64,000 nucleotides of DNA from Fibrobacteria bacterium (GTDB lineage: Bacteria; Fibrobacterota; Fibrobacteria; UBA11236). The position numbers and the translations under genes were made by a program. The stretch spans positions 1 to 64,000 of the forward strand of contig JANYDA010000032.1 in NCBI GenBank assembly GCA_025360005.1, in the 5' to 3' direction. The notes under the pieces are model-generated. The model ran no database searches. It had not been told where the DNA came from and saw only the letters and a list, made by a program, of their open reading frames with translations. Below are positions 1 to 64,000 of the stretch, in pieces. Position 1 is the stretch's first letter. Each line of letters starts with the position of its first letter.

Positions 1-114
1 GAAGTTGAATCTGTTCTGATTGATTGGATAGAGACCTGGTACAATCGCATACGAAGGCATACATTTATCGGCTACTGCTGCCCGGCCGAATACGAAGCAA
101 GGTGGGCAGCATAA
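1..114 (+). pseudogene. IS3-family transposase, C-terminal end (cut by window edge)
   Basis: Reading from base 1, an open frame of 37 codons runs to TAA at 112-114. It contains W-x-x-x-W-Y-N-x-x-R-x-H followed by P-x-E-Y-E, which is the usual end of the IS3/IS150 OrfB integrase core (the W-Y-N-R-x-R-x-H region after the DDE catalytic domain). The protein would cut and join DNA ends during IS movement. Only the last part is visible, so whether the element is intact cannot be judged from this window. Confidence 0.75.
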
Positions 115-141
115 TCTGTCCGGATCAGGGAGGACAGTTCA
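115..141 (+). mobile_element. Right end and probable terminal inverted repeat of the IS3-family element
   Basis: Just after the transposase stop the sequence ends in GGACAGTTCA (132-141). Read inward on the other strand this is TGAACTGTCC, the style of tip seen in IS3-family terminal repeats. The left end lies outside the window, so the repeat cannot be confirmed by pairing. Confidence 0.5.
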
Positions 142-167
142 AACCGGAATTCCGGTTCGGGCTTTTT
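142..167 (+). terminator. Weak terminator-like palindrome beside the IS end
   Basis: A perfect palindrome (AACCGG-AATT-CCGGTT, 142-157) is followed five bases later by TTTTT. It could stop plus-strand transcription leaving the IS. The gap between stem and T-run makes it a weak candidate. Confidence 0.35.
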
Positions 168-206
168 ATTTCCAATGGCGCTGATGCAAACGCCGGGCGC
201 CCACCC

Positions 207-3200
207 CTAAAGCTTAAGGATACGGCGATTCGCCTTGAAGTGGGACTTGCCTACCGCGGCGGCTTCCAAAGAAAGCGTATAGACGCCCGTGCGCAAAGGC
301 GAGTTCAGTTTATCGCGGCCGTCCCACACGTAGCTCAGCGAGTTTCCCGTCTTGATGGTCTTTTCCCAAACCGTGCGGCCGCGGAAGTCCCGCACCTTGA
401 GTTCAAAGGAAACCTTGCCGAAGCTTTCGGGCAGCGCATAGCGGATCAAGGTAGAGCCGGCGAAGGGATTGGGATAGTTCGAAAGCGCAAGCAAATGCAG
501 GGGAACCAACCCATCCAGTACCCCTTTGAGATAATTGTCATCTCCGACCACGATATGGTAATCGTTCGTGCGCAACTCGTCCGCGGAAACCTGGACGGAA
601 GCCTCCGTGCTCAAAGGCACGGCGGTCTTGCGGAGAGTCTCGACCAGATAGATGGGAACCTTGCGGCTGGATTCGGAGATGCGCAGGCTGATGCCTTTAG
701 CGTCTTTGGCCGCGGCGGCCTGCAGGGCCCAGTTTCCTTGCCAATCGCCATTATCGGTTTGGATGAACTGGGATACCTTCTCCTCGCCGGCCGGGGTAAT
801 ACGCTTAAGCGCGACCCGGAAATCCTGGCCGGGCACATCGGGCGCTTCTCCGAAAAGGTATTCCTGTCCACCCTTGCCTATGCGCAGGGACATGGAGGCC
901 GTCCCATTGAACGCCTGCAACCGCGCATTCCAGGAACCATTTGGCTGACTGGCCAGCTTGGGTGCGGTTTGGGCTCCTGAACGTATGATATCGAGGATGG
1001 GGAACTTCAACGACACCGAAGTACCAGGCTTCACGCTGAATCCTTGCCATGGTTTAAGCACCGAGCCCACGGTATTGGCAGCTACGCTGCCTTCGCTTAA
1101 AGGCTTCCATTCCGGCGGATAGGTATCCGCATCATACCTATACGCAGTCAGGGATGTTTCCGTCAATCCGGAGGAATCCAGGATATCCTTCCAGTTCATG
1201 GCAAAGTTGAACGGCAAGGAGAAATCATTCCATTGCCCTGCGGTCAAGCCGAGGGTGAAGGGCTGGTAATCCAGCGACGCGCCCGATAAGCAAACCGGTT
1301 TGTATTCCCCGGTGGAACCGGACCAGGCCGCTTGCCCGGAATCGAATTTGATGACGTCCGGATTGGATCCGTCGTAAATATCGAATGCGCCTGCTCCCGT
1401 TCCAGATCCTTTATAGTGCATCAAGCGGCGATAGTCATGATCCCATTTGGACTGGGCTAATATCCGGGACAGGTTGGCATCGCTGCTTTCATCCCACGGG
1501 TAGCCGAAAAGATTCCACAGAGGCTTGCCGTTGGATGAGGACAGGAAATTATGCTGCTCCGAAATCTGGATATCGGCCTGGGTAAAGCTGGTGCGGATAA
1601 AGGAACGGGTACGGGAAATCAAGGCGCCGTCGAAAACGGTATACTCCACCTCCAGGCTGCGGGTAGTCTTCCCGGTAGTATCCGCATATCTTTCGGGTTC
1701 CTTGAACGACTTGGAGACGGGCAAGATGACGGTCAGCTCATTAAGGCTTCCCTTTGCCACGGACAAATCCTGGGATTCCCTGAGCGTGGCGGAAGCGAAC
1801 TGCTCTGCCGTGACCGACGTATCCAGGGTGAACGGCTTCTTATGCCCTCCGGGCACAGTGGAAGCGGACTCTGCCGCGACGGCCCTGAGATAGTATTTGT
1901 AGAATCGATCTTTCATGAGGCTGTCATTCAGGGTGGTAAATCCGGTAGTCAACACCACCGTTGGAGAATGGTGCTTGCCGCTCAAGACTCCTGAAATCGA
2001 TCCACCCGCAGGCAACAGGCTGATCAAAACCAGGGGATTGGCGGTTTTGAATCCTGTCCCTTTGAACTTGACGGGAATATGAATCACCGCGCTATCCTTG
2101 GCGGCCGTGAAATCGAACACCGGGGGCGCCGCATCCGTGGCAGCGACCGTCCCCGCCTGCAGGCCGTCCTGGAGCTTGCCGAAGGCATAGTGCTGCTCGC
2201 CGTTCTTGCTCGACTCGATGGTAATAGTGGTTTTCCCCCCCGCTTGGCTGATGCTCCAGCTGGGTACCAGACTTGCCATCCCGGTGGTATCGGTGGGAAT
2301 CAGAAATAAATCCTTCCCATCCAGGATCGGAGTTCCGTCGAAAGAGATGGTAGCCTTGGACATTTGCTTTGATCCGGCATCCCCCAGGCCGGGGATATCG
2401 GGGGACAAGGTGATCATGGGCAAAGGCGATGTCAGGTTCAAATTGAAAATCATCGGGTTGGGGATATCGTCGAAGGCAGGATTCTTGAAGCTGCCTTTGG
2501 CAACGGGTTCGGTCATGGTGATTCTGGTCTTGAAATTGGAATAGGTGGGATTGAGAGGAACGAAAATACCGCCATCACTGGGGCAGGCGGACTTTGAATG
2601 CGAAAAGTTGCAATCGGAAGTGTCCTTGTTCGCATCCGAAAGGATTATCGCGGAGTAGGCGTATCCCAAAATCCTTCCAGAATTCGTTTTCCTGCCCAAG
2701 GCTGCATAGAAGTAGACGGGGGTATTCTCTTCCGTAATGCTATCGGCGAAATCGGAAAAGCTGCCACCCGCCAATGCGGAGATGGGGAAATCCTTTTTCC
2801 GGCTATTGGGAATGTTGCTCAGAGTGGGATCGATGTTTTTACTCAAATCGGTGGTGGACCAGAACACATGCACGGAATCCGCTTCTCCAACGGCAGGATC
2901 GAAGGTTTTACCCGTAACGACGAAATTGATCCGCGAGTACGTTCCCGAAAGGGTAGGCTCGATAGCCAACACACCGATAACATTACTGGGAGGGGAATCG
3001 AACTCATACGCTCCCACCTCCTTTTTGTTTACCCGAGCCTTCCCCAGAAAGTCAGTGGCTATCGTGGTGTTGTAGGTGTTGGACGAACTGCCCGCATACA
3101 AAGGGGTACAAGGGTTGAGGGGCGTACAATCAATCGCCCGGGTCATTTCCGATTCCAGGTTCACGTTATACGTCGCGCTCCAGATATCCGTAGGGCCTAT

Positions 3201-5924
3201 CCGGTTGGTGCTGGTGTCCAGGGCGATTTCTGTGGTTATGCCCCGCAGATCCGGCTTGCTTGTATACACATTGTGATCCAGGACCAGGGCCCCCGCCTTA
3301 CCGGCAATGCTCGCATCGAAGGGGTTGCTGATCCCGGAAAAGAAATTGTTGGCGATGATGGCTGCCAAAGCGCTGTTGCCTACCATGGATATGCCGATTC
3401 CCTTGCCTGCATTCAACGTCGCGATTTCCACGAAGGTATTGTTCATGACCCTGATGTTAGGAGAAGCGGAATTGGTGATCTGGATATTGTTTGTGAATGC
3501 CCAAACGACATTATTGAGAAAACGCACATCGGCCGTCGCCCCCACTTCGATATTGGCAGCCGTTCCGCCAACGGCTCCATTCGCGACCGCGCGGAGGATA
3601 TTGCCGTCTATAAGGCATCCCGCGGCTTTGATATGCACGCCTGTTTTGGTGCTGCCTATCGGTAATTCGATGAAGAAGCCCTTTAGATTCACGTTCTTCC
3701 GGGTGATGGTCAAGGCATCGCCATTCTTCCCGCGGAAAACAGGACGGTTGACATCGTATCTGCCCAAAACCGGAGCGGTGGCAATGGTCAACGGAATGGT
3801 GTCGTTTCCCCCGATGACTACATCCTCCATGGGAACGCCGCCCGGCCGGATAATAATGGTCGTGCGTTTATTGGCGGATACATCGGCGAGGGCATCGGTC
3901 ATGTTGCAAAAGGCCGTGCTGAACTTGCCATCGGCTCCGGGGCATGTTCCCGCCTTGGGAAGGACATAAACCGTATCTCCTGCCACTGCATTGATGGGAT
4001 ACGCCGCCGAGTTGGGAGTAGCCTGCCCCGTTTTTCTCTGGCCCCCTAATGTTGCCACCGGCTGGGCATAAAAAACGAAAGTCCCTTTATCCGTGATCTT
4101 CAAATTGAAAGTAAGCGCACTTCCCGTGGCAGGCAGCGAAGCCGTATCCAAAGCCTGTCCCGCTTGGGTTGCAGTCACTACCCAAACGCTATCGATGGCT
4201 TCGCCTCCCCGGGTTACCGAGACCTTTACCGCTCCGGTACTGAAACTACTCCCCGTATCCACGGTGAGTTTCAAGTCATTGATCGGGAAGGACGGCACAT
4301 TGCTGACCACGGCTATGGCGCCGTCCGATTGCACTGGGGCTTGCAACTGGCCGCGATAATGCAGCAACTTGACGTAAATATCCTTATTGGGATCGTTGCG
4401 GACTTCCTTAGGGACCGTTAGGATGGAGTCATCGCCAAGGTAGTCACGAATGATGTACGCGCCTTTGGTGGAAGTTTTGAGGACGTTGGAATCGTTCGAG
4501 ACCGTGACCTTGGCGAGAGTATCGCTGAAGAAGTAATACATCACATCCGGCACCAGAGCGGAAGTCTTGTAATAGTTGACGTCGAAGCTGCGCTTGGTCA
4601 ACTTGATCTTGGTTTTATCCCCATACAGGCTGAACTTGAGGGCGCTGCCCCGGGCACCAGAGTCCAACGGAGCCGGTGTTTCGTAGGAATCCTGATCCAC
4701 GAAGGAGCCGACCTTGATATTGGGCCCCCAAGTCCTGCCGGCCAGGAAGGGGGTGAAATTTGCGAAGTATAATTTATTGGCCGGGATATCCTTGATGTCC
4801 GACATTCCCGTCCATACCGAATTCGCGAAAACCCGGTATATTTTTCCGAAATCGGCGTGCTTGCGCATCAAGGTAGGCTCGCTCCGGAGCTGGGTCAGAG
4901 GATAGTCCTTGACATCGTAAGAAAAGGGCCCGTAGTTGGAAAACCCTTTGGGCAAGGGCGTATTCACCGAGGCTCCGTTAGCATTGTTCAAGGTGATTTG
5001 CGCTTTGCCGCTGGAAGCGGAAACCGCCAGGGGGAGGTTTGCCTTACCGCGGGACCAGGCATTCCCGGTGATACTGTCCGAGCTGGCCACGTTACCGCTG
5101 AACACGATGGGAGGCAGGGTATCCACCTCGAAAGCGAACAGGTTATGTTGGAGATTGATGTTTTTTTCCGGGGTCAGCACCTGAGTGCCGACAATGATGG
5201 CATTCCATTCATTCCGGGACCCGCCGAAGGTGTTGGCGATGACGTGGACGGCGCCGGTAGCCGCTAACTGAAGGCCGGTGCTGAAGAAAACGTTCGACCG
5301 GATCTCGACCCGGTTGGCGCTTCCGCCGGTATGGATGGCCACCGACCTTCCCACCCCCTCCGGTGGGCTCCGGAAGAGACATCGCTCCACCAAAACCGAG
5401 TTGGCGGCAATATCAAGGAGGGGGCCCGTGCCGCTGGAAGCGTTGTCAGCCATCCAGAAATGGCAGCCGGAGATGGATGAACTGTCAGCGGAGATGAGCA
5501 CAGTCGAAGCGGCGACATTATTCGATTGACTGGCGAAACCGAAATTGGAAACGAGAGTCGCATTGCCAGCCATGACATTCAGCACTTGAGGATCGGGCGA
5601 GGTTGTATTTTGCACCAGGGTGAGGATGGAGTCATTGGTGCCCTGACCGACCAAGCTGGTAATTTTACCGTTGCGGAAATTTACTACGATCTTGGCACCC
5701 AACTTTAGGGTGTCCCCGTCGAATTTCAACCGCACCCTTATAGGTGCTCCATCGGTGCAATTCTGGAAAACATTGTTGAGGGCGCCGGCAGCCCCGGGAT
5801 TGTATTTGGTTCCGTCCCAGCCTGGCGCGCCGGTTTTGACATATACGAGGGTATCCAGACAAGACGCGGAGGCAGCCTGAACCATAATCGTGGCCAAAGA
5901 CAATCCAATCAGGAAATTCCGCAT
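207..5924 (-). CDS. Large secreted parallel beta-helix protein with C-terminal sorting domain
   Basis: About 1905 residues. I place the start at 5924 because the following residues (M-R-N-F-L-I-G-L-S-L... A-S-A) form a clean signal peptide and GAGGGG lies ten bases upstream; a frame start 30 codons earlier lacks these. Two stretches of short asparagine- and valine-rich turns, near residues 170-270 and 740-890, look like right-handed beta-helix repeats. Several Ig-like stretches follow. The last 90 residues carry S-N-Y-P-N-P-F, then R-D-F-R-G-R, W-D-G-R-D and G-V-Y, a type-A sorting domain of the kind found on type IX substrates. Expected location is the cell surface or outside. No catalytic motif was recognised. 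It stands alone, next to the IS end. Confidence 0.85.
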   Translation of the reverse strand: MRNFLIGLSLATIMVQAASASCLDTLVYVKTGAPGWDGTKYNPGAAGALNNVFQNCTDGAPIRVRLKFDGDTLKLGAKIVVNFRNGKITSLVGQGTNDSILTLVQNTTSPDPQVLNVMAGNATLVSNFGFASQSNNVAASTVLISADSSSISGCHFWMADNASSGTGPLLDIAANSVLVERCLFRSPPEGVGRSVAIHTGGSANRVEIRSNVFFSTGLQLAATGAVHVIANTFGGSRNEWNAIIVGTQVLTPEKNINLQHNLFAFEVDTLPPIVFSGNVASSDSITGNAWSRGKANLPLAVSASSGKAQITLNNANGASVNTPLPKGFSNYGPFSYDVKDYPLTQLRSEPTLMRKHADFGKIYRVFANSVWTGMSDIKDIPANKLYFANFTPFLAGRTWGPNIKVGSFVDQDSYETPAPLDSGARGSALKFSLYGDKTKIKLTKRSFDVNYYKTSALVPDVMYYFFSDTLAKVTVSNDSNVLKTSTKGAYIIRDYLGDDSILTVPKEVRNDPNKDIYVKLLHYRGQLQAPVQSDGAIAVVSNVPSFPINDLKLTVDTGSSFSTGAVKVSVTRGGEAIDSVWVVTATQAGQALDTASLPATGSALTFNLKITDKGTFVFYAQPVATLGGQRKTGQATPNSAAYPINAVAGDTVYVLPKAGTCPGADGKFSTAFCNMTDALADVSANKRTTIIIRPGGVPMEDVVIGGNDTIPLTIATAPVLGRYDVNRPVFRGKNGDALTITRKNVNLKGFFIELPIGSTKTGVHIKAAGCLIDGNILRAVANGAVGGTAANIEVGATADVRFLNNVVWAFTNNIQITNSASPNIRVMNNTFVEIATLNAGKGIGISMVGNSALAAIIANNFFSGISNPFDASIAGKAGALVLDHNVYTSKPDLRGITTEIALDTSTNRIGPTDIWSATYNVNLESEMTRAIDCTPLNPCTPLYAGSSSNTYNTTIATDFLGKARVNKKEVGAYEFDSPPSNVIGVLAIEPTLSGTYSRINFVVTGKTFDPAVGEADSVHVFWSTTDLSKNIDPTLSNIPNSRKKDFPISALAGGSFSDFADSITEENTPVYFYAALGRKTNSGRILGYAYSAIILSDANKDTSDCNFSHSKSACPSDGGIFVPLNPTYSNFKTRITMTEPVAKGSFKNPAFDDIPNPMIFNLNLTSPLPMITLSPDIPGLGDAGSKQMSKATISFDGTPILDGKDLFLIPTDTTGMASLVPSWSISQAGGKTTITIESSKNGEQHYAFGKLQDGLQAGTVAATDAAPPVFDFTAAKDSAVIHIPVKFKGTGFKTANPLVLISLLPAGGSISGVLSGKHHSPTVVLTTGFTTLNDSLMKDRFYKYYLRAVAAESASTVPGGHKKPFTLDTSVTAEQFASATLRESQDLSVAKGSLNELTVILPVSKSFKEPERYADTTGKTTRSLEVEYTVFDGALISRTRSFIRTSFTQADIQISEQHNFLSSSNGKPLWNLFGYPWDESSDANLSRILAQSKWDHDYRRLMHYKGSGTGAGAFDIYDGSNPDVIKFDSGQAAWSGSTGEYKPVCLSGASLDYQPFTLGLTAGQWNDFSLPFNFAMNWKDILDSSGLTETSLTAYRYDADTYPPEWKPLSEGSVAANTVGSVLKPWQGFSVKPGTSVSLKFPILDIIRSGAQTAPKLASQPNGSWNARLQAFNGTASMSLRIGKGGQEYLFGEAPDVPGQDFRVALKRITPAGEEKVSQFIQTDNGDWQGNWALQAAAAKDAKGISLRISESSRKVPIYLVETLRKTAVPLSTEASVQVSADELRTNDYHIVVGDDNYLKGVLDGLVPLHLLALSNYPNPFAGSTLIRYALPESFGKVSFELKVRDFRGRTVWEKTIKTGNSLSYVWDGRDKLNSPLRTGVYTLSLEAAAVGKSHFKANRRILKL

Positions 5925-6117
5925 AACTGATGATCCCCTCAGCGCATACTTTGCGCAGTCCAAAAAAAGACAGCCTCTTGCATTCGGTGCCCAACCGTCC
6001 GATACAGCGTTCACCTTATAATCCGGTGCAAATGTGCCTGAATTCCCTCAATTAACTGGAAAAAGTAATAACGCACCATGGCAAAAAGTAGTTTTTCTTA
6101 TTAATTTTGAAGGTGTT

Positions 6118-6192
6118 GGTGTGTTCGTCTAGTGGTTAGGACGCTGCCCTCTCACGGCGGAAGCAGGGGTTCAACTCCCCTACGCACTACCA
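6118..6192 (+). tRNA. tRNA-Glu (anticodon CUC)
   Basis: Cloverleaf by eye: acceptor GGTGTGT pairs with ACGCACT (first pair G-U), D-arm TCGTCTAG, anticodon loop CTCTCAC, T-arm AGGGG-TTCAACT-CCCCT, discriminator A and an encoded CCA at 6190-6192. It reads GAG. Confidence 0.93.
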
Positions 6193-6202
6193 GTACTGAT
6201 TG

Positions 6203-6230
6203 GGGACGCTTCACAAGAAGCGTCCCTTCT
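6203..6230 (+). terminator. Terminator after tRNA-Glu(CUC)
   Basis: A perfect 10-bp stem, GGGACGCTTC / GAAGCGTCCC with loop ACAA (6203-6226), starts 11 bases after the tRNA. The T-run is short (TTCT). Confidence 0.65.
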
Positions 6231-6263
6231 CGTACCGAATAAAAACTTTCCTGCTTCGCCCCA

Positions 6264-6341
6264 AAACCCATTTTTCGTAATCTATCCAAATACTTGTGTA
6301 AAATCGCCGTAAATCCTACTTTTTCCGGCAACAATGGGTTT
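6264..6341 (+). promoter_or_regulatory. Possible structured leader of glgC
   Basis: AAACCCAT (6264-6271) and ATGGGTTT (6334-6341) are perfect inverted copies 62 bases apart in the AT-rich region before glgC. A second small stem, GCCC/GGGC, lies at 6353-6366. The pairing is visible; a regulatory role is only inferred. Confidence 0.3.
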
Positions 6342-6416
6342 AACGTTGCTATGCCCTTTTTCGGGCCAACCCCTCTCTAAAGACACTCTCCCCCACCCAC
6401 GAAGGTTTAAGCTTAA

Positions 6417-7652
6417 ATGGAAAACTTGTTGGCGATGATTCTGGCCGGCGGCCAAGGCTCGCGACTCCAACCTTTAACGAATGACCGCGCCAAACCGGCG
6501 GTGCATTTTGCGGGAAAATACCGGGTAATTGACTTTGTTCTGAATAATTTCGTGAATTCCGGATTCTATCAGGTCAAGATCCTGACCCAGTTCAAATCGG
6601 ATTCCCTCAATCGGCACGTCTCGCAGGCCTGGGATTTGAACCGCAATCTCGATCAATATGTGGATATGGTTCCGGCCCAGATGCGTATCGGGAACTCCTG
6701 GTACATGGGCACCGCGGACGCCATCTACCAGAACGTAAACCTGATCCGGGACGTGCGGCCCGATCACGTAGCCATTTTCGGCGGCGACCACATCTACAAG
6801 ATGGCGGTCAACCAGATGCTCCAGTTCCACATCAATAAGGGCGCATTGGCCACCATCTCCGCCATACCCGTGCCGCAGGACGAGGCCCGCAGCTTCGGCG
6901 TTGTGGAGGTGGATGAAAACGGCCGCATGATCGGCTTCGAGGAAAAGCCCAGCCATCCCAAACCCATGCCCGGCAGACCCGGGTGGTCCCTCGCCTCCAT
7001 GGGCAACTACATATTCAACAGCAAGTTCCTGGTGAGGGAGCTGCTTTCGGACAGCAAGATCGCCAACTCCCATCACGACTTCGGAAGGGATATCCTGCCC
7101 TCCATTTATAATCATCATCCCGTTTACGTTTATGATTTCAACGAGAACCGCATCAAGGGCGAAAACGAAGCCAGCCAGGGATATTGGAAGGACATCGGGA
7201 CCCTGGAGGCTTTCTTCGAGGCCAATATGGACTGCTGCGCGGTCTCGCCCATTTTCAATCTCTATAACAGCAAGTGGCCCCTGCGCACGGTGAATTGGAA
7301 CCTGCCTCCCGCGAAATTCGTATTCGGCGAAAACGATCCGGAAGGCCGAAAGGGCGCATCCTATGATTCCATCGTCTGCGAAGGCTGCATCCTGTCCGGC
7401 GGGCGCACCAGCCACTCCATCCTCTCCCCCGGCTGCCAGATCCATAGCCATGCCCTGGTGACGGACTCCATCCTCTTCCCCAACGTGGACGTGGGCCGCG
7501 GCGCGCGCGTGCATCGCGCCATCGTGGAAAAAGGGATCAAGATCCCGGCCGGGTTCCAAGTGGGCGTGAACCTGGAAAAAGATCGGGAACGGTTCCATGT
7601 AACGGATACGGGGATAGTGGTGATAGCGAAGGATACGGTGATCGAAGCATGA
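6417..7652 (+). CDS. glgC: Glucose-1-phosphate adenylyltransferase
   Basis: Makes ADP-glucose from glucose-1-phosphate and ATP, the committed step of bacterial glycogen synthesis, in the cytosol. At 411 residues it is close to the usual 400-430. The N-terminus has the nucleotide-binding signature L-A-G-G-Q-G-S-R-L-x-P-L-T, then R-A-K-P-A-V and Y-R-V-I-D-F. The middle has G-T-A-D-A and F-G-G-D-H, and the last 110 residues look like a left-handed beta-helix. It overlaps the next gene by four bases (ATGA), so the two are probably translated together. That partner interconverts hexose-1- and hexose-6-phosphates and could supply the substrate. An inverted repeat lies upstream. No glycogen synthase is seen in the window. 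Confidence 0.95.
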   Translation: MENLLAMILAGGQGSRLQPLTNDRAKPAVHFAGKYRVIDFVLNNFVNSGFYQVKILTQFKSDSLNRHVSQAWDLNRNLDQYVDMVPAQMRIGNSWYMGTADAIYQNVNLIRDVRPDHVAIFGGDHIYKMAVNQMLQFHINKGALATISAIPVPQDEARSFGVVEVDENGRMIGFEEKPSHPKPMPGRPGWSLASMGNYIFNSKFLVRELLSDSKIANSHHDFGRDILPSIYNHHPVYVYDFNENRIKGENEASQGYWKDIGTLEAFFEANMDCCAVSPIFNLYNSKWPLRTVNWNLPPAKFVFGENDPEGRKGASYDSIVCEGCILSGGRTSHSILSPGCQIHSHALVTDSILFPNVDVGRGARVHRAIVEKGIKIPAGFQVGVNLEKDRERFHVTDTGIVVIAKDTVIEA

Positions 7653-9019
7653 ACCTCTCCATTTTCCGGGAATACGATATCCGCGGCCTCCATCCCCAAG
7701 ACCTCACTCCGGACACCGTCCGCCGCATCGCCATGGCGTTCGGGTCCGTGTTGCGGGAACGCGGACTGAAAAAGATCGCCGTGGGCGGCGACGTTCGCCT
7801 GCATACGCCGGAGATAAAGGAAGGCTTCATTTCCGGCGTGTTGGCCACCGGCATAGACGTGGTGGACATCGGCATCATCACTTCTCCGTTATGTTATTTC
7901 AGCGCCTTCCACCTGGCCATCGACGGCTTTGCCATGATCACGGCCAGCCACAATCCCAAGGAATACAACGGCCTGAAACTCGGCATCGGTAAGACCACGA
8001 TTTTCGGTTCGGACATCGTCGACATCCAGAACCGCGCGGGCAAAGGCGTTTTCGCCAGCGGCAAAGGCAAACGCGAGAGCAAGGATATTACGGAAGATTA
8101 CATCAGGATGCTGGAATCCAAGTTCAAGCTCTCCAAGCCGATCAAGATGATCCTCGACCCGGCCAACGCCACCGGCGCCTTGTTCGCCAAGGAAGTCTAC
8201 CGCCGCATCGGCGCGGAAGTCATCGCCATCAACGATACCGTGGACGGGCGCTTCCCCAACCATCATCCGGATCCGACCATCTGGGAAAACGTAGTGGAGC
8301 TTTCGGAGAAAGTAAAAGCCACCGGCGCCCGCATCGGCATCGGCCTGGACGGGGATTCCGATCGAATCGGCGTCATCGATGAAAAAGGCGATCTCATCCC
8401 GGGCGATTTACTGACCCTGATTTTCGCCAAGGATATTCTCAAGACCGCCCCGGGCGCGAAGATCATCTACGAAGTGAAATCCTCCATGGCCCTGGAACGG
8501 GAAATCGCCAAGGACGGCGGCCAACCCATCATGTGGAAGGTGGGCCATTCCCTGCTCAAGAAGAAGATGTCGGAAGAAAAAGCGCCGCTGGCCGGCGAGG
8601 TCAGCGGGCATATCTTTTTCGCAGACAAGTATTTCGGATATGACGACGCCATCTATGCCGGCTGCCGCATGCTGGAGATCCTGGACAAGACCGGCAAGGC
8701 CCCGTCCGAACTTCTCGCCGGCGTCCCCAAGTATTACAACACGCCGGAAATCCGCTGCGAGTGCAAGGACGACGCGGAAAAATTCCGCATCGCGGAAAAG
8801 GCCATCGAGTACTATTCGAAAACGGCCAAGGTGATCGCCATCGATGGTGTGCGCATCCTTTTTCCGGACGGCTGGGGCCTTGTGCGCGCCTCCAATACCC
8901 AGCCCAGCCTGGTGACCCGCTTTGAAGGCTCCACGCAAAAACGCTGCGACGAGATCCGGGAGTCCGTTCTGGCTAAGCTGCAGGAGTTCGGGGAAATCAA
9001 GATTGGATCTTCTCACTGA
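7649..9019 (+). CDS. manB: Phosphomannomutase/phosphoglucomutase
   Basis: Alpha-D-phosphohexomutase of 456 residues that moves phosphate between C1 and C6 of hexoses. Visible motifs are the phosphoserine loop T-A-S-H-N-P (Ser100), the metal loop D-G-D-S-D-R (234-239), the sugar-specificity loop G-E-V-S-G-H (316-321) and the phosphate-binding loop R-A-S-N-T-Q-P near residue 420. The G-E-[MV]-S-G-H loop is typical of the dual-specificity PMM/PGM group (AlgC/ManB) rather than GlmM. Its ATGA overlap with glgC suggests that it feeds glucose-1-phosphate to ADP-glucose synthesis, though a GDP-mannose role is equally possible from sequence. The symbol is therefore a family label. Confidence 0.88.
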   Translation: MNLSIFREYDIRGLHPQDLTPDTVRRIAMAFGSVLRERGLKKIAVGGDVRLHTPEIKEGFISGVLATGIDVVDIGIITSPLCYFSAFHLAIDGFAMITASHNPKEYNGLKLGIGKTTIFGSDIVDIQNRAGKGVFASGKGKRESKDITEDYIRMLESKFKLSKPIKMILDPANATGALFAKEVYRRIGAEVIAINDTVDGRFPNHHPDPTIWENVVELSEKVKATGARIGIGLDGDSDRIGVIDEKGDLIPGDLLTLIFAKDILKTAPGAKIIYEVKSSMALEREIAKDGGQPIMWKVGHSLLKKKMSEEKAPLAGEVSGHIFFADKYFGYDDAIYAGCRMLEILDKTGKAPSELLAGVPKYYNTPEIRCECKDDAEKFRIAEKAIEYYSKTAKVIAIDGVRILFPDGWGLVRASNTQPSLVTRFEGSTQKRCDEIRESVLAKLQEFGEIKIGSSH

Positions 9020-9025
9020 AGATCC
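9005..9025. terminator. Stem-loop across the stop of the phosphohexomutase gene
   Basis: Perfect 8-bp stem GGATCTTC / GAAGATCC with loop TCACT; the stop codon (9017-9019) lies at the loop/stem border. There is no T-run on either side, so it may protect or end converging transcripts rather than act as a classic terminator. Confidence 0.4.
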
Positions 9026-9043
9026 CCAAGCCGGGGCGCGCTG

Positions 9044-10174
9044 CTAGTTGCGGTAATCGGCGCCGAACACCACTTCGTTGCCATCTTTGCCGTTGAGTTC
9101 GCGCACCTGCTCCAGGGTACGCCCTTGGTAGCCGGAGATCCCCGCCAGCAATTTGTGGAGGTTGTCGAAAAACTCCCCGATGGTATTGGATCGCAGCACG
9201 TCCGTGCGCGCGCCTTTGCAATCGGGCAGGCACTTGAGCACGCGCGCGCCCATCTGCTTGAGCTTACCGAGCATGCGGCCGTCGATATCCTGATCCTCGC
9301 GCAATAACTCCAAATACATGGCGAAGACGGCGGCGTGCTCGTCCAAGGTGGGCTCCTTAGGAATTTTGCCTTCGTATAGATCCGCCACCTGATTGAAGAT
9401 CCAGGGATTGTGCATGGCGCCGCGCCCAACCGCCACGCCGTCCACGCCGTATCGTTCCAGCTTGTCGACCACATCCTCCACCTTGAGGATGTCCCCATTG
9501 CCGATGACGGGGATGGACGCTTTGGACTTGGCGAGCGCGATCAAATCCCAATTGGCCAGCCCCTTGTAACCCTGCTGCCGCGTGCGGCCGTGGATGACCA
9601 GGGCCGATGCGCCTTCGCCTTCCACCACCTTCTGCGTCTCCAGCAGGTTGATCTGATCCTCGGCCCATCCCACCCGTACCTTGACGGTTACCGGGATACC
9701 CACCGCCTTCTTGACGCCGGCGATGATGGCCTTGAGGTTGTCCAGATCGCGCAGCAATCCGGAACCGCCGCCCCGCCGGACGATCTTGGGCGCCGGACAA
9801 CCGCAATTGATCTCCACGAATTCCGCTCCCGCCTGTTCCACCATGGCAGCGCCCCAGGCCATTTTCTCCGCTTCGCCGCCGTAGATCTGCACGGTGAAGG
9901 GCCGCTCTTCCGGGGCGAACGCCATCTGGCGGCAGATGCGGGGATTGAGGCGCGTGAGGCCTTCCACGGTGATGAACTCGGAAACCAATAAGCCGGTGCG
10001 TCCTCCGCTGATGCGCGAGATGAGGCGCCGGAAGGAAATATCGGTGACGCCGGACATGGGCGCCAGGTAGACGTTGGGGAAAATGTCCTTCCCGCCCACC
10101 TGGTACTTGCGCGTGATGCGGGACGCCCGCTCCACCAGGGTCTCCGCGGGATTCCGCGGAAGCGGCGCGGTCAT
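9044..10174 (-). CDS. dusB: tRNA-dihydrouridine synthase (DusB type)
   Basis: FMN enzyme that reduces specific uridines in the tRNA D-loop using NADPH. The 376-residue protein has the FMN-barrel start A-P-M-S-G-V-T-D, the catalytic-cysteine motif N-C-G-C-P-A-P-K, then G-S-G-L-L, V-K-V-R-V-G-W and the phosphate-binding G-N-G-D-I. The helical tRNA-binding tail follows. It is somewhat longer than E. coli DusB because of an N-terminal extension. It lies 42 bases downstream of glyA on the same strand and is probably cotranscribed with it. Confidence 0.9.
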   Translation of the reverse strand: MTAPLPRNPAETLVERASRITRKYQVGGKDIFPNVYLAPMSGVTDISFRRLISRISGGRTGLLVSEFITVEGLTRLNPRICRQMAFAPEERPFTVQIYGGEAEKMAWGAAMVEQAGAEFVEINCGCPAPKIVRRGGGSGLLRDLDNLKAIIAGVKKAVGIPVTVKVRVGWAEDQINLLETQKVVEGEGASALVIHGRTRQQGYKGLANWDLIALAKSKASIPVIGNGDILKVEDVVDKLERYGVDGVAVGRGAMHNPWIFNQVADLYEGKIPKEPTLDEHAAVFAMYLELLREDQDIDGRMLGKLKQMGARVLKCLPDCKGARTDVLRSNTIGEFFDNLHKLLAGISGYQGRTLEQVRELNGKDGNEVVFGADYRN

Positions 10175-10216
10175 GGCGAGACGGCGGAAGGCTAAAGGAA
10201 CCGGTGGAACCGGGCC

Positions 10217-11461
10217 TTAGGCCTTGGCTCCATACATGGGGAACCTTTTCGCCAGCTCGCGTACCTGGGACCGGATGGACTGGAGCTTGGCCGCATCGGC
10301 GTGGTTCTTGACGGTCTCGTCGATGAGGCCCGCCACGGCCACGGCTTCGCCCGTGCCCATGCCGCGCGAGGTGATGGCCGGGCTGCCCAGGCGGATGCCG
10401 GAGGGATCCATGGCCTTGCGGGTATCGAACGGGATGGTGCTGCGGCTGCAGGATATGCCGACCGTCTCCAAGGCCACTTCCGCGATTTTACCGGTAACAT
10501 CCTTGCTACGCAGGTCGACCACCATGAGATGGTTGTCCGTGCCGTCCGTGAGGATTTTATAGCCCCGGTTCATCAGCTCGCCGGCCATGGCCTGGGCATT
10601 CTTAATGGTCTGGCGGGCATAGTCCCGAAAGGAAGGCTTGAGCGCTTCGAGGAAGCAAACCGCCTTGGCCGCGTTGACATGATCGTGCGGGCCGCCCTGG
10701 ATGCCGGGGAAGACCGTGCGATCGATATCCTTCTGGAATCGCGACTTGCACATGATGATGGCGCCGCGCGGGCCGCGCAGGGTCTTGTGCGTGGTGGTGG
10801 TGACGATATCGAAAACGGGAACCGGGCTTTCCAGCGCCTTGCCGGCGATGAGTCCGGCGATATGGGCAATATCGGCGAAGGTGACCGCGCCGATCTCGTC
10901 GGCGATGGATTTGAACGCCTTCCAATCGATGTCCCGCGAATACGCGGAGAAGCCGGCGATGATCATCTTGGGCCGTTCCCGCAGGGCCACTTCCCGCACC
11001 TTGTTCATGTCGATGCGCTGGGTCTTCTCATCCACCTCGTATTGGGAGAAGGAGTAATTCAGTCCGGAGAAATTGACGGGATGGCCGTGGGAAAGGTGGC
11101 CTCCATGATCGAGCTTGAGGCCGAGTACCTTGTCGCCGGGTTTGACGGCTGCCATGTAGACGGCCAGGTTGGCGGGCGAACCGGAAAGAGGCTGCACGTT
11201 CACGTGTTCGGCGCCGAAGAGTTCCTTGGCGCGGGAGATGGCCAGGGCCTCCATCTCATCGATAACCTCATTGCCCCCATAGTAACGCTTTCCCACGTAC
11301 CCTTCCGAGTACTTGTTGGTCAGCACGGAGCCCATGGCTTCCATTACGGCCTGGCTGGTGTAGTTTTCCGAAGCGATCAGCTCCATGCCTTCTTCCTGGC
11401 GAAGGGTTTCCTTGGCTATGATGGCGTAGATTTCCGGGTCCGTTTCCCTGAGATGCTGCAT
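10217..11461 (-). CDS. glyA: Serine hydroxymethyltransferase
   Basis: PLP enzyme interconverting serine and glycine while loading one-carbon units on tetrahydrofolate. At 414 residues it is standard length. Recognisable parts are the N-terminal E-L-I-A-S-E-N-Y-T-S, the L-D-H-G-G-H-L-S-H-G segment, and the PLP-lysine motif T-T-T-T-H-K-T-L-R-G-P-R-G. The C-terminus has the expected G-I-R-L-G-S-P-A-I-T-S-R-G. It sits between argJ (151 bases upstream) and dusB (42 bases downstream), all on the minus strand. Confidence 0.97.
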   Translation of the reverse strand: MQHLRETDPEIYAIIAKETLRQEEGMELIASENYTSQAVMEAMGSVLTNKYSEGYVGKRYYGGNEVIDEMEALAISRAKELFGAEHVNVQPLSGSPANLAVYMAAVKPGDKVLGLKLDHGGHLSHGHPVNFSGLNYSFSQYEVDEKTQRIDMNKVREVALRERPKMIIAGFSAYSRDIDWKAFKSIADEIGAVTFADIAHIAGLIAGKALESPVPVFDIVTTTTHKTLRGPRGAIIMCKSRFQKDIDRTVFPGIQGGPHDHVNAAKAVCFLEALKPSFRDYARQTIKNAQAMAGELMNRGYKILTDGTDNHLMVVDLRSKDVTGKIAEVALETVGISCSRSTIPFDTRKAMDPSGIRLGSPAITSRGMGTGEAVAVAGLIDETVKNHADAAKLQSIRSQVRELAKRFPMYGAKA

Positions 11462-11612
11462 ACTTCGTCCTTGCCCGATGATGTGTGGCGGAAAGGTAGC
11501 AAAATGGTGCGGAACCGCCGTGGAACGGGACTTGGGAGGCCGCCGGGTCTTTGGGAATGGAGAGGATATGGGAAGGGGATCCGGCCCCGGAAACGGGCCT
11601 AACCCCTTCTAC

Positions 11613-12794
11613 TCACGTTCTATAGGCCGCATTGATCTTCACGTATTCATAGCTCAGGTCGCAGGTCCAATAGGTCCAGGAGGATTGGCCCAAGCCAAGA
11701 TCCACTCTGACGGACACATCCTTCGCCTTCATGCGGTTGGCCACATCGTCCTCATCGTAAACGAGCGCGCCGCCTTGCGCCATGACTTTGACGCCGCAGA
11801 ATTCCAATGCGGTTTTCTCCGGGACCAGTTCCGCGCCGGAATAGCCCGCTGCCGCCAGCACGCGGCCCCAATTGGCGTCCCCGCCGAAGAAGGCGGTCTT
11901 GACCAGAGGGGAATTGGCGATGGCGCGGCAAACCGCTTTGGCGTCCTCCACCGAACGCGCGCCCACGGTTTCGATGGTGACCAGTTTGGTGGCTCCTTCT
12001 CCATCGCGGATGATGAGCTTGGCCAATTCTTCCATGACGCCGCGCAAGCCTTCGTCGAAAGCCTTGCGCGCCGGTTCCGAGAGAGAAGCATAGCGCATTC
12101 CGGAAGCGCCGTTGGCCAGCAGCAAAGCCGTGTCATTGGTGCTCATGTCCCCGTCCACGGAAATGGAGTTGAAGGATTTTTCCACGGCGGCCAGGAAGCG
12201 CTCTGAGTAGTCCCCGTCCAGCTCCAAGTCCGTAGTGAGATAGGCAAGCATGGTGGCCATGTTGGGGCGGATCATGCCCGCGCCCTTGGCCACGCCGCCC
12301 AAACGCACTTCCTTGCCGTCCAGCAGCAGGCTTTTCTGCGACCGCTTCTCGAAAGTATCCGTGGTCATGATGGCATGGATGAACGGGCTGAAGGTTTCTC
12401 CAGGGGCGAACAAACGGGCGATACCGGCACGGATCTTTTCCATCGGCAGGTATTCCCCGATGACGCCGGTGGAAGAAACCATCACCTGGCCCTTGGGCGC
12501 GGCGGCTTCCCGCAAGTGCGCCACTTCCGCCGTAACGTCCTGGTACCCGCGCGCTCCCGTGCAGGCGTTGGCATTGCCGCTGTTGACCAGCACATGGCTC
12601 ACCCTGCCGCCGGCCGCGGCCACCTTCTGATCGTACAGCACCGGAGCCGCTTTCACCGCATTGCGGGTGAACGCGCTGAATACCTGGGCGGGCGGTTCCG
12701 ACACCAGTACGCCCAGATCCGGCTTGCCGTTTTTCTTGATGCCGCAGGCCAAGCCCCAGGCCTTGAACCCTTTGGGAAAGGAAACATCGTCCAT
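11613..12794 (-). CDS. argJ: Bifunctional glutamate N-acetyltransferase / amino-acid acetyltransferase
   Basis: Moves the acetyl group from N-acetylornithine to glutamate (and may also use acetyl-CoA), closing the cyclic arginine pathway. The 393-residue precursor carries the self-cleavage motif K-G-A-G-M-I-x-P-N-M-A-T-M-L near residue 185; cleavage before the threonine yields alpha and beta chains. Other family blocks are V-N-S-G-N-A-N-A-C-T-G near residue 70 and the end K-I-N-A-A-Y-R-T. No other arginine genes are in the window, so the gene is separated from the rest of its pathway here. Confidence 0.95.
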   Translation of the reverse strand: MDDVSFPKGFKAWGLACGIKKNGKPDLGVLVSEPPAQVFSAFTRNAVKAAPVLYDQKVAAAGGRVSHVLVNSGNANACTGARGYQDVTAEVAHLREAAAPKGQVMVSSTGVIGEYLPMEKIRAGIARLFAPGETFSPFIHAIMTTDTFEKRSQKSLLLDGKEVRLGGVAKGAGMIRPNMATMLAYLTTDLELDGDYSERFLAAVEKSFNSISVDGDMSTNDTALLLANGASGMRYASLSEPARKAFDEGLRGVMEELAKLIIRDGEGATKLVTIETVGARSVEDAKAVCRAIANSPLVKTAFFGGDANWGRVLAAAGYSGAELVPEKTALEFCGVKVMAQGGALVYDEDDVANRMKAKDVSVRVDLGLGQSSWTYWTCDLSYEYVKINAAYRT

Positions 12795-13087
12795 GGCTGA
12801 GGGATTCTCCTAAGGCTGGTTTTTAATCTGGAAAGAGCCCGTTTTAGTCGGGAAAACCCCCAAATTTTGCAAAATAGATAGGAAATTACGTGCGAAAAGG
12901 GATAATTTTCTATTTATTTGATCGGTTGGCAATACTGCCATGCGTGAAAGTTTGACTCCTTCACGAGAGTGACCTGATTTAATATTTCCCGAAATAGAGG
13001 GCGAGGCCGGAGCCTTTCCTTTGGATGAAGGCGGCAATGCGGTTTGCCCAAAACCTTCATGGCTCGGGAACTTTCCTGGAGAGGGAT

Positions 13088-13558
13088 ATGGTGAATAGAA
13101 TTCCGATGACCCAGCAGGCGTATGACAGGCTTGCCCAGGAGCTGGACAACCTGAAGAAGGTGGAGCGTCCCGACATCATTTCGGAAATCGCCACGGCCCG
13201 CGCACAAGGTGACCTGTCCGAAAACGCCGAGTACCATGCCGCCAAGGAAAAGCAAGGGCACCTGGAGTCCAAGATCAGCGAGTTGGAAGATAAGATCCAT
13301 CGCGCGGAAATCCTTTCCGCAGGGCCTGTCGCCAGCGACCATATCATTTTCGGGAACGTGGTATCCGTCAAGAACCTGGATACGAAAAAGGTTTTGCAAT
13401 ACACCCTGGTAGGCCCGGAAGACGTGGACGTGGTCACGGGCAAGATTTCCTCCGTCTCCCCTATCGGGAAAGGCCTGCTGGGTAAAAAACCAGGCGACGT
13501 GGTGGAAGTTCAGATTCCCAAGGGACTTCTCAAGCTGGAAATCCTGGATTATAAGTGA
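13088..13558 (+). CDS. greA: Transcription elongation factor GreA
   Basis: Rescues backtracked RNA polymerase by stimulating transcript cleavage. I start it at ATG 13088, which has GGAGAGGG just upstream and gives 156 residues, close to the family norm of 158; a longer frame from 13025 would add 21 atypical residues. The coiled coil carries G-D-L-S-E-N-A-E-Y at its tip, with the two acidic residues needed for cleavage, followed by the globular C-terminal domain ending P-x-G-D-V-V-E-V-x-x-P. Gene holA follows after ten bases, so they likely share a transcript. Confidence 0.96.
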   Translation: MVNRIPMTQQAYDRLAQELDNLKKVERPDIISEIATARAQGDLSENAEYHAAKEKQGHLESKISELEDKIHRAEILSAGPVASDHIIFGNVVSVKNLDTKKVLQYTLVGPEDVDVVTGKISSVSPIGKGLLGKKPGDVVEVQIPKGLLKLEILDYK

Positions 13559-13568
13559 GCCGCCTTAA

Positions 13569-14540
13569 GTGAGCCTGTTCGCCTTCATCGGGGATGATGA
13601 GCTGCGGAAGCAGGAAGCGCTGGAGGCGGCGGTGGCCAAGTGGCAAACGCAAGGGCGAACCCAAGGCGGCGAAAGCGATTGCCAACGCGAAGTCTGGTTC
13701 GGCGACGACATGCGCTGGGAACAGGCGGCGGAATCCTTCCAGACGCAGGACCTGTTCTCCTCCCGTAAAACCATCATCGTCAAGAATTGGGACAAGCTGC
13801 ACGCCGCCCATCAGAAAAACCTGGAAGAGGTTTTCCGCTCCGGTAATCCCAGCGTGACCGTATTCCTGACCGCGGAAAAGCTGGACGGGCGCTCAGCCTT
13901 GCCCAAGGCCCTGAAAGCCGCCGGCGCCCTGTTCGAGTTCAAACTTCCCTACGAGGATAAGATCCCGCAATGGCTGAGCCAGCGCGCGCGAGAGAAGTAC
14001 GGGCGCCGCCTCAATCTCGTCGATGCGCAATTGCTGTTGGATACCGTGGGCAAAAGCCTGGCCGAGCTCGATCATGAATTGGAAAAGCTGGACACTTTCC
14101 TGCCCAAGGGCGGGGCCATCAACGCGGCCGATATCCAGGATCTGGCCAGTCCCTTGAAAGTGACGGGCATTTTCGAATTCCAGAAGACCATGGGCCTGCG
14201 CAAAAAGGCCGACATGCTGCCGGCCTTGCGGAACCTGCTCGAAAACGAGTTCAAGGATGCGCCTTTCGTAGTGGCCCAGATGCTGTTCGGCCACTTCCTG
14301 ACGCTTCTGAAAATCCGCGTGCAAATGGACCAGGGAATGCGCGAGCAGGAAATCATCCCGACCATCAAACGGCCGCCTTTCATCGTCCAAAAAGAGCGTT
14401 ATCTGGAACAAGCGGCTTTGCGCACCACGGAGGCCTGGAAAAAGCTGTTGACGCGCCTGGCCCGTTTCGAGATGGAGCTGAAACAGGGGCGCTATCCGCA
14501 CCGCTTCGAGGTTGAAATGGCGTTCGCGGCGATGGTTTAA
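13569..14540 (+). CDS. holA: DNA polymerase III, delta subunit
   Basis: The clamp-loader subunit that opens the beta sliding clamp. The 323-residue protein begins at GTG 13569, ten bases after the greA stop, and starts F-A-F-I-G-D-D-E-L-R-K-Q-E, the normal opening of HolA. Family blocks include the L-F-S-S-R-K segment near residue 60, T-A-E-K-L-D-G-R-S near 100 and the helical collar domain with R-Y-P-H-R-F-E-V-E near the end. It is slightly shorter than E. coli HolA (343). The ribosome-binding site is poor, so it may depend on coupling to greA. Confidence 0.87.
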   Translation: MSLFAFIGDDELRKQEALEAAVAKWQTQGRTQGGESDCQREVWFGDDMRWEQAAESFQTQDLFSSRKTIIVKNWDKLHAAHQKNLEEVFRSGNPSVTVFLTAEKLDGRSALPKALKAAGALFEFKLPYEDKIPQWLSQRAREKYGRRLNLVDAQLLLDTVGKSLAELDHELEKLDTFLPKGGAINAADIQDLASPLKVTGIFEFQKTMGLRKKADMLPALRNLLENEFKDAPFVVAQMLFGHFLTLLKIRVQMDQGMREQEIIPTIKRPPFIVQKERYLEQAALRTTEAWKKLLTRLARFEMELKQGRYPHRFEVEMAFAAMV

Positions 14541-14623
14541 TATTATTTTCTGGTCGGGATGCCGATCGGATCCGGTTGGGTCAACATCTTAAAGCCAGGG
14601 ATTGGCTGCAAAGGCAGGGCAGG

Positions 14624-15376
14624 GTGAGCGTCACCACTAAACGAGTGAAGACGGGATGCGAAGGTCTCGACGAGATCCTGAGGGGCGGCCTGCTGGAAGG
14701 CTCCGCCACCTTGGTGGAAGGCTCCGCCGGAACGGGCAAGACCACGCTGGCCTTGCAGTTCATCATGCAAGGCGTCAAGGAAGGCGAGCACGGGCTCATC
14801 TTCACCTTCGAGCAATTCCCCGAGCAGTATTACGATTGCGCCGGAGAGCTGGGCTGGGATCTGCGCGCTTTGCAGGCGGAAAAGAAAATCCACGTGGTCT
14901 TCACCACGCCGGAGGATTTCCTGGACGAGCTGGACGATCCGGAAGGCAAGATCGCCAAGATCCTGGCCGAGCACAACACCAAGCGCATCGTACTGGACAG
15001 CATCACCCATTTCGAAAAACTGTCCAAGGATATCGGGCATCTGCGCAGCATCGAGACCGATATCGTGAACGGGGTGAAGCGGGAAGGCATGACGGCCATC
15101 TTCCTGAAAGAGAACGCCAACGTGCTGGGCAAATGGGACGTATCCTCCAATAAGATCCCCTTCATCGTGGATACCTACATCCTGCTCCGCTACCTGGAAA
15201 TGGAATCGGAGATCAAACGCTGTCTGATGGTGCTGAAAATGCGCGGCAGCGATCATGACAAGGATATCCGCGAATACAAGATCGAGACCGGCGGCTTGCA
15301 GGTGGGCGACAAGTTCACCGGCGTCTCGGGAATCTTTCTGGGCACGGGCATCCAGGCCAGGGCGCCCAAGAAATAA
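14624..15376 (+). CDS. Single-domain KaiC/RadA-type ATPase
   Basis: RecA-fold ATPase of 250 residues. I choose GTG 14624, preceded by AGGCAGGGCAGG, which makes the protein start V-S-V-T-T-K-R-V-K-T-G, the usual KaiC-family opening; a TTG at 14576 is the alternative. Visible motifs are G-C-E-G-L-D-E-I-L-R-G-G, Walker A G-S-A-G-T-G-K-T-T and Walker B R-I-V-L-D-S-I. The end, R-G-S-D-H-D-K-x-I-R-E-Y-x-I, is also typical. Only one ATPase domain is present, so this is not a clock KaiC, and no KaiA or KaiB is nearby. Such proteins often act in signalling, but no specific role can be read here. It converges on the next gene with a six-base gap. Confidence 0.85.
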   Translation: MSVTTKRVKTGCEGLDEILRGGLLEGSATLVEGSAGTGKTTLALQFIMQGVKEGEHGLIFTFEQFPEQYYDCAGELGWDLRALQAEKKIHVVFTTPEDFLDELDDPEGKIAKILAEHNTKRIVLDSITHFEKLSKDIGHLRSIETDIVNGVKREGMTAIFLKENANVLGKWDVSSNKIPFIVDTYILLRYLEMESEIKRCLMVLKMRGSDHDKDIREYKIETGGLQVGDKFTGVSGIFLGTGIQARAPKK

Positions 15377-15392
15377 CGGAGCTTATTTCTTG
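15367..15392. terminator. Stem-loop made from two converging stop codons
   Basis: CAAGAAATAA and TTATTTCTTG form a perfect 10-bp stem with loop CGGAGC. The left arm contains the end of the plus-strand ATPase gene (AAG AAA TAA) and the right arm the identical end of the minus-strand gene. It may serve as a weak terminator in both directions. Confidence 0.5.
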
Positions 15393-16363
15393 CCGGCGGC
15401 GATAGCGTTGGCCAGCCCTTGCAAACCCGCCAGCCCGCGGAAGAGATCCAGGAACTCCTGGACCCAGGCCGCATCCGCGTCCGCGATAAGGCTGAGCACG
15501 TCTTCAATGTTATAACGATCATTGTAAGGACCGGTCGCGGGCTGCCATTCCGTTTTCACCCGCACGTTGGGGGCCGGAAGGCTTTTCCTCTTCCGGGATT
15601 CCGCCTCGACAGCCGATGCGCCCGGGGACGAAAAAGCAGGTTTGCCCTCCCCGAACCGTGAGCCGGGGTGGGCCGGCGGCAAGGCCAAGCGGGCCAAGGT
15701 GACCGGCATGCGTTGGCGCGACAAAGACAGCTGCTGCGATTTGAGCACACGCTGGTAAAGACGGCGGCGCAATTCCAGCAAGCCCGCATCCGCCTTGTCC
15801 GACTGCGCGGAGGTATGCGCGGCTTGGCCGGATAGGCGGAGCTTTTCCAAACGATCCCGGTAGGAATTGTTTTCCAGGACGGAGAGCCGGTTGCCATGCT
15901 TGAGAAGAACGTTCTCGGCATCCTTGAGCCGCTCCAGGCGCCATTGGCGGCGGAAGCGTTCCGTGGGCGAGAGCGGCTTTTCCTTGGGCTTGGCGCGCTC
16001 GGCGCGCGGCTGGGCCGCCGGGGGCGCTTCCGGCCCCGGGTTGGGGCCGCTTTGCGCATCCTGCGCGGGACCGGCTGGCGGCTCAGAAGAAATTTCCGTT
16101 CCGGCTTCCGGATCAGCCGGCTCAAGGCCCATCCCCTTGGTACTGGCATTTTCATCCATATCCGCGACCGCGGACAAAGCTTCCGCGACCTTGGCGTAGC
16201 AGTAGCCGGCGCCGCGGGCATTCCCGGCCTGTTGGAAACGATCCCCGCTGGCCAGCAAATCCGCCAGGTAGGCTTTCCGGTAACGCGGCCCAGGGTAACG
16301 CGCAAGTTTCCCCGCCAGGCCTTCCGGCGCTATTGCTTCCCGCATGCCTTTATCCTGGGACAT
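15383..16363 (-). CDS. Uncharacterised arginine-rich protein, third gene of a conserved-looking operon (DUF2894-like?)
   Basis: A 326-residue soluble protein that I cannot assign. Residues 1-70 are helical, with A-Y-L-A-D-L-L and R-G-A-G-Y-C-Y-A-K-V-A-E-A. Residues 75-140 are a proline/alanine-rich linker, residues 140-200 are highly charged and probably coiled coil, and the last 40 residues hold a tidy helix pair (D-V-L-S-L-I-A-D-A-D-A-A-W and F-L-D-L-F-R-G-L-A). It starts five bases after the coiled-coil membrane gene ends and must be cotranscribed with it. Gene order and general character recall proteobacterial DUF3348-DUF802-(OmpA)-DUF2894 loci; that resemblance is from memory and untested. 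Confidence 0.7.
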   Translation of the reverse strand: MSQDKGMREAIAPEGLAGKLARYPGPRYRKAYLADLLASGDRFQQAGNARGAGYCYAKVAEALSAVADMDENASTKGMGLEPADPEAGTEISSEPPAGPAQDAQSGPNPGPEAPPAAQPRAERAKPKEKPLSPTERFRRQWRLERLKDAENVLLKHGNRLSVLENNSYRDRLEKLRLSGQAAHTSAQSDKADAGLLELRRRLYQRVLKSQQLSLSRQRMPVTLARLALPPAHPGSRFGEGKPAFSSPGASAVEAESRKRKSLPAPNVRVKTEWQPATGPYNDRYNIEDVLSLIADADAAWVQEFLDLFRGLAGLQGLANAIAAGKK

Positions 16364-16368
16364 GGTTC

Positions 16369-17826
16369 TCAGTTGACCGCAGCCATGGCCGTTTCGGAAG
16401 CTTGGGCATCCTCGCCGCCCTGCGCCGCGCGGCCTTCTTGGCGGCCCAGGACCTCCATGAGGATTTCCTGCGTCTTCATGGCGTTCTCGACCAGCACTTC
16501 GCCCGCCCGCTCCTGGAAGGAGGAAAGCGTGCGCCCCAGTTCCGCCAGCAGCGTCTGATAGCCGTCGCCGGCGTCCGCCTGCTTTTCCAGGCGATCGAGG
16601 ATGGAGGACAATCCGGCGTTGAGCATGGCCACGCTGCCCTGCATCTCGGTCTGGTTGACGATGGACACGTGCGCCAATTCGGCCATGTCCCGGGAACCCC
16701 GGCGCAGCTGCTCGGCGAGATCGGATACCGTGCCCGCCACTTCCAGGCCCAGCCGGCCTTGGGCTTCCAGGCTCTTGGCCGCCTCGCCCAAAGTCTCCCG
16801 TTGCAGGCCGGCAATCTCTTCCACCAGGCGCGTCTGTCCTTGGGAAACCGCTTCCACCATGGCCGCCTGGTCCGCGCCCACCTTCTCTTGCAGATCACGG
16901 ATCAATTGCTGCGAGCTTTCGCGGGCGCGTTGCAGGCCATCTTGAAACGCGGCGGCCGCGTCCTGCATGGCCTTGCCCTGATCGGCGGCGGCGGCTTGCA
17001 GCAAAAGGGTCTGGCCGGCGGCGGCTTCTTGCGCCGATTTGGCTTGCGCTTCCAGGCCGCCGAGCGCGCGATCCAGGATACGGTTCTGGTTTCCGGCCTG
17101 GGCAGCCTGCAACCCTTCCACGCGGGTCACCACTTCTTCCAACAAACGGCTTTGCAGGGATTCCATTTTGGTTTCCCAATTGGATTGCACTTCCGCGGCT
17201 CGTTCGGCCCAGGCGGCTTGCGCAGCCTCGCCGGATTGGGCGCCGGCGGCGGCCAACTGCTTGAGCTCGGCGGACAAAGAGTCCGCCATCCGGCCGGCCT
17301 TTTCCGACCATTCGCGTTGCGCCTTGCGCAACTCTTCGCCGAAGGCGCGGGAGGCCTCCGTCTGGGCATTGGAATTTTGCTGCCAAGCGCCCATGGCGGT
17401 TTCCAGGGAAGCCAAGGGAGCGCGCAGGTTCTTGTCCAGGCTTTCGCTGATGAGGAGGGATCCCTTTTCCAAGGTGGCGCGCGCGCCTTCGTTCACCTCC
17501 GTCTGGAGCCTGTTCAGGGCTTGCGCCTGCGCTTCCGTGAGGCGGACGGCGATGGATTTGAGGTTGGCGTCCAGAGCGGCGGGAATATCACTGACGGCCT
17601 GCTGCATGCGGCCCAGCACTTCGCCCGTGGATTCCCAATCGGATTGGATGCGGTTCCAGTAGAAGATGGTCATCCATTGCCCGATGCCGTACAGGATGAG
17701 CACGAATACGCCCAGGATCATATCGGCCTTATCGCGCATCCAGAAGTAAGATCCTACCAAGAGGAATATCCCCAGCACCAGGCTGGAGAGGAGCAGGATG
17801 ATTCCGTAATTTTTTCTCTGTGACAT
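16369..17826 (-). CDS. Membrane-anchored long coiled-coil protein (DUF802-like?)
   Basis: 485 residues. The N-terminus has two membrane segments (about residues 6-27 and 34-54) joined by a short loop with W-M-R-D-K-A-D, so both ends are probably cytoplasmic. The rest is an almost unbroken alanine/glutamine/glutamate-rich coiled coil, about 400 residues long, with no enzyme motif. Two membrane helices followed by a long coiled coil are the shape of DUF802 proteins and, more loosely, of MotA/ZorA-type stator subunits, but I see no MotB or OmpA partner. It lies between two uncharacterised genes on the same strand (gaps of 64 and 5 bases). Structural or force-transmitting roles are possible; no function can be stated. 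Confidence 0.75.
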   Translation of the reverse strand: MSQRKNYGIILLLSSLVLGIFLLVGSYFWMRDKADMILGVFVLILYGIGQWMTIFYWNRIQSDWESTGEVLGRMQQAVSDIPAALDANLKSIAVRLTEAQAQALNRLQTEVNEGARATLEKGSLLISESLDKNLRAPLASLETAMGAWQQNSNAQTEASRAFGEELRKAQREWSEKAGRMADSLSAELKQLAAAGAQSGEAAQAAWAERAAEVQSNWETKMESLQSRLLEEVVTRVEGLQAAQAGNQNRILDRALGGLEAQAKSAQEAAAGQTLLLQAAAADQGKAMQDAAAAFQDGLQRARESSQQLIRDLQEKVGADQAAMVEAVSQGQTRLVEEIAGLQRETLGEAAKSLEAQGRLGLEVAGTVSDLAEQLRRGSRDMAELAHVSIVNQTEMQGSVAMLNAGLSSILDRLEKQADAGDGYQTLLAELGRTLSSFQERAGEVLVENAMKTQEILMEVLGRQEGRAAQGGEDAQASETAMAAVN

Positions 17827-17890
17827 GGATGTTTTCTCCCGATGGCGAAAGGCGAAATTTCTGGGTCCGGCGGATCAGCTGGCAGGCTGG

Positions 17891-18859
17891 TCAAGGCGCC
17901 GGGGTGATGATTGGCCGCGGTAAAGCCGCGCGCGGAAACAGCGAAAGTTGCGGCGGGGCCAATCCCCGCAGGAAGAGATCCCATTTCCTTTGGTAATGCT
18001 CGATCATGGCGCCGCAAACGGCCTGGGCCAAATCCGCGAAGCTCTCCATGAAGCCCTCGAAGCCGCTGCGATAGCGGGCGTTCTGCCACGGCCAGGCGAT
18101 GCCGCGGAAAAGCTCCTCTTCGCTGCCGTAAACGCGTTTGTCCCAACGGGCCACGCGCTCGGTGAAGGTATCCAGGGCCAAGTCGCCCAAAGAGAGGCGC
18201 ACGCGCTTGAATAGCTCGGTTTCCCCGTTGCGGAGGGCCGCTTCCAGCGCAGGCAAAAGTTTGGAACGATCGTCGCTGACGGACTCGCGATGCCAACTGG
18301 CGGCCAGCTCGCCTTGCAAACGGAAGATAAGCCCGCTCAAGGAGGAGACCTGGCGTTCCCCGTCCGAAGCCATGTCGTGCAAGGATTGGAGATAAAGCAT
18401 CTTGGCTTCCTTGCGCGTGCCTTTGCCGATCAGGGAAAAGCCCGCCAGATCCTGCTGGAACCATTGGTTGCGTTGTAAGAAAGGATGCAATTGCACGAAG
18501 GCCAATCGCTTGCGCCATTTGTCCCGGAACTCCAGGAATTTCAACGCCGATTCCTCCTTGATGCGGTCCAGGCGGTCCTGCAACATCGAATAGGCGGAAG
18601 GGCCGGCGGACAATCCGGAAAAGTCCGAGGCGGTATCCGAAACCGGCAAGGACTCGCGATCGAGCAAGGCTCGGATGAGGATGCTGTGGTTGGGATCCGA
18701 AAGGCCCGTGACGAACGCCAGCACATTGCTGGGATCGACGGCCGGGGCGGCCGAGCGCGTAGCGGAGCTGCCGAATGCAGGAGATCCTGGGACGGGGGAA
18801 ACCGCGGGCCAATCCTTGGAGGTAAAGGCCTTGTAACTCTGGTTCAATCGGTGGCTCAA
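17891..18859 (-). CDS. Uncharacterised helical protein, first gene of the coiled-coil operon (DUF3348-like?)
   Basis: 322 residues, soluble and mainly helical, with no signal peptide. Notable parts are a charged helix around residues 85-125 (R-L-D-R-I-K-E-E-S ... F-R-D-K-W-R-K-R) and a tryptophan-rich C-terminal half (A-R-W-D-K-R-V-Y; G-I-A-W-P-W-Q-N-A-R-Y; H-Y-Q-R-K-W-D-L-F). It leads the operon whose second gene is the membrane coiled coil. I do not recognise the fold. The possible match to DUF3348 rests on position in the operon more than on sequence. Confidence 0.7.
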   Translation of the reverse strand: MSHRLNQSYKAFTSKDWPAVSPVPGSPAFGSSATRSAAPAVDPSNVLAFVTGLSDPNHSILIRALLDRESLPVSDTASDFSGLSAGPSAYSMLQDRLDRIKEESALKFLEFRDKWRKRLAFVQLHPFLQRNQWFQQDLAGFSLIGKGTRKEAKMLYLQSLHDMASDGERQVSSLSGLIFRLQGELAASWHRESVSDDRSKLLPALEAALRNGETELFKRVRLSLGDLALDTFTERVARWDKRVYGSEEELFRGIAWPWQNARYRSGFEGFMESFADLAQAVCGAMIEHYQRKWDLFLRGLAPPQLSLFPRAALPRPIITPAP

Positions 18860-18969
18860 GAGGTGTCCAAATATAGTGGATAATCGCTTACCGGTCCATC
18901 ATATGCAGAAGCGAGGGACGGAAAGAACCGGGAAGGAAGCGGACGGCTCCGCCAGGCTCAAAAACCCCT

Positions 18970-19803
18970 TCAATCGGAAAAGCTTAAGCTTATTTTTTCC
19001 CGCAATTGCAATGGCAAATCCGACGCCTGGGCGGAATCTCCCGTCTTTTGGGGAAGACCATGGCTGATGAAACGACCGTCCAATTCCAATTGGGAGGAAA
19101 CGGGACGTCCCTTGGTGAGATTGAAAACCATTTGGCCGCTCCCTGTCAGGGAGGGCTTGCCGGCATTCTCCCCATTCCCCAGGTCTTCATCCAAAAAGGC
19201 ATCCATGTCCACCAGGCATGTGGCTAATTCGCCTTCCGGAGTTTCCCGGATGGCGGACATGACGAATCTCTTCCGGACTCGGGAATCCGGGTGGAATTTA
19301 TCCAGCAGGGATTGGGATACCTCCCATCGCGATCCCTTTTTGATGGCCATGTCCGGGAAGGCCGGCAGAGCATAGGCCAGCAACCGCCCGAAGTTAAGGG
19401 GAGAAAACGCGACCGGCGGCAAGGCGGGTTCCTCTTCCAGGGAAAGCACTTGGCCGGTCCTGGACAGGGTGACTTTGCCCTTGTATTTCCGGAGCCTGCC
19501 GGTCATATAGCCATCTTCCTCCGGACCGCGCTCCGAACTGCGGTATTCCAGGGTGTCCACGGCCAAGAAAAGCTCAATCTGCCCCTTGGATGTATCCGAG
19601 GCCGCTTGCGCCGTGAATCGCGCCTGCGCGGCCGAAACGTAAGGGGTGGATCCCCAACTCCCATCCGCCTTGGCCTTGGTCTCGGCCGAGTATCGTAACT
19701 TGTAGGTTACGGAGGGATTGAAATGCCAATAAGCATGGCGGGACCCGAATTGGCAAGAGGCGAAAAGGAGGAGAACGATGGCTGCGAAGGGGATTATGCG
19801 CAC
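18970..19803 (-). CDS. Lipoprotein of unknown function
   Basis: 277 residues with a lipoprotein signal: a short positive start, a hydrophobic run V-L-L-L-F-A-S and a cysteine at about residue 17. The mature part is rich in beta-strand-like alternation (K-V-T-L-S-R-T-G-Q-V-L-S-L; Q-M-V-F-N-L-T-K-G-R-P-V-S-S-Q-L-E-L-D-G-R), suggesting a curved beta sheet that could bind a lipid or ligand. It lies 62 bases after the transmembrane Ser/Thr kinase on the same strand and is probably the last gene of that operon. The coding sequence contains one exact GTAAC-N6-GTTAC palindrome (19695-19710). Confidence 0.8.
   Translation of the reverse strand: MRIIPFAAIVLLLFASCQFGSRHAYWHFNPSVTYKLRYSAETKAKADGSWGSTPYVSAAQARFTAQAASDTSKGQIELFLAVDTLEYRSSERGPEEDGYMTGRLRKYKGKVTLSRTGQVLSLEEEPALPPVAFSPLNFGRLLAYALPAFPDMAIKKGSRWEVSQSLLDKFHPDSRVRKRFVMSAIRETPEGELATCLVDMDAFLDEDLGNGENAGKPSLTGSGQMVFNLTKGRPVSSQLELDGRFISHGLPQKTGDSAQASDLPLQLREKISLSFSD
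19695..19710. repeat. Exact GTAAC-N6-GTTAC palindrome, site 1
   Basis: Within the kinase-operon lipoprotein gene; flanks extend the match to CGTAAC/GTTACG. The reading frame differs from the other coding sites. Confidence 0.8.
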
Positions 19804-19865
19804 GAATACAACTTAGGAAGTCAAACCGCAAAGTGCAAAATTGGAGCAAGGGAGTTTCCGCGGTC

Positions 19866-22748
19866 TCACACCCGTTTTTCTTCCTTGTAACGCTTGAGCA
19901 GGAATTCCAGGTAGCGATGCTCGAAAGTGGTGGCCGGGAAACCGGCCAGGCCGGCTTCCAGAAAAGCCGCGGCCTTGACGGCGCCTTCATTGGCGTCCAT
20001 TTTCAGGAAATAGACCAGCATGTCTTCCAGGGATTCCGGCGGGCCGAAGCCGGTGGGCACGCCGCGGCGGAAATAGTCTTCCGGGATCTTGTCCGCCAGG
20101 TAGGCCATCTGCATGCGCTCCTTGCGGGAGGCGGCCTCATTCAGGTACAGCTTGCGATCAACGGGGAGGACCGGGATGTCCGCGATGGATTTGATGACGA
20201 GCGAATGGAGGATGCATTTGAATGCCATGCCGTTCACGGAGTTGAATTGGCGGTAGGTACGATCGTAAAGCTCCGCGGCCTGGGAGTTCTTGCCTTCCAG
20301 GAAGGCCATTTGCGCGGTGAGGAAATCCTTCTCCGCTTTCAATTCCCGGCCCACGTTGTCGCCTTGGGGCGCGGCCTGGAGCATGAAGTTGGCCCGGGCA
20401 GGATCGCGGACCCCCAGGTAGTATTTCGCCAGCATCAGGCGCAAAGTGCAGATGATCTCATCGCTTTCCTGGTAGTAGGTCAGGAGATGCTGCGCATTCT
20501 GCATGGGCGTCGGTTGCCCCAGACGGCGGAAGATCTCGGCCATGTCCGTATAGAACTTGCCGAAGGAATTACGGCGCGCGTCCTCGGTCTCGATGAGAAA
20601 GCGGAACTCGTCGATCATGCGGGAGGAGCAGAGATCGATGTTCTCGCCCGCGTTGAGGCATTGGTAGACCGCCTCCACCCGCGATTGGACCACCATGTTG
20701 TTGAAGTCCGATTCCGGGTAGTTGGCGGGGAGCAGTTTCAGCTTATCGTAGCCGGAGCCCGCTTTGCCCAGATCGAAATAGCATTGGGCCAATTGGAACA
20801 GGGCTTCCGGGATGATCTTGGGATCCTTGGAATTGCTGGCCGCGAGGGTGAGGTTCTGGATGGCGCCCAGGTAATTCTTGAGGACCATGAAGCTCTCGCC
20901 CATCTTCATGCGGGCTTCATAACTGATGCTCTTGTTGGGATAGGCTTCGATCACGTGCTTGTAGGCGGGGATGCTGTTGGTGATGAACCCTTCTTCCAGG
21001 TAGGCGTCCGCCACCACGGTGGGCTTGGCCGAAAGCGCCACCGCCTTTTTGTAGATACGCAGATCATCGATGGCCAGACTGGAGTTCCAGGTGTAGAAGC
21101 CGAATTTGCTGCTGCGTTCCACCTTGACCGGGAGGGTGTAATATTTGCGTACCAACAGCACGTCGTTGAGGAAAAGCTGGAGGACGTTATCCTCCTTCTC
21201 GATGGTCACCTTGTACACCAGGCCGCCGTTGAGTTTGACCGGCGCGGTGTTGAAGGAATAGCGCGCCGTCTTGCCGTACTCGATGTTGGCTGCCGAGGTC
21301 CCCCATTCGCCCAGGGAAAAGCGGAAGGCATCGTCGGGCGTGGCGCCGAACAGAAAGGCGTTGAAATCGTTATTGCTGCCGTTGAGGCCCTTGACGGTGA
21401 ATTCGATCTTGAGATCGCCGAAGAATTCCTGGTTGGCCACCGCGAAGGATTGCCCGGAGGAAAATGCCTCCAGGCGCCCGCGCGCCACCTTCCAGGACTC
21501 GGAGGGCATCCAGGAGCCGTTGACACGATCGAAGGAAAGGAATTTCAGGGAAGAGTCGGTCTTGTTGAAGGTTTCTTCCTGCACCAGTCCCCAAGGCGCC
21601 TTCTTGCTCTCTTCCTGCAAGCTCAGGAAAGCGAACACCACTCCCGTCATCAGTAAAAGGAATCCGGCGCCCAGGTACAGGATGGGATTGGCCTTGATGA
21701 ACCGCCAGGCCAGGTTGAGAGTGCTGGGAGGCTTGGCCATGATGGGCAGGCCGTTGCGGTAGGAATAGAGATCCTTGAGCAAAAGCTCGATGCTCTGGTA
21801 GCGATCCGTGATCTCCTTGGCCATGCAGGTGGTGACGATGGCGGCGAAATCCGAATCCAGCCAGGGGGACAGGTAACGTAAAGGCACCGGCTCCGCCTTG
21901 ATGGCGTTCAAGGCGGTCTGGTGGAGGGAACGGGGATCCAGATAGGGGTTCTTGAACGAGATGAGCTCGTACATGATGATACCGACGGCGCAGATATCGG
22001 AATAGGTGCCCACCTGCTGGCCCATGGCCTGTTCCGGCGACATGTAAGCGGGGGACCCGACCACTTCCCCGGAAAGCGTGAGCGTGACGTTGAGATTGGG
22101 ATCCACGGCCTTGGCCAATCCGAAGTCGATGACGATGGGCGTAGTCCCGCGCATCAGGATGTTGGTCGGCTTGAGATCGCGGTGGATGATGCCCTGGCGG
22201 TGGCAATAGGCCAGCGCCTCGGAAACCTGGTTCACGATTTCCACCACTTCGTTGAAGCTCGGCTTCTTCTCGTGCAAAAAGACCAGCAAATCCATGCCCT
22301 GGATGTATTCCATCACCAGGTAATGGACGCCGTTCTGCTCGCCTACCTCGAAGATGCGGATCACGTTGGGATGGTTCATCTTGGCCACGGAGCGCGCTTC
22401 CGCCTGGAAGCGTTCCACGAAGCGCTGCTGCAGCACGGTGCCGAAAAGGACCTTGATGGCCACCAACCGATCCAGATCCGGTTGATGGGCCTTGAATACC
22501 ACCGCCATGCCCCCGCGGCCCAGTTCCGAGAGGATGACGTATTTCCCCAGGCGGCCGCCCACTTGGACCTGCAGCAGCGAGGAAGCCGTCGCCTGGTTGA
22601 GCGCATTGGTGCCGGTAAGGGGGTTTGTCCCCGATTTGGGCGCGGACCCGGTAACCGGCGTGGAACCGGTAACGGGAATGGTACCCGAGGAAGGATTGGA
22701 TTTGGGATTGACGGGAGGAGGAGGAGGCGCCTGGGGGTTGAGGTTCAT
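19866..22748 (-). CDS. Transmembrane Ser/Thr protein kinase with extracytoplasmic binding and TPR domains
   Basis: 960 residues. Residues 1-60 are proline/glycine/threonine-rich linker with repeated T-G-S/T-P-V. The kinase domain (about 68-335) has the glycine loop G-R-G-G, the lysine in A-I-K-V (Lys99), catalytic H-R-D-L-K-P-T-N (189-196), D-F-G (208-210) and G-S-P-A-Y-M-S-P-E-Q. A single membrane helix lies at about 356-377. Outside it come a jelly-roll-like region (to about 570) and a set of TPR-like helices to the end. This is the PknB/Hanks architecture, with an external module that could sense a ligand. It shares four bases with the upstream pseudouridine synthase gene. No phosphatase is adjacent. 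Confidence 0.9.
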   Translation of the reverse strand: MNLNPQAPPPPPVNPKSNPSSGTIPVTGSTPVTGSAPKSGTNPLTGTNALNQATASSLLQVQVGGRLGKYVILSELGRGGMAVVFKAHQPDLDRLVAIKVLFGTVLQQRFVERFQAEARSVAKMNHPNVIRIFEVGEQNGVHYLVMEYIQGMDLLVFLHEKKPSFNEVVEIVNQVSEALAYCHRQGIIHRDLKPTNILMRGTTPIVIDFGLAKAVDPNLNVTLTLSGEVVGSPAYMSPEQAMGQQVGTYSDICAVGIIMYELISFKNPYLDPRSLHQTALNAIKAEPVPLRYLSPWLDSDFAAIVTTCMAKEITDRYQSIELLLKDLYSYRNGLPIMAKPPSTLNLAWRFIKANPILYLGAGFLLLMTGVVFAFLSLQEESKKAPWGLVQEETFNKTDSSLKFLSFDRVNGSWMPSESWKVARGRLEAFSSGQSFAVANQEFFGDLKIEFTVKGLNGSNNDFNAFLFGATPDDAFRFSLGEWGTSAANIEYGKTARYSFNTAPVKLNGGLVYKVTIEKEDNVLQLFLNDVLLVRKYYTLPVKVERSSKFGFYTWNSSLAIDDLRIYKKAVALSAKPTVVADAYLEEGFITNSIPAYKHVIEAYPNKSISYEARMKMGESFMVLKNYLGAIQNLTLAASNSKDPKIIPEALFQLAQCYFDLGKAGSGYDKLKLLPANYPESDFNNMVVQSRVEAVYQCLNAGENIDLCSSRMIDEFRFLIETEDARRNSFGKFYTDMAEIFRRLGQPTPMQNAQHLLTYYQESDEIICTLRLMLAKYYLGVRDPARANFMLQAAPQGDNVGRELKAEKDFLTAQMAFLEGKNSQAAELYDRTYRQFNSVNGMAFKCILHSLVIKSIADIPVLPVDRKLYLNEAASRKERMQMAYLADKIPEDYFRRGVPTGFGPPESLEDMLVYFLKMDANEGAVKAAAFLEAGLAGFPATTFEHRYLEFLLKRYKEEKRV

Positions 22749-23809
22749 GCCTGCACCGCCGGAAGCGCGGCCGCCCGTTCGAGCGCAAGGGCCAGATCCT
22801 TGGGAAGCGCGGCATGGAATTCCAGCTTGCGCCCTCGCTCCAGTTCGATTTCCAGATCGGCCGCATGCAGGAAGGTCCGTTTCAATCCCAGGGTTTTCCG
22901 GTAGGCGCGATTCCGCTCGAAGGAGCCGTACCGCGGATCCCCCACCAAGGGGTGCCCCTGGCTCGCCAAATGTGCCCTGATTTGATGCATCCTGCCGGTT
23001 TCAATAATAACACCCAGGAGACTAAAACTCCCGTAGTCTTTCACCGTCCTATATTTGGTAACCGACCATTTTCCGTCCTCCTGGCGAACCACCGCTTTGG
23101 CTCCGCCGCCGCGACTGTCCACCCTTTGCAGCAGCCCGGAAATCTCCCCGCTGGCGGGCTTGGGAACACCTTCCACCAGGGCCAGATAACGTTTATGGAA
23201 CCCCCCGCCGCGCAGCGCTTCCGTAAGGCGCCGCAAACTCTCTCCGGATTTCGCTATCACGAGCACGCCGGAAGTGTCTTTGTCCAAGCGATGCACAAGG
23301 GAAGGCTGGAACAGCTCATCCCATCTCCGTTCATGGGCCAAGTAGGCGCGCACTTTCTCGATCACGGAGTCTCCGGCCACGATGCCCGTACCGGGATGCA
23401 CGGCGATACCGGCGGGTTTGTCCAGCACCAGCAAATCCTTATCCTCGTGCAGGATGGGGATGGCGAGGACGCGGCTCTTGAACGCGCCTCCGCTCCCGGA
23501 TGCGGAGCCGACGCCGCCGGCCGTTCCGGAATCACCGGCATCTCCGGCCCGGAGGCCGGATGGAGAATCGCCTTGCCCGTCTGCCGAATCGCCGCCGGCC
23601 ACGTCTTCCGCACGCAGCCCGTAGACCTGGATGAGATCGCCTTCGGACAGGAGGTGGTTGCGTTTGATGGGCTTGCGCGCCAGCTTGATCTCCTTGCGGC
23701 GGAACAGGGCATGGAGCCGATCCAGGCTGAGCGCGGCCAGGCGGCGGCGCAGATAGCGCTCCGCCCTTTGCCCGGCGTCGTTGCGGCTGACGGTGAACTC
23801 CACTAACAC
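22745..23809 (-). CDS. RluA-family 23S rRNA pseudouridine synthase
   Basis: Converts uridine to pseudouridine in ribosomal RNA, probably 23S. I set the start at GTG 23809, ten bases after the stop of the previous gene and with AAGG upstream; an in-frame ATG at 23860 would overlap that gene by 41 bases. An S4 RNA-binding domain (about residues 10-70) is followed by a 45-residue glycine/serine/aspartate-rich insert, then the catalytic domain with H-R-L-D-K-D-T-S-G, whose aspartate is catalytic, and the R-M-H-Q-I-R-A-H-L motif. S4 plus this motif fits RluC/RluD; the exact target site cannot be decided. The low-complexity insert is unusual for the family. Confidence 0.88.
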   Translation of the reverse strand: MLVEFTVSRNDAGQRAERYLRRRLAALSLDRLHALFRRKEIKLARKPIKRNHLLSEGDLIQVYGLRAEDVAGGDSADGQGDSPSGLRAGDAGDSGTAGGVGSASGSGGAFKSRVLAIPILHEDKDLLVLDKPAGIAVHPGTGIVAGDSVIEKVRAYLAHERRWDELFQPSLVHRLDKDTSGVLVIAKSGESLRRLTEALRGGGFHKRYLALVEGVPKPASGEISGLLQRVDSRGGGAKAVVRQEDGKWSVTKYRTVKDYGSFSLLGVIIETGRMHQIRAHLASQGHPLVGDPRYGSFERNRAYRKTLGLKRTFLHAADLEIELERGRKLEFHAALPKDLALALERAAALPAVQA

Positions 23810-23819
23810 GGCGGCGACC

Positions 23820-25592
23820 TTAGGCGCAGACGGATTCCGCGTCCCATATATCCCACCCATCAGCCAACCGGAACCCGTCCGCGCCGGAGGAGACGATGCC
23901 GCCGGAGTAGCCCGCGCCTTCGCCCAAGGGGAACAAGCCCGGAGTGGAAACGGATTGCAGCGAAATGGGATCGCGCAGGATGCGCACCGGCGAAGAGGTG
24001 CGTGACTCCGGGCCGATGATCAAGCCTTGCTCGATGAAACCGGGCAGCTTGCGATCGAAGTTGCGGAAGGATTCCTGCAGGGCCGCGGCGATCTTGGGGG
24101 GGAAGAGCGGGCGCAGGTTGACCCATTTCACCGGCTTTGCGAACGAGGTGCGCGGCGCGGGCAAATCATCGACACGATCCTCCAGATAAGCCTTGATGGT
24201 CTGGGCCGGGAACACGAATCCGCCCCCGCCCAATTCATAGGCCTTCGCTTCCAGATCGCGGATGAAATCGAGGCCCGCCAGAACCGGGGGGCCCATCCCG
24301 AACGGGTCGGCCGATGTTCCCGCGGGCGCGCTCGCCGCCCCGGCGGACGTGCCGGCAACGGAGGCCGGTCCGCGAACGGCTAGGGGCCATCGCGAAGCGG
24401 CCAACTCATCCAAATCGGCCGGGGTCACGGGCACAACCACGGCGGAATTCGCGAACGCTCCCGCGCGGTTGGAATAGCTCATGCCGTTGGTGAAAAGGCC
24501 GTCGTCGGCATCCGCGCAGGGAACCACCACTCCGCCCGGGCACATGCAGAAGGAATAGGCGCTATGGCCTTCCGCCTCGCCATTATAGGTGAGGTAATAT
24601 TCCGCGGCGCCGGTCAGGGAAGCGTCCACCCGCTCCCCCAATTGACGGCGGTTGACCATCGCCTGGGGATGTTCCACGCGCACTCCCACGGAGAACGGCT
24701 TGCGGTCCATGGCCACGCCCAGTTCCGCCAGGCGCCGGTAGAGGGGACGCGAGGAATGCCCGGCCGCCAGCACCAATGCGTCGAACGGCTCTGCGGCCCC
24801 GGCTACGGTAACACCCGAGATACGTCCGCCATCGGTAAGGATGGATTCGACGGGAGTGTTGAACCGGAATTCGCAGCCCAAGGCCACGCAGCGCTCGCGC
24901 CAGGCCTTCACGATGAATTGCAGTTTATCCGTGCCGATATGGGGATGGGAAAGGTACACGATATCGGCTTCGGCGCCGGAAGCCACCAGTTCCTTGAGGA
25001 AGGTTTCGGTGAAGCGCGTGCGCGTGCGGCAGGTGAGCTTGCCGTCCGAGAAGGTTCCGGCGCCGCCTTCGCCGAACAGGATATTGGAGTGCGGGTTGAA
25101 GACGTTGCCTTTCAGGAACTTGCGGATGTCGTGGAAGCGTTTGCCTACTTCGCTCCCTTGTTCGAATACGGTCACGCGATAGCCTTTGCGCGCCAGCCCC
25201 ATGGCGGCCCCCATTCCCGCCGGGCCGCTCCCGATCACGGCGACCCGTCGCCCGACCGGCCGATACCCGCCCGCCGGAGATTGGTCCGGAAGGGAGGGAA
25301 CATCCCCCTGCGCGTCCGCTCGCGCGACTTTCGGATGCTTCAACTCGCCCGCGAATTCGAACTCCAGGCTGTAGCGCCATAAAGGCTGGTTGCGTTTGCG
25401 CGAATCCAGCGACTTGCGCAGGATCCTCACGGCGCCCACCTTGGATCGCTTGATGCGCAGGAACGCCGCGATGGCGCCCGCCAGATCCGGATTGGGATCG
25501 GAGGCCGCTACCGCCAGCTCCCTGAGGATATAGGCGCTGCCCGCCGCGCCGTCCGCGTTCGCTTTCCGGCCCGATGCCTGGGAGTCCTGCAT
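23820..25592 (-). CDS. FAD-dependent dehydrogenase (COG2509-type)
   Basis: 590 residues. A leading helical region of about 100 residues is followed by the dinucleotide-binding G-S-G-P-A-G-M-G-A-A and the block F-N-P-H-S-N-I-L-F-G-E-G-G-A-G-T-F-S-D-G-K-L, which marks a widespread family of uncharacterised FAD oxidoreductases. The FAD-contacting end L-F-P-L-G-E-G-A-G-Y-S-G-G-I-V-S-S-G-A-D-G is intact. An alanine/serine/threonine-rich insert of about 30 residues lies around 410-440. The substrate is unknown. It begins 24 bases after rlmH and ends ten bases before the pseudouridine synthase start, so it is mid-operon. Confidence 0.87.
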   Translation of the reverse strand: MQDSQASGRKANADGAAGSAYILRELAVAASDPNPDLAGAIAAFLRIKRSKVGAVRILRKSLDSRKRNQPLWRYSLEFEFAGELKHPKVARADAQGDVPSLPDQSPAGGYRPVGRRVAVIGSGPAGMGAAMGLARKGYRVTVFEQGSEVGKRFHDIRKFLKGNVFNPHSNILFGEGGAGTFSDGKLTCRTRTRFTETFLKELVASGAEADIVYLSHPHIGTDKLQFIVKAWRERCVALGCEFRFNTPVESILTDGGRISGVTVAGAAEPFDALVLAAGHSSRPLYRRLAELGVAMDRKPFSVGVRVEHPQAMVNRRQLGERVDASLTGAAEYYLTYNGEAEGHSAYSFCMCPGGVVVPCADADDGLFTNGMSYSNRAGAFANSAVVVPVTPADLDELAASRWPLAVRGPASVAGTSAGAASAPAGTSADPFGMGPPVLAGLDFIRDLEAKAYELGGGGFVFPAQTIKAYLEDRVDDLPAPRTSFAKPVKWVNLRPLFPPKIAAALQESFRNFDRKLPGFIEQGLIIGPESRTSSPVRILRDPISLQSVSTPGLFPLGEGAGYSGGIVSSGADGFRLADGWDIWDAESVCA

Positions 25593-25616
25593 ACGCTGGC
25601 TTACCTTACCCGACCC

Positions 25617-26078
25617 TCAGTGATGGTAAGGCATGTTCTTTTGGATGCAGCGCGCCCGGTAGATTTGCTCCAACGCCAGCACGCGCGCCCATTCATGCGT
25701 GAAAGTGAAGCGGCTCAATTGCAGCTTGCGCGGGATATCCGCTTTCAGGCTGTCGGCCACGCCGTGGGAAGAGCCGATGATCATGGTGAAGCGCTTGGCG
25801 GCATTGTCTTCCAGCTTGGCGATGAGCTTGCTGAAACCCGGGGAATCCAGGGCCTCGCCTTTTTCATCCCAAAGCGCGCATTCCGACAGGGGTTGCGCGG
25901 CGGCGCGGATGCGTTCGGCTTCCTTGGCCAAGCGCGCGGCTCCATCCTTGTCCAGCGCGTCCTTGACCTCCACGATCTCGAAATCGCACATGCGCTCCAC
26001 CCGCTGGCGGTAATCCTCGGCCAGGCCTTTCAGCCCGGCATTGGCCAGCTTGCCGACGCATACCAAGCGCATTTTCAT
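25617..26078 (-). CDS. rlmH: 23S rRNA (pseudouridine-1915-N3)-methyltransferase
   Basis: SPOUT methyltransferase that methylates pseudouridine 1915 of 23S rRNA. I begin it at ATG 26078, giving 153 residues (E. coli 155); the frame stays open upstream, but the extra part belongs to the overlapping gene. The SAM-binding knot carries I-I-G-S-S-H-G, and the end has the signature T-H-E-W-A-R-V-L-A-L-E-Q-I-Y-R-A and M-P-Y-H-H. The start overlaps the stop of the NTF2-like gene by four bases (ATGA). It lies in the same operon as an RluA-family synthase, so two rRNA-modification genes travel together. Confidence 0.95.
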   Translation of the reverse strand: MKMRLVCVGKLANAGLKGLAEDYRQRVERMCDFEIVEVKDALDKDGAARLAKEAERIRAAAQPLSECALWDEKGEALDSPGFSKLIAKLEDNAAKRFTMIIGSSHGVADSLKADIPRKLQLSRFTFTHEWARVLALEQIYRARCIQKNMPYHH

Positions 26079-26569
26079 GCCTGGGAATATTCCGGATGGG
26101 ACCGGATGAATTTTTCCAGGTTGCCATTGGCGGTGCGCTGCACCTTCTGCTGGAGCCTGGGCATCCATCCCAGGAACAGACCCGCGGCGCCCAACGCCTG
26201 GCTCGACCAACGCCAGAAACTGAAATCGTCCCTTTCGGAAACGATCTTTCCGTCCTTGAATTCGAATTGGGAATGGATCACGTTGCGTACCTTGCGGCCG
26301 GTGGCGGAAAAAGTATAGGTAGCCACCCAACGGGCTTTACCCTTTCCTTGATCGGCCCTGATACCGGAAGCTTCCACATGCATGTTCTTGCCGGACTCGA
26401 TGAGCATGTGCCACATTGCGGCCACGCGCTTTCCCTTATGCTTGAAAATCGGATCCCGGAAGGCGATGTCGGCGTGATAGCAGGCCGCCATGCCCTGGTA
26501 ATCGCGCCTGGAGAAGCAGGCATAGAAATTTTCCAGCAGCGCGGTGTCGGTCGTTTGGTCTGTGCTCAT
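26075..26569 (-). CDS. NTF2/SnoaL-like protein
   Basis: 164 residues with the cone-shaped NTF2-like fold: F-Y-A-C-F-S-R-R-D-Y-Q-G-M-A-A-C-Y-H-A-D-I-A-F-x-D-P at the start, then W-V-A-T-Y-T-F and V-I-H-S-Q-F-E-F-K-D-G-K-I. This is the shape of polyketide-cyclase-like and limonene-epoxide-hydrolase-like proteins; many are uncharacterised. No signal peptide. It opens the operon leading through rlmH to the kinase, and its stop overlaps the rlmH start. Confidence 0.82.
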   Translation of the reverse strand: MSTDQTTDTALLENFYACFSRRDYQGMAACYHADIAFRDPIFKHKGKRVAAMWHMLIESGKNMHVEASGIRADQGKGKARWVATYTFSATGRKVRNVIHSQFEFKDGKIVSERDDFSFWRWSSQALGAAGLFLGWMPRLQQKVQRTANGNLEKFIRSHPEYSQA

Positions 26570-26632
26570 GGAAGGGAAAGGTAGGCATATTCCTCACCGG
26601 GCCCAAGCAGCGCTCTAGGCGGCCAACCGCGG

Positions 26633-28807
26633 TCAGAGGGCTTCATCATTGAAGGACGTGCGCAGGGAAGCGAAGAAATTGTCCAGGAATTCCTTCTTCT
26701 CCTCCTTGTCCTTCTTACCCAAGGGGCCGTCCCAACGGTCGGCGGGGATTTCAAAAAGGAAGCGGGAGGGAATCACATCCTTGGTGACGCGATAGTGGAT
26801 CTTGGTGGCGGGCCAGGAAAGGAACAGCCTTTTCTTGGCACGGGTCATGGCCACGTAGAAAAGGCGCCGCTCCTCTTCTATTCCTGTGTCCGTGTGGTTG
26901 GGTTTGGCGGGAAACGCGTCGTCATCCAATTGCGGCAGGAACACGGTATGGAACTCCAGCCCCTTGGCCGCGTGCACGGTCATCAGGCGCAGACCCGGCT
27001 TTTCATCATGCTCATCATCCGCCTGCGTATTCAAAGCCAGGGCATTAAGCACTTCCACCAGCCGCGCGTCCGGATTGCGCGTCTCTTCTTTTTGGAACAG
27101 GCGCAGGAATTCCTCCACGCGGTTGCGTTTGGGGCCGCCTTCCTCGAAGACCTCCACCACCTTCGCATAGGCGAGGAGATCGCTTAAAGGCGCATAGAAG
27201 GAGCCCTGCTTCACCGCCGCCGCGCACGCGTCCACCTTGTCCAGCAGCTCCACCAGCTCGCGCGTCCAAGGCGTTCCCAAGGTTTCGCAATGCGCGCGGA
27301 TGGACAACTGCACGGGAACGTCCTCCGATCGCGGAACCAGGTCCAACAAATCCTTGGGGAAACCGCGCTTGGGAAATTGCAGCACCTTGGCGAGCGACAT
27401 CTCGTCCTGGGGATTGGCCATCAGCTTGGCGTAGGCGAGCACGGCCTGCACTTCCGACCGTTCCAACAGGTTGTTGGCCCCCTTCACCATGAAAGGGACT
27501 CCCGTCACGATGAACTGATCCATATACTCGCGCAGTTGGATGTTGGTGCGCACCAGCAAGGCCATTTCGCGCCAGTCCAGTTTTTCCACGGCGTTCAATT
27601 CCTTGACCTTGGCCACCAGCCAGTCCATCTCGCCCTTCTCATCGTCGGCGACATGGTGGTACAACGGCTCCCCTTCCCCGCTGGAGGTGAAGACCTCCTT
27701 GGGGCGCCGCAAGGTGTTCTTATGGATCACGGCGTTGGAAGCCGAGATGATGTTGCCGCTGGAGCGGTAATTGCGTTGCAGCTTTACCAGTTGCGCCCCG
27801 GGAAAATGCGTCTCGAAGTCCAGCAGGTTGCGCATCTCCGCCCCCCGCCAGCCGTATATGCTTTGATCGTCGTCGCCCACCACGAACACGCTGGGCCGTT
27901 CTTGCGCGTCTCGAGTAACGTGTAAGTTACCTTGGCCGCCGCTGTCCGTGTCGCCCTTCACCACCAGCATACGCAGCATTTCCAATTGCGCGCCGTTGGT
28001 GTCCTGGAATTCGTCCACCAGGAAATGCCGCCAACGGTCCTGAATCCCGGCGCGGATATCCGGCCGGGAATGCAGCAAACGGATGGGCATGCGGATCAGA
28101 TCCTCGAAGTCGACCAGGTTGGCATCGTGCTTGGCCTTCTCGTAGCCTTTATAGATGCGGACCAGCCGCGATCCGTACTCGGTATCGTCCGGGCAGTCCA
28201 AAGGCGTATGGCCCTTTTCCTTGAGCTGGGAAAGCACGTTGGCGAGATCCACGGGATCGAACTTCTTATTGCGCGCGCCGTGCTTGGCCGCTTGCCCCAC
28301 CACCAGCGATAGGCGGGAATGCATATCCAGGATGCCCGGATCCCGGGCCAGCCCCAGCGCCTCCGCGTATTCGCGCACCAGTTTCAGGCCCAAGGAGTGG
28401 AAAGTGCTTATGGACGCGCCATCGGCGGAGCGGCCCGCATAGGACTTGAGGCGCGCCTCCATCTCGCGCGCGGCGCGGTTGCTGAAGGTGAGCGCCACCA
28501 CGCTCTCCGCCCCCGCTCCCGTGGACGCGATGAGATGCACGATGCGGGTAACGAGCACGCGGGTCTTGCCGGAACCGGCCCCCGCCAATACCAGTACCGG
28601 ACCCACGGGCGCGGTGGCGGCCGCGGCCTGCTCCTGGTTCAAGCCCTCGATCAACCTTTTCGCGGCAGCCTGGATAATATGCGGCGCGGGCGCGGGGGGC
28701 AACGCTTTGCGGGCCGCCTTGCGCCTGCCCTCGGCCTGCGCGGCCCCGTCTTTATTGGCTTCGGAGCCGGATTGTTTTTTGGCGGAGCGGAAATGCCTGG
28801 GCTTCAT
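26633..28807 (-). CDS. UvrD/Rep-family DNA helicase
   Basis: ATP-driven 3'-5' DNA helicase of superfamily 1. The preferred ATG at 28807 gives 724 residues; an ATG at 28861 is possible, and neither has a clear ribosome site. After a lysine-rich head come Walker A G-A-G-S-G-K-T-R, the T-F-S-N-R-A-A-R-E-M motif, Walker B V-D-E-F-Q-D-T-N, V-G-D-D-D-Q-S-I-Y-G-W-R-G-A, Q-R-N-Y-R-S-S and V-H-A-A-K-G-L-E-F. The full helicase set is intact. It lacks the long C-terminal tail of UvrD/PcrA and resembles Rep in length. It stands 63 bases before the NTF2-rlmH operon. One exact GTAAC-N6-GTTAC site lies within it. Confidence 0.93.
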   Translation of the reverse strand: MKPRHFRSAKKQSGSEANKDGAAQAEGRRKAARKALPPAPAPHIIQAAAKRLIEGLNQEQAAAATAPVGPVLVLAGAGSGKTRVLVTRIVHLIASTGAGAESVVALTFSNRAAREMEARLKSYAGRSADGASISTFHSLGLKLVREYAEALGLARDPGILDMHSRLSLVVGQAAKHGARNKKFDPVDLANVLSQLKEKGHTPLDCPDDTEYGSRLVRIYKGYEKAKHDANLVDFEDLIRMPIRLLHSRPDIRAGIQDRWRHFLVDEFQDTNGAQLEMLRMLVVKGDTDSGGQGNLHVTRDAQERPSVFVVGDDDQSIYGWRGAEMRNLLDFETHFPGAQLVKLQRNYRSSGNIISASNAVIHKNTLRRPKEVFTSSGEGEPLYHHVADDEKGEMDWLVAKVKELNAVEKLDWREMALLVRTNIQLREYMDQFIVTGVPFMVKGANNLLERSEVQAVLAYAKLMANPQDEMSLAKVLQFPKRGFPKDLLDLVPRSEDVPVQLSIRAHCETLGTPWTRELVELLDKVDACAAAVKQGSFYAPLSDLLAYAKVVEVFEEGGPKRNRVEEFLRLFQKEETRNPDARLVEVLNALALNTQADDEHDEKPGLRLMTVHAAKGLEFHTVFLPQLDDDAFPAKPNHTDTGIEEERRLFYVAMTRAKKRLFLSWPATKIHYRVTKDVIPSRFLFEIPADRWDGPLGKKDKEEKKEFLDNFFASLRTSFNDEAL
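27915..27930. repeat. Exact GTAAC-N6-GTTAC palindrome, site 2
   Basis: Within the helicase gene, encoding G-N-L-H-V-T. The Gly and Val codons are GGT and GTT, not the G/C-ending forms usual here. Confidence 0.8.
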
Positions 28808-28900
28808 GCGGGAGGGAAAGGTAAGAAAGCGGAAGAGGTGTGGAGGGAAGGGGGAGAGCAAATTTGTGGCGGCGGCGCTTTGAGTTGATGTTTCGTTGGG

Positions 28901-28963
28901 CGACGGGCGTAAGAAAAAAGCGGGGGCATCGCTTTGAACTTTGCTTTTTTTACGCCCGACGCC
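28901..28963 (-). terminator. Terminator of the phosphoesterase gene
   Basis: The arm at 28901-28922 pairs with 28944-28963: core CGGGCGTAA plus an A-run against a T-run plus TTACGCCCG, with one bulge and an outer GCG/CGC. T-rich arms occur on both strands, so it may work both ways. It lies between the phosphoesterase (ending 29057) and the helicase start. Confidence 0.65.
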
Positions 28964-29056
28964 GAGGAGCCAAGCGAACGTGTGAAGTGGGAGTAGTGGC
29001 GCACCGGTCGCGCGACGAAAGGCCGCGAAGCAAAGACCCCGAAGAATCCTTGCGGT

Positions 29057-29785
29057 CTAGCGCCCTTCGGCCAACCTGTTGATCAGGAATTCCGCGAAGC
29101 CCAGGCGGCGCATGCGATCCTGGGTCTTGGGGATATCGTAGGTGACGCGCACGATTTCCACCGTCATGGCCGTGGTATCGCACAGGCACCAGCTGGCCAG
29201 GGGGATGCGATCGCGCGGCTGCCCCACGCTGCCTACATTGACGAGGATGCGTTGGTTGGGCTGGAGTTTATGGGACAGGGTTTCCGAAACCCAGAACGAT
29301 TGCTCGTTCTCCATCACCACGATGGAAGGGATATGCGTATGCCCTACGAAACAGATCTTCTCGCTGAAGAAGGAGAATGCGTCGATGGCATCATCGAAGC
29401 TGGTGATATAATACCAATCCACCGGCGAGCGCGGGCTGGCGTGCACAAAGGTGAGGGGAGGTTCATCGACCACGTAGGGAAGCTTGTCGAGGAAATCGAC
29501 TGACGGCTTATCGAGATTTTCTTTCGTCCACTCGATGGCCTTGCGCGCGTAGAAGTTGAAGTTTTCCGAGGACTCGCGCCCCAGCGCCACGGAATCGTGA
29601 TTCCCCAGCAAGGTCACGGAGCTGACATTCTTGATGAGGTTTACGCATTCGTTGGGATTGGCCCCGTAGCCTACCGCATCCCCTAGGCAGATGCGCCGGT
29701 CCACGCCCATGGTTTCCATGGTTTCGAGGACTTTTTCCAAGGCTTCGAGGTTGCTGTGGATGTCCGAGTAAATGCCGTATTTCAC
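29057..29785 (-). CDS. Calcineurin-like metallophosphoesterase
   Basis: 242 residues with all metal-ligand motifs of the family: S-D-I-H-S-N near the start, L-G-D-A-V-G-Y-G at about 35-42, G-N-H-D-S near 62, V-H-A-S-P near 115 and G-H-T-H-I-P near 150. These bind two divalent metals used to hydrolyse phosphoesters. The D-A-V-G-Y-G form is seen in YfcE/MJ0936-type phosphodiesterases with broad substrates. It is transcribed away from the HD-GYP gene; about 186 bases separate the two starts. Cellular substrate unknown. Confidence 0.88.
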   Translation of the reverse strand: MKYGIYSDIHSNLEALEKVLETMETMGVDRRICLGDAVGYGANPNECVNLIKNVSSVTLLGNHDSVALGRESSENFNFYARKAIEWTKENLDKPSVDFLDKLPYVVDEPPLTFVHASPRSPVDWYYITSFDDAIDAFSFFSEKICFVGHTHIPSIVVMENEQSFWVSETLSHKLQPNQRILVNVGSVGQPRDRIPLASWCLCDTTAMTVEIVRVTYDIPKTQDRMRRLGFAEFLINRLAEGR

Positions 29786-29861
29786 CTGGCGTTCACCCTT
29801 CCCGAAACCTGATTTTCATAAGACTATAGTTTAAAATACTTTTGCCCAAAGATAAAGGCCC

Positions 29862-29960
29862 ATGATCAGGCCAGTCGATTTACTCCCGACCAGGGTACCT
29901 GGGGGGATAAAGCCGGAGGCGAGCCGTAGATCCCTGCTGAAAGCAACGGGGCGATAGGGT
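29862..29960 (+). promoter_or_regulatory. Possible structured leader of the HD-GYP gene
   Basis: In the divergent gap, CCAGG-GTA-CCTGG forms a short hairpin. GGGGAT then pairs with ATCCC around an interior containing AAAGCCGGAGGCGAGCC, and TGCT-GAA-AGCA forms a third stem. Three neighbouring stems before a c-di-GMP-type gene are suggestive, but it does not match the c-di-GMP-I core that I know. Confidence 0.25.
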
Positions 29961-29971
29961 TATAATGGAAT

Positions 29972-31948
29972 GTGGTTCCGCCTACTCGTCAAAACGCCGT
30001 CCCCGGCCATGAAGCCGGCTCGCCGCCCGTTTTAATCCATAATTTCACGACCTTGGAGTTCCCGGAAAGACTGGTTTCCGGGCGCGCCCTCGAGAGCCGG
30101 AAGTCCCTGTCGCTCAAGGACATTTACCCGTTCAGCATCCTTGTCATCACCCCGGATTCCCTGGAGCCGGAAGAAGACTATGATTTCCTTTTCCAACATG
30201 TGGGCGTGATGTTCTGGGATCCGGCCGGAACCGCCGGTTCCACCTCTCCCCCGTGGGTGGACGTCCACCTGTCCCGCAACCCTTCGCAAGCCGAGCTCGC
30301 GCTCGCCTGCACCCATATGGCGCGCCTGCTGGAGTTGAAGGAACAATGCCTGCAATTGCACAATACCAACGCCATCACGGAGGCCCGCAACCGCCAACTC
30401 AACCAGGTGGGCATCGCTTTGATGTCCGAAAAGAACCTGGACCAGCTGTTGAATATGATTCTGGACAAGGCCATGGCATTGACCGGAAGCGATGCCGGCT
30501 GCCTTTACCTGGTGGAACCCAAGGACCACCAGGAAGAAGTGGAAGGGAATTACTGGGGCAACAAACGCATCCGCTTCAAGCTGACCCGGAACGATTCCGT
30601 AGCCTTCAACCTCGCCGAGGTGACCATGCCGCCGACGAAGTCCTCCATCAGCGGATTCGCCATGCTGGATGGCAAGCCCCTCAACATCCCCGACGTCTAT
30701 GCGATTCCGGAGACGGCGGAGTTCCGCCACAACTCCGGCTTCGATCTGTCTTCCGGCTATCGCACCCGTTCCATGCTTACGCTGCCCATGAAAGATCACC
30801 AGAACCACGTGGTGGGCGCCATCCAGTTGATCAACAAATGCCGGAACAAGACCGTGCCCATCACCTCCATCAAAGCCGCGGATGATCAAGTGGTCGGATA
30901 CCGCCAAGAGGACGTAAACATCTCGCTGTCGCTGGCTTCGCAGGCCTCGGTGGCCCTGTTGAATGCGCAATACGAACTCGATATCCAAAGACTGTTCGAA
31001 GGCTTCATCAACGCCAGCGTCTCCGCCATCGAGTCCCGCGATCCCACCACGTCCGGCCATTCGCATCGCGTGGCGGACTATTCGATCCGCCTGGCGGATT
31101 GCGTGGGACGCGAGCAGGCCGGCAAGTACCGGACGATCCGTTTCAATGATACCCAGATGCGCGAGATGCGTTACGCGGCCTTGCTCCATGACTTCGGTAA
31201 GATAGGCGTGCGCGAGCATATCCTAACCAAGGCCAAAAAGCTTTTCCCGGAAGAAATGGAATCCATCCGGCTGCGATCCGAATTCATCAAGCGCACCATC
31301 AATTGGGAATCGGAAAAAGCCAAGGTGGCCATGCTCCGCTCCGGCCGGGAGCGCGATCCGGAAGCCGCCTTGCGGCGCTTGGAAGCGGAAGAGCGGCGCG
31401 ACCTGGAAGGCGTGGATGTTTTCTTCGCGACCATCCTCAAGGCGAATGAACCGGCACGGCTCGACGAGGCCACCCTGGATTACCTCAGGACCCTGAGCCC
31501 GCGCACCTATCTGGATGCCTCCGGCTCCCCCACGGGGTTCCTGCGGCCGGAGGAGCTTTCGCGCCTGATGATCCCGCAAGGCACCTTGAGCGACACGGAG
31601 CGCGACGAGATCAACTCCCACGTTTCCCATACCTGGAAATTCCTCTCGCAAATCCCTTGGACCCAGGACCTCCGCCAGGTCCCCTACATCGCTTTCGCCC
31701 ATCATGAAAAGCTGGACGGGACGGGATATCCGCGCAAGCTGAAGGGAGATGCCATTCCCCTGCCTTCCCAGATCATGTCCATTTGCGATATCTTCGACGC
31801 CCTGGCCGCCTCCGACCGGCCTTACAAGAAGGCCATGTCCACGGAGAAGGCCCTGGACATCATCGGTCGCGAAGTCAAAGCCGGTAAAATCGACGCGGAT
31901 CTTTTCAGGATTTTCGTGACAGGCGATGTTTATCGCGCCGGTTCTTGA
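29972..31948 (+). CDS. GAF domain plus HD-GYP cyclic-dinucleotide phosphodiesterase
   Basis: 658 residues, starting at a GTG near 29972 with no strong ribosome site. Residues 20-110 resemble a receiver-like fold without an obvious phospho-site. Residues 145-335 form a GAF sensor domain. The HD part has L-L-H-D-F-G-K-I-G-V (His406, Asp407) and the GYP part has H-H-E-K-L-D-G-T-G-Y-P (577-587), so the catalytic set for cyclic di-GMP breakdown is present. A highly charged insert of about 120 residues (about 420-540) separates the HD and GYP halves; most HD-GYP domains lack it. The protein is cytoplasmic. A possible structured leader lies upstream. Confidence 0.9.
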   Translation: MVPPTRQNAVPGHEAGSPPVLIHNFTTLEFPERLVSGRALESRKSLSLKDIYPFSILVITPDSLEPEEDYDFLFQHVGVMFWDPAGTAGSTSPPWVDVHLSRNPSQAELALACTHMARLLELKEQCLQLHNTNAITEARNRQLNQVGIALMSEKNLDQLLNMILDKAMALTGSDAGCLYLVEPKDHQEEVEGNYWGNKRIRFKLTRNDSVAFNLAEVTMPPTKSSISGFAMLDGKPLNIPDVYAIPETAEFRHNSGFDLSSGYRTRSMLTLPMKDHQNHVVGAIQLINKCRNKTVPITSIKAADDQVVGYRQEDVNISLSLASQASVALLNAQYELDIQRLFEGFINASVSAIESRDPTTSGHSHRVADYSIRLADCVGREQAGKYRTIRFNDTQMREMRYAALLHDFGKIGVREHILTKAKKLFPEEMESIRLRSEFIKRTINWESEKAKVAMLRSGRERDPEAALRRLEAEERRDLEGVDVFFATILKANEPARLDEATLDYLRTLSPRTYLDASGSPTGFLRPEELSRLMIPQGTLSDTERDEINSHVSHTWKFLSQIPWTQDLRQVPYIAFAHHEKLDGTGYPRKLKGDAIPLPSQIMSICDIFDALAASDRPYKKAMSTEKALDIIGREVKAGKIDADLFRIFVTGDVYRAGS

Positions 31949-32013
31949 ATTCCGGCCTCCGTTGCCCTTTTAAAAACCGGCATCAGGAATTAACTTTTGC
32001 CCCCTCAGGTCTT

Positions 32014-32089
32014 GTTCCCATCGTCTAGAGGCCTAGGACAGCGCCCTTTCACGGCGCCGACAGGGGTTCGAATCCCCTTGGGAACGCCA
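32014..32089 (+). tRNA. tRNA-Glu (anticodon UUC)
   Basis: Acceptor GTTCCCA pairs with TGGGAAC; D-arm TCGTCTAG; anticodon loop CTTTCAC; T-arm AGGGG-TTCGAAT-CCCCT; discriminator G and encoded CCA (32087-32089). It reads GAA and, by wobble, GAG. The second tRNA-Glu of the window. Confidence 0.96.
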
Positions 32090-32128
32090 AAAAGCCTCTT
32101 CCGCCCGCAAGGCCGAGGAGGCTTTTTT
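32089..32128 (+). terminator. Terminator after tRNA-Glu(UUC)
   Basis: AAAAAGCCTCTTC pairs with GAGGAGGCTTTTT (one G-U) and ends in a run of six T. It begins at the last base of the tRNA. Confidence 0.8.
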
Positions 32129-32156
32129 ATTCCCGAATATCCTGGGCGGAAAAAAA

Positions 32157-32185
32157 TTGCTTTTGGAACCGTAAATGGCTAGACT
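32157..32185 (+). promoter_or_regulatory. Promoter candidate for a small RNA
   Basis: TTGCTT (32157-32162) and TAGACT (32180-32185) are separated by exactly 17 bases. The predicted start is near 32191, about 60 bases after the preceding terminator. Confidence 0.5.
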
Positions 32186-32190
32186 ACTGA

Positions 32191-32275
32191 GTGGAGACAG
32201 GGTCCCCAAAACCCACTATTCTTCGTCCGTCTCCTTCTTAACCGGCTCGTCCCCAAGGCGAGCCGGTTGCTTTTT
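32191..32275 (+). ncRNA. Candidate small structured RNA with its own terminator
   Basis: About 85 bases between a promoter candidate and a strong terminator. GGAGAC (32193-32198) pairs with GTCTCC (32229-32234) around an inner GGGT-CCCCAAA-ACCC hairpin (32200-32214). A perfect 10-bp terminator stem AACCGGCTCG / CGAGCCGGTT (32240-32268) follows, then GCTTTTT. No convincing reading frame was seen. It does not resemble tmRNA, 4.5S, 6S or RNase P RNA. Confidence 0.5.
32240..32275 (+). terminator. Terminator of the small RNA
   Basis: Perfect 10-bp stem with loop TCCCCAAGG followed by GC and TTTTT. No protein gene on the plus strand ends before it. Confidence 0.75.
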
Positions 32276-32305
32276 GAAAGCCCGAATCCAACGGCTTCCG
32301 GGTAC

Positions 32306-32335
32306 AAAAAAAGGGCTTGGCCGAAGCCAAACCCT
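32306..32335 (-). terminator. Terminator of the lysine-rich protein gene
   Basis: On the minus strand AAGGGTTTGGC-TTCG-GCCAAGCCCTT (one mismatch) is followed by TTTTT. It lies 26 bases past the stop at 32362. Confidence 0.8.
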
Positions 32336-32361
32336 TACCCAACCCAGGAAGCCTTAGCGAC

Positions 32362-32712
32362 TCAGGGTTTTGCTTCCAGCTTATCCTTTTTCAAATCCTT
32401 CTTTTCCTTATGCCGCTCTTTTCTTTCCTTCTTAAGAGCCTTCTTATCCTTGTGGACATCGATGCTATCCTTATGCAAATCGGCCTCTTCCGCATTGCGT
32501 TCCGCGCGGTCCGTATTAAGCTCCTTCTTCTCCGTTTTGCGATCGGCCCGGTCCTTTTTCAATTCCTTTTTTTCTTTTTTGATTTCCTTGTTTTCCTGTT
32601 TGATTTCCTGCTTGTCCTTTTGCATGTCCGATTTAACGGAATCGGATTGGGCAAAGCTGAATCCGGCTGCCAGGGTTAAAGCCAAAGCGGCTAATGTGAA
32701 TCGGGTTTTCAT
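32362..32712 (-). CDS. Small secreted lysine/glutamate-rich helical protein
   Basis: 116 residues. A clear signal peptide (K-T-R-F-T-L-A-A-L-A-L-T-L-A-A-G-F-S-F-A) is cut after about residue 21. The mature 95 residues are almost entirely charged, dominated by Lys, Glu and Asp with Arg, in runs such as E-I-K-K-E-K-K-E-L-K-K-D. They show a 3-4 spacing of oppositely charged residues typical of a stable single alpha helix; hydrophobic residues fall about every seven positions. There is no enzyme motif. A good ribosome site (AAGGAG) and a dedicated terminator make it a single-gene unit. It could be a periplasmic spacer or an acid/metal-stress protein; the function is unknown. Confidence 0.82.
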   Translation of the reverse strand: MKTRFTLAALALTLAAGFSFAQSDSVKSDMQKDKQEIKQENKEIKKEKKELKKDRADRKTEKKELNTDRAERNAEEADLHKDSIDVHKDKKALKKERKERHKEKKDLKKDKLEAKP

Positions 32713-33003
32713 AATGACTCCTTGTGGTTGTTCGTGGCCATCTTTTCGGTTTTGCTACGCAAACCTTGCCCAATCATGAATGCAAGAGCCGTGCCGAACG
32801 GCCCGCGGCCGAAACCCTTTCCAGAACCTCCTTTTGGGCGGCCTTACCCCGTGGATCACTCATTTGGTATGACTCTGGCGCCGAAATCGTCTAGCCCGGA
32901 GCGTCCATGAAGGACTTGCCATTCCGAGGGAACTGCAGGATCAAGAATGTTTTTGGAATTGCCTGCGGGACAAGGCCCAAACGCAATGCTCGCAAGGCGG
33001 GAA

Positions 33004-35298
33004 TTAAAGCGCTGCTTTGGGTTCCCAAGGGAACTCTCTGGATCCATCCCCGGTCTCGGAGAGCGGAACGGCGTCCCTGCCCGGCAACTTCACTTCGATG
33101 CGATCGGGACGGCTATGCCATCGGCCGATCCAGGTGACCGTGATGGCCTTCGGGGTGACGCGGATGGAAACGGTGACGGGTCCGAAAAGGGTGGGCCCGG
33201 GACCGAAGCTGAGATCGGTTCCCGACGTCAGCCATGCCTCGGGGATTCCCGAAGCCAATATCAAGGTCCGGCCTTCTTCCCGCAGGAAAAGGTTCCGCAT
33301 CATCATCATCCATTCCGCCGCGGCCCAGACATGCTGGCCGTCCCCCATGCAGCCGCCCAGGGTATGGGGATGGATGGCTTCCGGCCATTGGCCCGTGGGG
33401 GATGCGACCGCGGCCGTATCGCGGATGAGCGTGAAAAAGCGGTCATCGCCCGCGCGCAACAGGCATTGCGCCATGTGCAGGGTGAGGTACGCATTCATGC
33501 CGGAATGGATCATGTCCTGGAAAAAGGTTCCCTGGTACATGCATTTGGCGAGCAGGAATTCCAGGGTGGCCTTGATGCGGGCATCCTGCCCGGGCCAAAG
33601 CTCCAAGGGATAGCCGGCCACGATGGAACCGATGGCGCCCGAGTCCATCCGCCGCAAGGGCGAGGCGGGGATGGCGCCGTTGAGCTGCTGGGCACGATGG
33701 GCGGCCGCCAGGCTTTTATCGATGGCGGAGAGGAAATCCGCGGCCTGTTCCCGCGCGGTTTGCGCCAACGTGGCCTGTTCGGGCGCTTCCGATCGCTCCA
33801 AGAGCCACGCCGCCGACTGCAATCCGGCCGCGCCCCAGAAGTCGTCCCAAAAATAATAGTCGTTGGGGCCCAGGTGCTCGGCGCTGAAGCCGGCGGGAAA
33901 AAGGCCTACCACGCGCGGCTCCTGATGGCGCTTGATGCGCTTATGCAGAATCCATTCGGCGGCTTTCGCGATGGAGCGGATCCACCCGCGCTTGGGAGCG
34001 CACCCCATGGTCTCGCACCAACGCCGCATGATCCATAAGGCCTCGCCGTTGGAATCCCATTCGCCTTCCTGAGAAAGGAAATAACCGGTCATGGTCTGGC
34101 GGGTATGGAAGAGATCCAAGGCGCGCTCGGTCCGCTCCGTCATGCCTGCGGCCAGCATGGCGTTGAGGATGAAAGCGGCGTCCCGGAACCAGAAGCGCTT
34201 ATAGGTATACGGCCCCGGAAAAACTTCGCCGGGAGAATGCAGCAACAAGGTACGGACGGCCGCGCGGTAAAGGAAATCGAAGCGCGCTTCCGGCACCTGC
34301 AAACGGGCCAAGCCCGCCAACGCGGGTTGCCAGGCCTTAGGCGCGTGCCGGACCGGGAACTGCTTGGGCGTCTCCCTATCTCCCGCAAGGTCCACCCGGA
34401 GGACCAGATCCTTGACCGTACCGGCCTGCAAGGGGAACAACGCGGCGGCGGTCGCCAAGCCGACCTTGCAACGGGATCCGGTATCCTCGTCCTGCCCATC
34501 GTCCCGTAACTTGTGGAATACGTCCCCCAGATGGTACTGGGAGGAGTAGTGGCGGGCGGCGGGTTCGGAAAATCCCACCGCGGGGAATCCGTTGATCGTC
34601 CAACCTGTCCGGTCCCGGCTGAGTTCCACGTCCTCGATGAAACTCACGCCTTCCGGATTGTACGGGCGCAAAGATACCGCCAGCCAAGCGGGCGCATGGG
34701 AAAGGGCCTTCAGGTTTATGCGGCATGTTCCCGCGGCGCCATCCGCGACCATCTCCACGCGCGACCGCAACTCCAGCCCGGAATCCCCCAGGGAAGTCGC
34801 CACCGCTATCCCCGGAAAGTCGATTTCCAGGGATTGGACGATGTGCCTGGATTTGGAGGGCAGCAGATCCGGGCCGCCGGGCCGGATTATCCAGGCGTCC
34901 AGGGACCAGCCGTCGTAATAGGGCGTGACCAGGCCGCTGGGATCGATAATGGGCAGGTAAGGGGAATCCGGCAGGCCCACGGCGGTCCAGTTCCGGTGGG
35001 AAAGGTTCACGTGGCTGATGGAAAAGGCGCGCGGGATGAAAGAAGGATCGCGCGGATTAAATTGCCGCTCCACCCAATACGGCCAGATCCAATCCAGGTT
35101 GTTCTGGATGGCGCGCGTGTTCATGAGGCCGCGGGCATGGAACACCAGGCCTGCGCGGAGCAATTCAATGGGCTCCCCTACCTCCGAAGGCTGGGCGAAA
35201 CCGGCCAGGCGGGACATAACGAGAAGGGGATCGAGGAAACCATGGTGGCGCGCCGCGCGCCGAACCAGGTACTTCCAAGGGAGCCATTTGAAGAGCAT
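33004..35298 (-). CDS. (Alpha/alpha)6-barrel glycosidase-like protein
   Basis: 764 residues, no signal peptide. The N-terminal 300 residues look like a beta-sandwich. From about residue 350 the text is that of six-hairpin glycosidases (GH15/GH63-like): Y-T-Y-K-R-F-W-F-R-D-A-A-F-I-L-N-A, G-E-W-D-S-N-G-E-A-L-W, F-W-D-D-F-W-G-A-A-G-L, and near the end W-P-E-A-I-H-P and H-V-W-A-A-A-E-W. The acidic residues in W-D-S-N-G-E and W-P-E are plausible catalytic groups. An alpha-glucan or trehalose-like substrate is possible and would fit with glgC, but this is a guess. The start has AGGA seven bases upstream. It is divergent from the giant adhesin. Confidence 0.8.
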   Translation of the reverse strand: MLFKWLPWKYLVRRAARHHGFLDPLLVMSRLAGFAQPSEVGEPIELLRAGLVFHARGLMNTRAIQNNLDWIWPYWVERQFNPRDPSFIPRAFSISHVNLSHRNWTAVGLPDSPYLPIIDPSGLVTPYYDGWSLDAWIIRPGGPDLLPSKSRHIVQSLEIDFPGIAVATSLGDSGLELRSRVEMVADGAAGTCRINLKALSHAPAWLAVSLRPYNPEGVSFIEDVELSRDRTGWTINGFPAVGFSEPAARHYSSQYHLGDVFHKLRDDGQDEDTGSRCKVGLATAAALFPLQAGTVKDLVLRVDLAGDRETPKQFPVRHAPKAWQPALAGLARLQVPEARFDFLYRAAVRTLLLHSPGEVFPGPYTYKRFWFRDAAFILNAMLAAGMTERTERALDLFHTRQTMTGYFLSQEGEWDSNGEALWIMRRWCETMGCAPKRGWIRSIAKAAEWILHKRIKRHQEPRVVGLFPAGFSAEHLGPNDYYFWDDFWGAAGLQSAAWLLERSEAPEQATLAQTAREQAADFLSAIDKSLAAAHRAQQLNGAIPASPLRRMDSGAIGSIVAGYPLELWPGQDARIKATLEFLLAKCMYQGTFFQDMIHSGMNAYLTLHMAQCLLRAGDDRFFTLIRDTAAVASPTGQWPEAIHPHTLGGCMGDGQHVWAAAEWMMMMRNLFLREEGRTLILASGIPEAWLTSGTDLSFGPGPTLFGPVTVSIRVTPKAITVTWIGRWHSRPDRIEVKLPGRDAVPLSETGDGSREFPWEPKAAL

Positions 35299-35596
35299 CA
35301 GCGTCCTAACACCAGGGGTCCATTACCGGGGGAAGATAGGTTTTTAGGACCCCTGACCCCAAAGGCGGCGTGAGAGGATGGGAGGGGATGGGATGGAAAC
35401 AGGAAGCCATCCCTTTTTGGGAAAAGGGCCGCAGAGGAAGCATACAGGGAGGCCGCGGGCGCGTCCAGGCTTTTCCGCGTGCGCCCCGTCACGCAACGGA
35501 CCGCGAATACGGCCGGACCCGGTTTCAATGCTTTGGGAATACCCGCGCCTACCGATACAATGGGCAGGACTTGACGGACAACGGACCCGGTAGGCC

Positions 35597-38500
35597 ATGA
35601 AGAGTTTTTTTAGCAAATACGGTTCGCAACGGCCCCGCCTGGCCTCTCTGGTAACCGGCATGTTACTCCTGACGGGAGCGGCATCCGCATCGATCCGGAC
35701 CTGGAGTGGCGGCGGCGGCAACGACAATTGGTCGACCGCGGCGAATTGGGGCGGGATTGCGCCGTCGGCGGGAGATGATCTCGTATTCGCGGGGACGACG
35801 CGGTTGACGCCGAACAACGATATCACCGCGGGAACTTCGTTTAATTCCATTACCTTCAACGGCGGCGCGGGCGCCTTCGTGGTGGGCGGTAACTCGGTGG
35901 TGATCACGGGAGGAGCCGCCGCCATCACCAGCAACGTCACCGGCGGGATGGAGACCTTCAATAATCCCATTACATTTTCCGGCTCGCCCCCCACCATATC
36001 CAGCAATGCGGGCGGGTTGCTGGTGTTGGGCGGGAATATCTCCGCGTCATCCTTCTCCGTCACCGTCGCCAGCTCCGGAAACACCGAATTGGCCGGTGTG
36101 CTCAACGGCACCGGATCCCTGACGAAAACCGGCGGCGGCAATCTGAAGCTCTCCGGAGCCAACACTTATTCCGGGTCGACCACCGTTACCGCCGGTATCT
36201 TGATGGTGAACAATTCCTCGGCCCTGGGGAGCAGTGCGGGCGGGACCAATGTAAGCGCGGGCGCCGCCCTCGATTTGAACGGCATCAACTATTCCACCGC
36301 AGAGCCGCTCACCCTCAACGGCCTGGGGCCAGGCAATATCGGAGCCCTCATCAACAGCAGCGCGACCGGCGCCGCCTTTGCGGGATTGATCGCCTTGGGC
36401 AGTGGAGCCAGCATCGTCGGCGAATCGGGAGGCATCAACCTCACCCATTCTGGCACCATCACCGGGTCTTACGGCCTCACCTTGGGCGGGACCGTAGGCG
36501 GTACCCTAGGCAGCGCGCTGGGAACTTCCTCCGGGACCCTCACGAAGCAAAGCTCCGGAACCTGGACGCTCGCCAACGCCAACTCATTCACGGGCGCGAC
36601 GACCATCAATGCCGGCATCCTTCGGCTGGGCAACGCCAATGCCCTGGGTACGGCTGCCGGCGGGACCACGGTATCCGCCGGAGCGGCCCTGGATTTGAAC
36701 GGAATCAACTACGCGATCTCCGAACCCCTGACGCTCAATGGAATCGGGCCTTCGGGCGTGGGAGCCCTGATCAACAGCAACGCTACCGGCGCGGCCTTCC
36801 CCGGTGCGATCACGCTCGCGAGCGCATCCAGCATCGTCGGGCAATCGGGCACCATCAATATCAGCTATGGCGGAAACATAAGCGGCTCCTACGGACTCAC
36901 CCTGGGCGGCGCCCAAGGCGGCTCATTGGCGAGCACCTTGGCCGGCGGCGTTCTGAGCAAACAAGGCGCCGGCACCTGGACGCTTTCCGGCAGCAGCTCC
37001 CTCAGCCTGACCAGCCTCACTCTCGCCTCGGGAACATTGAACCTGGGCAGCGCCCATACGCACACCCTCTCAACGACATTGTCGATTTCGGGCGGCAGCT
37101 TGGATTTCGGTTCCTCCACCCTGCAAGTCGCCGCTTCCGCGGTGGACCTGAGTTCCCTGGCCGGCGTTACCCCCGGTTCGGGAAGCCTGGAATTCACCGG
37201 CTCAAGCAACCAGAATTTCACGCCCAAAGCGGGCGCCGCCAATCCGGACCTGAAGCAAAGCGGCACCGGCACCACCTATCTGACGGCCGACCTCACGACC
37301 GGGAACCTGGACATCAGCAACGGCACCTTCGATCTCAACGCCAACGCGGCCACCTTGACCGTCTCCAATTCCCTCTCCATGACCGGCGGAGCCCTTTACG
37401 CCAACGGCGGTTCCATGGACATTACCGGTAACATCAATATGACGGGAGGGTATTTTACCTGTCCCGGTTCCGGAGCCACCTGGACCCTGGCCGGCAACTT
37501 TACCCAAACCGCCGGCGCCACCATGGATGCCAACGGCGGCATACTCACTTTGAACGGGACTTCCGCCGGCAAGACGCTGGCCCTCTACGGCCATCTCAAT
37601 AACCTGATCGTCAACGGTTCCGGCGGGTCCTGGTCGGTGGCTACCTACAACTTATTCGCGGATTTCGGCGTGACTTTGACCGCGGGTACCTTGGACGTTT
37701 CCGCCAACTCCATGAACCTGTCCCCCACCGATTTTACCGTCAATGGCGGCACCCTGGACGCCGGCAACGGCTACCTGACCATCAGCGGCAATTTCAACAT
37801 GACTTCCGGCACCCTGAATCCGCCCCAGAACTCCAATACCTTTTCCGTCGGGGGGAATTTCGTCAAGACCGGCGGCACCCTGGCCCCGGGTAACGGGACC
37901 GTTACCCTGAACGGATCCGCCGCCGGCAAGATCCTCAATGTTTCCTCCACCCTGAACAAGCTGGCCATCGGCGGCAGCGGCGGCTGGACCGTTACGGGCA
38001 ATGGGTTCCACACCGATCTTCTCACCGTCGCCTACGGCACCTTGAACCTGGGAAGCGCGCTTACCAGCGTGGTCGGGACAAGCATAACCTTCGGCAGCGC
38101 TCCCACCCTGGATTTCGGCGCCTCCACCTTGCAATTCCAGGGCGCCTCGCTGGATCTGAACGGCTTATCCACCTTGACGCCGGGATCGGGCACCCTGGAA
38201 TTCACGGGCACATCCGCGCAAACCTTCACGCCCAAGAACGGAGCCGCCCATCCCGGCATCAAGGTGAACGGAAGCGGAGGCACCGCGCTTTCGACCTATG
38301 ATCTCGCCACCGGCGCGCTCGCGATCGCATCGGGGACTTTGGACCTTGGTTCCGGAAACCATTCCGTGGCCAACGGCGTTTCGTTCACGGGAGGTACCTT
38401 GAACTTCAACGGCGCCACTTTGTCCGTAGGCGCCGCCACCGTGGACTTGCGCTCGCTGTCCGGCATTACGGTGGGCAGCGGTACTCTGGCCTTCACCGGC

Positions 38501-41500
38501 GGCACCGCGCAGACTTTCATGCCCCATGCCTCCCTGGCTTGTCCCAAGCTCAGGCAGAACGGCGCAGGCGGCACCACCGTCACCAGCAACGGTTTCGCCA
38601 CGGCCAATCTTTCCATCGACGCGGGCGCTCTGCATCTGGGGACATCCTTATCCCACACGGCCGGCGTCTTCAACTCCTCGGGCGGCAGCCTCGACTTCGG
38701 CAGCAGCACCTTGCACGTCAACGGCGGCGGCTCCACCACCAACAACTTCTCCTATCTCTCCAGCGTTGCCGCCGGCAGCGGCGCCCTTGCCTTCGACGGG
38801 TCGGGAGCGCAGACCTTCATGGCCACCGCGGCGGCCTTCCCCGCCATCCTCCACGCGGGAGCGGGCGTGCTGGTCATCAGTTCCACCGATCTGCATTGCG
38901 CAGCCTTCAACTCTAGCAACGGATCCATCACCCTATCCGGCACCGCGCCGGCAGGCAATATCACCACCACTGGAAACTTCACCGTCAGCAACGGCACGTC
39001 GTCCACCTTCACGGGTTTGGACGCCCATACCATCACGGTGGGAGGGGCCGCATCCATCACGGCCGCGTCCCCATCCGACAAAACCAACCTAGATGCCGCC
39101 AGCGCCTGGTATTTCGCGGCCGCGGGAACCGTGGCCGTGGACAACGCCACCCTGGGCCATTGCAACGCTTCCGGCAACCAGGGGACCTGCTCCAACTGCG
39201 TGGACGCGGGAAGCAACACCAATTGGTCCATGCCGGTAGTCTGGGACGGGGGCGGCTCCGGCAACAATTGGGGTACGGCCTCCAACTGGGGCGGCGATCT
39301 GGTCCCGACCGCGGGCCAGGACGTGATCTTCAACGCCGGTAACAAGGGCGTTACCTTGAACGCCGATGTCGCCGTCCGCTCCATCACCATGACGTCCGGG
39401 TACACCGGCTTATTCGATTTCAACTCCCACGATATGTCCATCACCGGGAACGGCGACTTCCGTACCGGCGGCGCTTTCTCCACCGGCACCGGCAGCATGA
39501 CCATGAGCGGCGCGGCCGCCCAGACCCTCTACTACCCGCCCGGCAGCGTGGGCATGTTCGTCCAGAGCGGCACCGTGGGCACCACCATCCTGGGTAGCCA
39601 AGGCATAGCGGCCGGCGCCCTGAACATCGCTTCCGGCACCCTGAACCTGGGGTCCGGCCTGACCCATCAAATCACCGGGACGGTTTCCGGAACCGGCGGC
39701 CTTGATTTCGGCACCTCCAATCTGGCGGCCGCCGGCACCGTGAATCTTTCCTCCCTTACCATCACGGCGGTGAACGGAAATACCTTGAGCTTTACGGGAA
39801 CTTCCGCGCAATCCTATACCGCCAATCCGGCGGTCACGGGCCTGGGGCTGATCCAGAACGGAACCGGAGGCACCACGGTTCTCTCCAACGATTTCACCAC
39901 GCCTTCCCTGGCCCTCACCAAAGGCACGCTCAACCTTGGATCGGGAAGGACCGTTACGTTAAGCACATCCTTCAGCGCGACCAATCTGGGCGGGATCGAC
40001 TTCGGGAACTCCACGCTGAAGACCGCCGGGGCCGCGCTGGATCTGAGCGGCCTGGGAACCTTGACGGCGGGCACGGGAAGCTTGGATTTCATCGGCGCTT
40101 CCGCGCAAAGCTTCACCCCCAAGAGCGGCGCGACCCATCCCACCCTGATCCAGAGCGGATCGGGAACCACCACGGTCCTCGCCAACGGATTCGCGACAGG
40201 CAACCTGCAGGTGGGCGGGAGCGGGACTTTGCACCTGGGAAGCGGCCTGATCCACACCATAGCTGCTTTTTCCGCGTCCGGCGGCAACCTCAATTTCGGC
40301 AGCTCCACCTTGCGCTTCGGCGGGGCCAGCCTCAACCTCAATGCGCTCAGCGGCATCACCGCCGGCACCGGTACGTTGGAATTCAACGGTGGCGCGGCGC
40401 AATCCTTCGCGCCCAAGAGCGCGGCCGGCCATCCCACCATCAAGGTTTCCGGCAGCGATATCCTCACCTTCACGGGAACTCTGGGCGCTGCGGGGTTGAC
40501 CATGGCATCCGGGACCTTGCAGCTGGGCGCCTCCTTCACTACCACCATCGCTTCCTTCGCGGCCACGGGAGGCACCCTCGATTTCGGATCTTCCACGCTT
40601 GATTTTTCCGGCAATACCTTGGACCTCACCGGACTTTCCGCCATCGTCCCCGGTACGGGGTATATCCAGTTTTCCGGCGCCTCCGCCCAGTCCTTCATCC
40701 CGCGCGCCTCTACCCCGCATCCCAATATCAAACAGACCGGGACGGGCGGAACCACCATCGTATCCAATGACTTGAACGCGAATGTGCTGTATCCATTGGG
40801 CGGAACCTTCCATCTGGGCGCAGGCCGCAACCACTCTTTCACCGGCATTACCCAGGGCGGCGGCCCTTACGGCAGCCTGGATTTCGGCAGCAGCCAGGCG
40901 CACGTCAGCGGGTCGTTGGACTTGGGCAACGTGGTGACGCTGACGCCCGGCACCGGCAGCCTGTACCTGAGCGCTCCCACGGGAATCCAATACCTGACGC
41001 CCAAGGGCGGCAATGCCCCGCATCCGGCGATTTTCCATGACGGAGCGGGAACCTTGCAACTATACGGCAACAACCTCACCTGCCAGAGCTTTTCGCAATC
41101 CGCGGGTACGCTGGATTTCAACGGGTTCAATGTCAGCACCGCCGCCGCTTTCACGGTCACCAACGGGACCTCCACATCCTTCGCCAATCTCACCGGCCGC
41201 ACCATCACGGTAGGCGCCAACGCCAGCCTGAACGGCACCGCTCCCAACAACAAACTGGCAATCTCCGCCACCGCTGCCTGGCTCCTGAACGTCTCCCAGT
41301 CCCTCACGGGCAGCAACCTTTCCCTGGCCTATTCCAACGCCACGGGCGGCAGCCCCGGCGTTTGCAACGACTGCCTCAACAACGGCAACAATTCCAATTG
41401 GACCTATGCGGTGGGATGGGACGGGGGCGGCACCAACGCCAATTGGTCCACTCCCGCCAATTGGGTCACGGACATAGTGCCTGCCGCGGGCGATGCCGTC

Positions 41501-44500
41501 TACTTCAAGGCCAACAGCAAGCCGGTGGACCTGGATGTGAATGCTACCGTTTCGGGGATCACAATGGATTCCACCTACACGGGGAATTTCTCCTTCCTGG
41601 CCGATACGCTCACCATCATCGGCACCCAATCGGATTTCCGCAGCGGCGGCGGCATCGCGGCCAATAACGGGGCCTTGGCCTTCTACGTCGGCGGGGGCCC
41701 CAAATTCTATCCCAAGGCGGGAGCGACCTTTCCCAATGTCATCAAGAACGGAGCTGGCGCCGTCACCCTTTACGGCGCCGTGGCCGCGGGCAACCTCACC
41801 GTCAATGCCGGCACTTTCAACCTGGGCTCCGGGTATACGCATACCTTCGGCGCGATTTCCGGGACCGGCACCTTGGATTTTTCCGGCTCCAACCTAAACG
41901 CCATCGGCAACGTCGCGCTCAACGGCATGACGATAACCGCCACCCCGTCGAACGCCCTGGGCTTCATCGGCGCTTCCGCCCAGACCTATTTTGCCAACGC
42001 CGGCCAGGCCGCCCTTGCGCTTACGCAGAACGGCCCCGGAACCACCACCGTGATCGGCGGGCCTTTCACCGCCTCCGCCTTGAATATCCTGCAGGGAACC
42101 TTCAATCTGGGCGCCACCGCCACGACCCATACCGTGACGAGCAATATCCATTTCACCGCCGGTATCTTGAACTTCGGAAACGCCGTTCTCAGTCTGCAAA
42201 CCGCTGCCGCGGACTTCACTGGGTTGAGCGGCGTTGCGGCCGGCACGGGAACCCTGCAATTCGCCAAAGCCACCGCGCAAACCTTCAAACCCAAGACCGG
42301 TTTCGCCTTCCCGAAAATCCAGCAGAGCGGCAGTACCACCACTCTCCTGCTGGGCCCATTGGATGCGGGTTTGCTCAGCATCACCAGCGGTACCCTCGAT
42401 CTGGGCGCGGGCAACACCGTCGCCGTTACCGACCTCAATACCTCCGGCGGATCCAATCTCAACTTCAATTCCAGCATCCTGGAGATCAAGACCGGGGACG
42501 CGACCTTGAACGGGTTGGCCGGCTTGTATCCGGGAACGGGAACCCTGGTTTTCAGCGCGGCCACGGGCACGCAAACCCTTACCGGCAAGCCCTCCGCCAA
42601 TCACCCCTATGTCAAGCATACCGGAGCGGGGCAATTGAAACTGGCGGGTGGGGATCTCCTCTGCGCCTCATTCCTGCAGCAGGCCGGGCAATTGGATCTG
42701 AACGGGTTCAACATCACCGTCGGCGGCACCGGCAGCTTCATAATCAAGAATGGCGCCAACAATACGCTGCTCAACCTGGGGGGCCGTTCCTTTATCGTAG
42801 GGGGCAACGCGGCGCTTTCCGGCGTGCCGGGTTCGCATCTGGATCTGAATCCCCTCACGGCCTGGACTATCGATGTGATGGGAACCCTGAACGCATCCAA
42901 TGCGGACCTACGTAACAGCAACGCTACCCATAGCGCCGGCATCGCCGACTCATCCCTCAACCTGCTAGGCAACGCCAATTGGAGCTTCCTCGATTCCACC
43001 AAGCCGGAAAACGTGACCGCCTTCCAGGCCAAGGCCCTGGACGGGCACAGCGCCCAACTGACCTGGGCGTCCTCCATCGCCCCGGACGCCGACTCGGTGA
43101 TGTTCCGCGTGCGCATCGACGGAATTTATCCCACCGGGCCGAACGACGGAATCTTGTTGCACAAGGTCGCCAAGTCCCGCGTCAGCGACACCGTGATCGG
43201 GTTGCCGGATGCCGCTATCATGCAGTTCGCCGCTTTCGTCAAGGACTCCTCAGGAAACTATTCCCTGCCCGCGGCCAGCGCGCAGGACACCGCCCGGTTC
43301 CAATACCCCATTTCCGGAACCATGGCCATCGTCGATGTTTCCGGCCGCACCAAGGACGTCGATCCCGCCTTGGCCTTCACCTATGCCGGCGCGGACAGCA
43401 TGCGCTTTTCCCTGCTGGCCGATACGGCAACCGCGGCCTGGAAGACGGCGCGCGCGCTGGACTCCCTCAACCTGGGCGCCGACGGCAGCCGCATCGTGGC
43501 GGCGCAATTCAAGAATGTCTTCGGCGGCAGCACCCCGTGGTACCTGGATACCACCCTCCTGGACCGCGCGGGACCGCTGGTGACCCTGGCCGTGAACGCC
43601 AGCCATAGCTGGAAGAATTGGCCGGATGCCGTGGCGGGCCGCGCCGTGGATTCGGGCTCGGGAACCGATTCCGTATTCGTCATCCGCAACCGGGTGGCGG
43701 ATGGATCCTATTACAACGGATCCGGATGGACCACGGTACCGGATACCGCCAAATTCCGGGCCGATAGCACCTTCAGCGCCATCCTGCCCAACGCCGCCAT
43801 GAATAACGGTTATTACGATTTCACCGCCTTCGCCAAGGATAAGCTCGGCAACGTTTCCCCGCCCCTGACCATCCGCACCAATTACCTGGAGAACCGCGCC
43901 CCCCTGGAGGCCGCGGGGAACATCCCCGACAGCGTGCTCCAGAACCAGAACGTGGCGTGGCAGTTGGACATGGGGGACCTGGATGCGGGGGATTCCGTCC
44001 TTACGGTAACGTCTACGCTACCTGGGTGGCTTGCCATGGCGGAATCGCCGGACTCCGCCCGTAACGGCTACGCGGCCCATCGCGTGTACAGCTTCACGGG
44101 CCGGCCGGGCCAGGGCGACGTAGGCACGGCCGCCCTTACCGTGCAGGTCCGCGACCTGGGCGGCAAAACCGCCATCTACAGCAAGACCCTATCCGTCATC
44201 GACGTTAACGATGTCCCCAGGTTCGCTCCCGGCCAGGATACCGCGACCGTTAAAGAGCACGCCACCCGCAAGCTGACCCTCCGGTATTCCGACGCCGATC
44301 CCAAAGACGTTCCCGTGCTCTCCCTGGTGCGGGCGCCGGACTGGGTAAGCCTTCTCGACAGCAATCTCACCATGCGCCCGGGCAGCCGGGACGTGGGGCC
44401 GGCCCATATCGTGGTGAAGGTCAGCGACGGCAAGGCGGAGGATACCTTGGACATGGCCGTCACCGTGGCCAACGTGAACGACGCCCCTTATGCCTTTCCT

Positions 44501-46396
44501 TCCGATCATTGGCAATCCCCCGCGCAATGGAAAGAGCGCCGGAGCGAGGATTTCTCGGTGGTAGTGGTGGACATGGACAAAGGCGACTCGATCAGTTTGG
44601 CCACGGCTTTGCCCAAATGGATCACCTATCAGGAGTTCCCGGACACCGGCAACATCTACAACCATTATTTCAAGTTCACCGTTTCGCCCGCGCAGGCGGA
44701 TACCGGAAGCTACGCTTTCAAACTGCGCTTCCAGGATGCGGGGGGCGCGTTCAGCGAACTGCCCCTGGCCGCCAAGGTGGCCAACGTGAATGATACGCCT
44801 ACCGCGGTGATCAAAAGCCAGGCCAGCCAAGCGGGCGCCGCCCGCATCAGCCTGGATGTGGTGGATCCGGACGGCAACGCCGCCTCCACCCGTTTCCACT
44901 ACCGCCTGATCGGAGCGGCCGGCGACACGGTGCGGCGCGGCATCTGCCCCGGCACCGTCCTGGATCTGCATCCCTTGGCGGACGGCGTTTATACCTTGGC
45001 CGTGGCCGCGGAAGACGAAGGCGGGCTCAAGCAGGCGGGCTTCACCTTCGCCACCATGAGTATCACCGGCGCCACCGTACTGGCGCTCGACAGCGCGCGC
45101 TGGAACATGATCGGGTACCCCGGCCGTTCCTTAGCCTCCGGGTCACTGGGCGCGGGCGCGGCCCTGACTTCCTGGGACGAGTCCTCCGCTTCCGGCGCCC
45201 CTCTGGGCCGCTATGCCTCCGGCAATACGGCGGATTCGCTGCTGCGCGGCAAAGGCTATTGGGTGCGCGCGGCCAAGCCCGTAAACTTGAAAGCGCCCTT
45301 GGGGGAACTGCTCGACAAACCCTATACCCTGAAACTCACCCACGGCAAGCAGGGTTGGAACCAGGTGGGCAATCCGTTCCCGTACTTCGTGGATCTGTCG
45401 GGCACGGGTTTGCAGTTCTGGGAATGGGACGCCGCCGGGCGCGATCTGATCAACGCGCGCGGCATCCTCAAACCATGGGGCGCTTATTGGGTGCAAGTGG
45501 CCAGGGATACCTCCGTGATCATCAAGGATGATCCCTATTTCACCAAGCCGGGAGCCTTGGCCAAGGCCGGTTCCGAGCAGTCTCCCGGCTACCGCCGGGC
45601 TTCCGATTGGACCTTGCAGATGGCCCTGGAAGCCGGTCCCTACCGGGATCAGGCCAACTTCCTGGGTATCCGCGATGTTACCGGTAACCCGCCCGATTCC
45701 TCGGCGGCGCAAGGCGGCGCCCCGGTCCTGGTTTCCGATCCGCCCAAGTTCGGCGATTATATCGCGCTCCATTTCGAAAAGCCGGGCCAGAACGGGAGCG
45801 ACAGCCTTAGCCGGGGTTATGCGGCCGATTTCCGCTCGCGCTTGGGAGCCGACGAAGAGTGGTGGGATTTCGCCGTGGAGAATTCCGGTTCGGGCCTGGA
45901 CAAGGCCAATCTCTCCTTGCCCGGATTGCAGGCGCTGGAAGCCGCCGGCCTGCACGCTTTCGTGGTCCGCAAAGGGGAAGTCATCGCCGTTTCCGCCGAG
46001 AGCCCCACCGTGCTGGCCATGACCGGCGCCGATACCCATTACTCCCTGGTGGTCTCGCCCCGCTCCGATTTCGCCGAGCGCCTGAAAGGGGATTTCTCCG
46101 TCTCCCAAAACTTCCCCAATCCGGTTCTGACGCAAACCACCTTCCGCTTTTTCCTGCCGCAAACCTGGGACGCCTCCGGCAAGCGCGAGGCCAAGACCTA
46201 CCGCCTGCGCATCGACCTGTACGATTTCGCGGGCCGCCTGGCCGCGGAAGCGTTCCAAGGCGGCTTCCCGGCCGGATCCCACAGCCTGGTCTGGAAACCG
46301 CAGGCCAAGGGCGGAGGCGCGCTCGCCAAGGGCGCCTACCTGTACCGTTTGGAAGTGCCCGGCTTCGCGAAAACCTTGAAGTTGCTCGTCAAATAG
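35597..46396 (+). CDS. Giant secreted repeat protein (3599 residues) with autotransporter-type beta repeats and sorting domain
   Basis: A signal peptide (about residues 1-31) is followed by some 2400 residues of glycine/threonine/serine-rich beta-helix sequence. Autotransporter-associated strand repeats (G-x-L-x-K-x-G-x-G-x-x-x-L-x-x-x-N-[TS]) occur near residues 175 and 315. Three large modules each begin with W-x-G-G-G-x4-W-[SG]-x3-N-W, at about 35695, 39240 and 41412. Inside them a unit of about 70 residues marked by [AN]-Q-x-F-x-P-K-x-G-A-x-x-P occurs about 14 times. Then come a fibronectin-III-like domain (about 2467-2580), cadherin-like domains (about 2764-3067) and a C-terminal sorting domain starting S-Q-N-F-P-N-P. 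There is no outer-membrane barrel, so export is probably type IX-like. A surface adhesin or fibre is likely. The following lipoprotein gene is on the same strand. Confidence 0.9.
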   Translation: MKSFFSKYGSQRPRLASLVTGMLLLTGAASASIRTWSGGGGNDNWSTAANWGGIAPSAGDDLVFAGTTRLTPNNDITAGTSFNSITFNGGAGAFVVGGNSVVITGGAAAITSNVTGGMETFNNPITFSGSPPTISSNAGGLLVLGGNISASSFSVTVASSGNTELAGVLNGTGSLTKTGGGNLKLSGANTYSGSTTVTAGILMVNNSSALGSSAGGTNVSAGAALDLNGINYSTAEPLTLNGLGPGNIGALINSSATGAAFAGLIALGSGASIVGESGGINLTHSGTITGSYGLTLGGTVGGTLGSALGTSSGTLTKQSSGTWTLANANSFTGATTINAGILRLGNANALGTAAGGTTVSAGAALDLNGINYAISEPLTLNGIGPSGVGALINSNATGAAFPGAITLASASSIVGQSGTINISYGGNISGSYGLTLGGAQGGSLASTLAGGVLSKQGAGTWTLSGSSSLSLTSLTLASGTLNLGSAHTHTLSTTLSISGGSLDFGSSTLQVAASAVDLSSLAGVTPGSGSLEFTGSSNQNFTPKAGAANPDLKQSGTGTTYLTADLTTGNLDISNGTFDLNANAATLTVSNSLSMTGGALYANGGSMDITGNINMTGGYFTCPGSGATWTLAGNFTQTAGATMDANGGILTLNGTSAGKTLALYGHLNNLIVNGSGGSWSVATYNLFADFGVTLTAGTLDVSANSMNLSPTDFTVNGGTLDAGNGYLTISGNFNMTSGTLNPPQNSNTFSVGGNFVKTGGTLAPGNGTVTLNGSAAGKILNVSSTLNKLAIGGSGGWTVTGNGFHTDLLTVAYGTLNLGSALTSVVGTSITFGSAPTLDFGASTLQFQGASLDLNGLSTLTPGSGTLEFTGTSAQTFTPKNGAAHPGIKVNGSGGTALSTYDLATGALAIASGTLDLGSGNHSVANGVSFTGGTLNFNGATLSVGAATVDLRSLSGITVGSGTLAFTGGTAQTFMPHASLACPKLRQNGAGGTTVTSNGFATANLSIDAGALHLGTSLSHTAGVFNSSGGSLDFGSSTLHVNGGGSTTNNFSYLSSVAAGSGALAFDGSGAQTFMATAAAFPAILHAGAGVLVISSTDLHCAAFNSSNGSITLSGTAPAGNITTTGNFTVSNGTSSTFTGLDAHTITVGGAASITAASPSDKTNLDAASAWYFAAAGTVAVDNATLGHCNASGNQGTCSNCVDAGSNTNWSMPVVWDGGGSGNNWGTASNWGGDLVPTAGQDVIFNAGNKGVTLNADVAVRSITMTSGYTGLFDFNSHDMSITGNGDFRTGGAFSTGTGSMTMSGAAAQTLYYPPGSVGMFVQSGTVGTTILGSQGIAAGALNIASGTLNLGSGLTHQITGTVSGTGGLDFGTSNLAAAGTVNLSSLTITAVNGNTLSFTGTSAQSYTANPAVTGLGLIQNGTGGTTVLSNDFTTPSLALTKGTLNLGSGRTVTLSTSFSATNLGGIDFGNSTLKTAGAALDLSGLGTLTAGTGSLDFIGASAQSFTPKSGATHPTLIQSGSGTTTVLANGFATGNLQVGGSGTLHLGSGLIHTIAAFSASGGNLNFGSSTLRFGGASLNLNALSGITAGTGTLEFNGGAAQSFAPKSAAGHPTIKVSGSDILTFTGTLGAAGLTMASGTLQLGASFTTTIASFAATGGTLDFGSSTLDFSGNTLDLTGLSAIVPGTGYIQFSGASAQSFIPRASTPHPNIKQTGTGGTTIVSNDLNANVLYPLGGTFHLGAGRNHSFTGITQGGGPYGSLDFGSSQAHVSGSLDLGNVVTLTPGTGSLYLSAPTGIQYLTPKGGNAPHPAIFHDGAGTLQLYGNNLTCQSFSQSAGTLDFNGFNVSTAAAFTVTNGTSTSFANLTGRTITVGANASLNGTAPNNKLAISATAAWLLNVSQSLTGSNLSLAYSNATGGSPGVCNDCLNNGNNSNWTYAVGWDGGGTNANWSTPANWVTDIVPAAGDAVYFKANSKPVDLDVNATVSGITMDSTYTGNFSFLADTLTIIGTQSDFRSGGGIAANNGALAFYVGGGPKFYPKAGATFPNVIKNGAGAVTLYGAVAAGNLTVNAGTFNLGSGYTHTFGAISGTGTLDFSGSNLNAIGNVALNGMTITATPSNALGFIGASAQTYFANAGQAALALTQNGPGTTTVIGGPFTASALNILQGTFNLGATATTHTVTSNIHFTAGILNFGNAVLSLQTAAADFTGLSGVAAGTGTLQFAKATAQTFKPKTGFAFPKIQQSGSTTTLLLGPLDAGLLSITSGTLDLGAGNTVAVTDLNTSGGSNLNFNSSILEIKTGDATLNGLAGLYPGTGTLVFSAATGTQTLTGKPSANHPYVKHTGAGQLKLAGGDLLCASFLQQAGQLDLNGFNITVGGTGSFIIKNGANNTLLNLGGRSFIVGGNAALSGVPGSHLDLNPLTAWTIDVMGTLNASNADLRNSNATHSAGIADSSLNLLGNANWSFLDSTKPENVTAFQAKALDGHSAQLTWASSIAPDADSVMFRVRIDGIYPTGPNDGILLHKVAKSRVSDTVIGLPDAAIMQFAAFVKDSSGNYSLPAASAQDTARFQYPISGTMAIVDVSGRTKDVDPALAFTYAGADSMRFSLLADTATAAWKTARALDSLNLGADGSRIVAAQFKNVFGGSTPWYLDTTLLDRAGPLVTLAVNASHSWKNWPDAVAGRAVDSGSGTDSVFVIRNRVADGSYYNGSGWTTVPDTAKFRADSTFSAILPNAAMNNGYYDFTAFAKDKLGNVSPPLTIRTNYLENRAPLEAAGNIPDSVLQNQNVAWQLDMGDLDAGDSVLTVTSTLPGWLAMAESPDSARNGYAAHRVYSFTGRPGQGDVGTAALTVQVRDLGGKTAIYSKTLSVIDVNDVPRFAPGQDTATVKEHATRKLTLRYSDADPKDVPVLSLVRAPDWVSLLDSNLTMRPGSRDVGPAHIVVKVSDGKAEDTLDMAVTVANVNDAPYAFPSDHWQSPAQWKERRSEDFSVVVVDMDKGDSISLATALPKWITYQEFPDTGNIYNHYFKFTVSPAQADTGSYAFKLRFQDAGGAFSELPLAAKVANVNDTPTAVIKSQASQAGAARISLDVVDPDGNAASTRFHYRLIGAAGDTVRRGICPGTVLDLHPLADGVYTLAVAAEDEGGLKQAGFTFATMSITGATVLALDSARWNMIGYPGRSLASGSLGAGAALTSWDESSASGAPLGRYASGNTADSLLRGKGYWVRAAKPVNLKAPLGELLDKPYTLKLTHGKQGWNQVGNPFPYFVDLSGTGLQFWEWDAAGRDLINARGILKPWGAYWVQVARDTSVIIKDDPYFTKPGALAKAGSEQSPGYRRASDWTLQMALEAGPYRDQANFLGIRDVTGNPPDSSAAQGGAPVLVSDPPKFGDYIALHFEKPGQNGSDSLSRGYAADFRSRLGADEEWWDFAVENSGSGLDKANLSLPGLQALEAAGLHAFVVRKGEVIAVSAESPTVLAMTGADTHYSLVVSPRSDFAERLKGDFSVSQNFPNPVLTQTTFRFFLPQTWDASGKREAKTYRLRIDLYDFAGRLAAEAFQGGFPAGSHSLVWKPQAKGGGALAKGAYLYRLEVPGFAKTLKLLVK
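35651..35666. repeat. Exact GTAAC-N6-GTTAC palindrome, site 3
   Basis: In the signal-peptide codons of the giant adhesin (V-T-G-M-L-L), in a different frame from sites 2, 4, 5 and 7. Confidence 0.8.
37890..37905. repeat. Exact GTAAC-N6-GTTAC palindrome, site 4
   Basis: In the first module of the giant adhesin; flanks extend it to GGTAAC-N6-GTTACC. Confidence 0.8.
39339..39354. repeat. Exact GTAAC-N6-GTTAC palindrome, site 5
   Basis: At the start of the second adhesin module; full 18-base form GGTAAC-N6-GTTACC. Confidence 0.8.
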
Positions 46397-46499
46397 CGCT
46401 GCAAGGCGCGCAAATTCCCCTCGAAAAATACCCAAGTGTGACTGCCAGCATATACAATAATCCGGGCCGGTCCGATAATCAGGACAGGACCCGCTGAGT

Positions 46500-49400
46500 A
46501 TGCGCGCAAGCAAACCGACATCCGTCATCATCCGCCCGGGCCGGCGCAAAGCATTCGCCCTGTGCCTAGGCGTTCTGGGGGCCGCCATCTGGACGGGATG
46601 CTCCAGCCCCACCTCGTCCAAGAAAACCGCCTGCGCCTGCGAGAAGGACAAAGCCCCCAACACCGCCATCAAGGGACTGGATGGCCAGGACTCGCTCGTC
46701 AAGGCCGCCAAGGCCCTGGGCAAGGGCGTCATCACCGGAGCGCTGCAGGGCGAGGGCAAGGACGTGGTCAAGGGCTTGCTCAAGACGGGCGCCAACGCCG
46801 CCGGGGAGCAACGTTATCTTTCCACCGCGCCCGTTCCGCTGGAAGGCGCCACCATTCTCATCTTCGACGCGTTGCGGCCCACCACCGCGGCGGAGACCAC
46901 CATCACCACGGACAAGAAGGGCAATTATTCCGCGGTGCTCAAGGCGGGGCGCTATTACGGATTCGCCGTGCACCTGGACCTGGCCACCTTCCGCCTGGTG
47001 ACCGCGTCCATCCCGTTCATCAGCCCCAAGAAGGACACCCTCACCAGGCTGGACACCGCCACCGCCATCGAGGACGTCACCAGTCCCACCGTCACCGGCG
47101 TGTACGACGCCACGTCTCCGGACGCGGACGGGCTTTTCCTGGTCGGCGCCATCCCGGCCGGCAACGCCAGGATCAACGTCGCCTTCTCGGAACCCATCCA
47201 GCGCGAAAGCGTCAAGGGCATCCTGGTAGGCAAGGTGGACGAAAACAACAGCAACGGTTCCGTGCTCCTGAAGGATACCCTGGCGGCGGCGGCGATAGCC
47301 TATAGCTGGAGCGGCGACAGCAAGCAATTGACGCTATCGCTGGGAAAGCTGGAATCGGATTCCCGTTACGCCATCATTCTCCCCACCTCCCTGAAGGATC
47401 TGGCCAAGAATCCCCTGGAAAAGGAATACCGGGCCGTGTTCCAGGCCGTATCGGACGACAAGTCCGCCGATCAGCCCTTCACCGTCAGTTCCACTTACCC
47501 CGCCGACAAGGATGCCCTGAAGCCCACCCAGAACCCGCTGATCAATTTCTCCCGGCCGCCCCAGGTCTTCTCCGCCCTCAACTCCATAGTGATGGATCCC
47601 AAGGTCGAGGGTTACTGGGAAGTTACCGGGTCCAGGCTCTCGTTCGTGCACAAGGAACCGTTCCAGGTGGGCGCCACCTACACCGTGGCCATCCCGGACA
47701 CCCTCACGGATCTCGGCGGCAACAAGCTGGACAAGATTTCCCGCTTCGCCTTCACGGTCAAGGATTACGACGGCGCCGCCAAGGATAAGAAGGGCCGCGA
47801 TCAGGCGGTGGCCTTGCTGATGGAGGATTTCTTCAACGCCTACCTGCAAGGCGACATCGGCAAGTTGGGCAGCCTGCTCGATCCCTCCTTCCGCATGGAA
47901 AGCGGCAGCCAATTCCTCTCCTCGCCGCAATTCCTGGACAAGATCCGCCGGGAGGTATCGGAAAAGAACCTGCGCAACGCCGGCTTCCTGGCGCCCATCT
48001 ACCGGCATGACGCCGTTTCCTGTTCCACCAAGGTGTTCCTGCGCAAGGTGGCTTCCCTGGACAAGAAAGACACCCTCTGGGTGCAGGCCAAATCGGCTCC
48101 CGGCATTTTGCCCAAGGTTTATCGGGCCGAAAAGGAACTCACCGCCGGCCTGGCCTGGTCCTCGGCCGATCCGCGCCTCACCGTGGAAGGCAGGGATTTC
48201 ATCTATGACCTTACCGCCGCCGGCGGATTGGAAAACGCCACCGGCGATGCGCGCTTTCTGGGCGAACAGATGCGCCAGTCCACCAGCATCGTGCTGGACG
48301 CGGTGAAAGACATCGTCAAAGACGAATTCACCATCGACGGCGGTATTAGCGTCACGGATGCGGAAGCCAAGGCGGCGGTCAAGCTCACCATCGTTACCCA
48401 GCGCGGGCGCATGGATTGGGATCCGGCCTTGGCCTGCGCGGACGGCGCCGGTCAGGACACCAGTTTCCAAATCGTGAAATTCATCCTGGGCTACACCGGC
48501 ACCAAATGGGTGGTCAACCATGCCGTGGATCAGGGCAAGGTGGAAAAGCAGCAATTCAACCAGGCCGTCGCCGCCGGCGATTTCAAGGTCCGCGAGATCA
48601 AGCCCATCAATCTGCTGGGCCCGGTGGGAGGCATCGACGGTGCGGGCGACGCTTCCGGCCGCGTCAACTTCCATTTCCGGGGATTGGATTTCGACAGCGT
48701 GGGGGGCTATTTGCTGGGACTGGCGGAGGATCCCAAGTTCACGGGCGGCCGGCCCTTGTACGGAGCCTTGTATTTCATCCGCACGCAAGGCAAAGGCGCG
48801 GAGCATAAGCTGCTCATCGACGCTTCCGCGCAAGTGGTCTCCGGCGGCACTTCCATCCTTCGGGACGTTCAGGCGCTGGGCCTGCCGGGCTGGGAACGGG
48901 TCAATTTCAAATACCCGCTCATGGAAATGTTCAATGCCGACAAAAACCTGGCCGGAGTATACCAATGGAAGGTGATCGCCGTGCGCGATACCTCCGCGGC
49001 GCAATTCCTGGCCAACGGCTTCCTGCCGGATCGGTATTACGGCGAATCCGATTTCGGCGCCGCGCGCGGCTCCTTCGCCGTGAAAGGCTATCCCAACGCC
49101 AACGATTTCAAGAAACTGGATGCCCAAGCGGCGCCGTCCGTTACCGCCGCTGCGGCCCAGGAAAGCTTCGCGGACCGGGATCTGGACGGATTCCCGGACT
49201 ACATGGAGCTCAACTACAAGACCAATCCCAACGACAAGGGAAGCTTCCCCAACTTCCTGGTCGACACCGATCGGGATGGCATCGCGGACTTCCTGGAAAT
49301 GCTGGTCGATCCCTCCGGCGTGGAGCGGGAAGCCACGGACGCGGAGAAGAAAGGTTTCTTCAAGGCCCTGGCCGGCCTGGGCGTCAAATGGATCGATAGC

Positions 49401-51278
49401 GACGGGGACGGCGTTCCCGACGACGTGGAAAAGCTGCTGGGCTACAATCCCAACGACCCCGCGAGCAAACCGGCGACCCGCGCTCGCGTCTCCGCTCCTT
49501 CCGGCGTCTACTCCGGTCTCATCAAGCTGGGCGACAACGCCTATCCCATCAAGTTCAAGGTCCGCAACCAGCAGGATACCCTGTTGGTTTCCTACTCCGC
49601 TTATCTCAAGGACACCTTGACCGATACCGTGGCCGGCAGCCTCAATGAATCCATGGGCGAATTCCTCTTCCCCATCCGCCTGCCGGACAGCGGCCCTGAT
49701 TCCGGTAAGAGCCTGCTCTTGCGCGGCACCTACGATAAGAACCGCGCCTTCCTGCAAGGCGCCGCCAACCGCATCGCATCCGTCCCCAGGCTGAGCACGG
49801 TCTTCGCCGGCGGCCCGTTCGTGGGCCAATACGCGGCCAGCGGTAGGGGCGAAGACGTATCCGGATACCTGGACATCCAGAAAGCGGCGCCCGCCGGCAC
49901 CACGGCGCCCACGGTTGCCACGACCCCGGGTACCACCGCGGTTACCATCTCCCCCGCCGCGGTCATGGCCTACCGCAAGCCGCCCTCCGGCCTGGGCAAT
50001 GCGCGCTTCAGCCTGAGGCAATCCGGCAGCAAGCTATTTACCATGACCATCGATGACGAGTTCGGCGACGAAGTGGCGGTGCTGGATTCCACCCATTCCT
50101 ATAACCAGGATGACGGCAGTTTCGACATCAGCGCCCGCCTGACGCGCACGGATGCGGTCAAGCAATATACCCGGCGCTTCCAGGTCAACGCACGGCTCGG
50201 GCGCGGCAAGGATTCCCTGGCGGATATCTGGGTGCTGGACGGCAGCATGACGGAAAGCCTGGACTCGTGCAAGAAGTTCGACGCGGCCGCGCCCGGCACA
50301 TGCGCGGAAAGGCTGTACCGCGACGTCCCCGGCCAGTTCTCCCTAAAGGCCGCCGCCAACGACGCTTCGGTCAAAGTCTTCGGCAACGGCGTGGCCGGCG
50401 ATTTCGCGGGATGGCTGCAGCAGGATAAATTCGGCACGGGACTTTCGGACGGCAATACCGCCACGGCCGCGGGCGGGACCGCCGGCACCCCCGGGAGCGT
50501 GACCGCGGTAAGCGATCCCACGCCACCGGAATCCTTCTCCAAACCCTATGCCGGCACGGCGGCCCAGTTCCGCGTATACCTGGAGCAATCCGGCATCGGC
50601 GCCGGGGAAGCGTGCTACCTATCCATGCGCGGGCGCGTGATGCGCACGGTCAACGACAGCCTGCACGTCCGGGACGGCGCCTTCCCCTATTGCGGGAACG
50701 TGCAAATCCTGCCCACGCCCATTCCCTTATTGGACGGGGCCAGCGTCCAGGAGATAAGCGATTATAAGCGGGATTCCATCCTGGCCACCTCGCCCAAGTA
50801 CGCCGTGCTGGCCATCGAGGATGATTTGCTCCCCGGCACGCCCGCCAAGCTGGCCAAGGCGCGCGATGCCTTGGGTTTCGTGCGGCTGGGCGTGTTCCTG
50901 ATCGAATCCCGTTACGTGGATCCCGGCGCCTTCACGGGCGGCAAATGCCTGGACGGCGGGCTGCTGCCGCCGCCGTTCCCCTTGGATGCCGGCCTGCCCG
51001 CCAAGCCGTCGGGCTATGAATATTTCCGCGGGGATCTGGAAGTCCTGCGGACCGCATTAAGCGGGGCCGGGAATAAGATCACGGTAGTGAAGGACGGGTC
51101 TGCCGCGACCGCGGTGAAGGGAGTCAACCCGGCCACCCTGCGCATCGACCCGGAATCGCGCGCGGCTATGGCTGCCGATAGCGAGGATCCTTCGCTGGGA
51201 TATGTGTTGTTGGGCGCCGCCGGCCAAGCGGGTACGCCCAAATCCGTAGGCGGTTTGCCCGCCGCGCTGGCCCAATAA
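46500..51278 (+). CDS. Very large lipoprotein with Ig-like and calcium-binding repeats
   Basis: 1592 residues. The signal ends in W-T-G-C-S-S, so the cysteine at about residue 34 is probably lipidated. Residues about 195-430 hold two Big_5-like Ig domains (R-I-N-V-A-F-S-E-P-I; F-T-V-S-S-T-Y-P-A-D). About 430-560 has an NTF2-like look (D-F-F-N-A-Y-L-Q-G-D-I). Between about 887 and 993 there are three calcium-binding-type loops: D-R-D-L-D-G-F-P-D, D-T-D-R-D-G-I-A-D and D-S-D-G-D-G-V-P-D, as in thrombospondin type 3 repeats. The rest is beta-rich and unassigned. It starts 103 bases after the giant adhesin and is probably expressed with it, perhaps as its cell-surface anchor. Confidence 0.85.
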   Translation: MRASKPTSVIIRPGRRKAFALCLGVLGAAIWTGCSSPTSSKKTACACEKDKAPNTAIKGLDGQDSLVKAAKALGKGVITGALQGEGKDVVKGLLKTGANAAGEQRYLSTAPVPLEGATILIFDALRPTTAAETTITTDKKGNYSAVLKAGRYYGFAVHLDLATFRLVTASIPFISPKKDTLTRLDTATAIEDVTSPTVTGVYDATSPDADGLFLVGAIPAGNARINVAFSEPIQRESVKGILVGKVDENNSNGSVLLKDTLAAAAIAYSWSGDSKQLTLSLGKLESDSRYAIILPTSLKDLAKNPLEKEYRAVFQAVSDDKSADQPFTVSSTYPADKDALKPTQNPLINFSRPPQVFSALNSIVMDPKVEGYWEVTGSRLSFVHKEPFQVGATYTVAIPDTLTDLGGNKLDKISRFAFTVKDYDGAAKDKKGRDQAVALLMEDFFNAYLQGDIGKLGSLLDPSFRMESGSQFLSSPQFLDKIRREVSEKNLRNAGFLAPIYRHDAVSCSTKVFLRKVASLDKKDTLWVQAKSAPGILPKVYRAEKELTAGLAWSSADPRLTVEGRDFIYDLTAAGGLENATGDARFLGEQMRQSTSIVLDAVKDIVKDEFTIDGGISVTDAEAKAAVKLTIVTQRGRMDWDPALACADGAGQDTSFQIVKFILGYTGTKWVVNHAVDQGKVEKQQFNQAVAAGDFKVREIKPINLLGPVGGIDGAGDASGRVNFHFRGLDFDSVGGYLLGLAEDPKFTGGRPLYGALYFIRTQGKGAEHKLLIDASAQVVSGGTSILRDVQALGLPGWERVNFKYPLMEMFNADKNLAGVYQWKVIAVRDTSAAQFLANGFLPDRYYGESDFGAARGSFAVKGYPNANDFKKLDAQAAPSVTAAAAQESFADRDLDGFPDYMELNYKTNPNDKGSFPNFLVDTDRDGIADFLEMLVDPSGVEREATDAEKKGFFKALAGLGVKWIDSDGDGVPDDVEKLLGYNPNDPASKPATRARVSAPSGVYSGLIKLGDNAYPIKFKVRNQQDTLLVSYSAYLKDTLTDTVAGSLNESMGEFLFPIRLPDSGPDSGKSLLLRGTYDKNRAFLQGAANRIASVPRLSTVFAGGPFVGQYAASGRGEDVSGYLDIQKAAPAGTTAPTVATTPGTTAVTISPAAVMAYRKPPSGLGNARFSLRQSGSKLFTMTIDDEFGDEVAVLDSTHSYNQDDGSFDISARLTRTDAVKQYTRRFQVNARLGRGKDSLADIWVLDGSMTESLDSCKKFDAAAPGTCAERLYRDVPGQFSLKAAANDASVKVFGNGVAGDFAGWLQQDKFGTGLSDGNTATAAGGTAGTPGSVTAVSDPTPPESFSKPYAGTAAQFRVYLEQSGIGAGEACYLSMRGRVMRTVNDSLHVRDGAFPYCGNVQILPTPIPLLDGASVQEISDYKRDSILATSPKYAVLAIEDDLLPGTPAKLAKARDALGFVRLGVFLIESRYVDPGAFTGGKCLDGGLLPPPFPLDAGLPAKPSGYEYFRGDLEVLRTALSGAGNKITVVKDGSAATAVKGVNPATLRIDPESRAAMAADSEDPSLGYVLLGAAGQAGTPKSVGGLPAALAQ

Positions 51279-51360
51279 AACCCACCCAGAAAGCGGCGGA
51301 GCATGGAGGAGGACGCCGCAGGCGATCTACCCGGAGCGCTCCGGGCATACGCCGGGTTTT
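51277..51360. terminator. Probable bidirectional terminator region
   Basis: AAAACCC (51277-51283) and GGGTTTT (51354-51360) flank a perfect 16-base palindrome CCCGGAGCGCTCCGGG (51330-51345). It lies between the converging lipoprotein and small barrel genes. Confidence 0.45.
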
Positions 51361-51370
51361 GACCGGCGCG

Positions 51371-51400
51371 CTAGAAGACGCTAGAAGACATTAGAAGAAG
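51371..51400. repeat. Three 10-bp tandem units at the end of the small barrel gene
   Basis: CTAGAAGACG, CTAGAAGACA and TTAGAAGAAG stand head to tail. On the gene strand each unit encodes the phenylalanine-stop pair (TTC TAA or TTC TAG), so the gene's last codon and stop are repeated twice downstream. Confidence 0.75.
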
Positions 51401-51933
51401 TAGCGCATTCCCAATCCGGCGGAAATGGCCACGCTGGTATTGGGCAGAATGGCTATGCCGGGACCTATCTCCAGAAACACGTCCAAGGGCGCGCTGGGGA
51501 AAAGGTACTCCAGGCCCACTACGCCGCGCCCGCCCACGTAGGGGTTGTTGGAAATGTTCGTCCATAGCCCCATGCCGTAATACAAAGGCATGCGTCCCCG
51601 CCTGACAGGGATCAAATTCCACTCGTGCCAGACATAATCGACATTCATGGAAATATGATCATCGCCCAGGATGCTGAACCCCAAGATGAAATCGAGGGCA
51701 TTGGCCGGACCCAGCCAAAGCTTGCCGGAAACGCCCGAAGGCTGCCCCGCTACGATGCCCAAGCCGAAATCCCCCGCCGCCTGATTGGCCCGGATGCAAC
51801 TCGGCATTCCCAATAGCAATAGCAATACGGCCGCGGCCAGTTTGGCCGACAACGATTTGGCCGGGTTGATGCGCGCCGGCCGGGTAAAAGTCCGCGAAGC
51901 AATGACGACGGAGCGATTAGAAGAAAGATCCAT
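51391..51933 (-). CDS. Small outer-membrane beta-barrel-like protein
   Basis: 180 residues from ATG 51933, which has GGAGG eight bases upstream. A long N-terminal region (about 45 residues) ends in a hydrophobic signal L-A-A-A-V-L-L-L-L-L-G. The mature part shows alternating strands with small turns (F-G-L-G-I-V-A-G-Q-P-S-G-V-S-G-K-L-W-L; V-F-L-E-I-G-P-G-I-A-I-L) and ends in R-Y-F-F. A C-terminal phenylalanine after a last strand is the usual signal for outer-membrane assembly. About eight strands are expected. No specific family recognised. Confidence 0.72.
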   Translation of the reverse strand: MDLSSNRSVVIASRTFTRPARINPAKSLSAKLAAAVLLLLLGMPSCIRANQAAGDFGLGIVAGQPSGVSGKLWLGPANALDFILGFSILGDDHISMNVDYVWHEWNLIPVRRGRMPLYYGMGLWTNISNNPYVGGRGVVGLEYLFPSAPLDVFLEIGPGIAILPNTSVAISAGLGMRYFF

Positions 51934-52532
51934 AAGCGAAACCTCCGGGAAGTAACCCACGATTGTATGAGGGGAATATATTAATTGGAGGATGCGGGTG
52001 GAAACGCAATCCGGCTAACCCGGAATCAGGGACGGAGGATTTCAGCGCCTGCCGGCCGGGATCGGATCCTTCCAAGCTGACAATCACGATAATGAATCCG
52101 GGCGCGAACCTTCCGGGCTCCCTTTCCCACGCCGACAGCAGACTTGGCTACCGGGCCGCCCTGCATCTCCCCTCCGATCCGCCCGCGTTCCCATCCGCAA
52201 CTGCGCCTGGAACCGCAATGCTACCTTGAGGGACGCCGGGGGAACCGGTCCCTTGAAAGCGAGCGCACGGCCATGCCGGAACGCGAGGCCGTGGAATCGC
52301 CGCGGCCTCCCTGCTCGATATTTGGCCTGCCCCGCCATAGTAACATAAGGGTTACCCCAATACATGGCCAGGTGACGAGGCGGTTCCTTCCCGTCCGGAT
52401 CGGTGGAACGGATATCGGCCCCGCCCGGCGCGGCTTCGGCCGGCCTAAAGTCGGTGGAGTCGAGCCGGATCAACAGGGGGAAGCTCCTGACGGACGAAGC
52501 CAGAGCGGCGCTAAATTCCTACCTTCCCGGCC
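51934..52532. other. 600-base region without a convincing gene
   Basis: Open frames of up to 130 codons exist on both strands, but they are rich in Pro, Arg and Gly, lack family features and look like GC-driven chance frames. The region holds the upstream DNA of the barrel gene and one exact GTAAC-N6-GTTAC palindrome (52340-52355). I see no tRNA or known riboswitch. Confidence 0.6.
52340..52355. repeat. Exact GTAAC-N6-GTTAC palindrome, site 6
   Basis: In the gene-poor region between the small barrel and small membrane protein genes, so coding constraint does not explain it. Confidence 0.8.
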
Positions 52533-52853
52533 ATGATATTAGCCGATAAAATCGTGACTCTGTTATGCCTTCTGGCGGGGTTTCTCTGGATCCGGGAACG
52601 CGCCCGCGCGGTGAGTCTGGAAAACCAGATCGGCAGGGCCGTGATTGGGGTTTTTGTGATCCTGCCCGCGGTACTGTTCGGAGAGAAATATTTCTTCGAC
52701 AACTTCCATTTCGGGGCCTATACGGACCTGTTGATCAAAGCCGTATTGCTGCTGTTGCCCTTCCCGCTGATCGGATTCCTCCTGCTCAAGCGGAGCCCGC
52801 CGGAACCGGGCTCCGCCAAGGGGGCCCCCGCTTCCGGACCCTCCCCGGAATAA
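52533..52853 (+). CDS. Small integral membrane protein
   Basis: 106 residues with three hydrophobic stretches (about residues 5-20, 36-50 and 67-85) separated by charged loops, and a proline/alanine-rich tail P-P-E-P-G-S-A-K-G-A-P-A-S-G-P. The ATG has no strong ribosome site. No family recognised. Hydrophobic pattern and length support a real gene, but homologues would be needed to be sure. Confidence 0.55.
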   Translation: MILADKIVTLLCLLAGFLWIRERARAVSLENQIGRAVIGVFVILPAVLFGEKYFFDNFHFGAYTDLLIKAVLLLLPFPLIGFLLLKRSPPEPGSAKGAPASGPSPE

Positions 52854-52931
52854 CCGCCGGGCACAGCCGAAGCCTAGAGGCAAGGCCCGCCGCAGCTGGC
52901 GTGACCGCGCGTTTGGGAGGCCGTCCTCCCT

Positions 52932-53990
52932 TCAGGCGGAAGCCGCGCCCATCATGGTCTCATGCGCTTTGAGCACCATCCGCTCGGTGGTTTCCCATCC
53001 CACGCATTGATCCGTGACGGAGACCCCGTAACGCAGCTGTGACCTGTCTCCGGGGATTTTCTGGCTCCCCTCGAACAGATTGCTTTCCACCATCGCTCCC
53101 ACCAAAGCCGAATTCCCGGCCATCTTCTGTTCCACTACGTTCTGCCAGACCACTTCCTGAAGCTCATGGCGCTTCTGGGTATTGCCATGGCTGCAATCCA
53201 CCACCAGCCGGGCCTCCATGCCGGCCTTCTTCAATTGCCCGGCCGCTTCCGCGATGCTGTCCGGATCGTAATTGGGCTTGGATTTTCCGCCGCGCAAAAC
53301 CACGTGGCCCCAGGGATTCCCGCGCGTCTTGACGATGGCGGTGCGGCCGTCCGAATCCAGGCCCAGGAAATTATGCGCGAAGCGCGCCGATTGCATGGCG
53401 TCCACGGCCACTTGGATATTCCCGTCCGTGCCGTTCTTGAAACCCACCGGCATGGATAAACCGCTGGCCATCTGGCGATGGGTCTGGGACTCGGTGGTGC
53501 GCGCCCCGATGGCCGCCCAGGTCACCAGATCCGCGATGTATTGCGGAACGATGGGATCGAGGAATTCCGTGGCCGCGGGGACGCCCATGGCGTTGATCTG
53601 CAGGAGCAGGCGGCGCGCCTCGCGCACGCCCGTGGAGATATCGCAGGAATCGTCCAGGAAAGGATCGTTGATGAATCCCTTCCAGCCCACCGTGGTACGC
53701 GGCTTCTCGAAGTAGACGCGCATGAGCAGGAAAAGCTTGTCCCCCACCTTGTCGCGCAGCGCCTTGAAACGCCGCGCATATTCCAGCGCCGCGTCGGTAT
53801 CATGGATGGAGCACGGGCCCACGATGGCCAGGATGCGCGGATCCTCGCCCGCCAAAATGGCCTGGACTATCTTGCGGCCCTCCACCACCGTCTGGATGGC
53901 CGCCGGTTCCATGGGCAGCATCCGCTTCAATTCTCCCGGAGCGATCAAAGGCACTATCTCCCGTATATTCAGGTTCTCGGTAGTCGGCAT
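52932..53990 (-). CDS. aroG: 3-deoxy-7-phosphoheptulonate (DAHP) synthase, class I
   Basis: Joins phosphoenolpyruvate and erythrose-4-phosphate, the first step of the shikimate pathway to Phe, Tyr and Trp. ATG 53990, with GAGAGGAT upstream, gives 352 residues, matching AroF/AroG/AroH (about 350). Family blocks include I-V-G-P-C-S-I-H-D, R-V-Y-F-E-K-P-R-T-T-V-G-W-K-G, G-A-R-T-T-E-S-Q-T-H-R, G-F-K-N-G-T-D-G and D-C-S-H-G-N. The enzyme is normally feedback-controlled by an aromatic amino acid; which one cannot be read here. Transcription appears to be controlled by the attenuator upstream. The frame runs open to 54212, but that part is the leader. Confidence 0.96.
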   Translation of the reverse strand: MPTTENLNIREIVPLIAPGELKRMLPMEPAAIQTVVEGRKIVQAILAGEDPRILAIVGPCSIHDTDAALEYARRFKALRDKVGDKLFLLMRVYFEKPRTTVGWKGFINDPFLDDSCDISTGVREARRLLLQINAMGVPAATEFLDPIVPQYIADLVTWAAIGARTTESQTHRQMASGLSMPVGFKNGTDGNIQVAVDAMQSARFAHNFLGLDSDGRTAIVKTRGNPWGHVVLRGGKSKPNYDPDSIAEAAGQLKKAGMEARLVVDCSHGNTQKRHELQEVVWQNVVEQKMAGNSALVGAMVESNLFEGSQKIPGDRSQLRYGVSVTDQCVGWETTERMVLKAHETMMGAASA

Positions 53991-54050
53991 AACATCCTCT
54001 CGTGTCCAATCCGGGCCCGTCCGGCCATTTCCCGACGGTTTGGGGATAAT

Positions 54051-54080
54051 AAAAAACCCCCGGGTATTCCCGGGGGTTGG
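54051..54080 (-). terminator. Attenuator terminator of aroG
   Basis: On the minus strand CCCCCGGG (54076-54069), loop AATA, CCCGGGGG (54064-54057), then TTTTTT (54056-54051). It is a textbook intrinsic terminator placed 60 bases before the aroG start, downstream of the leader peptide. Confidence 0.88.
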
Positions 54081-54119
54081 TGTTTCGGCTCGAAGCGGCG
54101 CGAATTCCCTAACCCCCGG
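54069..54119 (-). promoter_or_regulatory. Antiterminator alternative pairing
   Basis: CCGGGGGTTAGG (54119-54108), which spans the end and stop codon of the leader peptide, can pair with CCAACCCCCGG (54080-54070), leaving one A bulged. The second strand is also the 5' arm of the terminator, so the two structures exclude each other. Confidence 0.75.
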
Positions 54120-54171
54120 CGGTTTCCCGCCAGAAGTAGAAGAAATACGAGCTGCTGAAAGCGTTACGCAT
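54109..54171 (-). CDS. Aromatic-rich leader peptide of aroG
   Basis: A 20-codon frame, ATG 54171 to TAG 54109, encoding M-R-N-A-F-S-S-S-Y-F-F-Y-F-W-R-E-T-A-G-G. Six aromatic codons are consecutive (Y-F-F-Y-F-W); in total there are four Phe, two Tyr and one Trp. The enzyme downstream makes the precursor of all three. The start is about 12 bases from the -10 box with only GGA as ribosome site, so the leader RNA is very short before the ATG. Directly after the aromatic run, GGCGG-GAAA-CCGCC can form a small hairpin. The peptide itself need not have a function; ribosome stalling on its aromatic codons is the expected signal. Confidence 0.85.
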   Translation of the reverse strand: MRNAFSSSYFFYFWRETAGG

Positions 54172-54183
54172 GGTTCCAATGCA

Positions 54184-54212
54184 AAGATACCGCGCGCGCG
54201 GCTTCCGGTCAA
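54184..54212 (-). promoter_or_regulatory. Promoter of the aroG leader
   Basis: On the minus strand TTGACC (54212-54207), a 17-base spacer and TATCTT (54189-54184). The -35 matches five of six consensus bases. Transcription would start about ten bases before the leader ATG. Confidence 0.7.
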
Positions 54213-54305
54213 CCCAATTCCCGCGAATCAGGGCCCGGGTTGCGGAAATGCCCTGCCGGGCGCGGCAAAATCCCGCTCAATCCCGTTTGCCGCCGCTTGA
54301 AGACG

Positions 54306-55586
54306 TCAACCTGGCGGCACCCGCACATTCCTCATGATCCAACCCAGCCACGCCCTCACCGTGGACGCCCTGCGGCCCGGCGTGGACGCGCCCAATCCGG
54401 TGTGTGCGCGGATGACATCCGCCAATTCACCGGTGGCGATCTTCTCCGCACGGAATCCCCGCTCCATCAGCAGCTTAAGCGATGCGCGCAAGCTTGGGAC
54501 TGAAAGCATGCAGGCGAGCAGGCCCCTGGTCCTATCGGCCCGGGAGCGAAGCGCGTTGAACGCCCCTCCTGCAGACGTGCACTGGAAGGAGCCGCCCTGG
54601 CGCCGCAACAACCCAAGGTAGCACGCGGCATTGGCGTAATAATCGCCCTGCCGCTCATCGAACCCGAAGGATTCGCCGATCCCGGCTTTGGTAACCTCGC
54701 TGTTACCTGCCGCCCGCACGACATCGACCACCTTGTCCAAATCGTTGGCCTGAGGGAAGACCCCCTCCGGCTCCGGTCCGGGTTGCGCGCCCGCCAGCAT
54801 GGCGTTGAAATCGACGTCCGCGCGCGGCTCTTCCAGGCAATAAGCGTGGTTGCGTACCACCCGCAGGTCCCCGAAGCCCCCGCCGAACGCGAATTCGCTG
54901 AGAAAGTACTGGTCGTTGCTATAGGTGAAGAAGATCGGGATTACGCGCTTGCGCGTCAAGGCCGACCAATGCAGATACGGATACCACAATTGGCGGATGT
55001 GGAAATCCTCGCGCCGGCCGCGCTTGGCCTCGATCAAATAGACGGCATCTTCCCCTTCGTAGCCGGCATCCACCTCGATTTGCACGCGGGACACGTCCAC
55101 CGGCGGCCCGTCCAGCGGAGTAGGAAACGCGAAACTCCCCGAGAACAGGCGGCCCCGCAAAGTCATGCGCATGGCCGCATCGCCGCAAAAGGCGGGCAAC
55201 AATCCGGCCAGGTAAGCGAAGTCCAGGGCCTGGGACTCGCTGGCATCCTGTCCGCGGGGAAAGGTATCATAGCGGTTCAGATCCGCCTGGGATTGGAACC
55301 TGCGTACCGGCGGAGTTACCTCCGCCGGGAAGCGGAAAAAACTTTTCTGGGCGGGATCCGGGAACAGGACGTAGTGGCCGTTGCGGACCGGAAACAGCGC
55401 CAACGCCTTTTCGGCCAGGATGGCCGGACGCTCCGCCAAGGTGTCGATCTTGGCCATCAGGCGGGGCTCCCGGCCTCCGAACGCTTTCAACTGGTCCGCG
55501 CTCACCCTGAAAATCCCGTCCCGGGCCAGGGTTTCCTCCACCGGCATCCGCTGGAAAACCCTCTGCCAGGCTTCGTCGCGTTCCAT
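54306..55586 (-). CDS. Type II restriction endonuclease (PD-(D/E)XK type)
   Basis: 426 residues. A nuclease core is visible at about residues 168-200: V-Q-I-E-V-D-A-G (Asp173) and Y-L-I-E-A-K-R-G (Glu186, Lys188), spaced as in PD-(D/E)XK enzymes and followed by H-I-R-Q-L-W-Y-P-Y. The last 120 residues look like a winged-helix DNA-recognition region. The start overlaps the methylase stop (TGATG), so the pair is translationally coupled with the methylase first, which suits a restriction system that must protect its host. Cleavage site unknown. Together they would cut unmodified incoming DNA. Confidence 0.82.
   Translation of the reverse strand: MERDEAWQRVFQRMPVEETLARDGIFRVSADQLKAFGGREPRLMAKIDTLAERPAILAEKALALFPVRNGHYVLFPDPAQKSFFRFPAEVTPPVRRFQSQADLNRYDTFPRGQDASESQALDFAYLAGLLPAFCGDAAMRMTLRGRLFSGSFAFPTPLDGPPVDVSRVQIEVDAGYEGEDAVYLIEAKRGRREDFHIRQLWYPYLHWSALTRKRVIPIFFTYSNDQYFLSEFAFGGGFGDLRVVRNHAYCLEEPRADVDFNAMLAGAQPGPEPEGVFPQANDLDKVVDVVRAAGNSEVTKAGIGESFGFDERQGDYYANAACYLGLLRRQGGSFQCTSAGGAFNALRSRADRTRGLLACMLSVPSLRASLKLLMERGFRAEKIATGELADVIRAHTGLGASTPGRRASTVRAWLGWIMRNVRVPPG
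54691..54706. repeat. Exact GTAAC-N6-GTTAC palindrome, site 7
   Basis: In the restriction endonuclease gene, encoding G-N-S-E-V-T; full 18-base form GGTAAC-N6-GTTACC. Confidence 0.8.
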
Positions 55587-56512
55587 CAGGCTTTGTAGTT
55601 GGTGATGACGATTTCGTTGATGCGTCCGCGGTGCGCGGCTTTCGAATTGATGGACCGCGAGGCGGGCACGCGATAGATGGTGGACCGGTAGGAGGAGTAA
55701 AGGTTCTCGAAAAAATCGTCCTTGGGATCAGAGTTCTTGGGATCGGAATTGCTCAACATCTGGTAGATCCCCTGGCGATGCAAGGCTGTGAACATCGCCG
55801 CCAATCTGGCCTGCTCCGCGTCCCCGAAAGGAAGTTTGCTGTATGACGTGAAGCTCGACGTGCTGCTGATGGGCCGGTAGGGAGGATCATAATAGATGAA
55901 GGATCCGGTTTTGAAAGGGGCATCCGTGCGGCCCAGGTAACCGAAGTCGCCCCAGCGGATGGTGGCCTTGGCCAGCAGCTTGGCGGCCCCGCGCAGGTTC
56001 TCGGCATCCACGATGGTAGGCCTGACGTATTTGCCGAACGGTACGTTGAATCCGCCGGCCCGGTTGACGCGGAACAGGCCGTTGTAGCACGTCTTGTTCA
56101 GGAAAAGGATCTGCGACGCGCGTTCCACCCAAGCCTGCGAATACTTGCGGAAGTCCATTCCCGGCCGCGCGGAGTTCAACTCCTCCCGCACCCGCAAGTA
56201 GCGCGCCTTCCTCTTCGCCTCCCCCAGCTTCAGGTAGTCCCTCTCCATCTGCTCCAATACGCTGATGAGCGGCTCCGTAGCGCGGCGCACCGTTTTGTAC
56301 AGAAGCACCAGCTCCTCGTTCGCGTCCATCAAATAGGCGGAGTCGATGGGGAACTTCTGCATTACGTGAAAGAACATGGCGCCACCGCCCAGAAAAGGCT
56401 CGAAGTAATTGCGCACGCTCCCGTCCCGCAGGGCCTTGGGAAAATAGCCGGAAAGCTTGTCCAGCAGTTGGCCTTTGCCGCCGGCCCATTTCAGGAATGG
56501 CCTTACGCTCAC
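55586..56512 (-). CDS. Adenine-specific DNA methyltransferase (Dam/D12 class)
   Basis: 308 residues from GTG 56512. SAM-binding motif L-K-W-A-G-G-K-G-Q-L (7-16), F-E-P-F-L-G-G-G-A-M-F-F (38-48), the family segment L-F-L-N-K-T-C-Y-N-G-L-F-R-V-N-R-x-G-x-F-N-V-P-F-G (137-160) and catalytic D-P-P-Y (209-212) identify an N6-adenine enzyme of the alpha class, to which Dam and DpnM belong. GATC recognition is therefore possible but not proven. It begins four bases after the KimA-like permease gene and overlaps the endonuclease gene. Confidence 0.93.
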   Translation of the reverse strand: MSVRPFLKWAGGKGQLLDKLSGYFPKALRDGSVRNYFEPFLGGGAMFFHVMQKFPIDSAYLMDANEELVLLYKTVRRATEPLISVLEQMERDYLKLGEAKRKARYLRVREELNSARPGMDFRKYSQAWVERASQILFLNKTCYNGLFRVNRAGGFNVPFGKYVRPTIVDAENLRGAAKLLAKATIRWGDFGYLGRTDAPFKTGSFIYYDPPYRPISSTSSFTSYSKLPFGDAEQARLAAMFTALHRQGIYQMLSNSDPKNSDPKDDFFENLYSSYRSTIYRVPASRSINSKAAHRGRINEIVITNYKA

Positions 56513-56516
56513 GGCC

Positions 56517-58553
56517 TCAAGCCCTCATCTTCACACGCACGGGCATGATGATGAAAGGGATCCCCAGATGATATAGCCGACGCTGCACGGCAAAGACCAC
56601 GTTGTTGTGGAACAGGCGGGACAGGAAGGATTCCTCCGGGAAAACCAGTTGGCCCATGAAGAAAACCGAGTGCGGAAACCGCTCCAGGATCCCGGGAGCC
56701 AGGTTGGCGCTGCCTTCCACCACATCGTGGGACAAGGCGGAAATGCCTTCGCCGTAATAGCCGTGGCGGCGGATGAACTCCACGTAGCCGTCCAATTCCT
56801 TGTTCACGTGCGCCTGCAGGTTGTCCACTTCGTCCGAACCCTTGTAGAGGCCGGCGTCTATGAGGCCTATCTCCACGAAGACGAAATTCTTGTAGATGCC
56901 GCCGAACAGGCGGATGATGCTGAAAAGGGTATGCAGGCCCAAACCGTTGAATCCGCCCACCAGCATCACGGCGGTGCGGGCCTTGGGATCGAACTTGGGT
57001 TCCGGCGAGGGTTCATCCCGGTTGGGGGCGTCTCCTTTGACGATCCTGGAAATGGCGCCGTTCTGGGAATGGTGCGCGGCCAGCACCAGATTATCCATGC
57101 GCTTCAGCATCTTGGCGATATTGCCGTAATGCCGTTTGACGAACAGGGCGATGGCGACCAGGGATCCCGTGAACACCAAGGCCAGCCAACCGCCGTCATG
57201 GAACTTGAGGAAAGTCACCGCGCCCAGGATGGATACGCACAAGGCCAGGCCTACGCCGTTGACGGCGAGCTTGCGCTTCCATTTGTCCTCCCGGCGCCGC
57301 GTGGTGATCCAATGGCGCACCATGCCCAATTGCGAAAGGACGAAGGTAATGAAGACGGTGATGACATAAAGCACGGACAGGAACTCCACCGAGCCGCCGG
57401 TAACGGCCACCATCACCACCGCGGCCGCGCCCATCAGGAGGATGCCGTTCTGGCTGACCAGGCGATCGCTGAGCAAGGTGAATTTGGTGGGATACCAATG
57501 ATCCAGGGCCATGTTGGCCAGCACGCGCGGGCCGCCCATGAATCCGGCTTGGGCCGCGGCGAACAGGATGGCCGCTTCCGAGAACAGGGACACTTGCACG
57601 AACAGGGTGCCGGCCTTGCCGCCCCACGCGGCCGTGGCCTTTTGGAACAGCACAGCGTTCAAAGTCTTGCCGGGCTCCGGGCTCACCTTGAAGAGGAGGT
57701 AGGCCACCATCAGCCCCAATACGGTGAAAGCCAGCGAGACCGAGATGTAGACCATGGTACGTTTGCCGGTCTGGACCTTGGGCTCGCGCAGAATGGGCAG
57801 GCCGTTGCTGACCGCTTCGATGCCGGTATAGGTGGAACCGCCCATGCTGTAGGAGCGCATGATCAAGAGGAACATCCCCACCACGCCCAACTCGGACATG
57901 GAGTTGCGCGTATCCTGGACGGTGGATTGCACCAAAGCCGGGATGTCCCCCGCGTGCACGTACAAGGCGTACAGGATGAGGAACGCATGGGTGATCAGGA
58001 AGACGACGAAAATGGGCACCAGCACCTGGATGGATTCCTTGGCCCCGCGCAGATTCAGAACCGAGAGCATCACGATGCCCATTATGGTGGCTTCCAGCTT
58101 GTAACGGTGCCAATCCGGGGGCAGGAAACTGAAGATGGCGTCCGCCCCCGCTGCAATGGAAATGGTCAGGGTGAGGATATAATCGATGAGCAGGGCGCAG
58201 CCGCAAATCATGCCCAGGGTGGGGTTGAGCAGTTTGCTCGCCACTACGTAGCCGCCGCCGCCATTGGGGAACAGTTCGATGATTTGCGAGTACCCGGCAC
58301 TGATGATAAAGATGGTGAGGGCGGTGGCCAAAGCCACCACGATTCCCAAGTGCGGATGCGCCCCCAAGGCGAGGAAGGCGTTCTCCGGGCCATAGCTGGA
58401 GCTGGAAAGGCCGTCCGCGCCCAGACCCACCCAGGCGAAAAAAGCGATCAGGGTGATGCTATGGAAGGATCTCTTGTCCGCGGGATTGAGCGCATTCCCG
58501 AGGATGAGGATTTTCAGTTTTTGAAAGGGATTTAAGCGGGGCGATTCGGGCAT
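56517..58553 (-). CDS. KimA/YdaO-like APC-superfamily permease (probable K+ importer)
   Basis: 678 residues with about 12 membrane segments up to about residue 455 and a cytoplasmic domain of about 200 residues. The text closely follows Bacillus KimA: S-S-S-S-Y-G-P-E near the start, G-Y-S-Q-I-I-x-x-F-P-N-G-G-G-G-Y-V-V, L-L-I-D-Y-I-L-T-L-T-I-S-I-A-A-G-x-D-A-I and L-N-L-R-G-x-x-E-S. KimA is a proton-coupled potassium importer controlled by cyclic di-AMP through its C-terminal domain. Whether this protein is so controlled is unknown; annotation as an amino-acid permease is the alternative. The start lacks a clear ribosome site. An extended -10-like TGCTATATT lies about 60 bases upstream. Confidence 0.82.
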   Translation of the reverse strand: MPESPRLNPFQKLKILILGNALNPADKRSFHSITLIAFFAWVGLGADGLSSSSYGPENAFLALGAHPHLGIVVALATALTIFIISAGYSQIIELFPNGGGGYVVASKLLNPTLGMICGCALLIDYILTLTISIAAGADAIFSFLPPDWHRYKLEATIMGIVMLSVLNLRGAKESIQVLVPIFVVFLITHAFLILYALYVHAGDIPALVQSTVQDTRNSMSELGVVGMFLLIMRSYSMGGSTYTGIEAVSNGLPILREPKVQTGKRTMVYISVSLAFTVLGLMVAYLLFKVSPEPGKTLNAVLFQKATAAWGGKAGTLFVQVSLFSEAAILFAAAQAGFMGGPRVLANMALDHWYPTKFTLLSDRLVSQNGILLMGAAAVVMVAVTGGSVEFLSVLYVITVFITFVLSQLGMVRHWITTRRREDKWKRKLAVNGVGLALCVSILGAVTFLKFHDGGWLALVFTGSLVAIALFVKRHYGNIAKMLKRMDNLVLAAHHSQNGAISRIVKGDAPNRDEPSPEPKFDPKARTAVMLVGGFNGLGLHTLFSIIRLFGGIYKNFVFVEIGLIDAGLYKGSDEVDNLQAHVNKELDGYVEFIRRHGYYGEGISALSHDVVEGSANLAPGILERFPHSVFFMGQLVFPEESFLSRLFHNNVVFAVQRRLYHLGIPFIIMPVRVKMRA

Positions 58554-58653
58554 GGAAGATCAGGAAAACGATTCGGTCCAATCCGTTGCCAGGCTCTCCA
58601 TTGATGGGGCGAAAATATAGCAAAGGTTGGGCGAATTTTTTAAGATTACGGAT

Positions 58654-58740
58654 GGAGATGTGGCAGAGTGGTCTATTGCGTCTGATTCGAAATCAGAAGT
58701 CCGTGAAAGCGGTCCGGGGGTTCGACTCCCTCCATCTCCG
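58654..58740 (+). tRNA. tRNA-Ser (anticodon CGA)
   Basis: 87 bases: acceptor GGAGATG with CATCTCC, anticodon loop TTCGAAA, the long variable arm of serine tRNAs, T-loop TTCGACT, discriminator G. CCA is not encoded (TAT follows), unlike both tRNA-Glu genes here. It reads UCG. Confidence 0.95.
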
Positions 58741-58876
58741 TATTATCGACCCCGCATCTTAGGATCCCACAAAAAGCTGCGACGCACCGGGGGCGAAGAT
58801 CCGCCCATCCCTGTTGGTAAATAGGACCCCCATGGGTTCCGGCCCCACGCCCCGCGGCCCGTAGGTAACCGGAAGA

Positions 58877-59401
58877 TTACCTGGTAATCCGGAAGTACCC
58901 GTCGGAAAAATCCTGATAGGATTCATTGTTGTACCAGGCGATGCGGATGCGTACGGAATCGGAGACCAGGGAAAATTTGGAACCGAAGCCGGCCTCCAGC
59001 GAATCCGGGATCGGGAAGCGGATGCGGCATTTCGCGCGGGGATTGACGCTCCGGGGGGGAAGCCCGGGTAGTATCACCCGCTTGAGGGTTCCGTTCACGG
59101 TCACGGCCAATTGCACCAGGGCTTCCGAATCATTGACTCCGCTGGCCACCACCACTTCCAGGGTGTCCCCCACTTTGAAAACCTCCCCGCCGTTAGGAGA
59201 GATGACGCGGTAATGGCCTTGCTCGGTGGAATCCAGGAACACCTGGTTGCCCAACTCCGGGCAACTGGCTTCCTTGGGGGCCGCAGAGGTGCCGCTATTG
59301 CAGGCCGCTATCGACAAGGCCGCAAGCACGCATCCCGCTCCGGCAAAGCGGCGGATGGCCTTCGCGGCCGGGGATCCCGGCGACCGACGGCGCGCTCGCA
59401 T
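58877..59401 (-). CDS. Small lipoprotein coupled to the vWA protein
   Basis: 174 residues from ATG 59401, which overlaps the vWA gene's stop as TGATG; an ATG four codons earlier is possible. After a very basic start the signal ends L-S-I-A-A-C, a good lipobox. The mature part has one Ig-like or beta-sandwich domain with V-I-S-P-N-G-G-E-V-F-K-V-G-D-T-L-E-V, a motif common in extracellular Ser-Thr-rich anchored Ig domains, and ends D-G-Y-F-R-I-T-R. Coupled translation suggests that it works with the vWA protein, perhaps as its outer-membrane partner. Confidence 0.82.
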   Translation of the reverse strand: MRARRRSPGSPAAKAIRRFAGAGCVLAALSIAACNSGTSAAPKEASCPELGNQVFLDSTEQGHYRVISPNGGEVFKVGDTLEVVVASGVNDSEALVQLAVTVNGTLKRVILPGLPPRSVNPRAKCRIRFPIPDSLEAGFGSKFSLVSDSVRIRIAWYNNESYQDFSDGYFRITR

Positions 59402-62163
59402 CAATCGAACCATCCCGTATTATTGCTTTGGCAACAGGTGCGCAGAAATCCGAACTTGGTGTACTTGGTAGTGGAGGAAGCCCGGGCGCCGGTCTTGAAA
59501 TTCTTCCCATAACGGAACACGGCCCTAAGCACGTAGGCGCCCGTGCCTACCCTTTGGCCCGATTCGGTCTGGCCCGTCCAGATGATGCGTTGCACGTATT
59601 GCGTCTGGTTGGGATCCTTGTTGGCGTCCTCCTGCTTCTCCAAAAGCCGCAGGTCCGCTTCCTCAACCGCGCCCGATCCATGCGTGACCAGCTGGCCCAG
59701 GTTGGAGTAGATGGTGAACTCGTAGGTTACCGGTTGCTTGGTGACGATATTGATGACGGAGCCCGTGAACAGGTCTCCCTGCAATGGGGAACAGCTTCCG
59801 CATTTGCCGTTGCCATCGCCGGGGATGGGATAACCTTTGGAGTCCACGGGGATGAAGAGCACGCCGTTATCCGGGGAAGCCGCGGCGCCCTTGGCGTCCG
59901 ATTTGGATCCATTGGCGAAGGTGACGAAGAAATCGGAAACGGTCTGGCTGGGAGCCGGCCCGCCCATGGGCGTGAAGATCAGGGACACGGGCGCCAGACC
60001 GGACAGGTCCCGGGTCTCGCCGTTGTCATTGATGGCGATGGAATCCCCTCCCACCGGTTTGAACGACGCCTGGGGGGACAGATTGAATGCGTAGTTCAGC
60101 GCATCCACCTTTTCGATGCTGGTGATGGGGATGTCCTTGGCCGTGAAGACGACGGTATCGCGCTTGAATAGGATGGGCTCCCGGAAGGGTTCCGCCAGGG
60201 CGATGGGTTCGGAGTAGGTGGCGACCACCCTCGCATGCCCATCCGATTTGTCCGTGCCCACCTCCGCGCGTACGATCACGGGCGGCACGGAATCGTCCAC
60301 GCGGAACGTCCCGTCCGGCATGGGGATGTCCAATTGCTTGAAGGTGCGTCCGCTGGAATCGGGATTGGCCACCGAGGTCACGCCAAAGGGAAAAGGCTCC
60401 GCCAGCGTAACGATTAGGCTGGACCGGTCTTTGGATCCGTCGGCGTTGGCGCCGAAGCCGATATCCCCGTTCGCCGCCGCGGCCGTGCGTTCAGCGCTAA
60501 CGCCCGCGGCATCGATGATACTGAATTGCAGCTTTTCCGGCAACGCGGCCAGGACTTCCAGGTAATGGATGGTAACGGTTTCGATACGGCCGTCATGATC
60601 GAGATCCCGGTAGGCGGCCTTGTCGAAATCGGGACCGTATTTGACTTTCACCCGGGCCTGCGCGCTGTCCTCGCGGATGTACGGATTGTGGTAGCTGACG
60701 ATGACGAATTCCCCGTGGTCCACCTGCACGCGATCATCGCCCGGGGTCTTCTTCACCGTCTGGTGCTGGAAAGGCTCCGACCCGGACCAGGTGGAATCCT
60801 TGCGGTTGGAGGCGTTGTTGGGCACGCTTTCCAAATCCTGTTGCGAGGTGACGCCGCTCTTGGTGCGTATGATGATGGCGAAGGAATCCACTTGCGCGGC
60901 CGTGGTGAGCGAATACCTGGCGGCGGAATCGTTGATGGTGAAGGGCAGTCCCAGCAAGTTGAGGGCTTCGCCTTTGGCATTGTAGAGGATAAGCTTGGGA
61001 AGATCGCGGCATTGCGTTTCCAGGCCGTCGAAATAGGGGCCGGTAGCGGTGCGCTCGATCTGGAAATGGACGTCCTGGGTGGTGCCGCCGTAGCCGTACT
61101 CGGTCTTGACCACGATATCGTTCACGCCCTTGGCCAGTTCCAATGGGCCGGGCATATGCAAGACGAATGCGCCGGAATCCGGCAAGGGCAAATGATCGGC
61201 TGCGTTCACTTCAAAGGCGATGGAATCGGTTTTGTTGAACACGGTGGTCAAAGTGGGAGAGGCGTGTCGGAACAGCTTCTTGGCCAGATCGTCCGTGAGG
61301 ATCTTGGCGAGTTGGCTCACATCGCTGATGTTGAAGAAAAGCCCGCCGGTCTTATCGGACACGTCCTGCATATCCTGGTAGTTGTCCTTGTTGTCTCCCA
61401 GAAAGATGCTGTGCACAACCGGCAAGTCGTTCCAGAAGGTTTTATAGGTGTAAGGATCGCCGTCCGGACGTTGGGGGTAATTGGGCCGCCCATCCGAAAC
61501 GAAGATTATGAATTGCTCGCTTTTGGGCTTGCGGGAGCTTCCCAGCAAATCCAAGGCGGCCCGGAAAGCCGCGGTATAATTGGTCTGGCCGCGATCTTCC
61601 ATGACGATGGAAGCTTTGATGCTGTCGAGGGTCGCCGCGGTCAGGGGAAGCAATTTGTCGGACTTGGCTTCCGCGGTCTGGGAAAAGGTCACCACTCCCA
61701 CGTTCACGCCTTTGCCGCCCTTGGCCAGGGCGCTGTCCAGAAAGGTCCGCAAAGCCGGGCCCCGCAAGCGATGCGGATCGCCGCTGATGCAACCCGGATC
61801 GCTTTTTTCCACCGATGGATCCGGACACCAATGCGCCACTCCCGCGCCATCCGTGAAGGAGCTGTCCATAGAGCCGGTGTTGTCCATGATGAGTACGATG
61901 TCGGGCGCGGTGGTGTAGTTGAAGGACGAATCGCATATCTGGAAACCGTCCCTCCCGATGGCGGCGGCATCGATGGGAACCTTTATCGTGACGCCTTCGA
62001 TCTTGGCCTTGTCCAGGCAGCGCATGGCCGGCTTCGCTTCGCAGATGCGTTCCTGCTCTCCGCTTTGCGCGAAAGCGCCGGCGGCGAATAAGGATAGGCC
62101 AACCGCTCCGCACAAAGCTGCGGCCATCCTGCATGAGGATGTGGGGAATACGGAATTGAACAT
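59401..62163 (-). CDS. Secreted von Willebrand factor A domain protein with FlgD-like C-terminus
   Basis: 920 residues from ATG 62163, which has AGGAG four bases upstream and gives a normal signal peptide ending A-G-A-F-A-Q; the open frame continues 43 codons further upstream without such support. The vWA domain (about residues 85-310) carries the metal site D-N-T-G-S, then T-N-Y and a third acidic loop S-D-G-R-P-N. Several Ig-like domains follow. The last 100 residues resemble the FlgD/sorting-type fold (T-I-Y-S-N-L-G-Q-L; W-T-G-Q-T-E-S-G-Q-R-V-G-T-G-A-Y-V-L). Cysteine-rich segments flank the vWA metal site. It is a likely surface adhesion or assembly protein. Confidence 0.85.
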   Translation of the reverse strand: MFNSVFPTSSCRMAAALCGAVGLSLFAAGAFAQSGEQERICEAKPAMRCLDKAKIEGVTIKVPIDAAAIGRDGFQICDSSFNYTTAPDIVLIMDNTGSMDSSFTDGAGVAHWCPDPSVEKSDPGCISGDPHRLRGPALRTFLDSALAKGGKGVNVGVVTFSQTAEAKSDKLLPLTAATLDSIKASIVMEDRGQTNYTAAFRAALDLLGSSRKPKSEQFIIFVSDGRPNYPQRPDGDPYTYKTFWNDLPVVHSIFLGDNKDNYQDMQDVSDKTGGLFFNISDVSQLAKILTDDLAKKLFRHASPTLTTVFNKTDSIAFEVNAADHLPLPDSGAFVLHMPGPLELAKGVNDIVVKTEYGYGGTTQDVHFQIERTATGPYFDGLETQCRDLPKLILYNAKGEALNLLGLPFTINDSAARYSLTTAAQVDSFAIIIRTKSGVTSQQDLESVPNNASNRKDSTWSGSEPFQHQTVKKTPGDDRVQVDHGEFVIVSYHNPYIREDSAQARVKVKYGPDFDKAAYRDLDHDGRIETVTIHYLEVLAALPEKLQFSIIDAAGVSAERTAAAANGDIGFGANADGSKDRSSLIVTLAEPFPFGVTSVANPDSSGRTFKQLDIPMPDGTFRVDDSVPPVIVRAEVGTDKSDGHARVVATYSEPIALAEPFREPILFKRDTVVFTAKDIPITSIEKVDALNYAFNLSPQASFKPVGGDSIAINDNGETRDLSGLAPVSLIFTPMGGPAPSQTVSDFFVTFANGSKSDAKGAAASPDNGVLFIPVDSKGYPIPGDGNGKCGSCSPLQGDLFTGSVINIVTKQPVTYEFTIYSNLGQLVTHGSGAVEEADLRLLEKQEDANKDPNQTQYVQRIIWTGQTESGQRVGTGAYVLRAVFRYGKNFKTGARASSTTKYTKFGFLRTCCQSNNTGWFD

Positions 62164-62399
62164 GCTGCTCCTAAGGCTTACCCATAACATAAACGCCCTG
62201 TTCATGCGCCTTTTTGCACCCTTGGCTGCGGAACCGGAACTTGGGGTTCCGAAGCCGGAGGCGTACCGAATGGGATGCAAAATCTTCTCCATGTTACGAT
62301 TCCATCCCTTACTCTGCGAGCTTCCGGATCAAAATAAATGCAATTGCGTCCACCCCCCTCGTTAAATCAAAGGTTGTCCGCAAATAGCGGCGGGCTCAG

Positions 62400-62428
62400 G
62401 CGATGGTCGTATGACCTTCGCTTTTTTT
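62400..62428 (+). terminator. Orphan plus-strand terminator
   Basis: GCGATGGTC-GTAT-GACCTTCGC (one mismatch) followed by seven T. All nearby genes are on the minus strand, so the transcript that it ends is unidentified. Confidence 0.6.
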
Positions 62429-63705
62429 CAATGGACCGTGGTTTCGGCGGAAAGATCGATGCGACGGGATCGGCCGGCATCCTGGGACGGGAGGGCGGCC
62501 AGGGAACGGTTCCGGGAAGCCATCCCGGTGCGGACCCGCCGCAGCTTGAGCAATCCCGCGCCCGGCACCTGGGACCAAATCACCTGGGGCTTATTGGGCA
62601 GGCCCAGGCAAAAACGCAGGCGCGGGAAATCCTCCAGCAACCATTGCGCGAACCATGCCAGCAAATAGGTACCGGCCACTACCAGGATGATGCGGTTGAG
62701 GAAATCGAACAGCGTCACTTCCCAGAGCAGGTAATCCACCACCCGCAGCACATGCGTGTGCGCCAGGTATACGAAGAAGGTGAACGGAGCCACGTGGGTG
62801 AAGAGGAATTGCCAGCGCGGATTTCCGTAGACGCGGGCCGCGATGGCGCCCTTGGATTTCATGAAGAGCAGCAAGGAGGCCAGGCAATAAAGGACCACCG
62901 CCCAGCGGTTGAAATGATCGGCATCGGACAGGTATTTCTGGTTGCGGATGTTCATCAGGAATTCGAAGTTCAGGAGCAGGAGGGTGGCGGCCCAGAAAAG
63001 CACGACTTTGCGGCTACTCCAGCGCGACAGCAGATTGACCAGGAAATCCTTGTTGAAGGCGGCATAGATGCCGGCGAAGCAATAGAACCAATGGAACAGG
63101 AGAAGGTTGGGATGGAGCTTGGGCAGCTCCAGGCCCAACAACTGCAGGTAGGTCTCCACGGGAGACATGAAGGCCAGATGCAGGAGCAGGAAAAATCCCA
63201 TGAACAAACGCGAACGTCCCAGCTTATACAGGAGCGGATAGACCAGGTAGAATTGGAAGATGATGATCACGAAATAATACTGGTAATCGAATCCGTCCAG
63301 GAACAGAAAGCGCAGGAGCGTCTTGGCGGTGGCCCACGGGTCCTGGGACCACGGCATGTTCACGATGAACTCCTGATGCCGGAAACCCGTCAGCAGGGAC
63401 CAAGCCAGGAAAGGCGCCAGGATTTTCAGCAACCGAAACCGATAGTACTTAGCCAAAGGAACGGGCTTACCCTGGAATTGAAGGGTCAAACCGAAACCGG
63501 ATAGGAAGAAGAACAGCGGGACGGTGAAACGGGTGATCTGATCCAGAATGGTGGCCAGATAGGAAAGCGATACCACGTCGCGGCCCGCGTAGAAGTCCTC
63601 CACCCAGAAATGGATGCAATGCGCCACCACCACCGACACGCTCGCGATGACGCGAAGGAATTCCCCATCCTTCTTGGTCAGGAGAAAAACCGAGGCAGGC
63701 TGCAA
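62428..63705 (-). CDS. Membrane acyltransferase (acyltransferase-3 family)
   Basis: 425 residues, about ten membrane segments. The N-terminus has F-L-R-V-I-A-S-V-S-V-V-V-A-H-C-I-H-F-W, with the conserved histidine of the family, then R-F-T-V-P-L-F-F-F-L-S-G-F and R-F-L-L-K-I-L-A-P-F. Such proteins transfer acetyl or other acyl groups to surface sugars. The start appears to be TTG 63705, with no convincing ribosome site, so the first residues are uncertain. It lies upstream of the vWA gene on the same strand with a 264-base gap. Confidence 0.85.
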   Translation of the reverse strand: MQPASVFLLTKKDGEFLRVIASVSVVVAHCIHFWVEDFYAGRDVVSLSYLATILDQITRFTVPLFFFLSGFGLTLQFQGKPVPLAKYYRFRLLKILAPFLAWSLLTGFRHQEFIVNMPWSQDPWATAKTLLRFLFLDGFDYQYYFVIIIFQFYLVYPLLYKLGRSRLFMGFFLLLHLAFMSPVETYLQLLGLELPKLHPNLLLFHWFYCFAGIYAAFNKDFLVNLLSRWSSRKVVLFWAATLLLLNFEFLMNIRNQKYLSDADHFNRWAVVLYCLASLLLFMKSKGAIAARVYGNPRWQFLFTHVAPFTFFVYLAHTHVLRVVDYLLWEVTLFDFLNRIILVVAGTYLLAWFAQWLLEDFPRLRFCLGLPNKPQVIWSQVPGAGLLKLRRVRTGMASRNRSLAALPSQDAGRSRRIDLSAETTVH

Positions 63706-63804
63706 AGACCGGATAACGCCCCCGAAAATCGAAAAACTACTATCGGCTTGGCCATTTGTAAAATAAACGAAAGCGCGCCGCCGCGCTGGGAGTAGCGCTC
63801 CCGG

Positions 63805-64000
63805 TTACCCCGCCGATGCCAGGTAGATTCCGTCCACGCGGATTTGCAGGCGCATGATTACCGCTCCCCCCTCATCGCGCCCCGCCGATGGCAAGGCCTG
63901 CGGCCGCCGGAAAGAAGCCGCCTCCATCCAATTCCGCTTGAGGAGTTGGGACTTTCCCGCCGCATCCGTCCGGAAAACTTCGACAAGATGCCGGCCCTCG
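63805..64000 (-). CDS. C-terminal end of an unidentified gene (cut by window edge)
   Basis: A minus-strand frame open at the window edge gives 64 residues and stops at TAA 63805. It reads E-G-R-H-L-V-E-V-F-R-T-D-A-A-G-K near the edge and ends R-L-Q-I-R-V-D-G-I-Y-L-A-S-A-G. The alternation suggests beta strands. No family could be assigned. Confidence 0.5.
   Translation of the reverse strand, partial: EGRHLVEVFRTDAAGKSQLLKRNWMEAASFRRPQALPSAGRDEGGAVIMRLQIRVDGIYLASAG

Follow-up and report, generated by a model that had tools for sequence, protein, structure and literature searches.

A probable leader-peptide attenuator of DAHP synthase in a genus of Fibrobacteria

DAHP synthase catalyses the first step of the shikimate pathway and thus feeds the synthesis of Phe, Tyr and Trp. 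In the pheL and trpL leaders of Escherichia coli, attenuation follows a four-strand logic, with the control codons on the 5' side of a protector hairpin and the stop codon in strand 2.

Two of the described systems concern DAHP synthase itself. In Corynebacterium glutamicum the leader aroR precedes aroF, and when Phe is limiting the stalled ribosome is reported to increase transcription (Neshat et al., 2014, via PMC11802643 and PMC4046766). The uORFC-13-1 motif, which comprises an upstream ORF with one or more Phe codons, a promoter and a terminator stem, was found exclusively upstream of aroF (PMC8632094). A precedent for a leader ORF on a leaderless mRNA, here with functions in trans, is trpL (rnTrpL) of Sinorhizobium meliloti (PMC7298713). 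We found no earlier description of such an attenuator in Fibrobacter or Fibrobacterota in open-licence papers, in agreement with the first-pass annotation of the present locus, to which none was known for this phylum.

Architecture of the region upstream of the DAHP synthase gene

All elements of the locus lie on the minus strand of the window, i.e., the whole 64-kb stretch of DNA that was analysed:

52932-53990, minus strand: type I-alpha DAHP synthase (AroFGH), 352 aa, the putative target of the attenuator (TIGR00034, 477 bits for a cut-off of 173; PF00793, 276 bits)
54184-54212, minus strand: sigma70-type promoter TTGACC-N17-TATCTT (TTGACC at 54212-54207, TATCTT at 54189-54184), predicted from sequence; identical hexamers and 17-nt spacing in all six genus members
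54109-54171, minus strand: leader ORF of 20 codons, MRNAFSSSYFFYFWRETAGG (MRNAFSSS-YFFYFW-RETAGG), with ATG at 54171-54169 and TAG at 54111-54109; all six genomes preserve its start codon, reading frame and stop position
54130-54147, minus strand: six consecutive aromatic control codons, Y-F-F-Y-F-W, read from the sequence
54103-54146, minus strand: predicted protector (1:2) hairpin, in which the control codons pair with the end of the leader and with an invariant GGGAATTCG past the stop codon; it encloses GGCGG-GAAA-CCGCC
54111-54119, minus strand: strand 2, 5' arm of the predicted antiterminator, CCGGGGGTT, reaching from the final codons of the leader into the first base of its stop codon
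54070-54078, minus strand: strand 3, 3' arm of the predicted antiterminator, AACCCCCGG, common to the terminator
54078-54055, with a T run to 54051, minus strand: intrinsic terminator with a 10-bp stem, AACCCCCGGG-AATA-CCCGGGGGTT, recognised by sequence and folding

The closest solved structures to the product of 52932-53990 are Tyr- and Phe-sensitive DAHP synthases, and the start of the gene is preceded by the Shine-Dalgarno sequence GAGAGG. Directly upstream of the attenuator, positions 54306-56512 of the minus strand encode a type II restriction enzyme (DUF6996/DUF6997/DUF7226; PADLOC REase_II) and a Dam-family adenine methyltransferase.

The promoter TTGACC-N17-TATCTT, found where the first-pass annotation had placed it, is the sole promoter-like site within 500 bases, 0.2 being expected. 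We also confirmed the reported 20-codon leader with its six aromatic codons in a row at 54171-54109, which reads ATG CGT AAC GCT TTC AGC AGC TCG TAT TTC TTC TAC TTC TGG CGG GAA ACC GCC GGG GGT TAG. It is the single short ORF (<=40 codons) of the window that has at least six consecutive aromatic codons, and such ORFs were absent from 60 first-order Markov simulations. Searched on both strands, the 4.98-Mb genome contains a single instance of the codon pattern [FY]x4-W, and no terminator was found at the other [FY]4W matches within the genus.

The leader ATG lies 12 nt past the -10 box, with no clear Shine-Dalgarno sequence; in the six genomes, whose -10 box is invariant, this distance is 7, 10, 10, 12, 13 or 22 nt. 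If transcription begins about 7 nt past the -10 box, the 5' leader would measure 1-16 nt, and the ATG of G003 would be at, or adjoin, the first base. Given this short distance and the lack of a clear Shine-Dalgarno sequence, the leader mRNA is probably leaderless or nearly so, a feature on which the first-pass annotation had not remarked.

Downstream, CCGGGGGTT (54119-54111) is the exact complement of AACCCCCGG (54078-54070), forming nine Watson-Crick pairs, and a duplex as strong was obtained in 0.5% of shuffles. The competing pairing proposed initially for 54119-54108 was thus recovered, with its extent reduced to the 9 bp between 54119-54111 and 54078-54070. The proposed terminator with its AATA loop and T run is present at 54078-54051, and the stop codon was rightly placed in the antiterminator strand, TAG (54111-54109) overlapping strand 2 at the same place in six genomes. 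The fold of 54176-54045 was 5.2 s.d. stabler than those of shuffled sequences.

The unoccupied RNA is predicted to fold into the long protector hairpin followed by the terminator. When folding was constrained by a ribosome at the Trp codon with strand 4 incomplete, strand 2 paired with strand 3 in 6/6 genomes, and when the ribosome was placed at the stop codon, only the terminator was left, again in 6/6. For the complete transcript with a stalled ribosome, the minimum-energy fold still favoured the terminator, so the switch, like its classical counterpart, has to work kinetically. The inner GGCGG-CCGCC hairpin and the pairing of the GGGGGUU core of strand 2 can coexist according to these predictions.

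Conservation within the genus

The same element precedes the same gene in all six genomes of the genus, the five other leaders being MRHVSSNSYFFYFWRETTGG, MCNVPSNAYFFYFWRETSGG, MRNATYSTYSFYFFWRETSGG, MHKLIAAAYFPYFFWRETPGG and MGNIQANAYFFSSRRATLGG. The leader frame, the aromatic codons and both alternative stems, which the first-pass annotation had suggested looking for in relatives, were thus recovered in all five. Two leaders contain an extra in-frame codon and the frame is kept through 3-nt indels; in five of the six genomes the run region still has five or more aromatic codons, and the same proportion keep the Trp codon, directly at the protector hairpin. The assignment to the class Fibrobacteria is deduced from a neighbouring genus, in which the Fibrobacter-type domain TIGR02145 occurs in about 70-88 copies.

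A covariance model built from four sequences retrieved the remaining two genus members at 83 and 70 bits, and the six-sequence alignment was based on this model. Protector helix cells were 90-98% paired across the six sequences, and the antiterminator kept 51 of 54 pair cells, versus 12-39 when slid. The terminator stem was paired in 100% of cells, with two-sided changes in 3 pairs, and the whole structure had 5 such pairs versus 1.3 in shuffles, counts that are modest, coming from six related sequences of one genus aligned to the model, and that bring support rather than proof. The covariation score exceeded those of 500/500 shuffles and of all slid versions. In G005, a strand-3 base used by both stems changed from G to A and its terminator partner from C to U, and strand 2 has there a fitting U. 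In G001 (L007 1358-1480), TAC TTC TGG became TCC TCC CGG (S-S-R), which leaves Y-F-F; two of these codon changes convert U-G pairs of the protector hairpin to C-G, so that the RNA fold was kept while Tyr, Phe and Trp codons were lost. The DAHP synthase gene of G001 lies across a contig break.

Among 168 genomes of the phylum, strong matches to the covariance model (70-139 bits) were confined to the genus. Of the weaker matches (24-34 bits), those that were checked lacked an aromatic leader; two were examined in full, one of them in the genome under study, and proved to be plain terminators. The I-alpha DAHP synthase was restricted to the genus among 61 relatives, and a phylum-wide search placed its remaining carriers outside the class. 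The second DAHP synthase of the same genome is of type I-beta; the regions upstream of its gene, trpE and pheA in this genome contained no leader with a terminator.

Mechanism and alternative explanations

The region combines the hallmarks of an attenuator: codons for the pathway products in a short ORF, an intrinsic terminator between this leader and the gene, an antiterminator that uses the 5' arm of the terminator and excludes it, and a stop codon positioned to bring strand 2 under the terminating ribosome. The codons match the gene, whose enzyme feeds the synthesis of all three amino acids. The conservation in the genus and the ribosome-placed folds in six genomes support the ribosome-mediated attenuation proposed in the first-pass annotation, and a classical transcription attenuator controlling DAHP synthase is, from sequence and folding models, the best explanation and very likely the correct one.

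From these elements we infer the following course of events. Transcription would start a few bases ahead of the leader AUG. As long as charged Phe-, Tyr- and Trp-tRNAs are available, the ribosome would reach UAG and cover strand 2 (54119-54111); strand 3 would then be free to pair with strand 4, and the terminator would halt RNA polymerase near 54051. When one of these aminoacyl-tRNAs is scarce, the ribosome would stall within 54147-54130 and leave the protector hairpin incomplete, the GGGGGUU core of strand 2 would pair with strand 3 before strand 4 is synthesised, and the polymerase would continue into the DAHP synthase gene. If the leader were not translated at all, the protector hairpin would form and termination would be the default. 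A stall at the first Tyr codon could leave the inner GGCGG-CCGCC hairpin in place and yet free the GGGGGUU core; in the folding models, each of the six codons could therefore serve as a stalling site.

The amino acids to which the leader responds are the point on which a different reading has most weight. The attenuator could be real but answer Phe or Tyr only, the other aromatic codons being passengers, a possibility that we consider serious although the less probable one. Species differ in how many Phe and Tyr codons their leaders contain and in which order, and the G001 leader keeps only Y-F-F; in C. glutamicum, it is Phe, not Tyr, to which aroF with its F-Y-F leader responds (PMC11802643). 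The losses in G001, which include Trp, and this C. glutamicum precedent are the reasons why we do not consider sensing of all three amino acids as established. On the other hand, Trp is kept in 5/6 genomes, directly at the protector hairpin, and F, Y and W are also mixed in the tandem and single leaders of other lineages. The element might moreover act in trans in addition to cis attenuation, through its leader peptide or the small RNA left by termination, as peTrpL/rnTrpL does in Sinorhizobium, whose rnTrpL is a leaderless mRNA with such functions (PMC7298713). The conserved FWRETxGG end of the peptide would fit this idea, but these residues coincide with the RNA stems, which explains their conservation, and no target is known, so we regard it as improbable.

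Explanations that dispense with leader translation appear far weaker. The hairpin might merely terminate the restriction enzyme gene (54306-55586), the ORF being incidental: the element has this gene upstream of it in the same orientation, and a homologue of the enzyme is likewise found before it in G001, G003 and G004. Yet an invariant promoter and an ORF conserved in frame lie between the enzyme gene and the hairpin, the antiterminator is conserved as well, and terminators found with the same model behind other genes lack such an ORF, which makes this explanation very unlikely. We give hardly more credit to a riboswitch or T-box sensing an aromatic amino acid or a tRNA without translation. 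Alternative stems and a terminator would be expected there too, but the coding frame survives indels and tRNA was the only Rfam family to reach its cut-off over the 64-kb window. The best sub-threshold matches over the element were moreover leader-peptide families, Leu_leader (RF00512; 22.2 bits for a cut-off of 50) and Phe_leader (RF01859; 21.2 bits for a cut-off of 55).

Ribosome-mediated attenuation, hitherto discussed mostly for Proteobacteria and Actinobacteria, thus very likely regulates the first shikimate step in Fibrobacterota too. The six natural variants, one of them without a Trp codon, together with the tandem versions described below, make the weighing of several amino acids by one leader directly testable.

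Other lineages and comparison with known systems

An aromatic leader followed by a terminator is present at eight of the 78 distant DAHP synthase loci that could be tested, versus 0.15 expected in shuffled sequences (L008, L033, L046, L052, L055, L062, L065 and L077; one Latescibacterota, six Chloroflexota and one Desulfatitalea). In the simple duplex test, the Latescibacterota, Desulfatitalea and most Chloroflexota leaders had no significant antiterminator and are consequently candidates only. Several Chloroflexota leaders share a Y.YYFFTG-like motif. In a tree of 97 DAHP synthases, the distribution of attenuated genes required five changes, at least three of them forced by strong branches, which implies repeated gain or loss of the arrangement. 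The scan thus extends putative aromatic attenuation to separate branches of this tree, in Chloroflexota, Latescibacterota and a Desulfatitalea. In the Chlorobiaceae L020, L023, L025 and L034, a conserved aromatic-rich short ORF (ending in SFFAA[IV]IYFF) lies about 230 bases before DAHP synthase; these four loci were left out of the attenuator count for lack of a recognisable intrinsic terminator.

In another family of the phylum, L120, L123, L124 and L125, which form one clade (support 99), have two leader-terminator units in series before DAHP synthase. The units span about -390 to -26 relative to the start of the gene, with leaders such as MNTKIYTCPFYFYFWLKT and MTNYKSAFYFYFWYFTPAILRGHG, and all eight have a predicted antiterminator, 0-9% of shuffles being as strong. 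The first unit alone is preceded by a promoter-like site recognised by eye (L120, L125). No Rfam family reached its cut-off in the tandem loci or in L008. Tandem leader-ORF attenuators are known from Salmonella mgtCBR, where they respond to two different signals (PMC3641672); two tandem units for the same amino acids had no precedent that we could find in open-licence papers. We hold tentatively, with a confidence somewhat short of even, to the fuller picture of a leaderless or near-leaderless mRNA whose Y-F-F-Y-F-W run integrates all three aromatic amino acids at the entry of the shikimate pathway, in a phylum for which attenuators have not been described, and of a two-attenuator version gating the same enzyme in another of its lineages.

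The kind of mechanism is already known from pheL, trpL, C. glutamicum aroR-aroF and uORFC-13-1, and is new for Fibrobacterota within open-licence papers. The Fibrobacteria element shares with E. coli pheL and trpL the protector, antiterminator and terminator logic and the placement of control and stop codons, whereas these leaders control pheA and trpEDCBA and the present one would control DAHP synthase with mixed F/Y/W codons. S. meliloti trpL likewise has its leader ORF at or beside the 5' end of the transcript (PMC7298713), but it is a Trp leader of trpE(G) in Alphaproteobacteria, and for the Fibrobacteria element the leaderless start is a prediction. The uORFC-13-1 motif, compared here by description only, also places an upstream ORF with Phe codon(s), a promoter and a terminator before a DAHP synthase gene; it differs in using a U run as Phe codon(s) and in its occurrence in Acholeplasma and unidentified environmental sequences (PMC8632094). 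In C. glutamicum, DAHP synthase is similarly preceded by a leader peptide, aroR, whose aromatic codons are F-Y-F; it belongs to another phylum and has three such codons without Trp, whereas the Fibrobacteria leader has six, Y-F-F-Y-F-W. The likeness of the two is one of arrangement.
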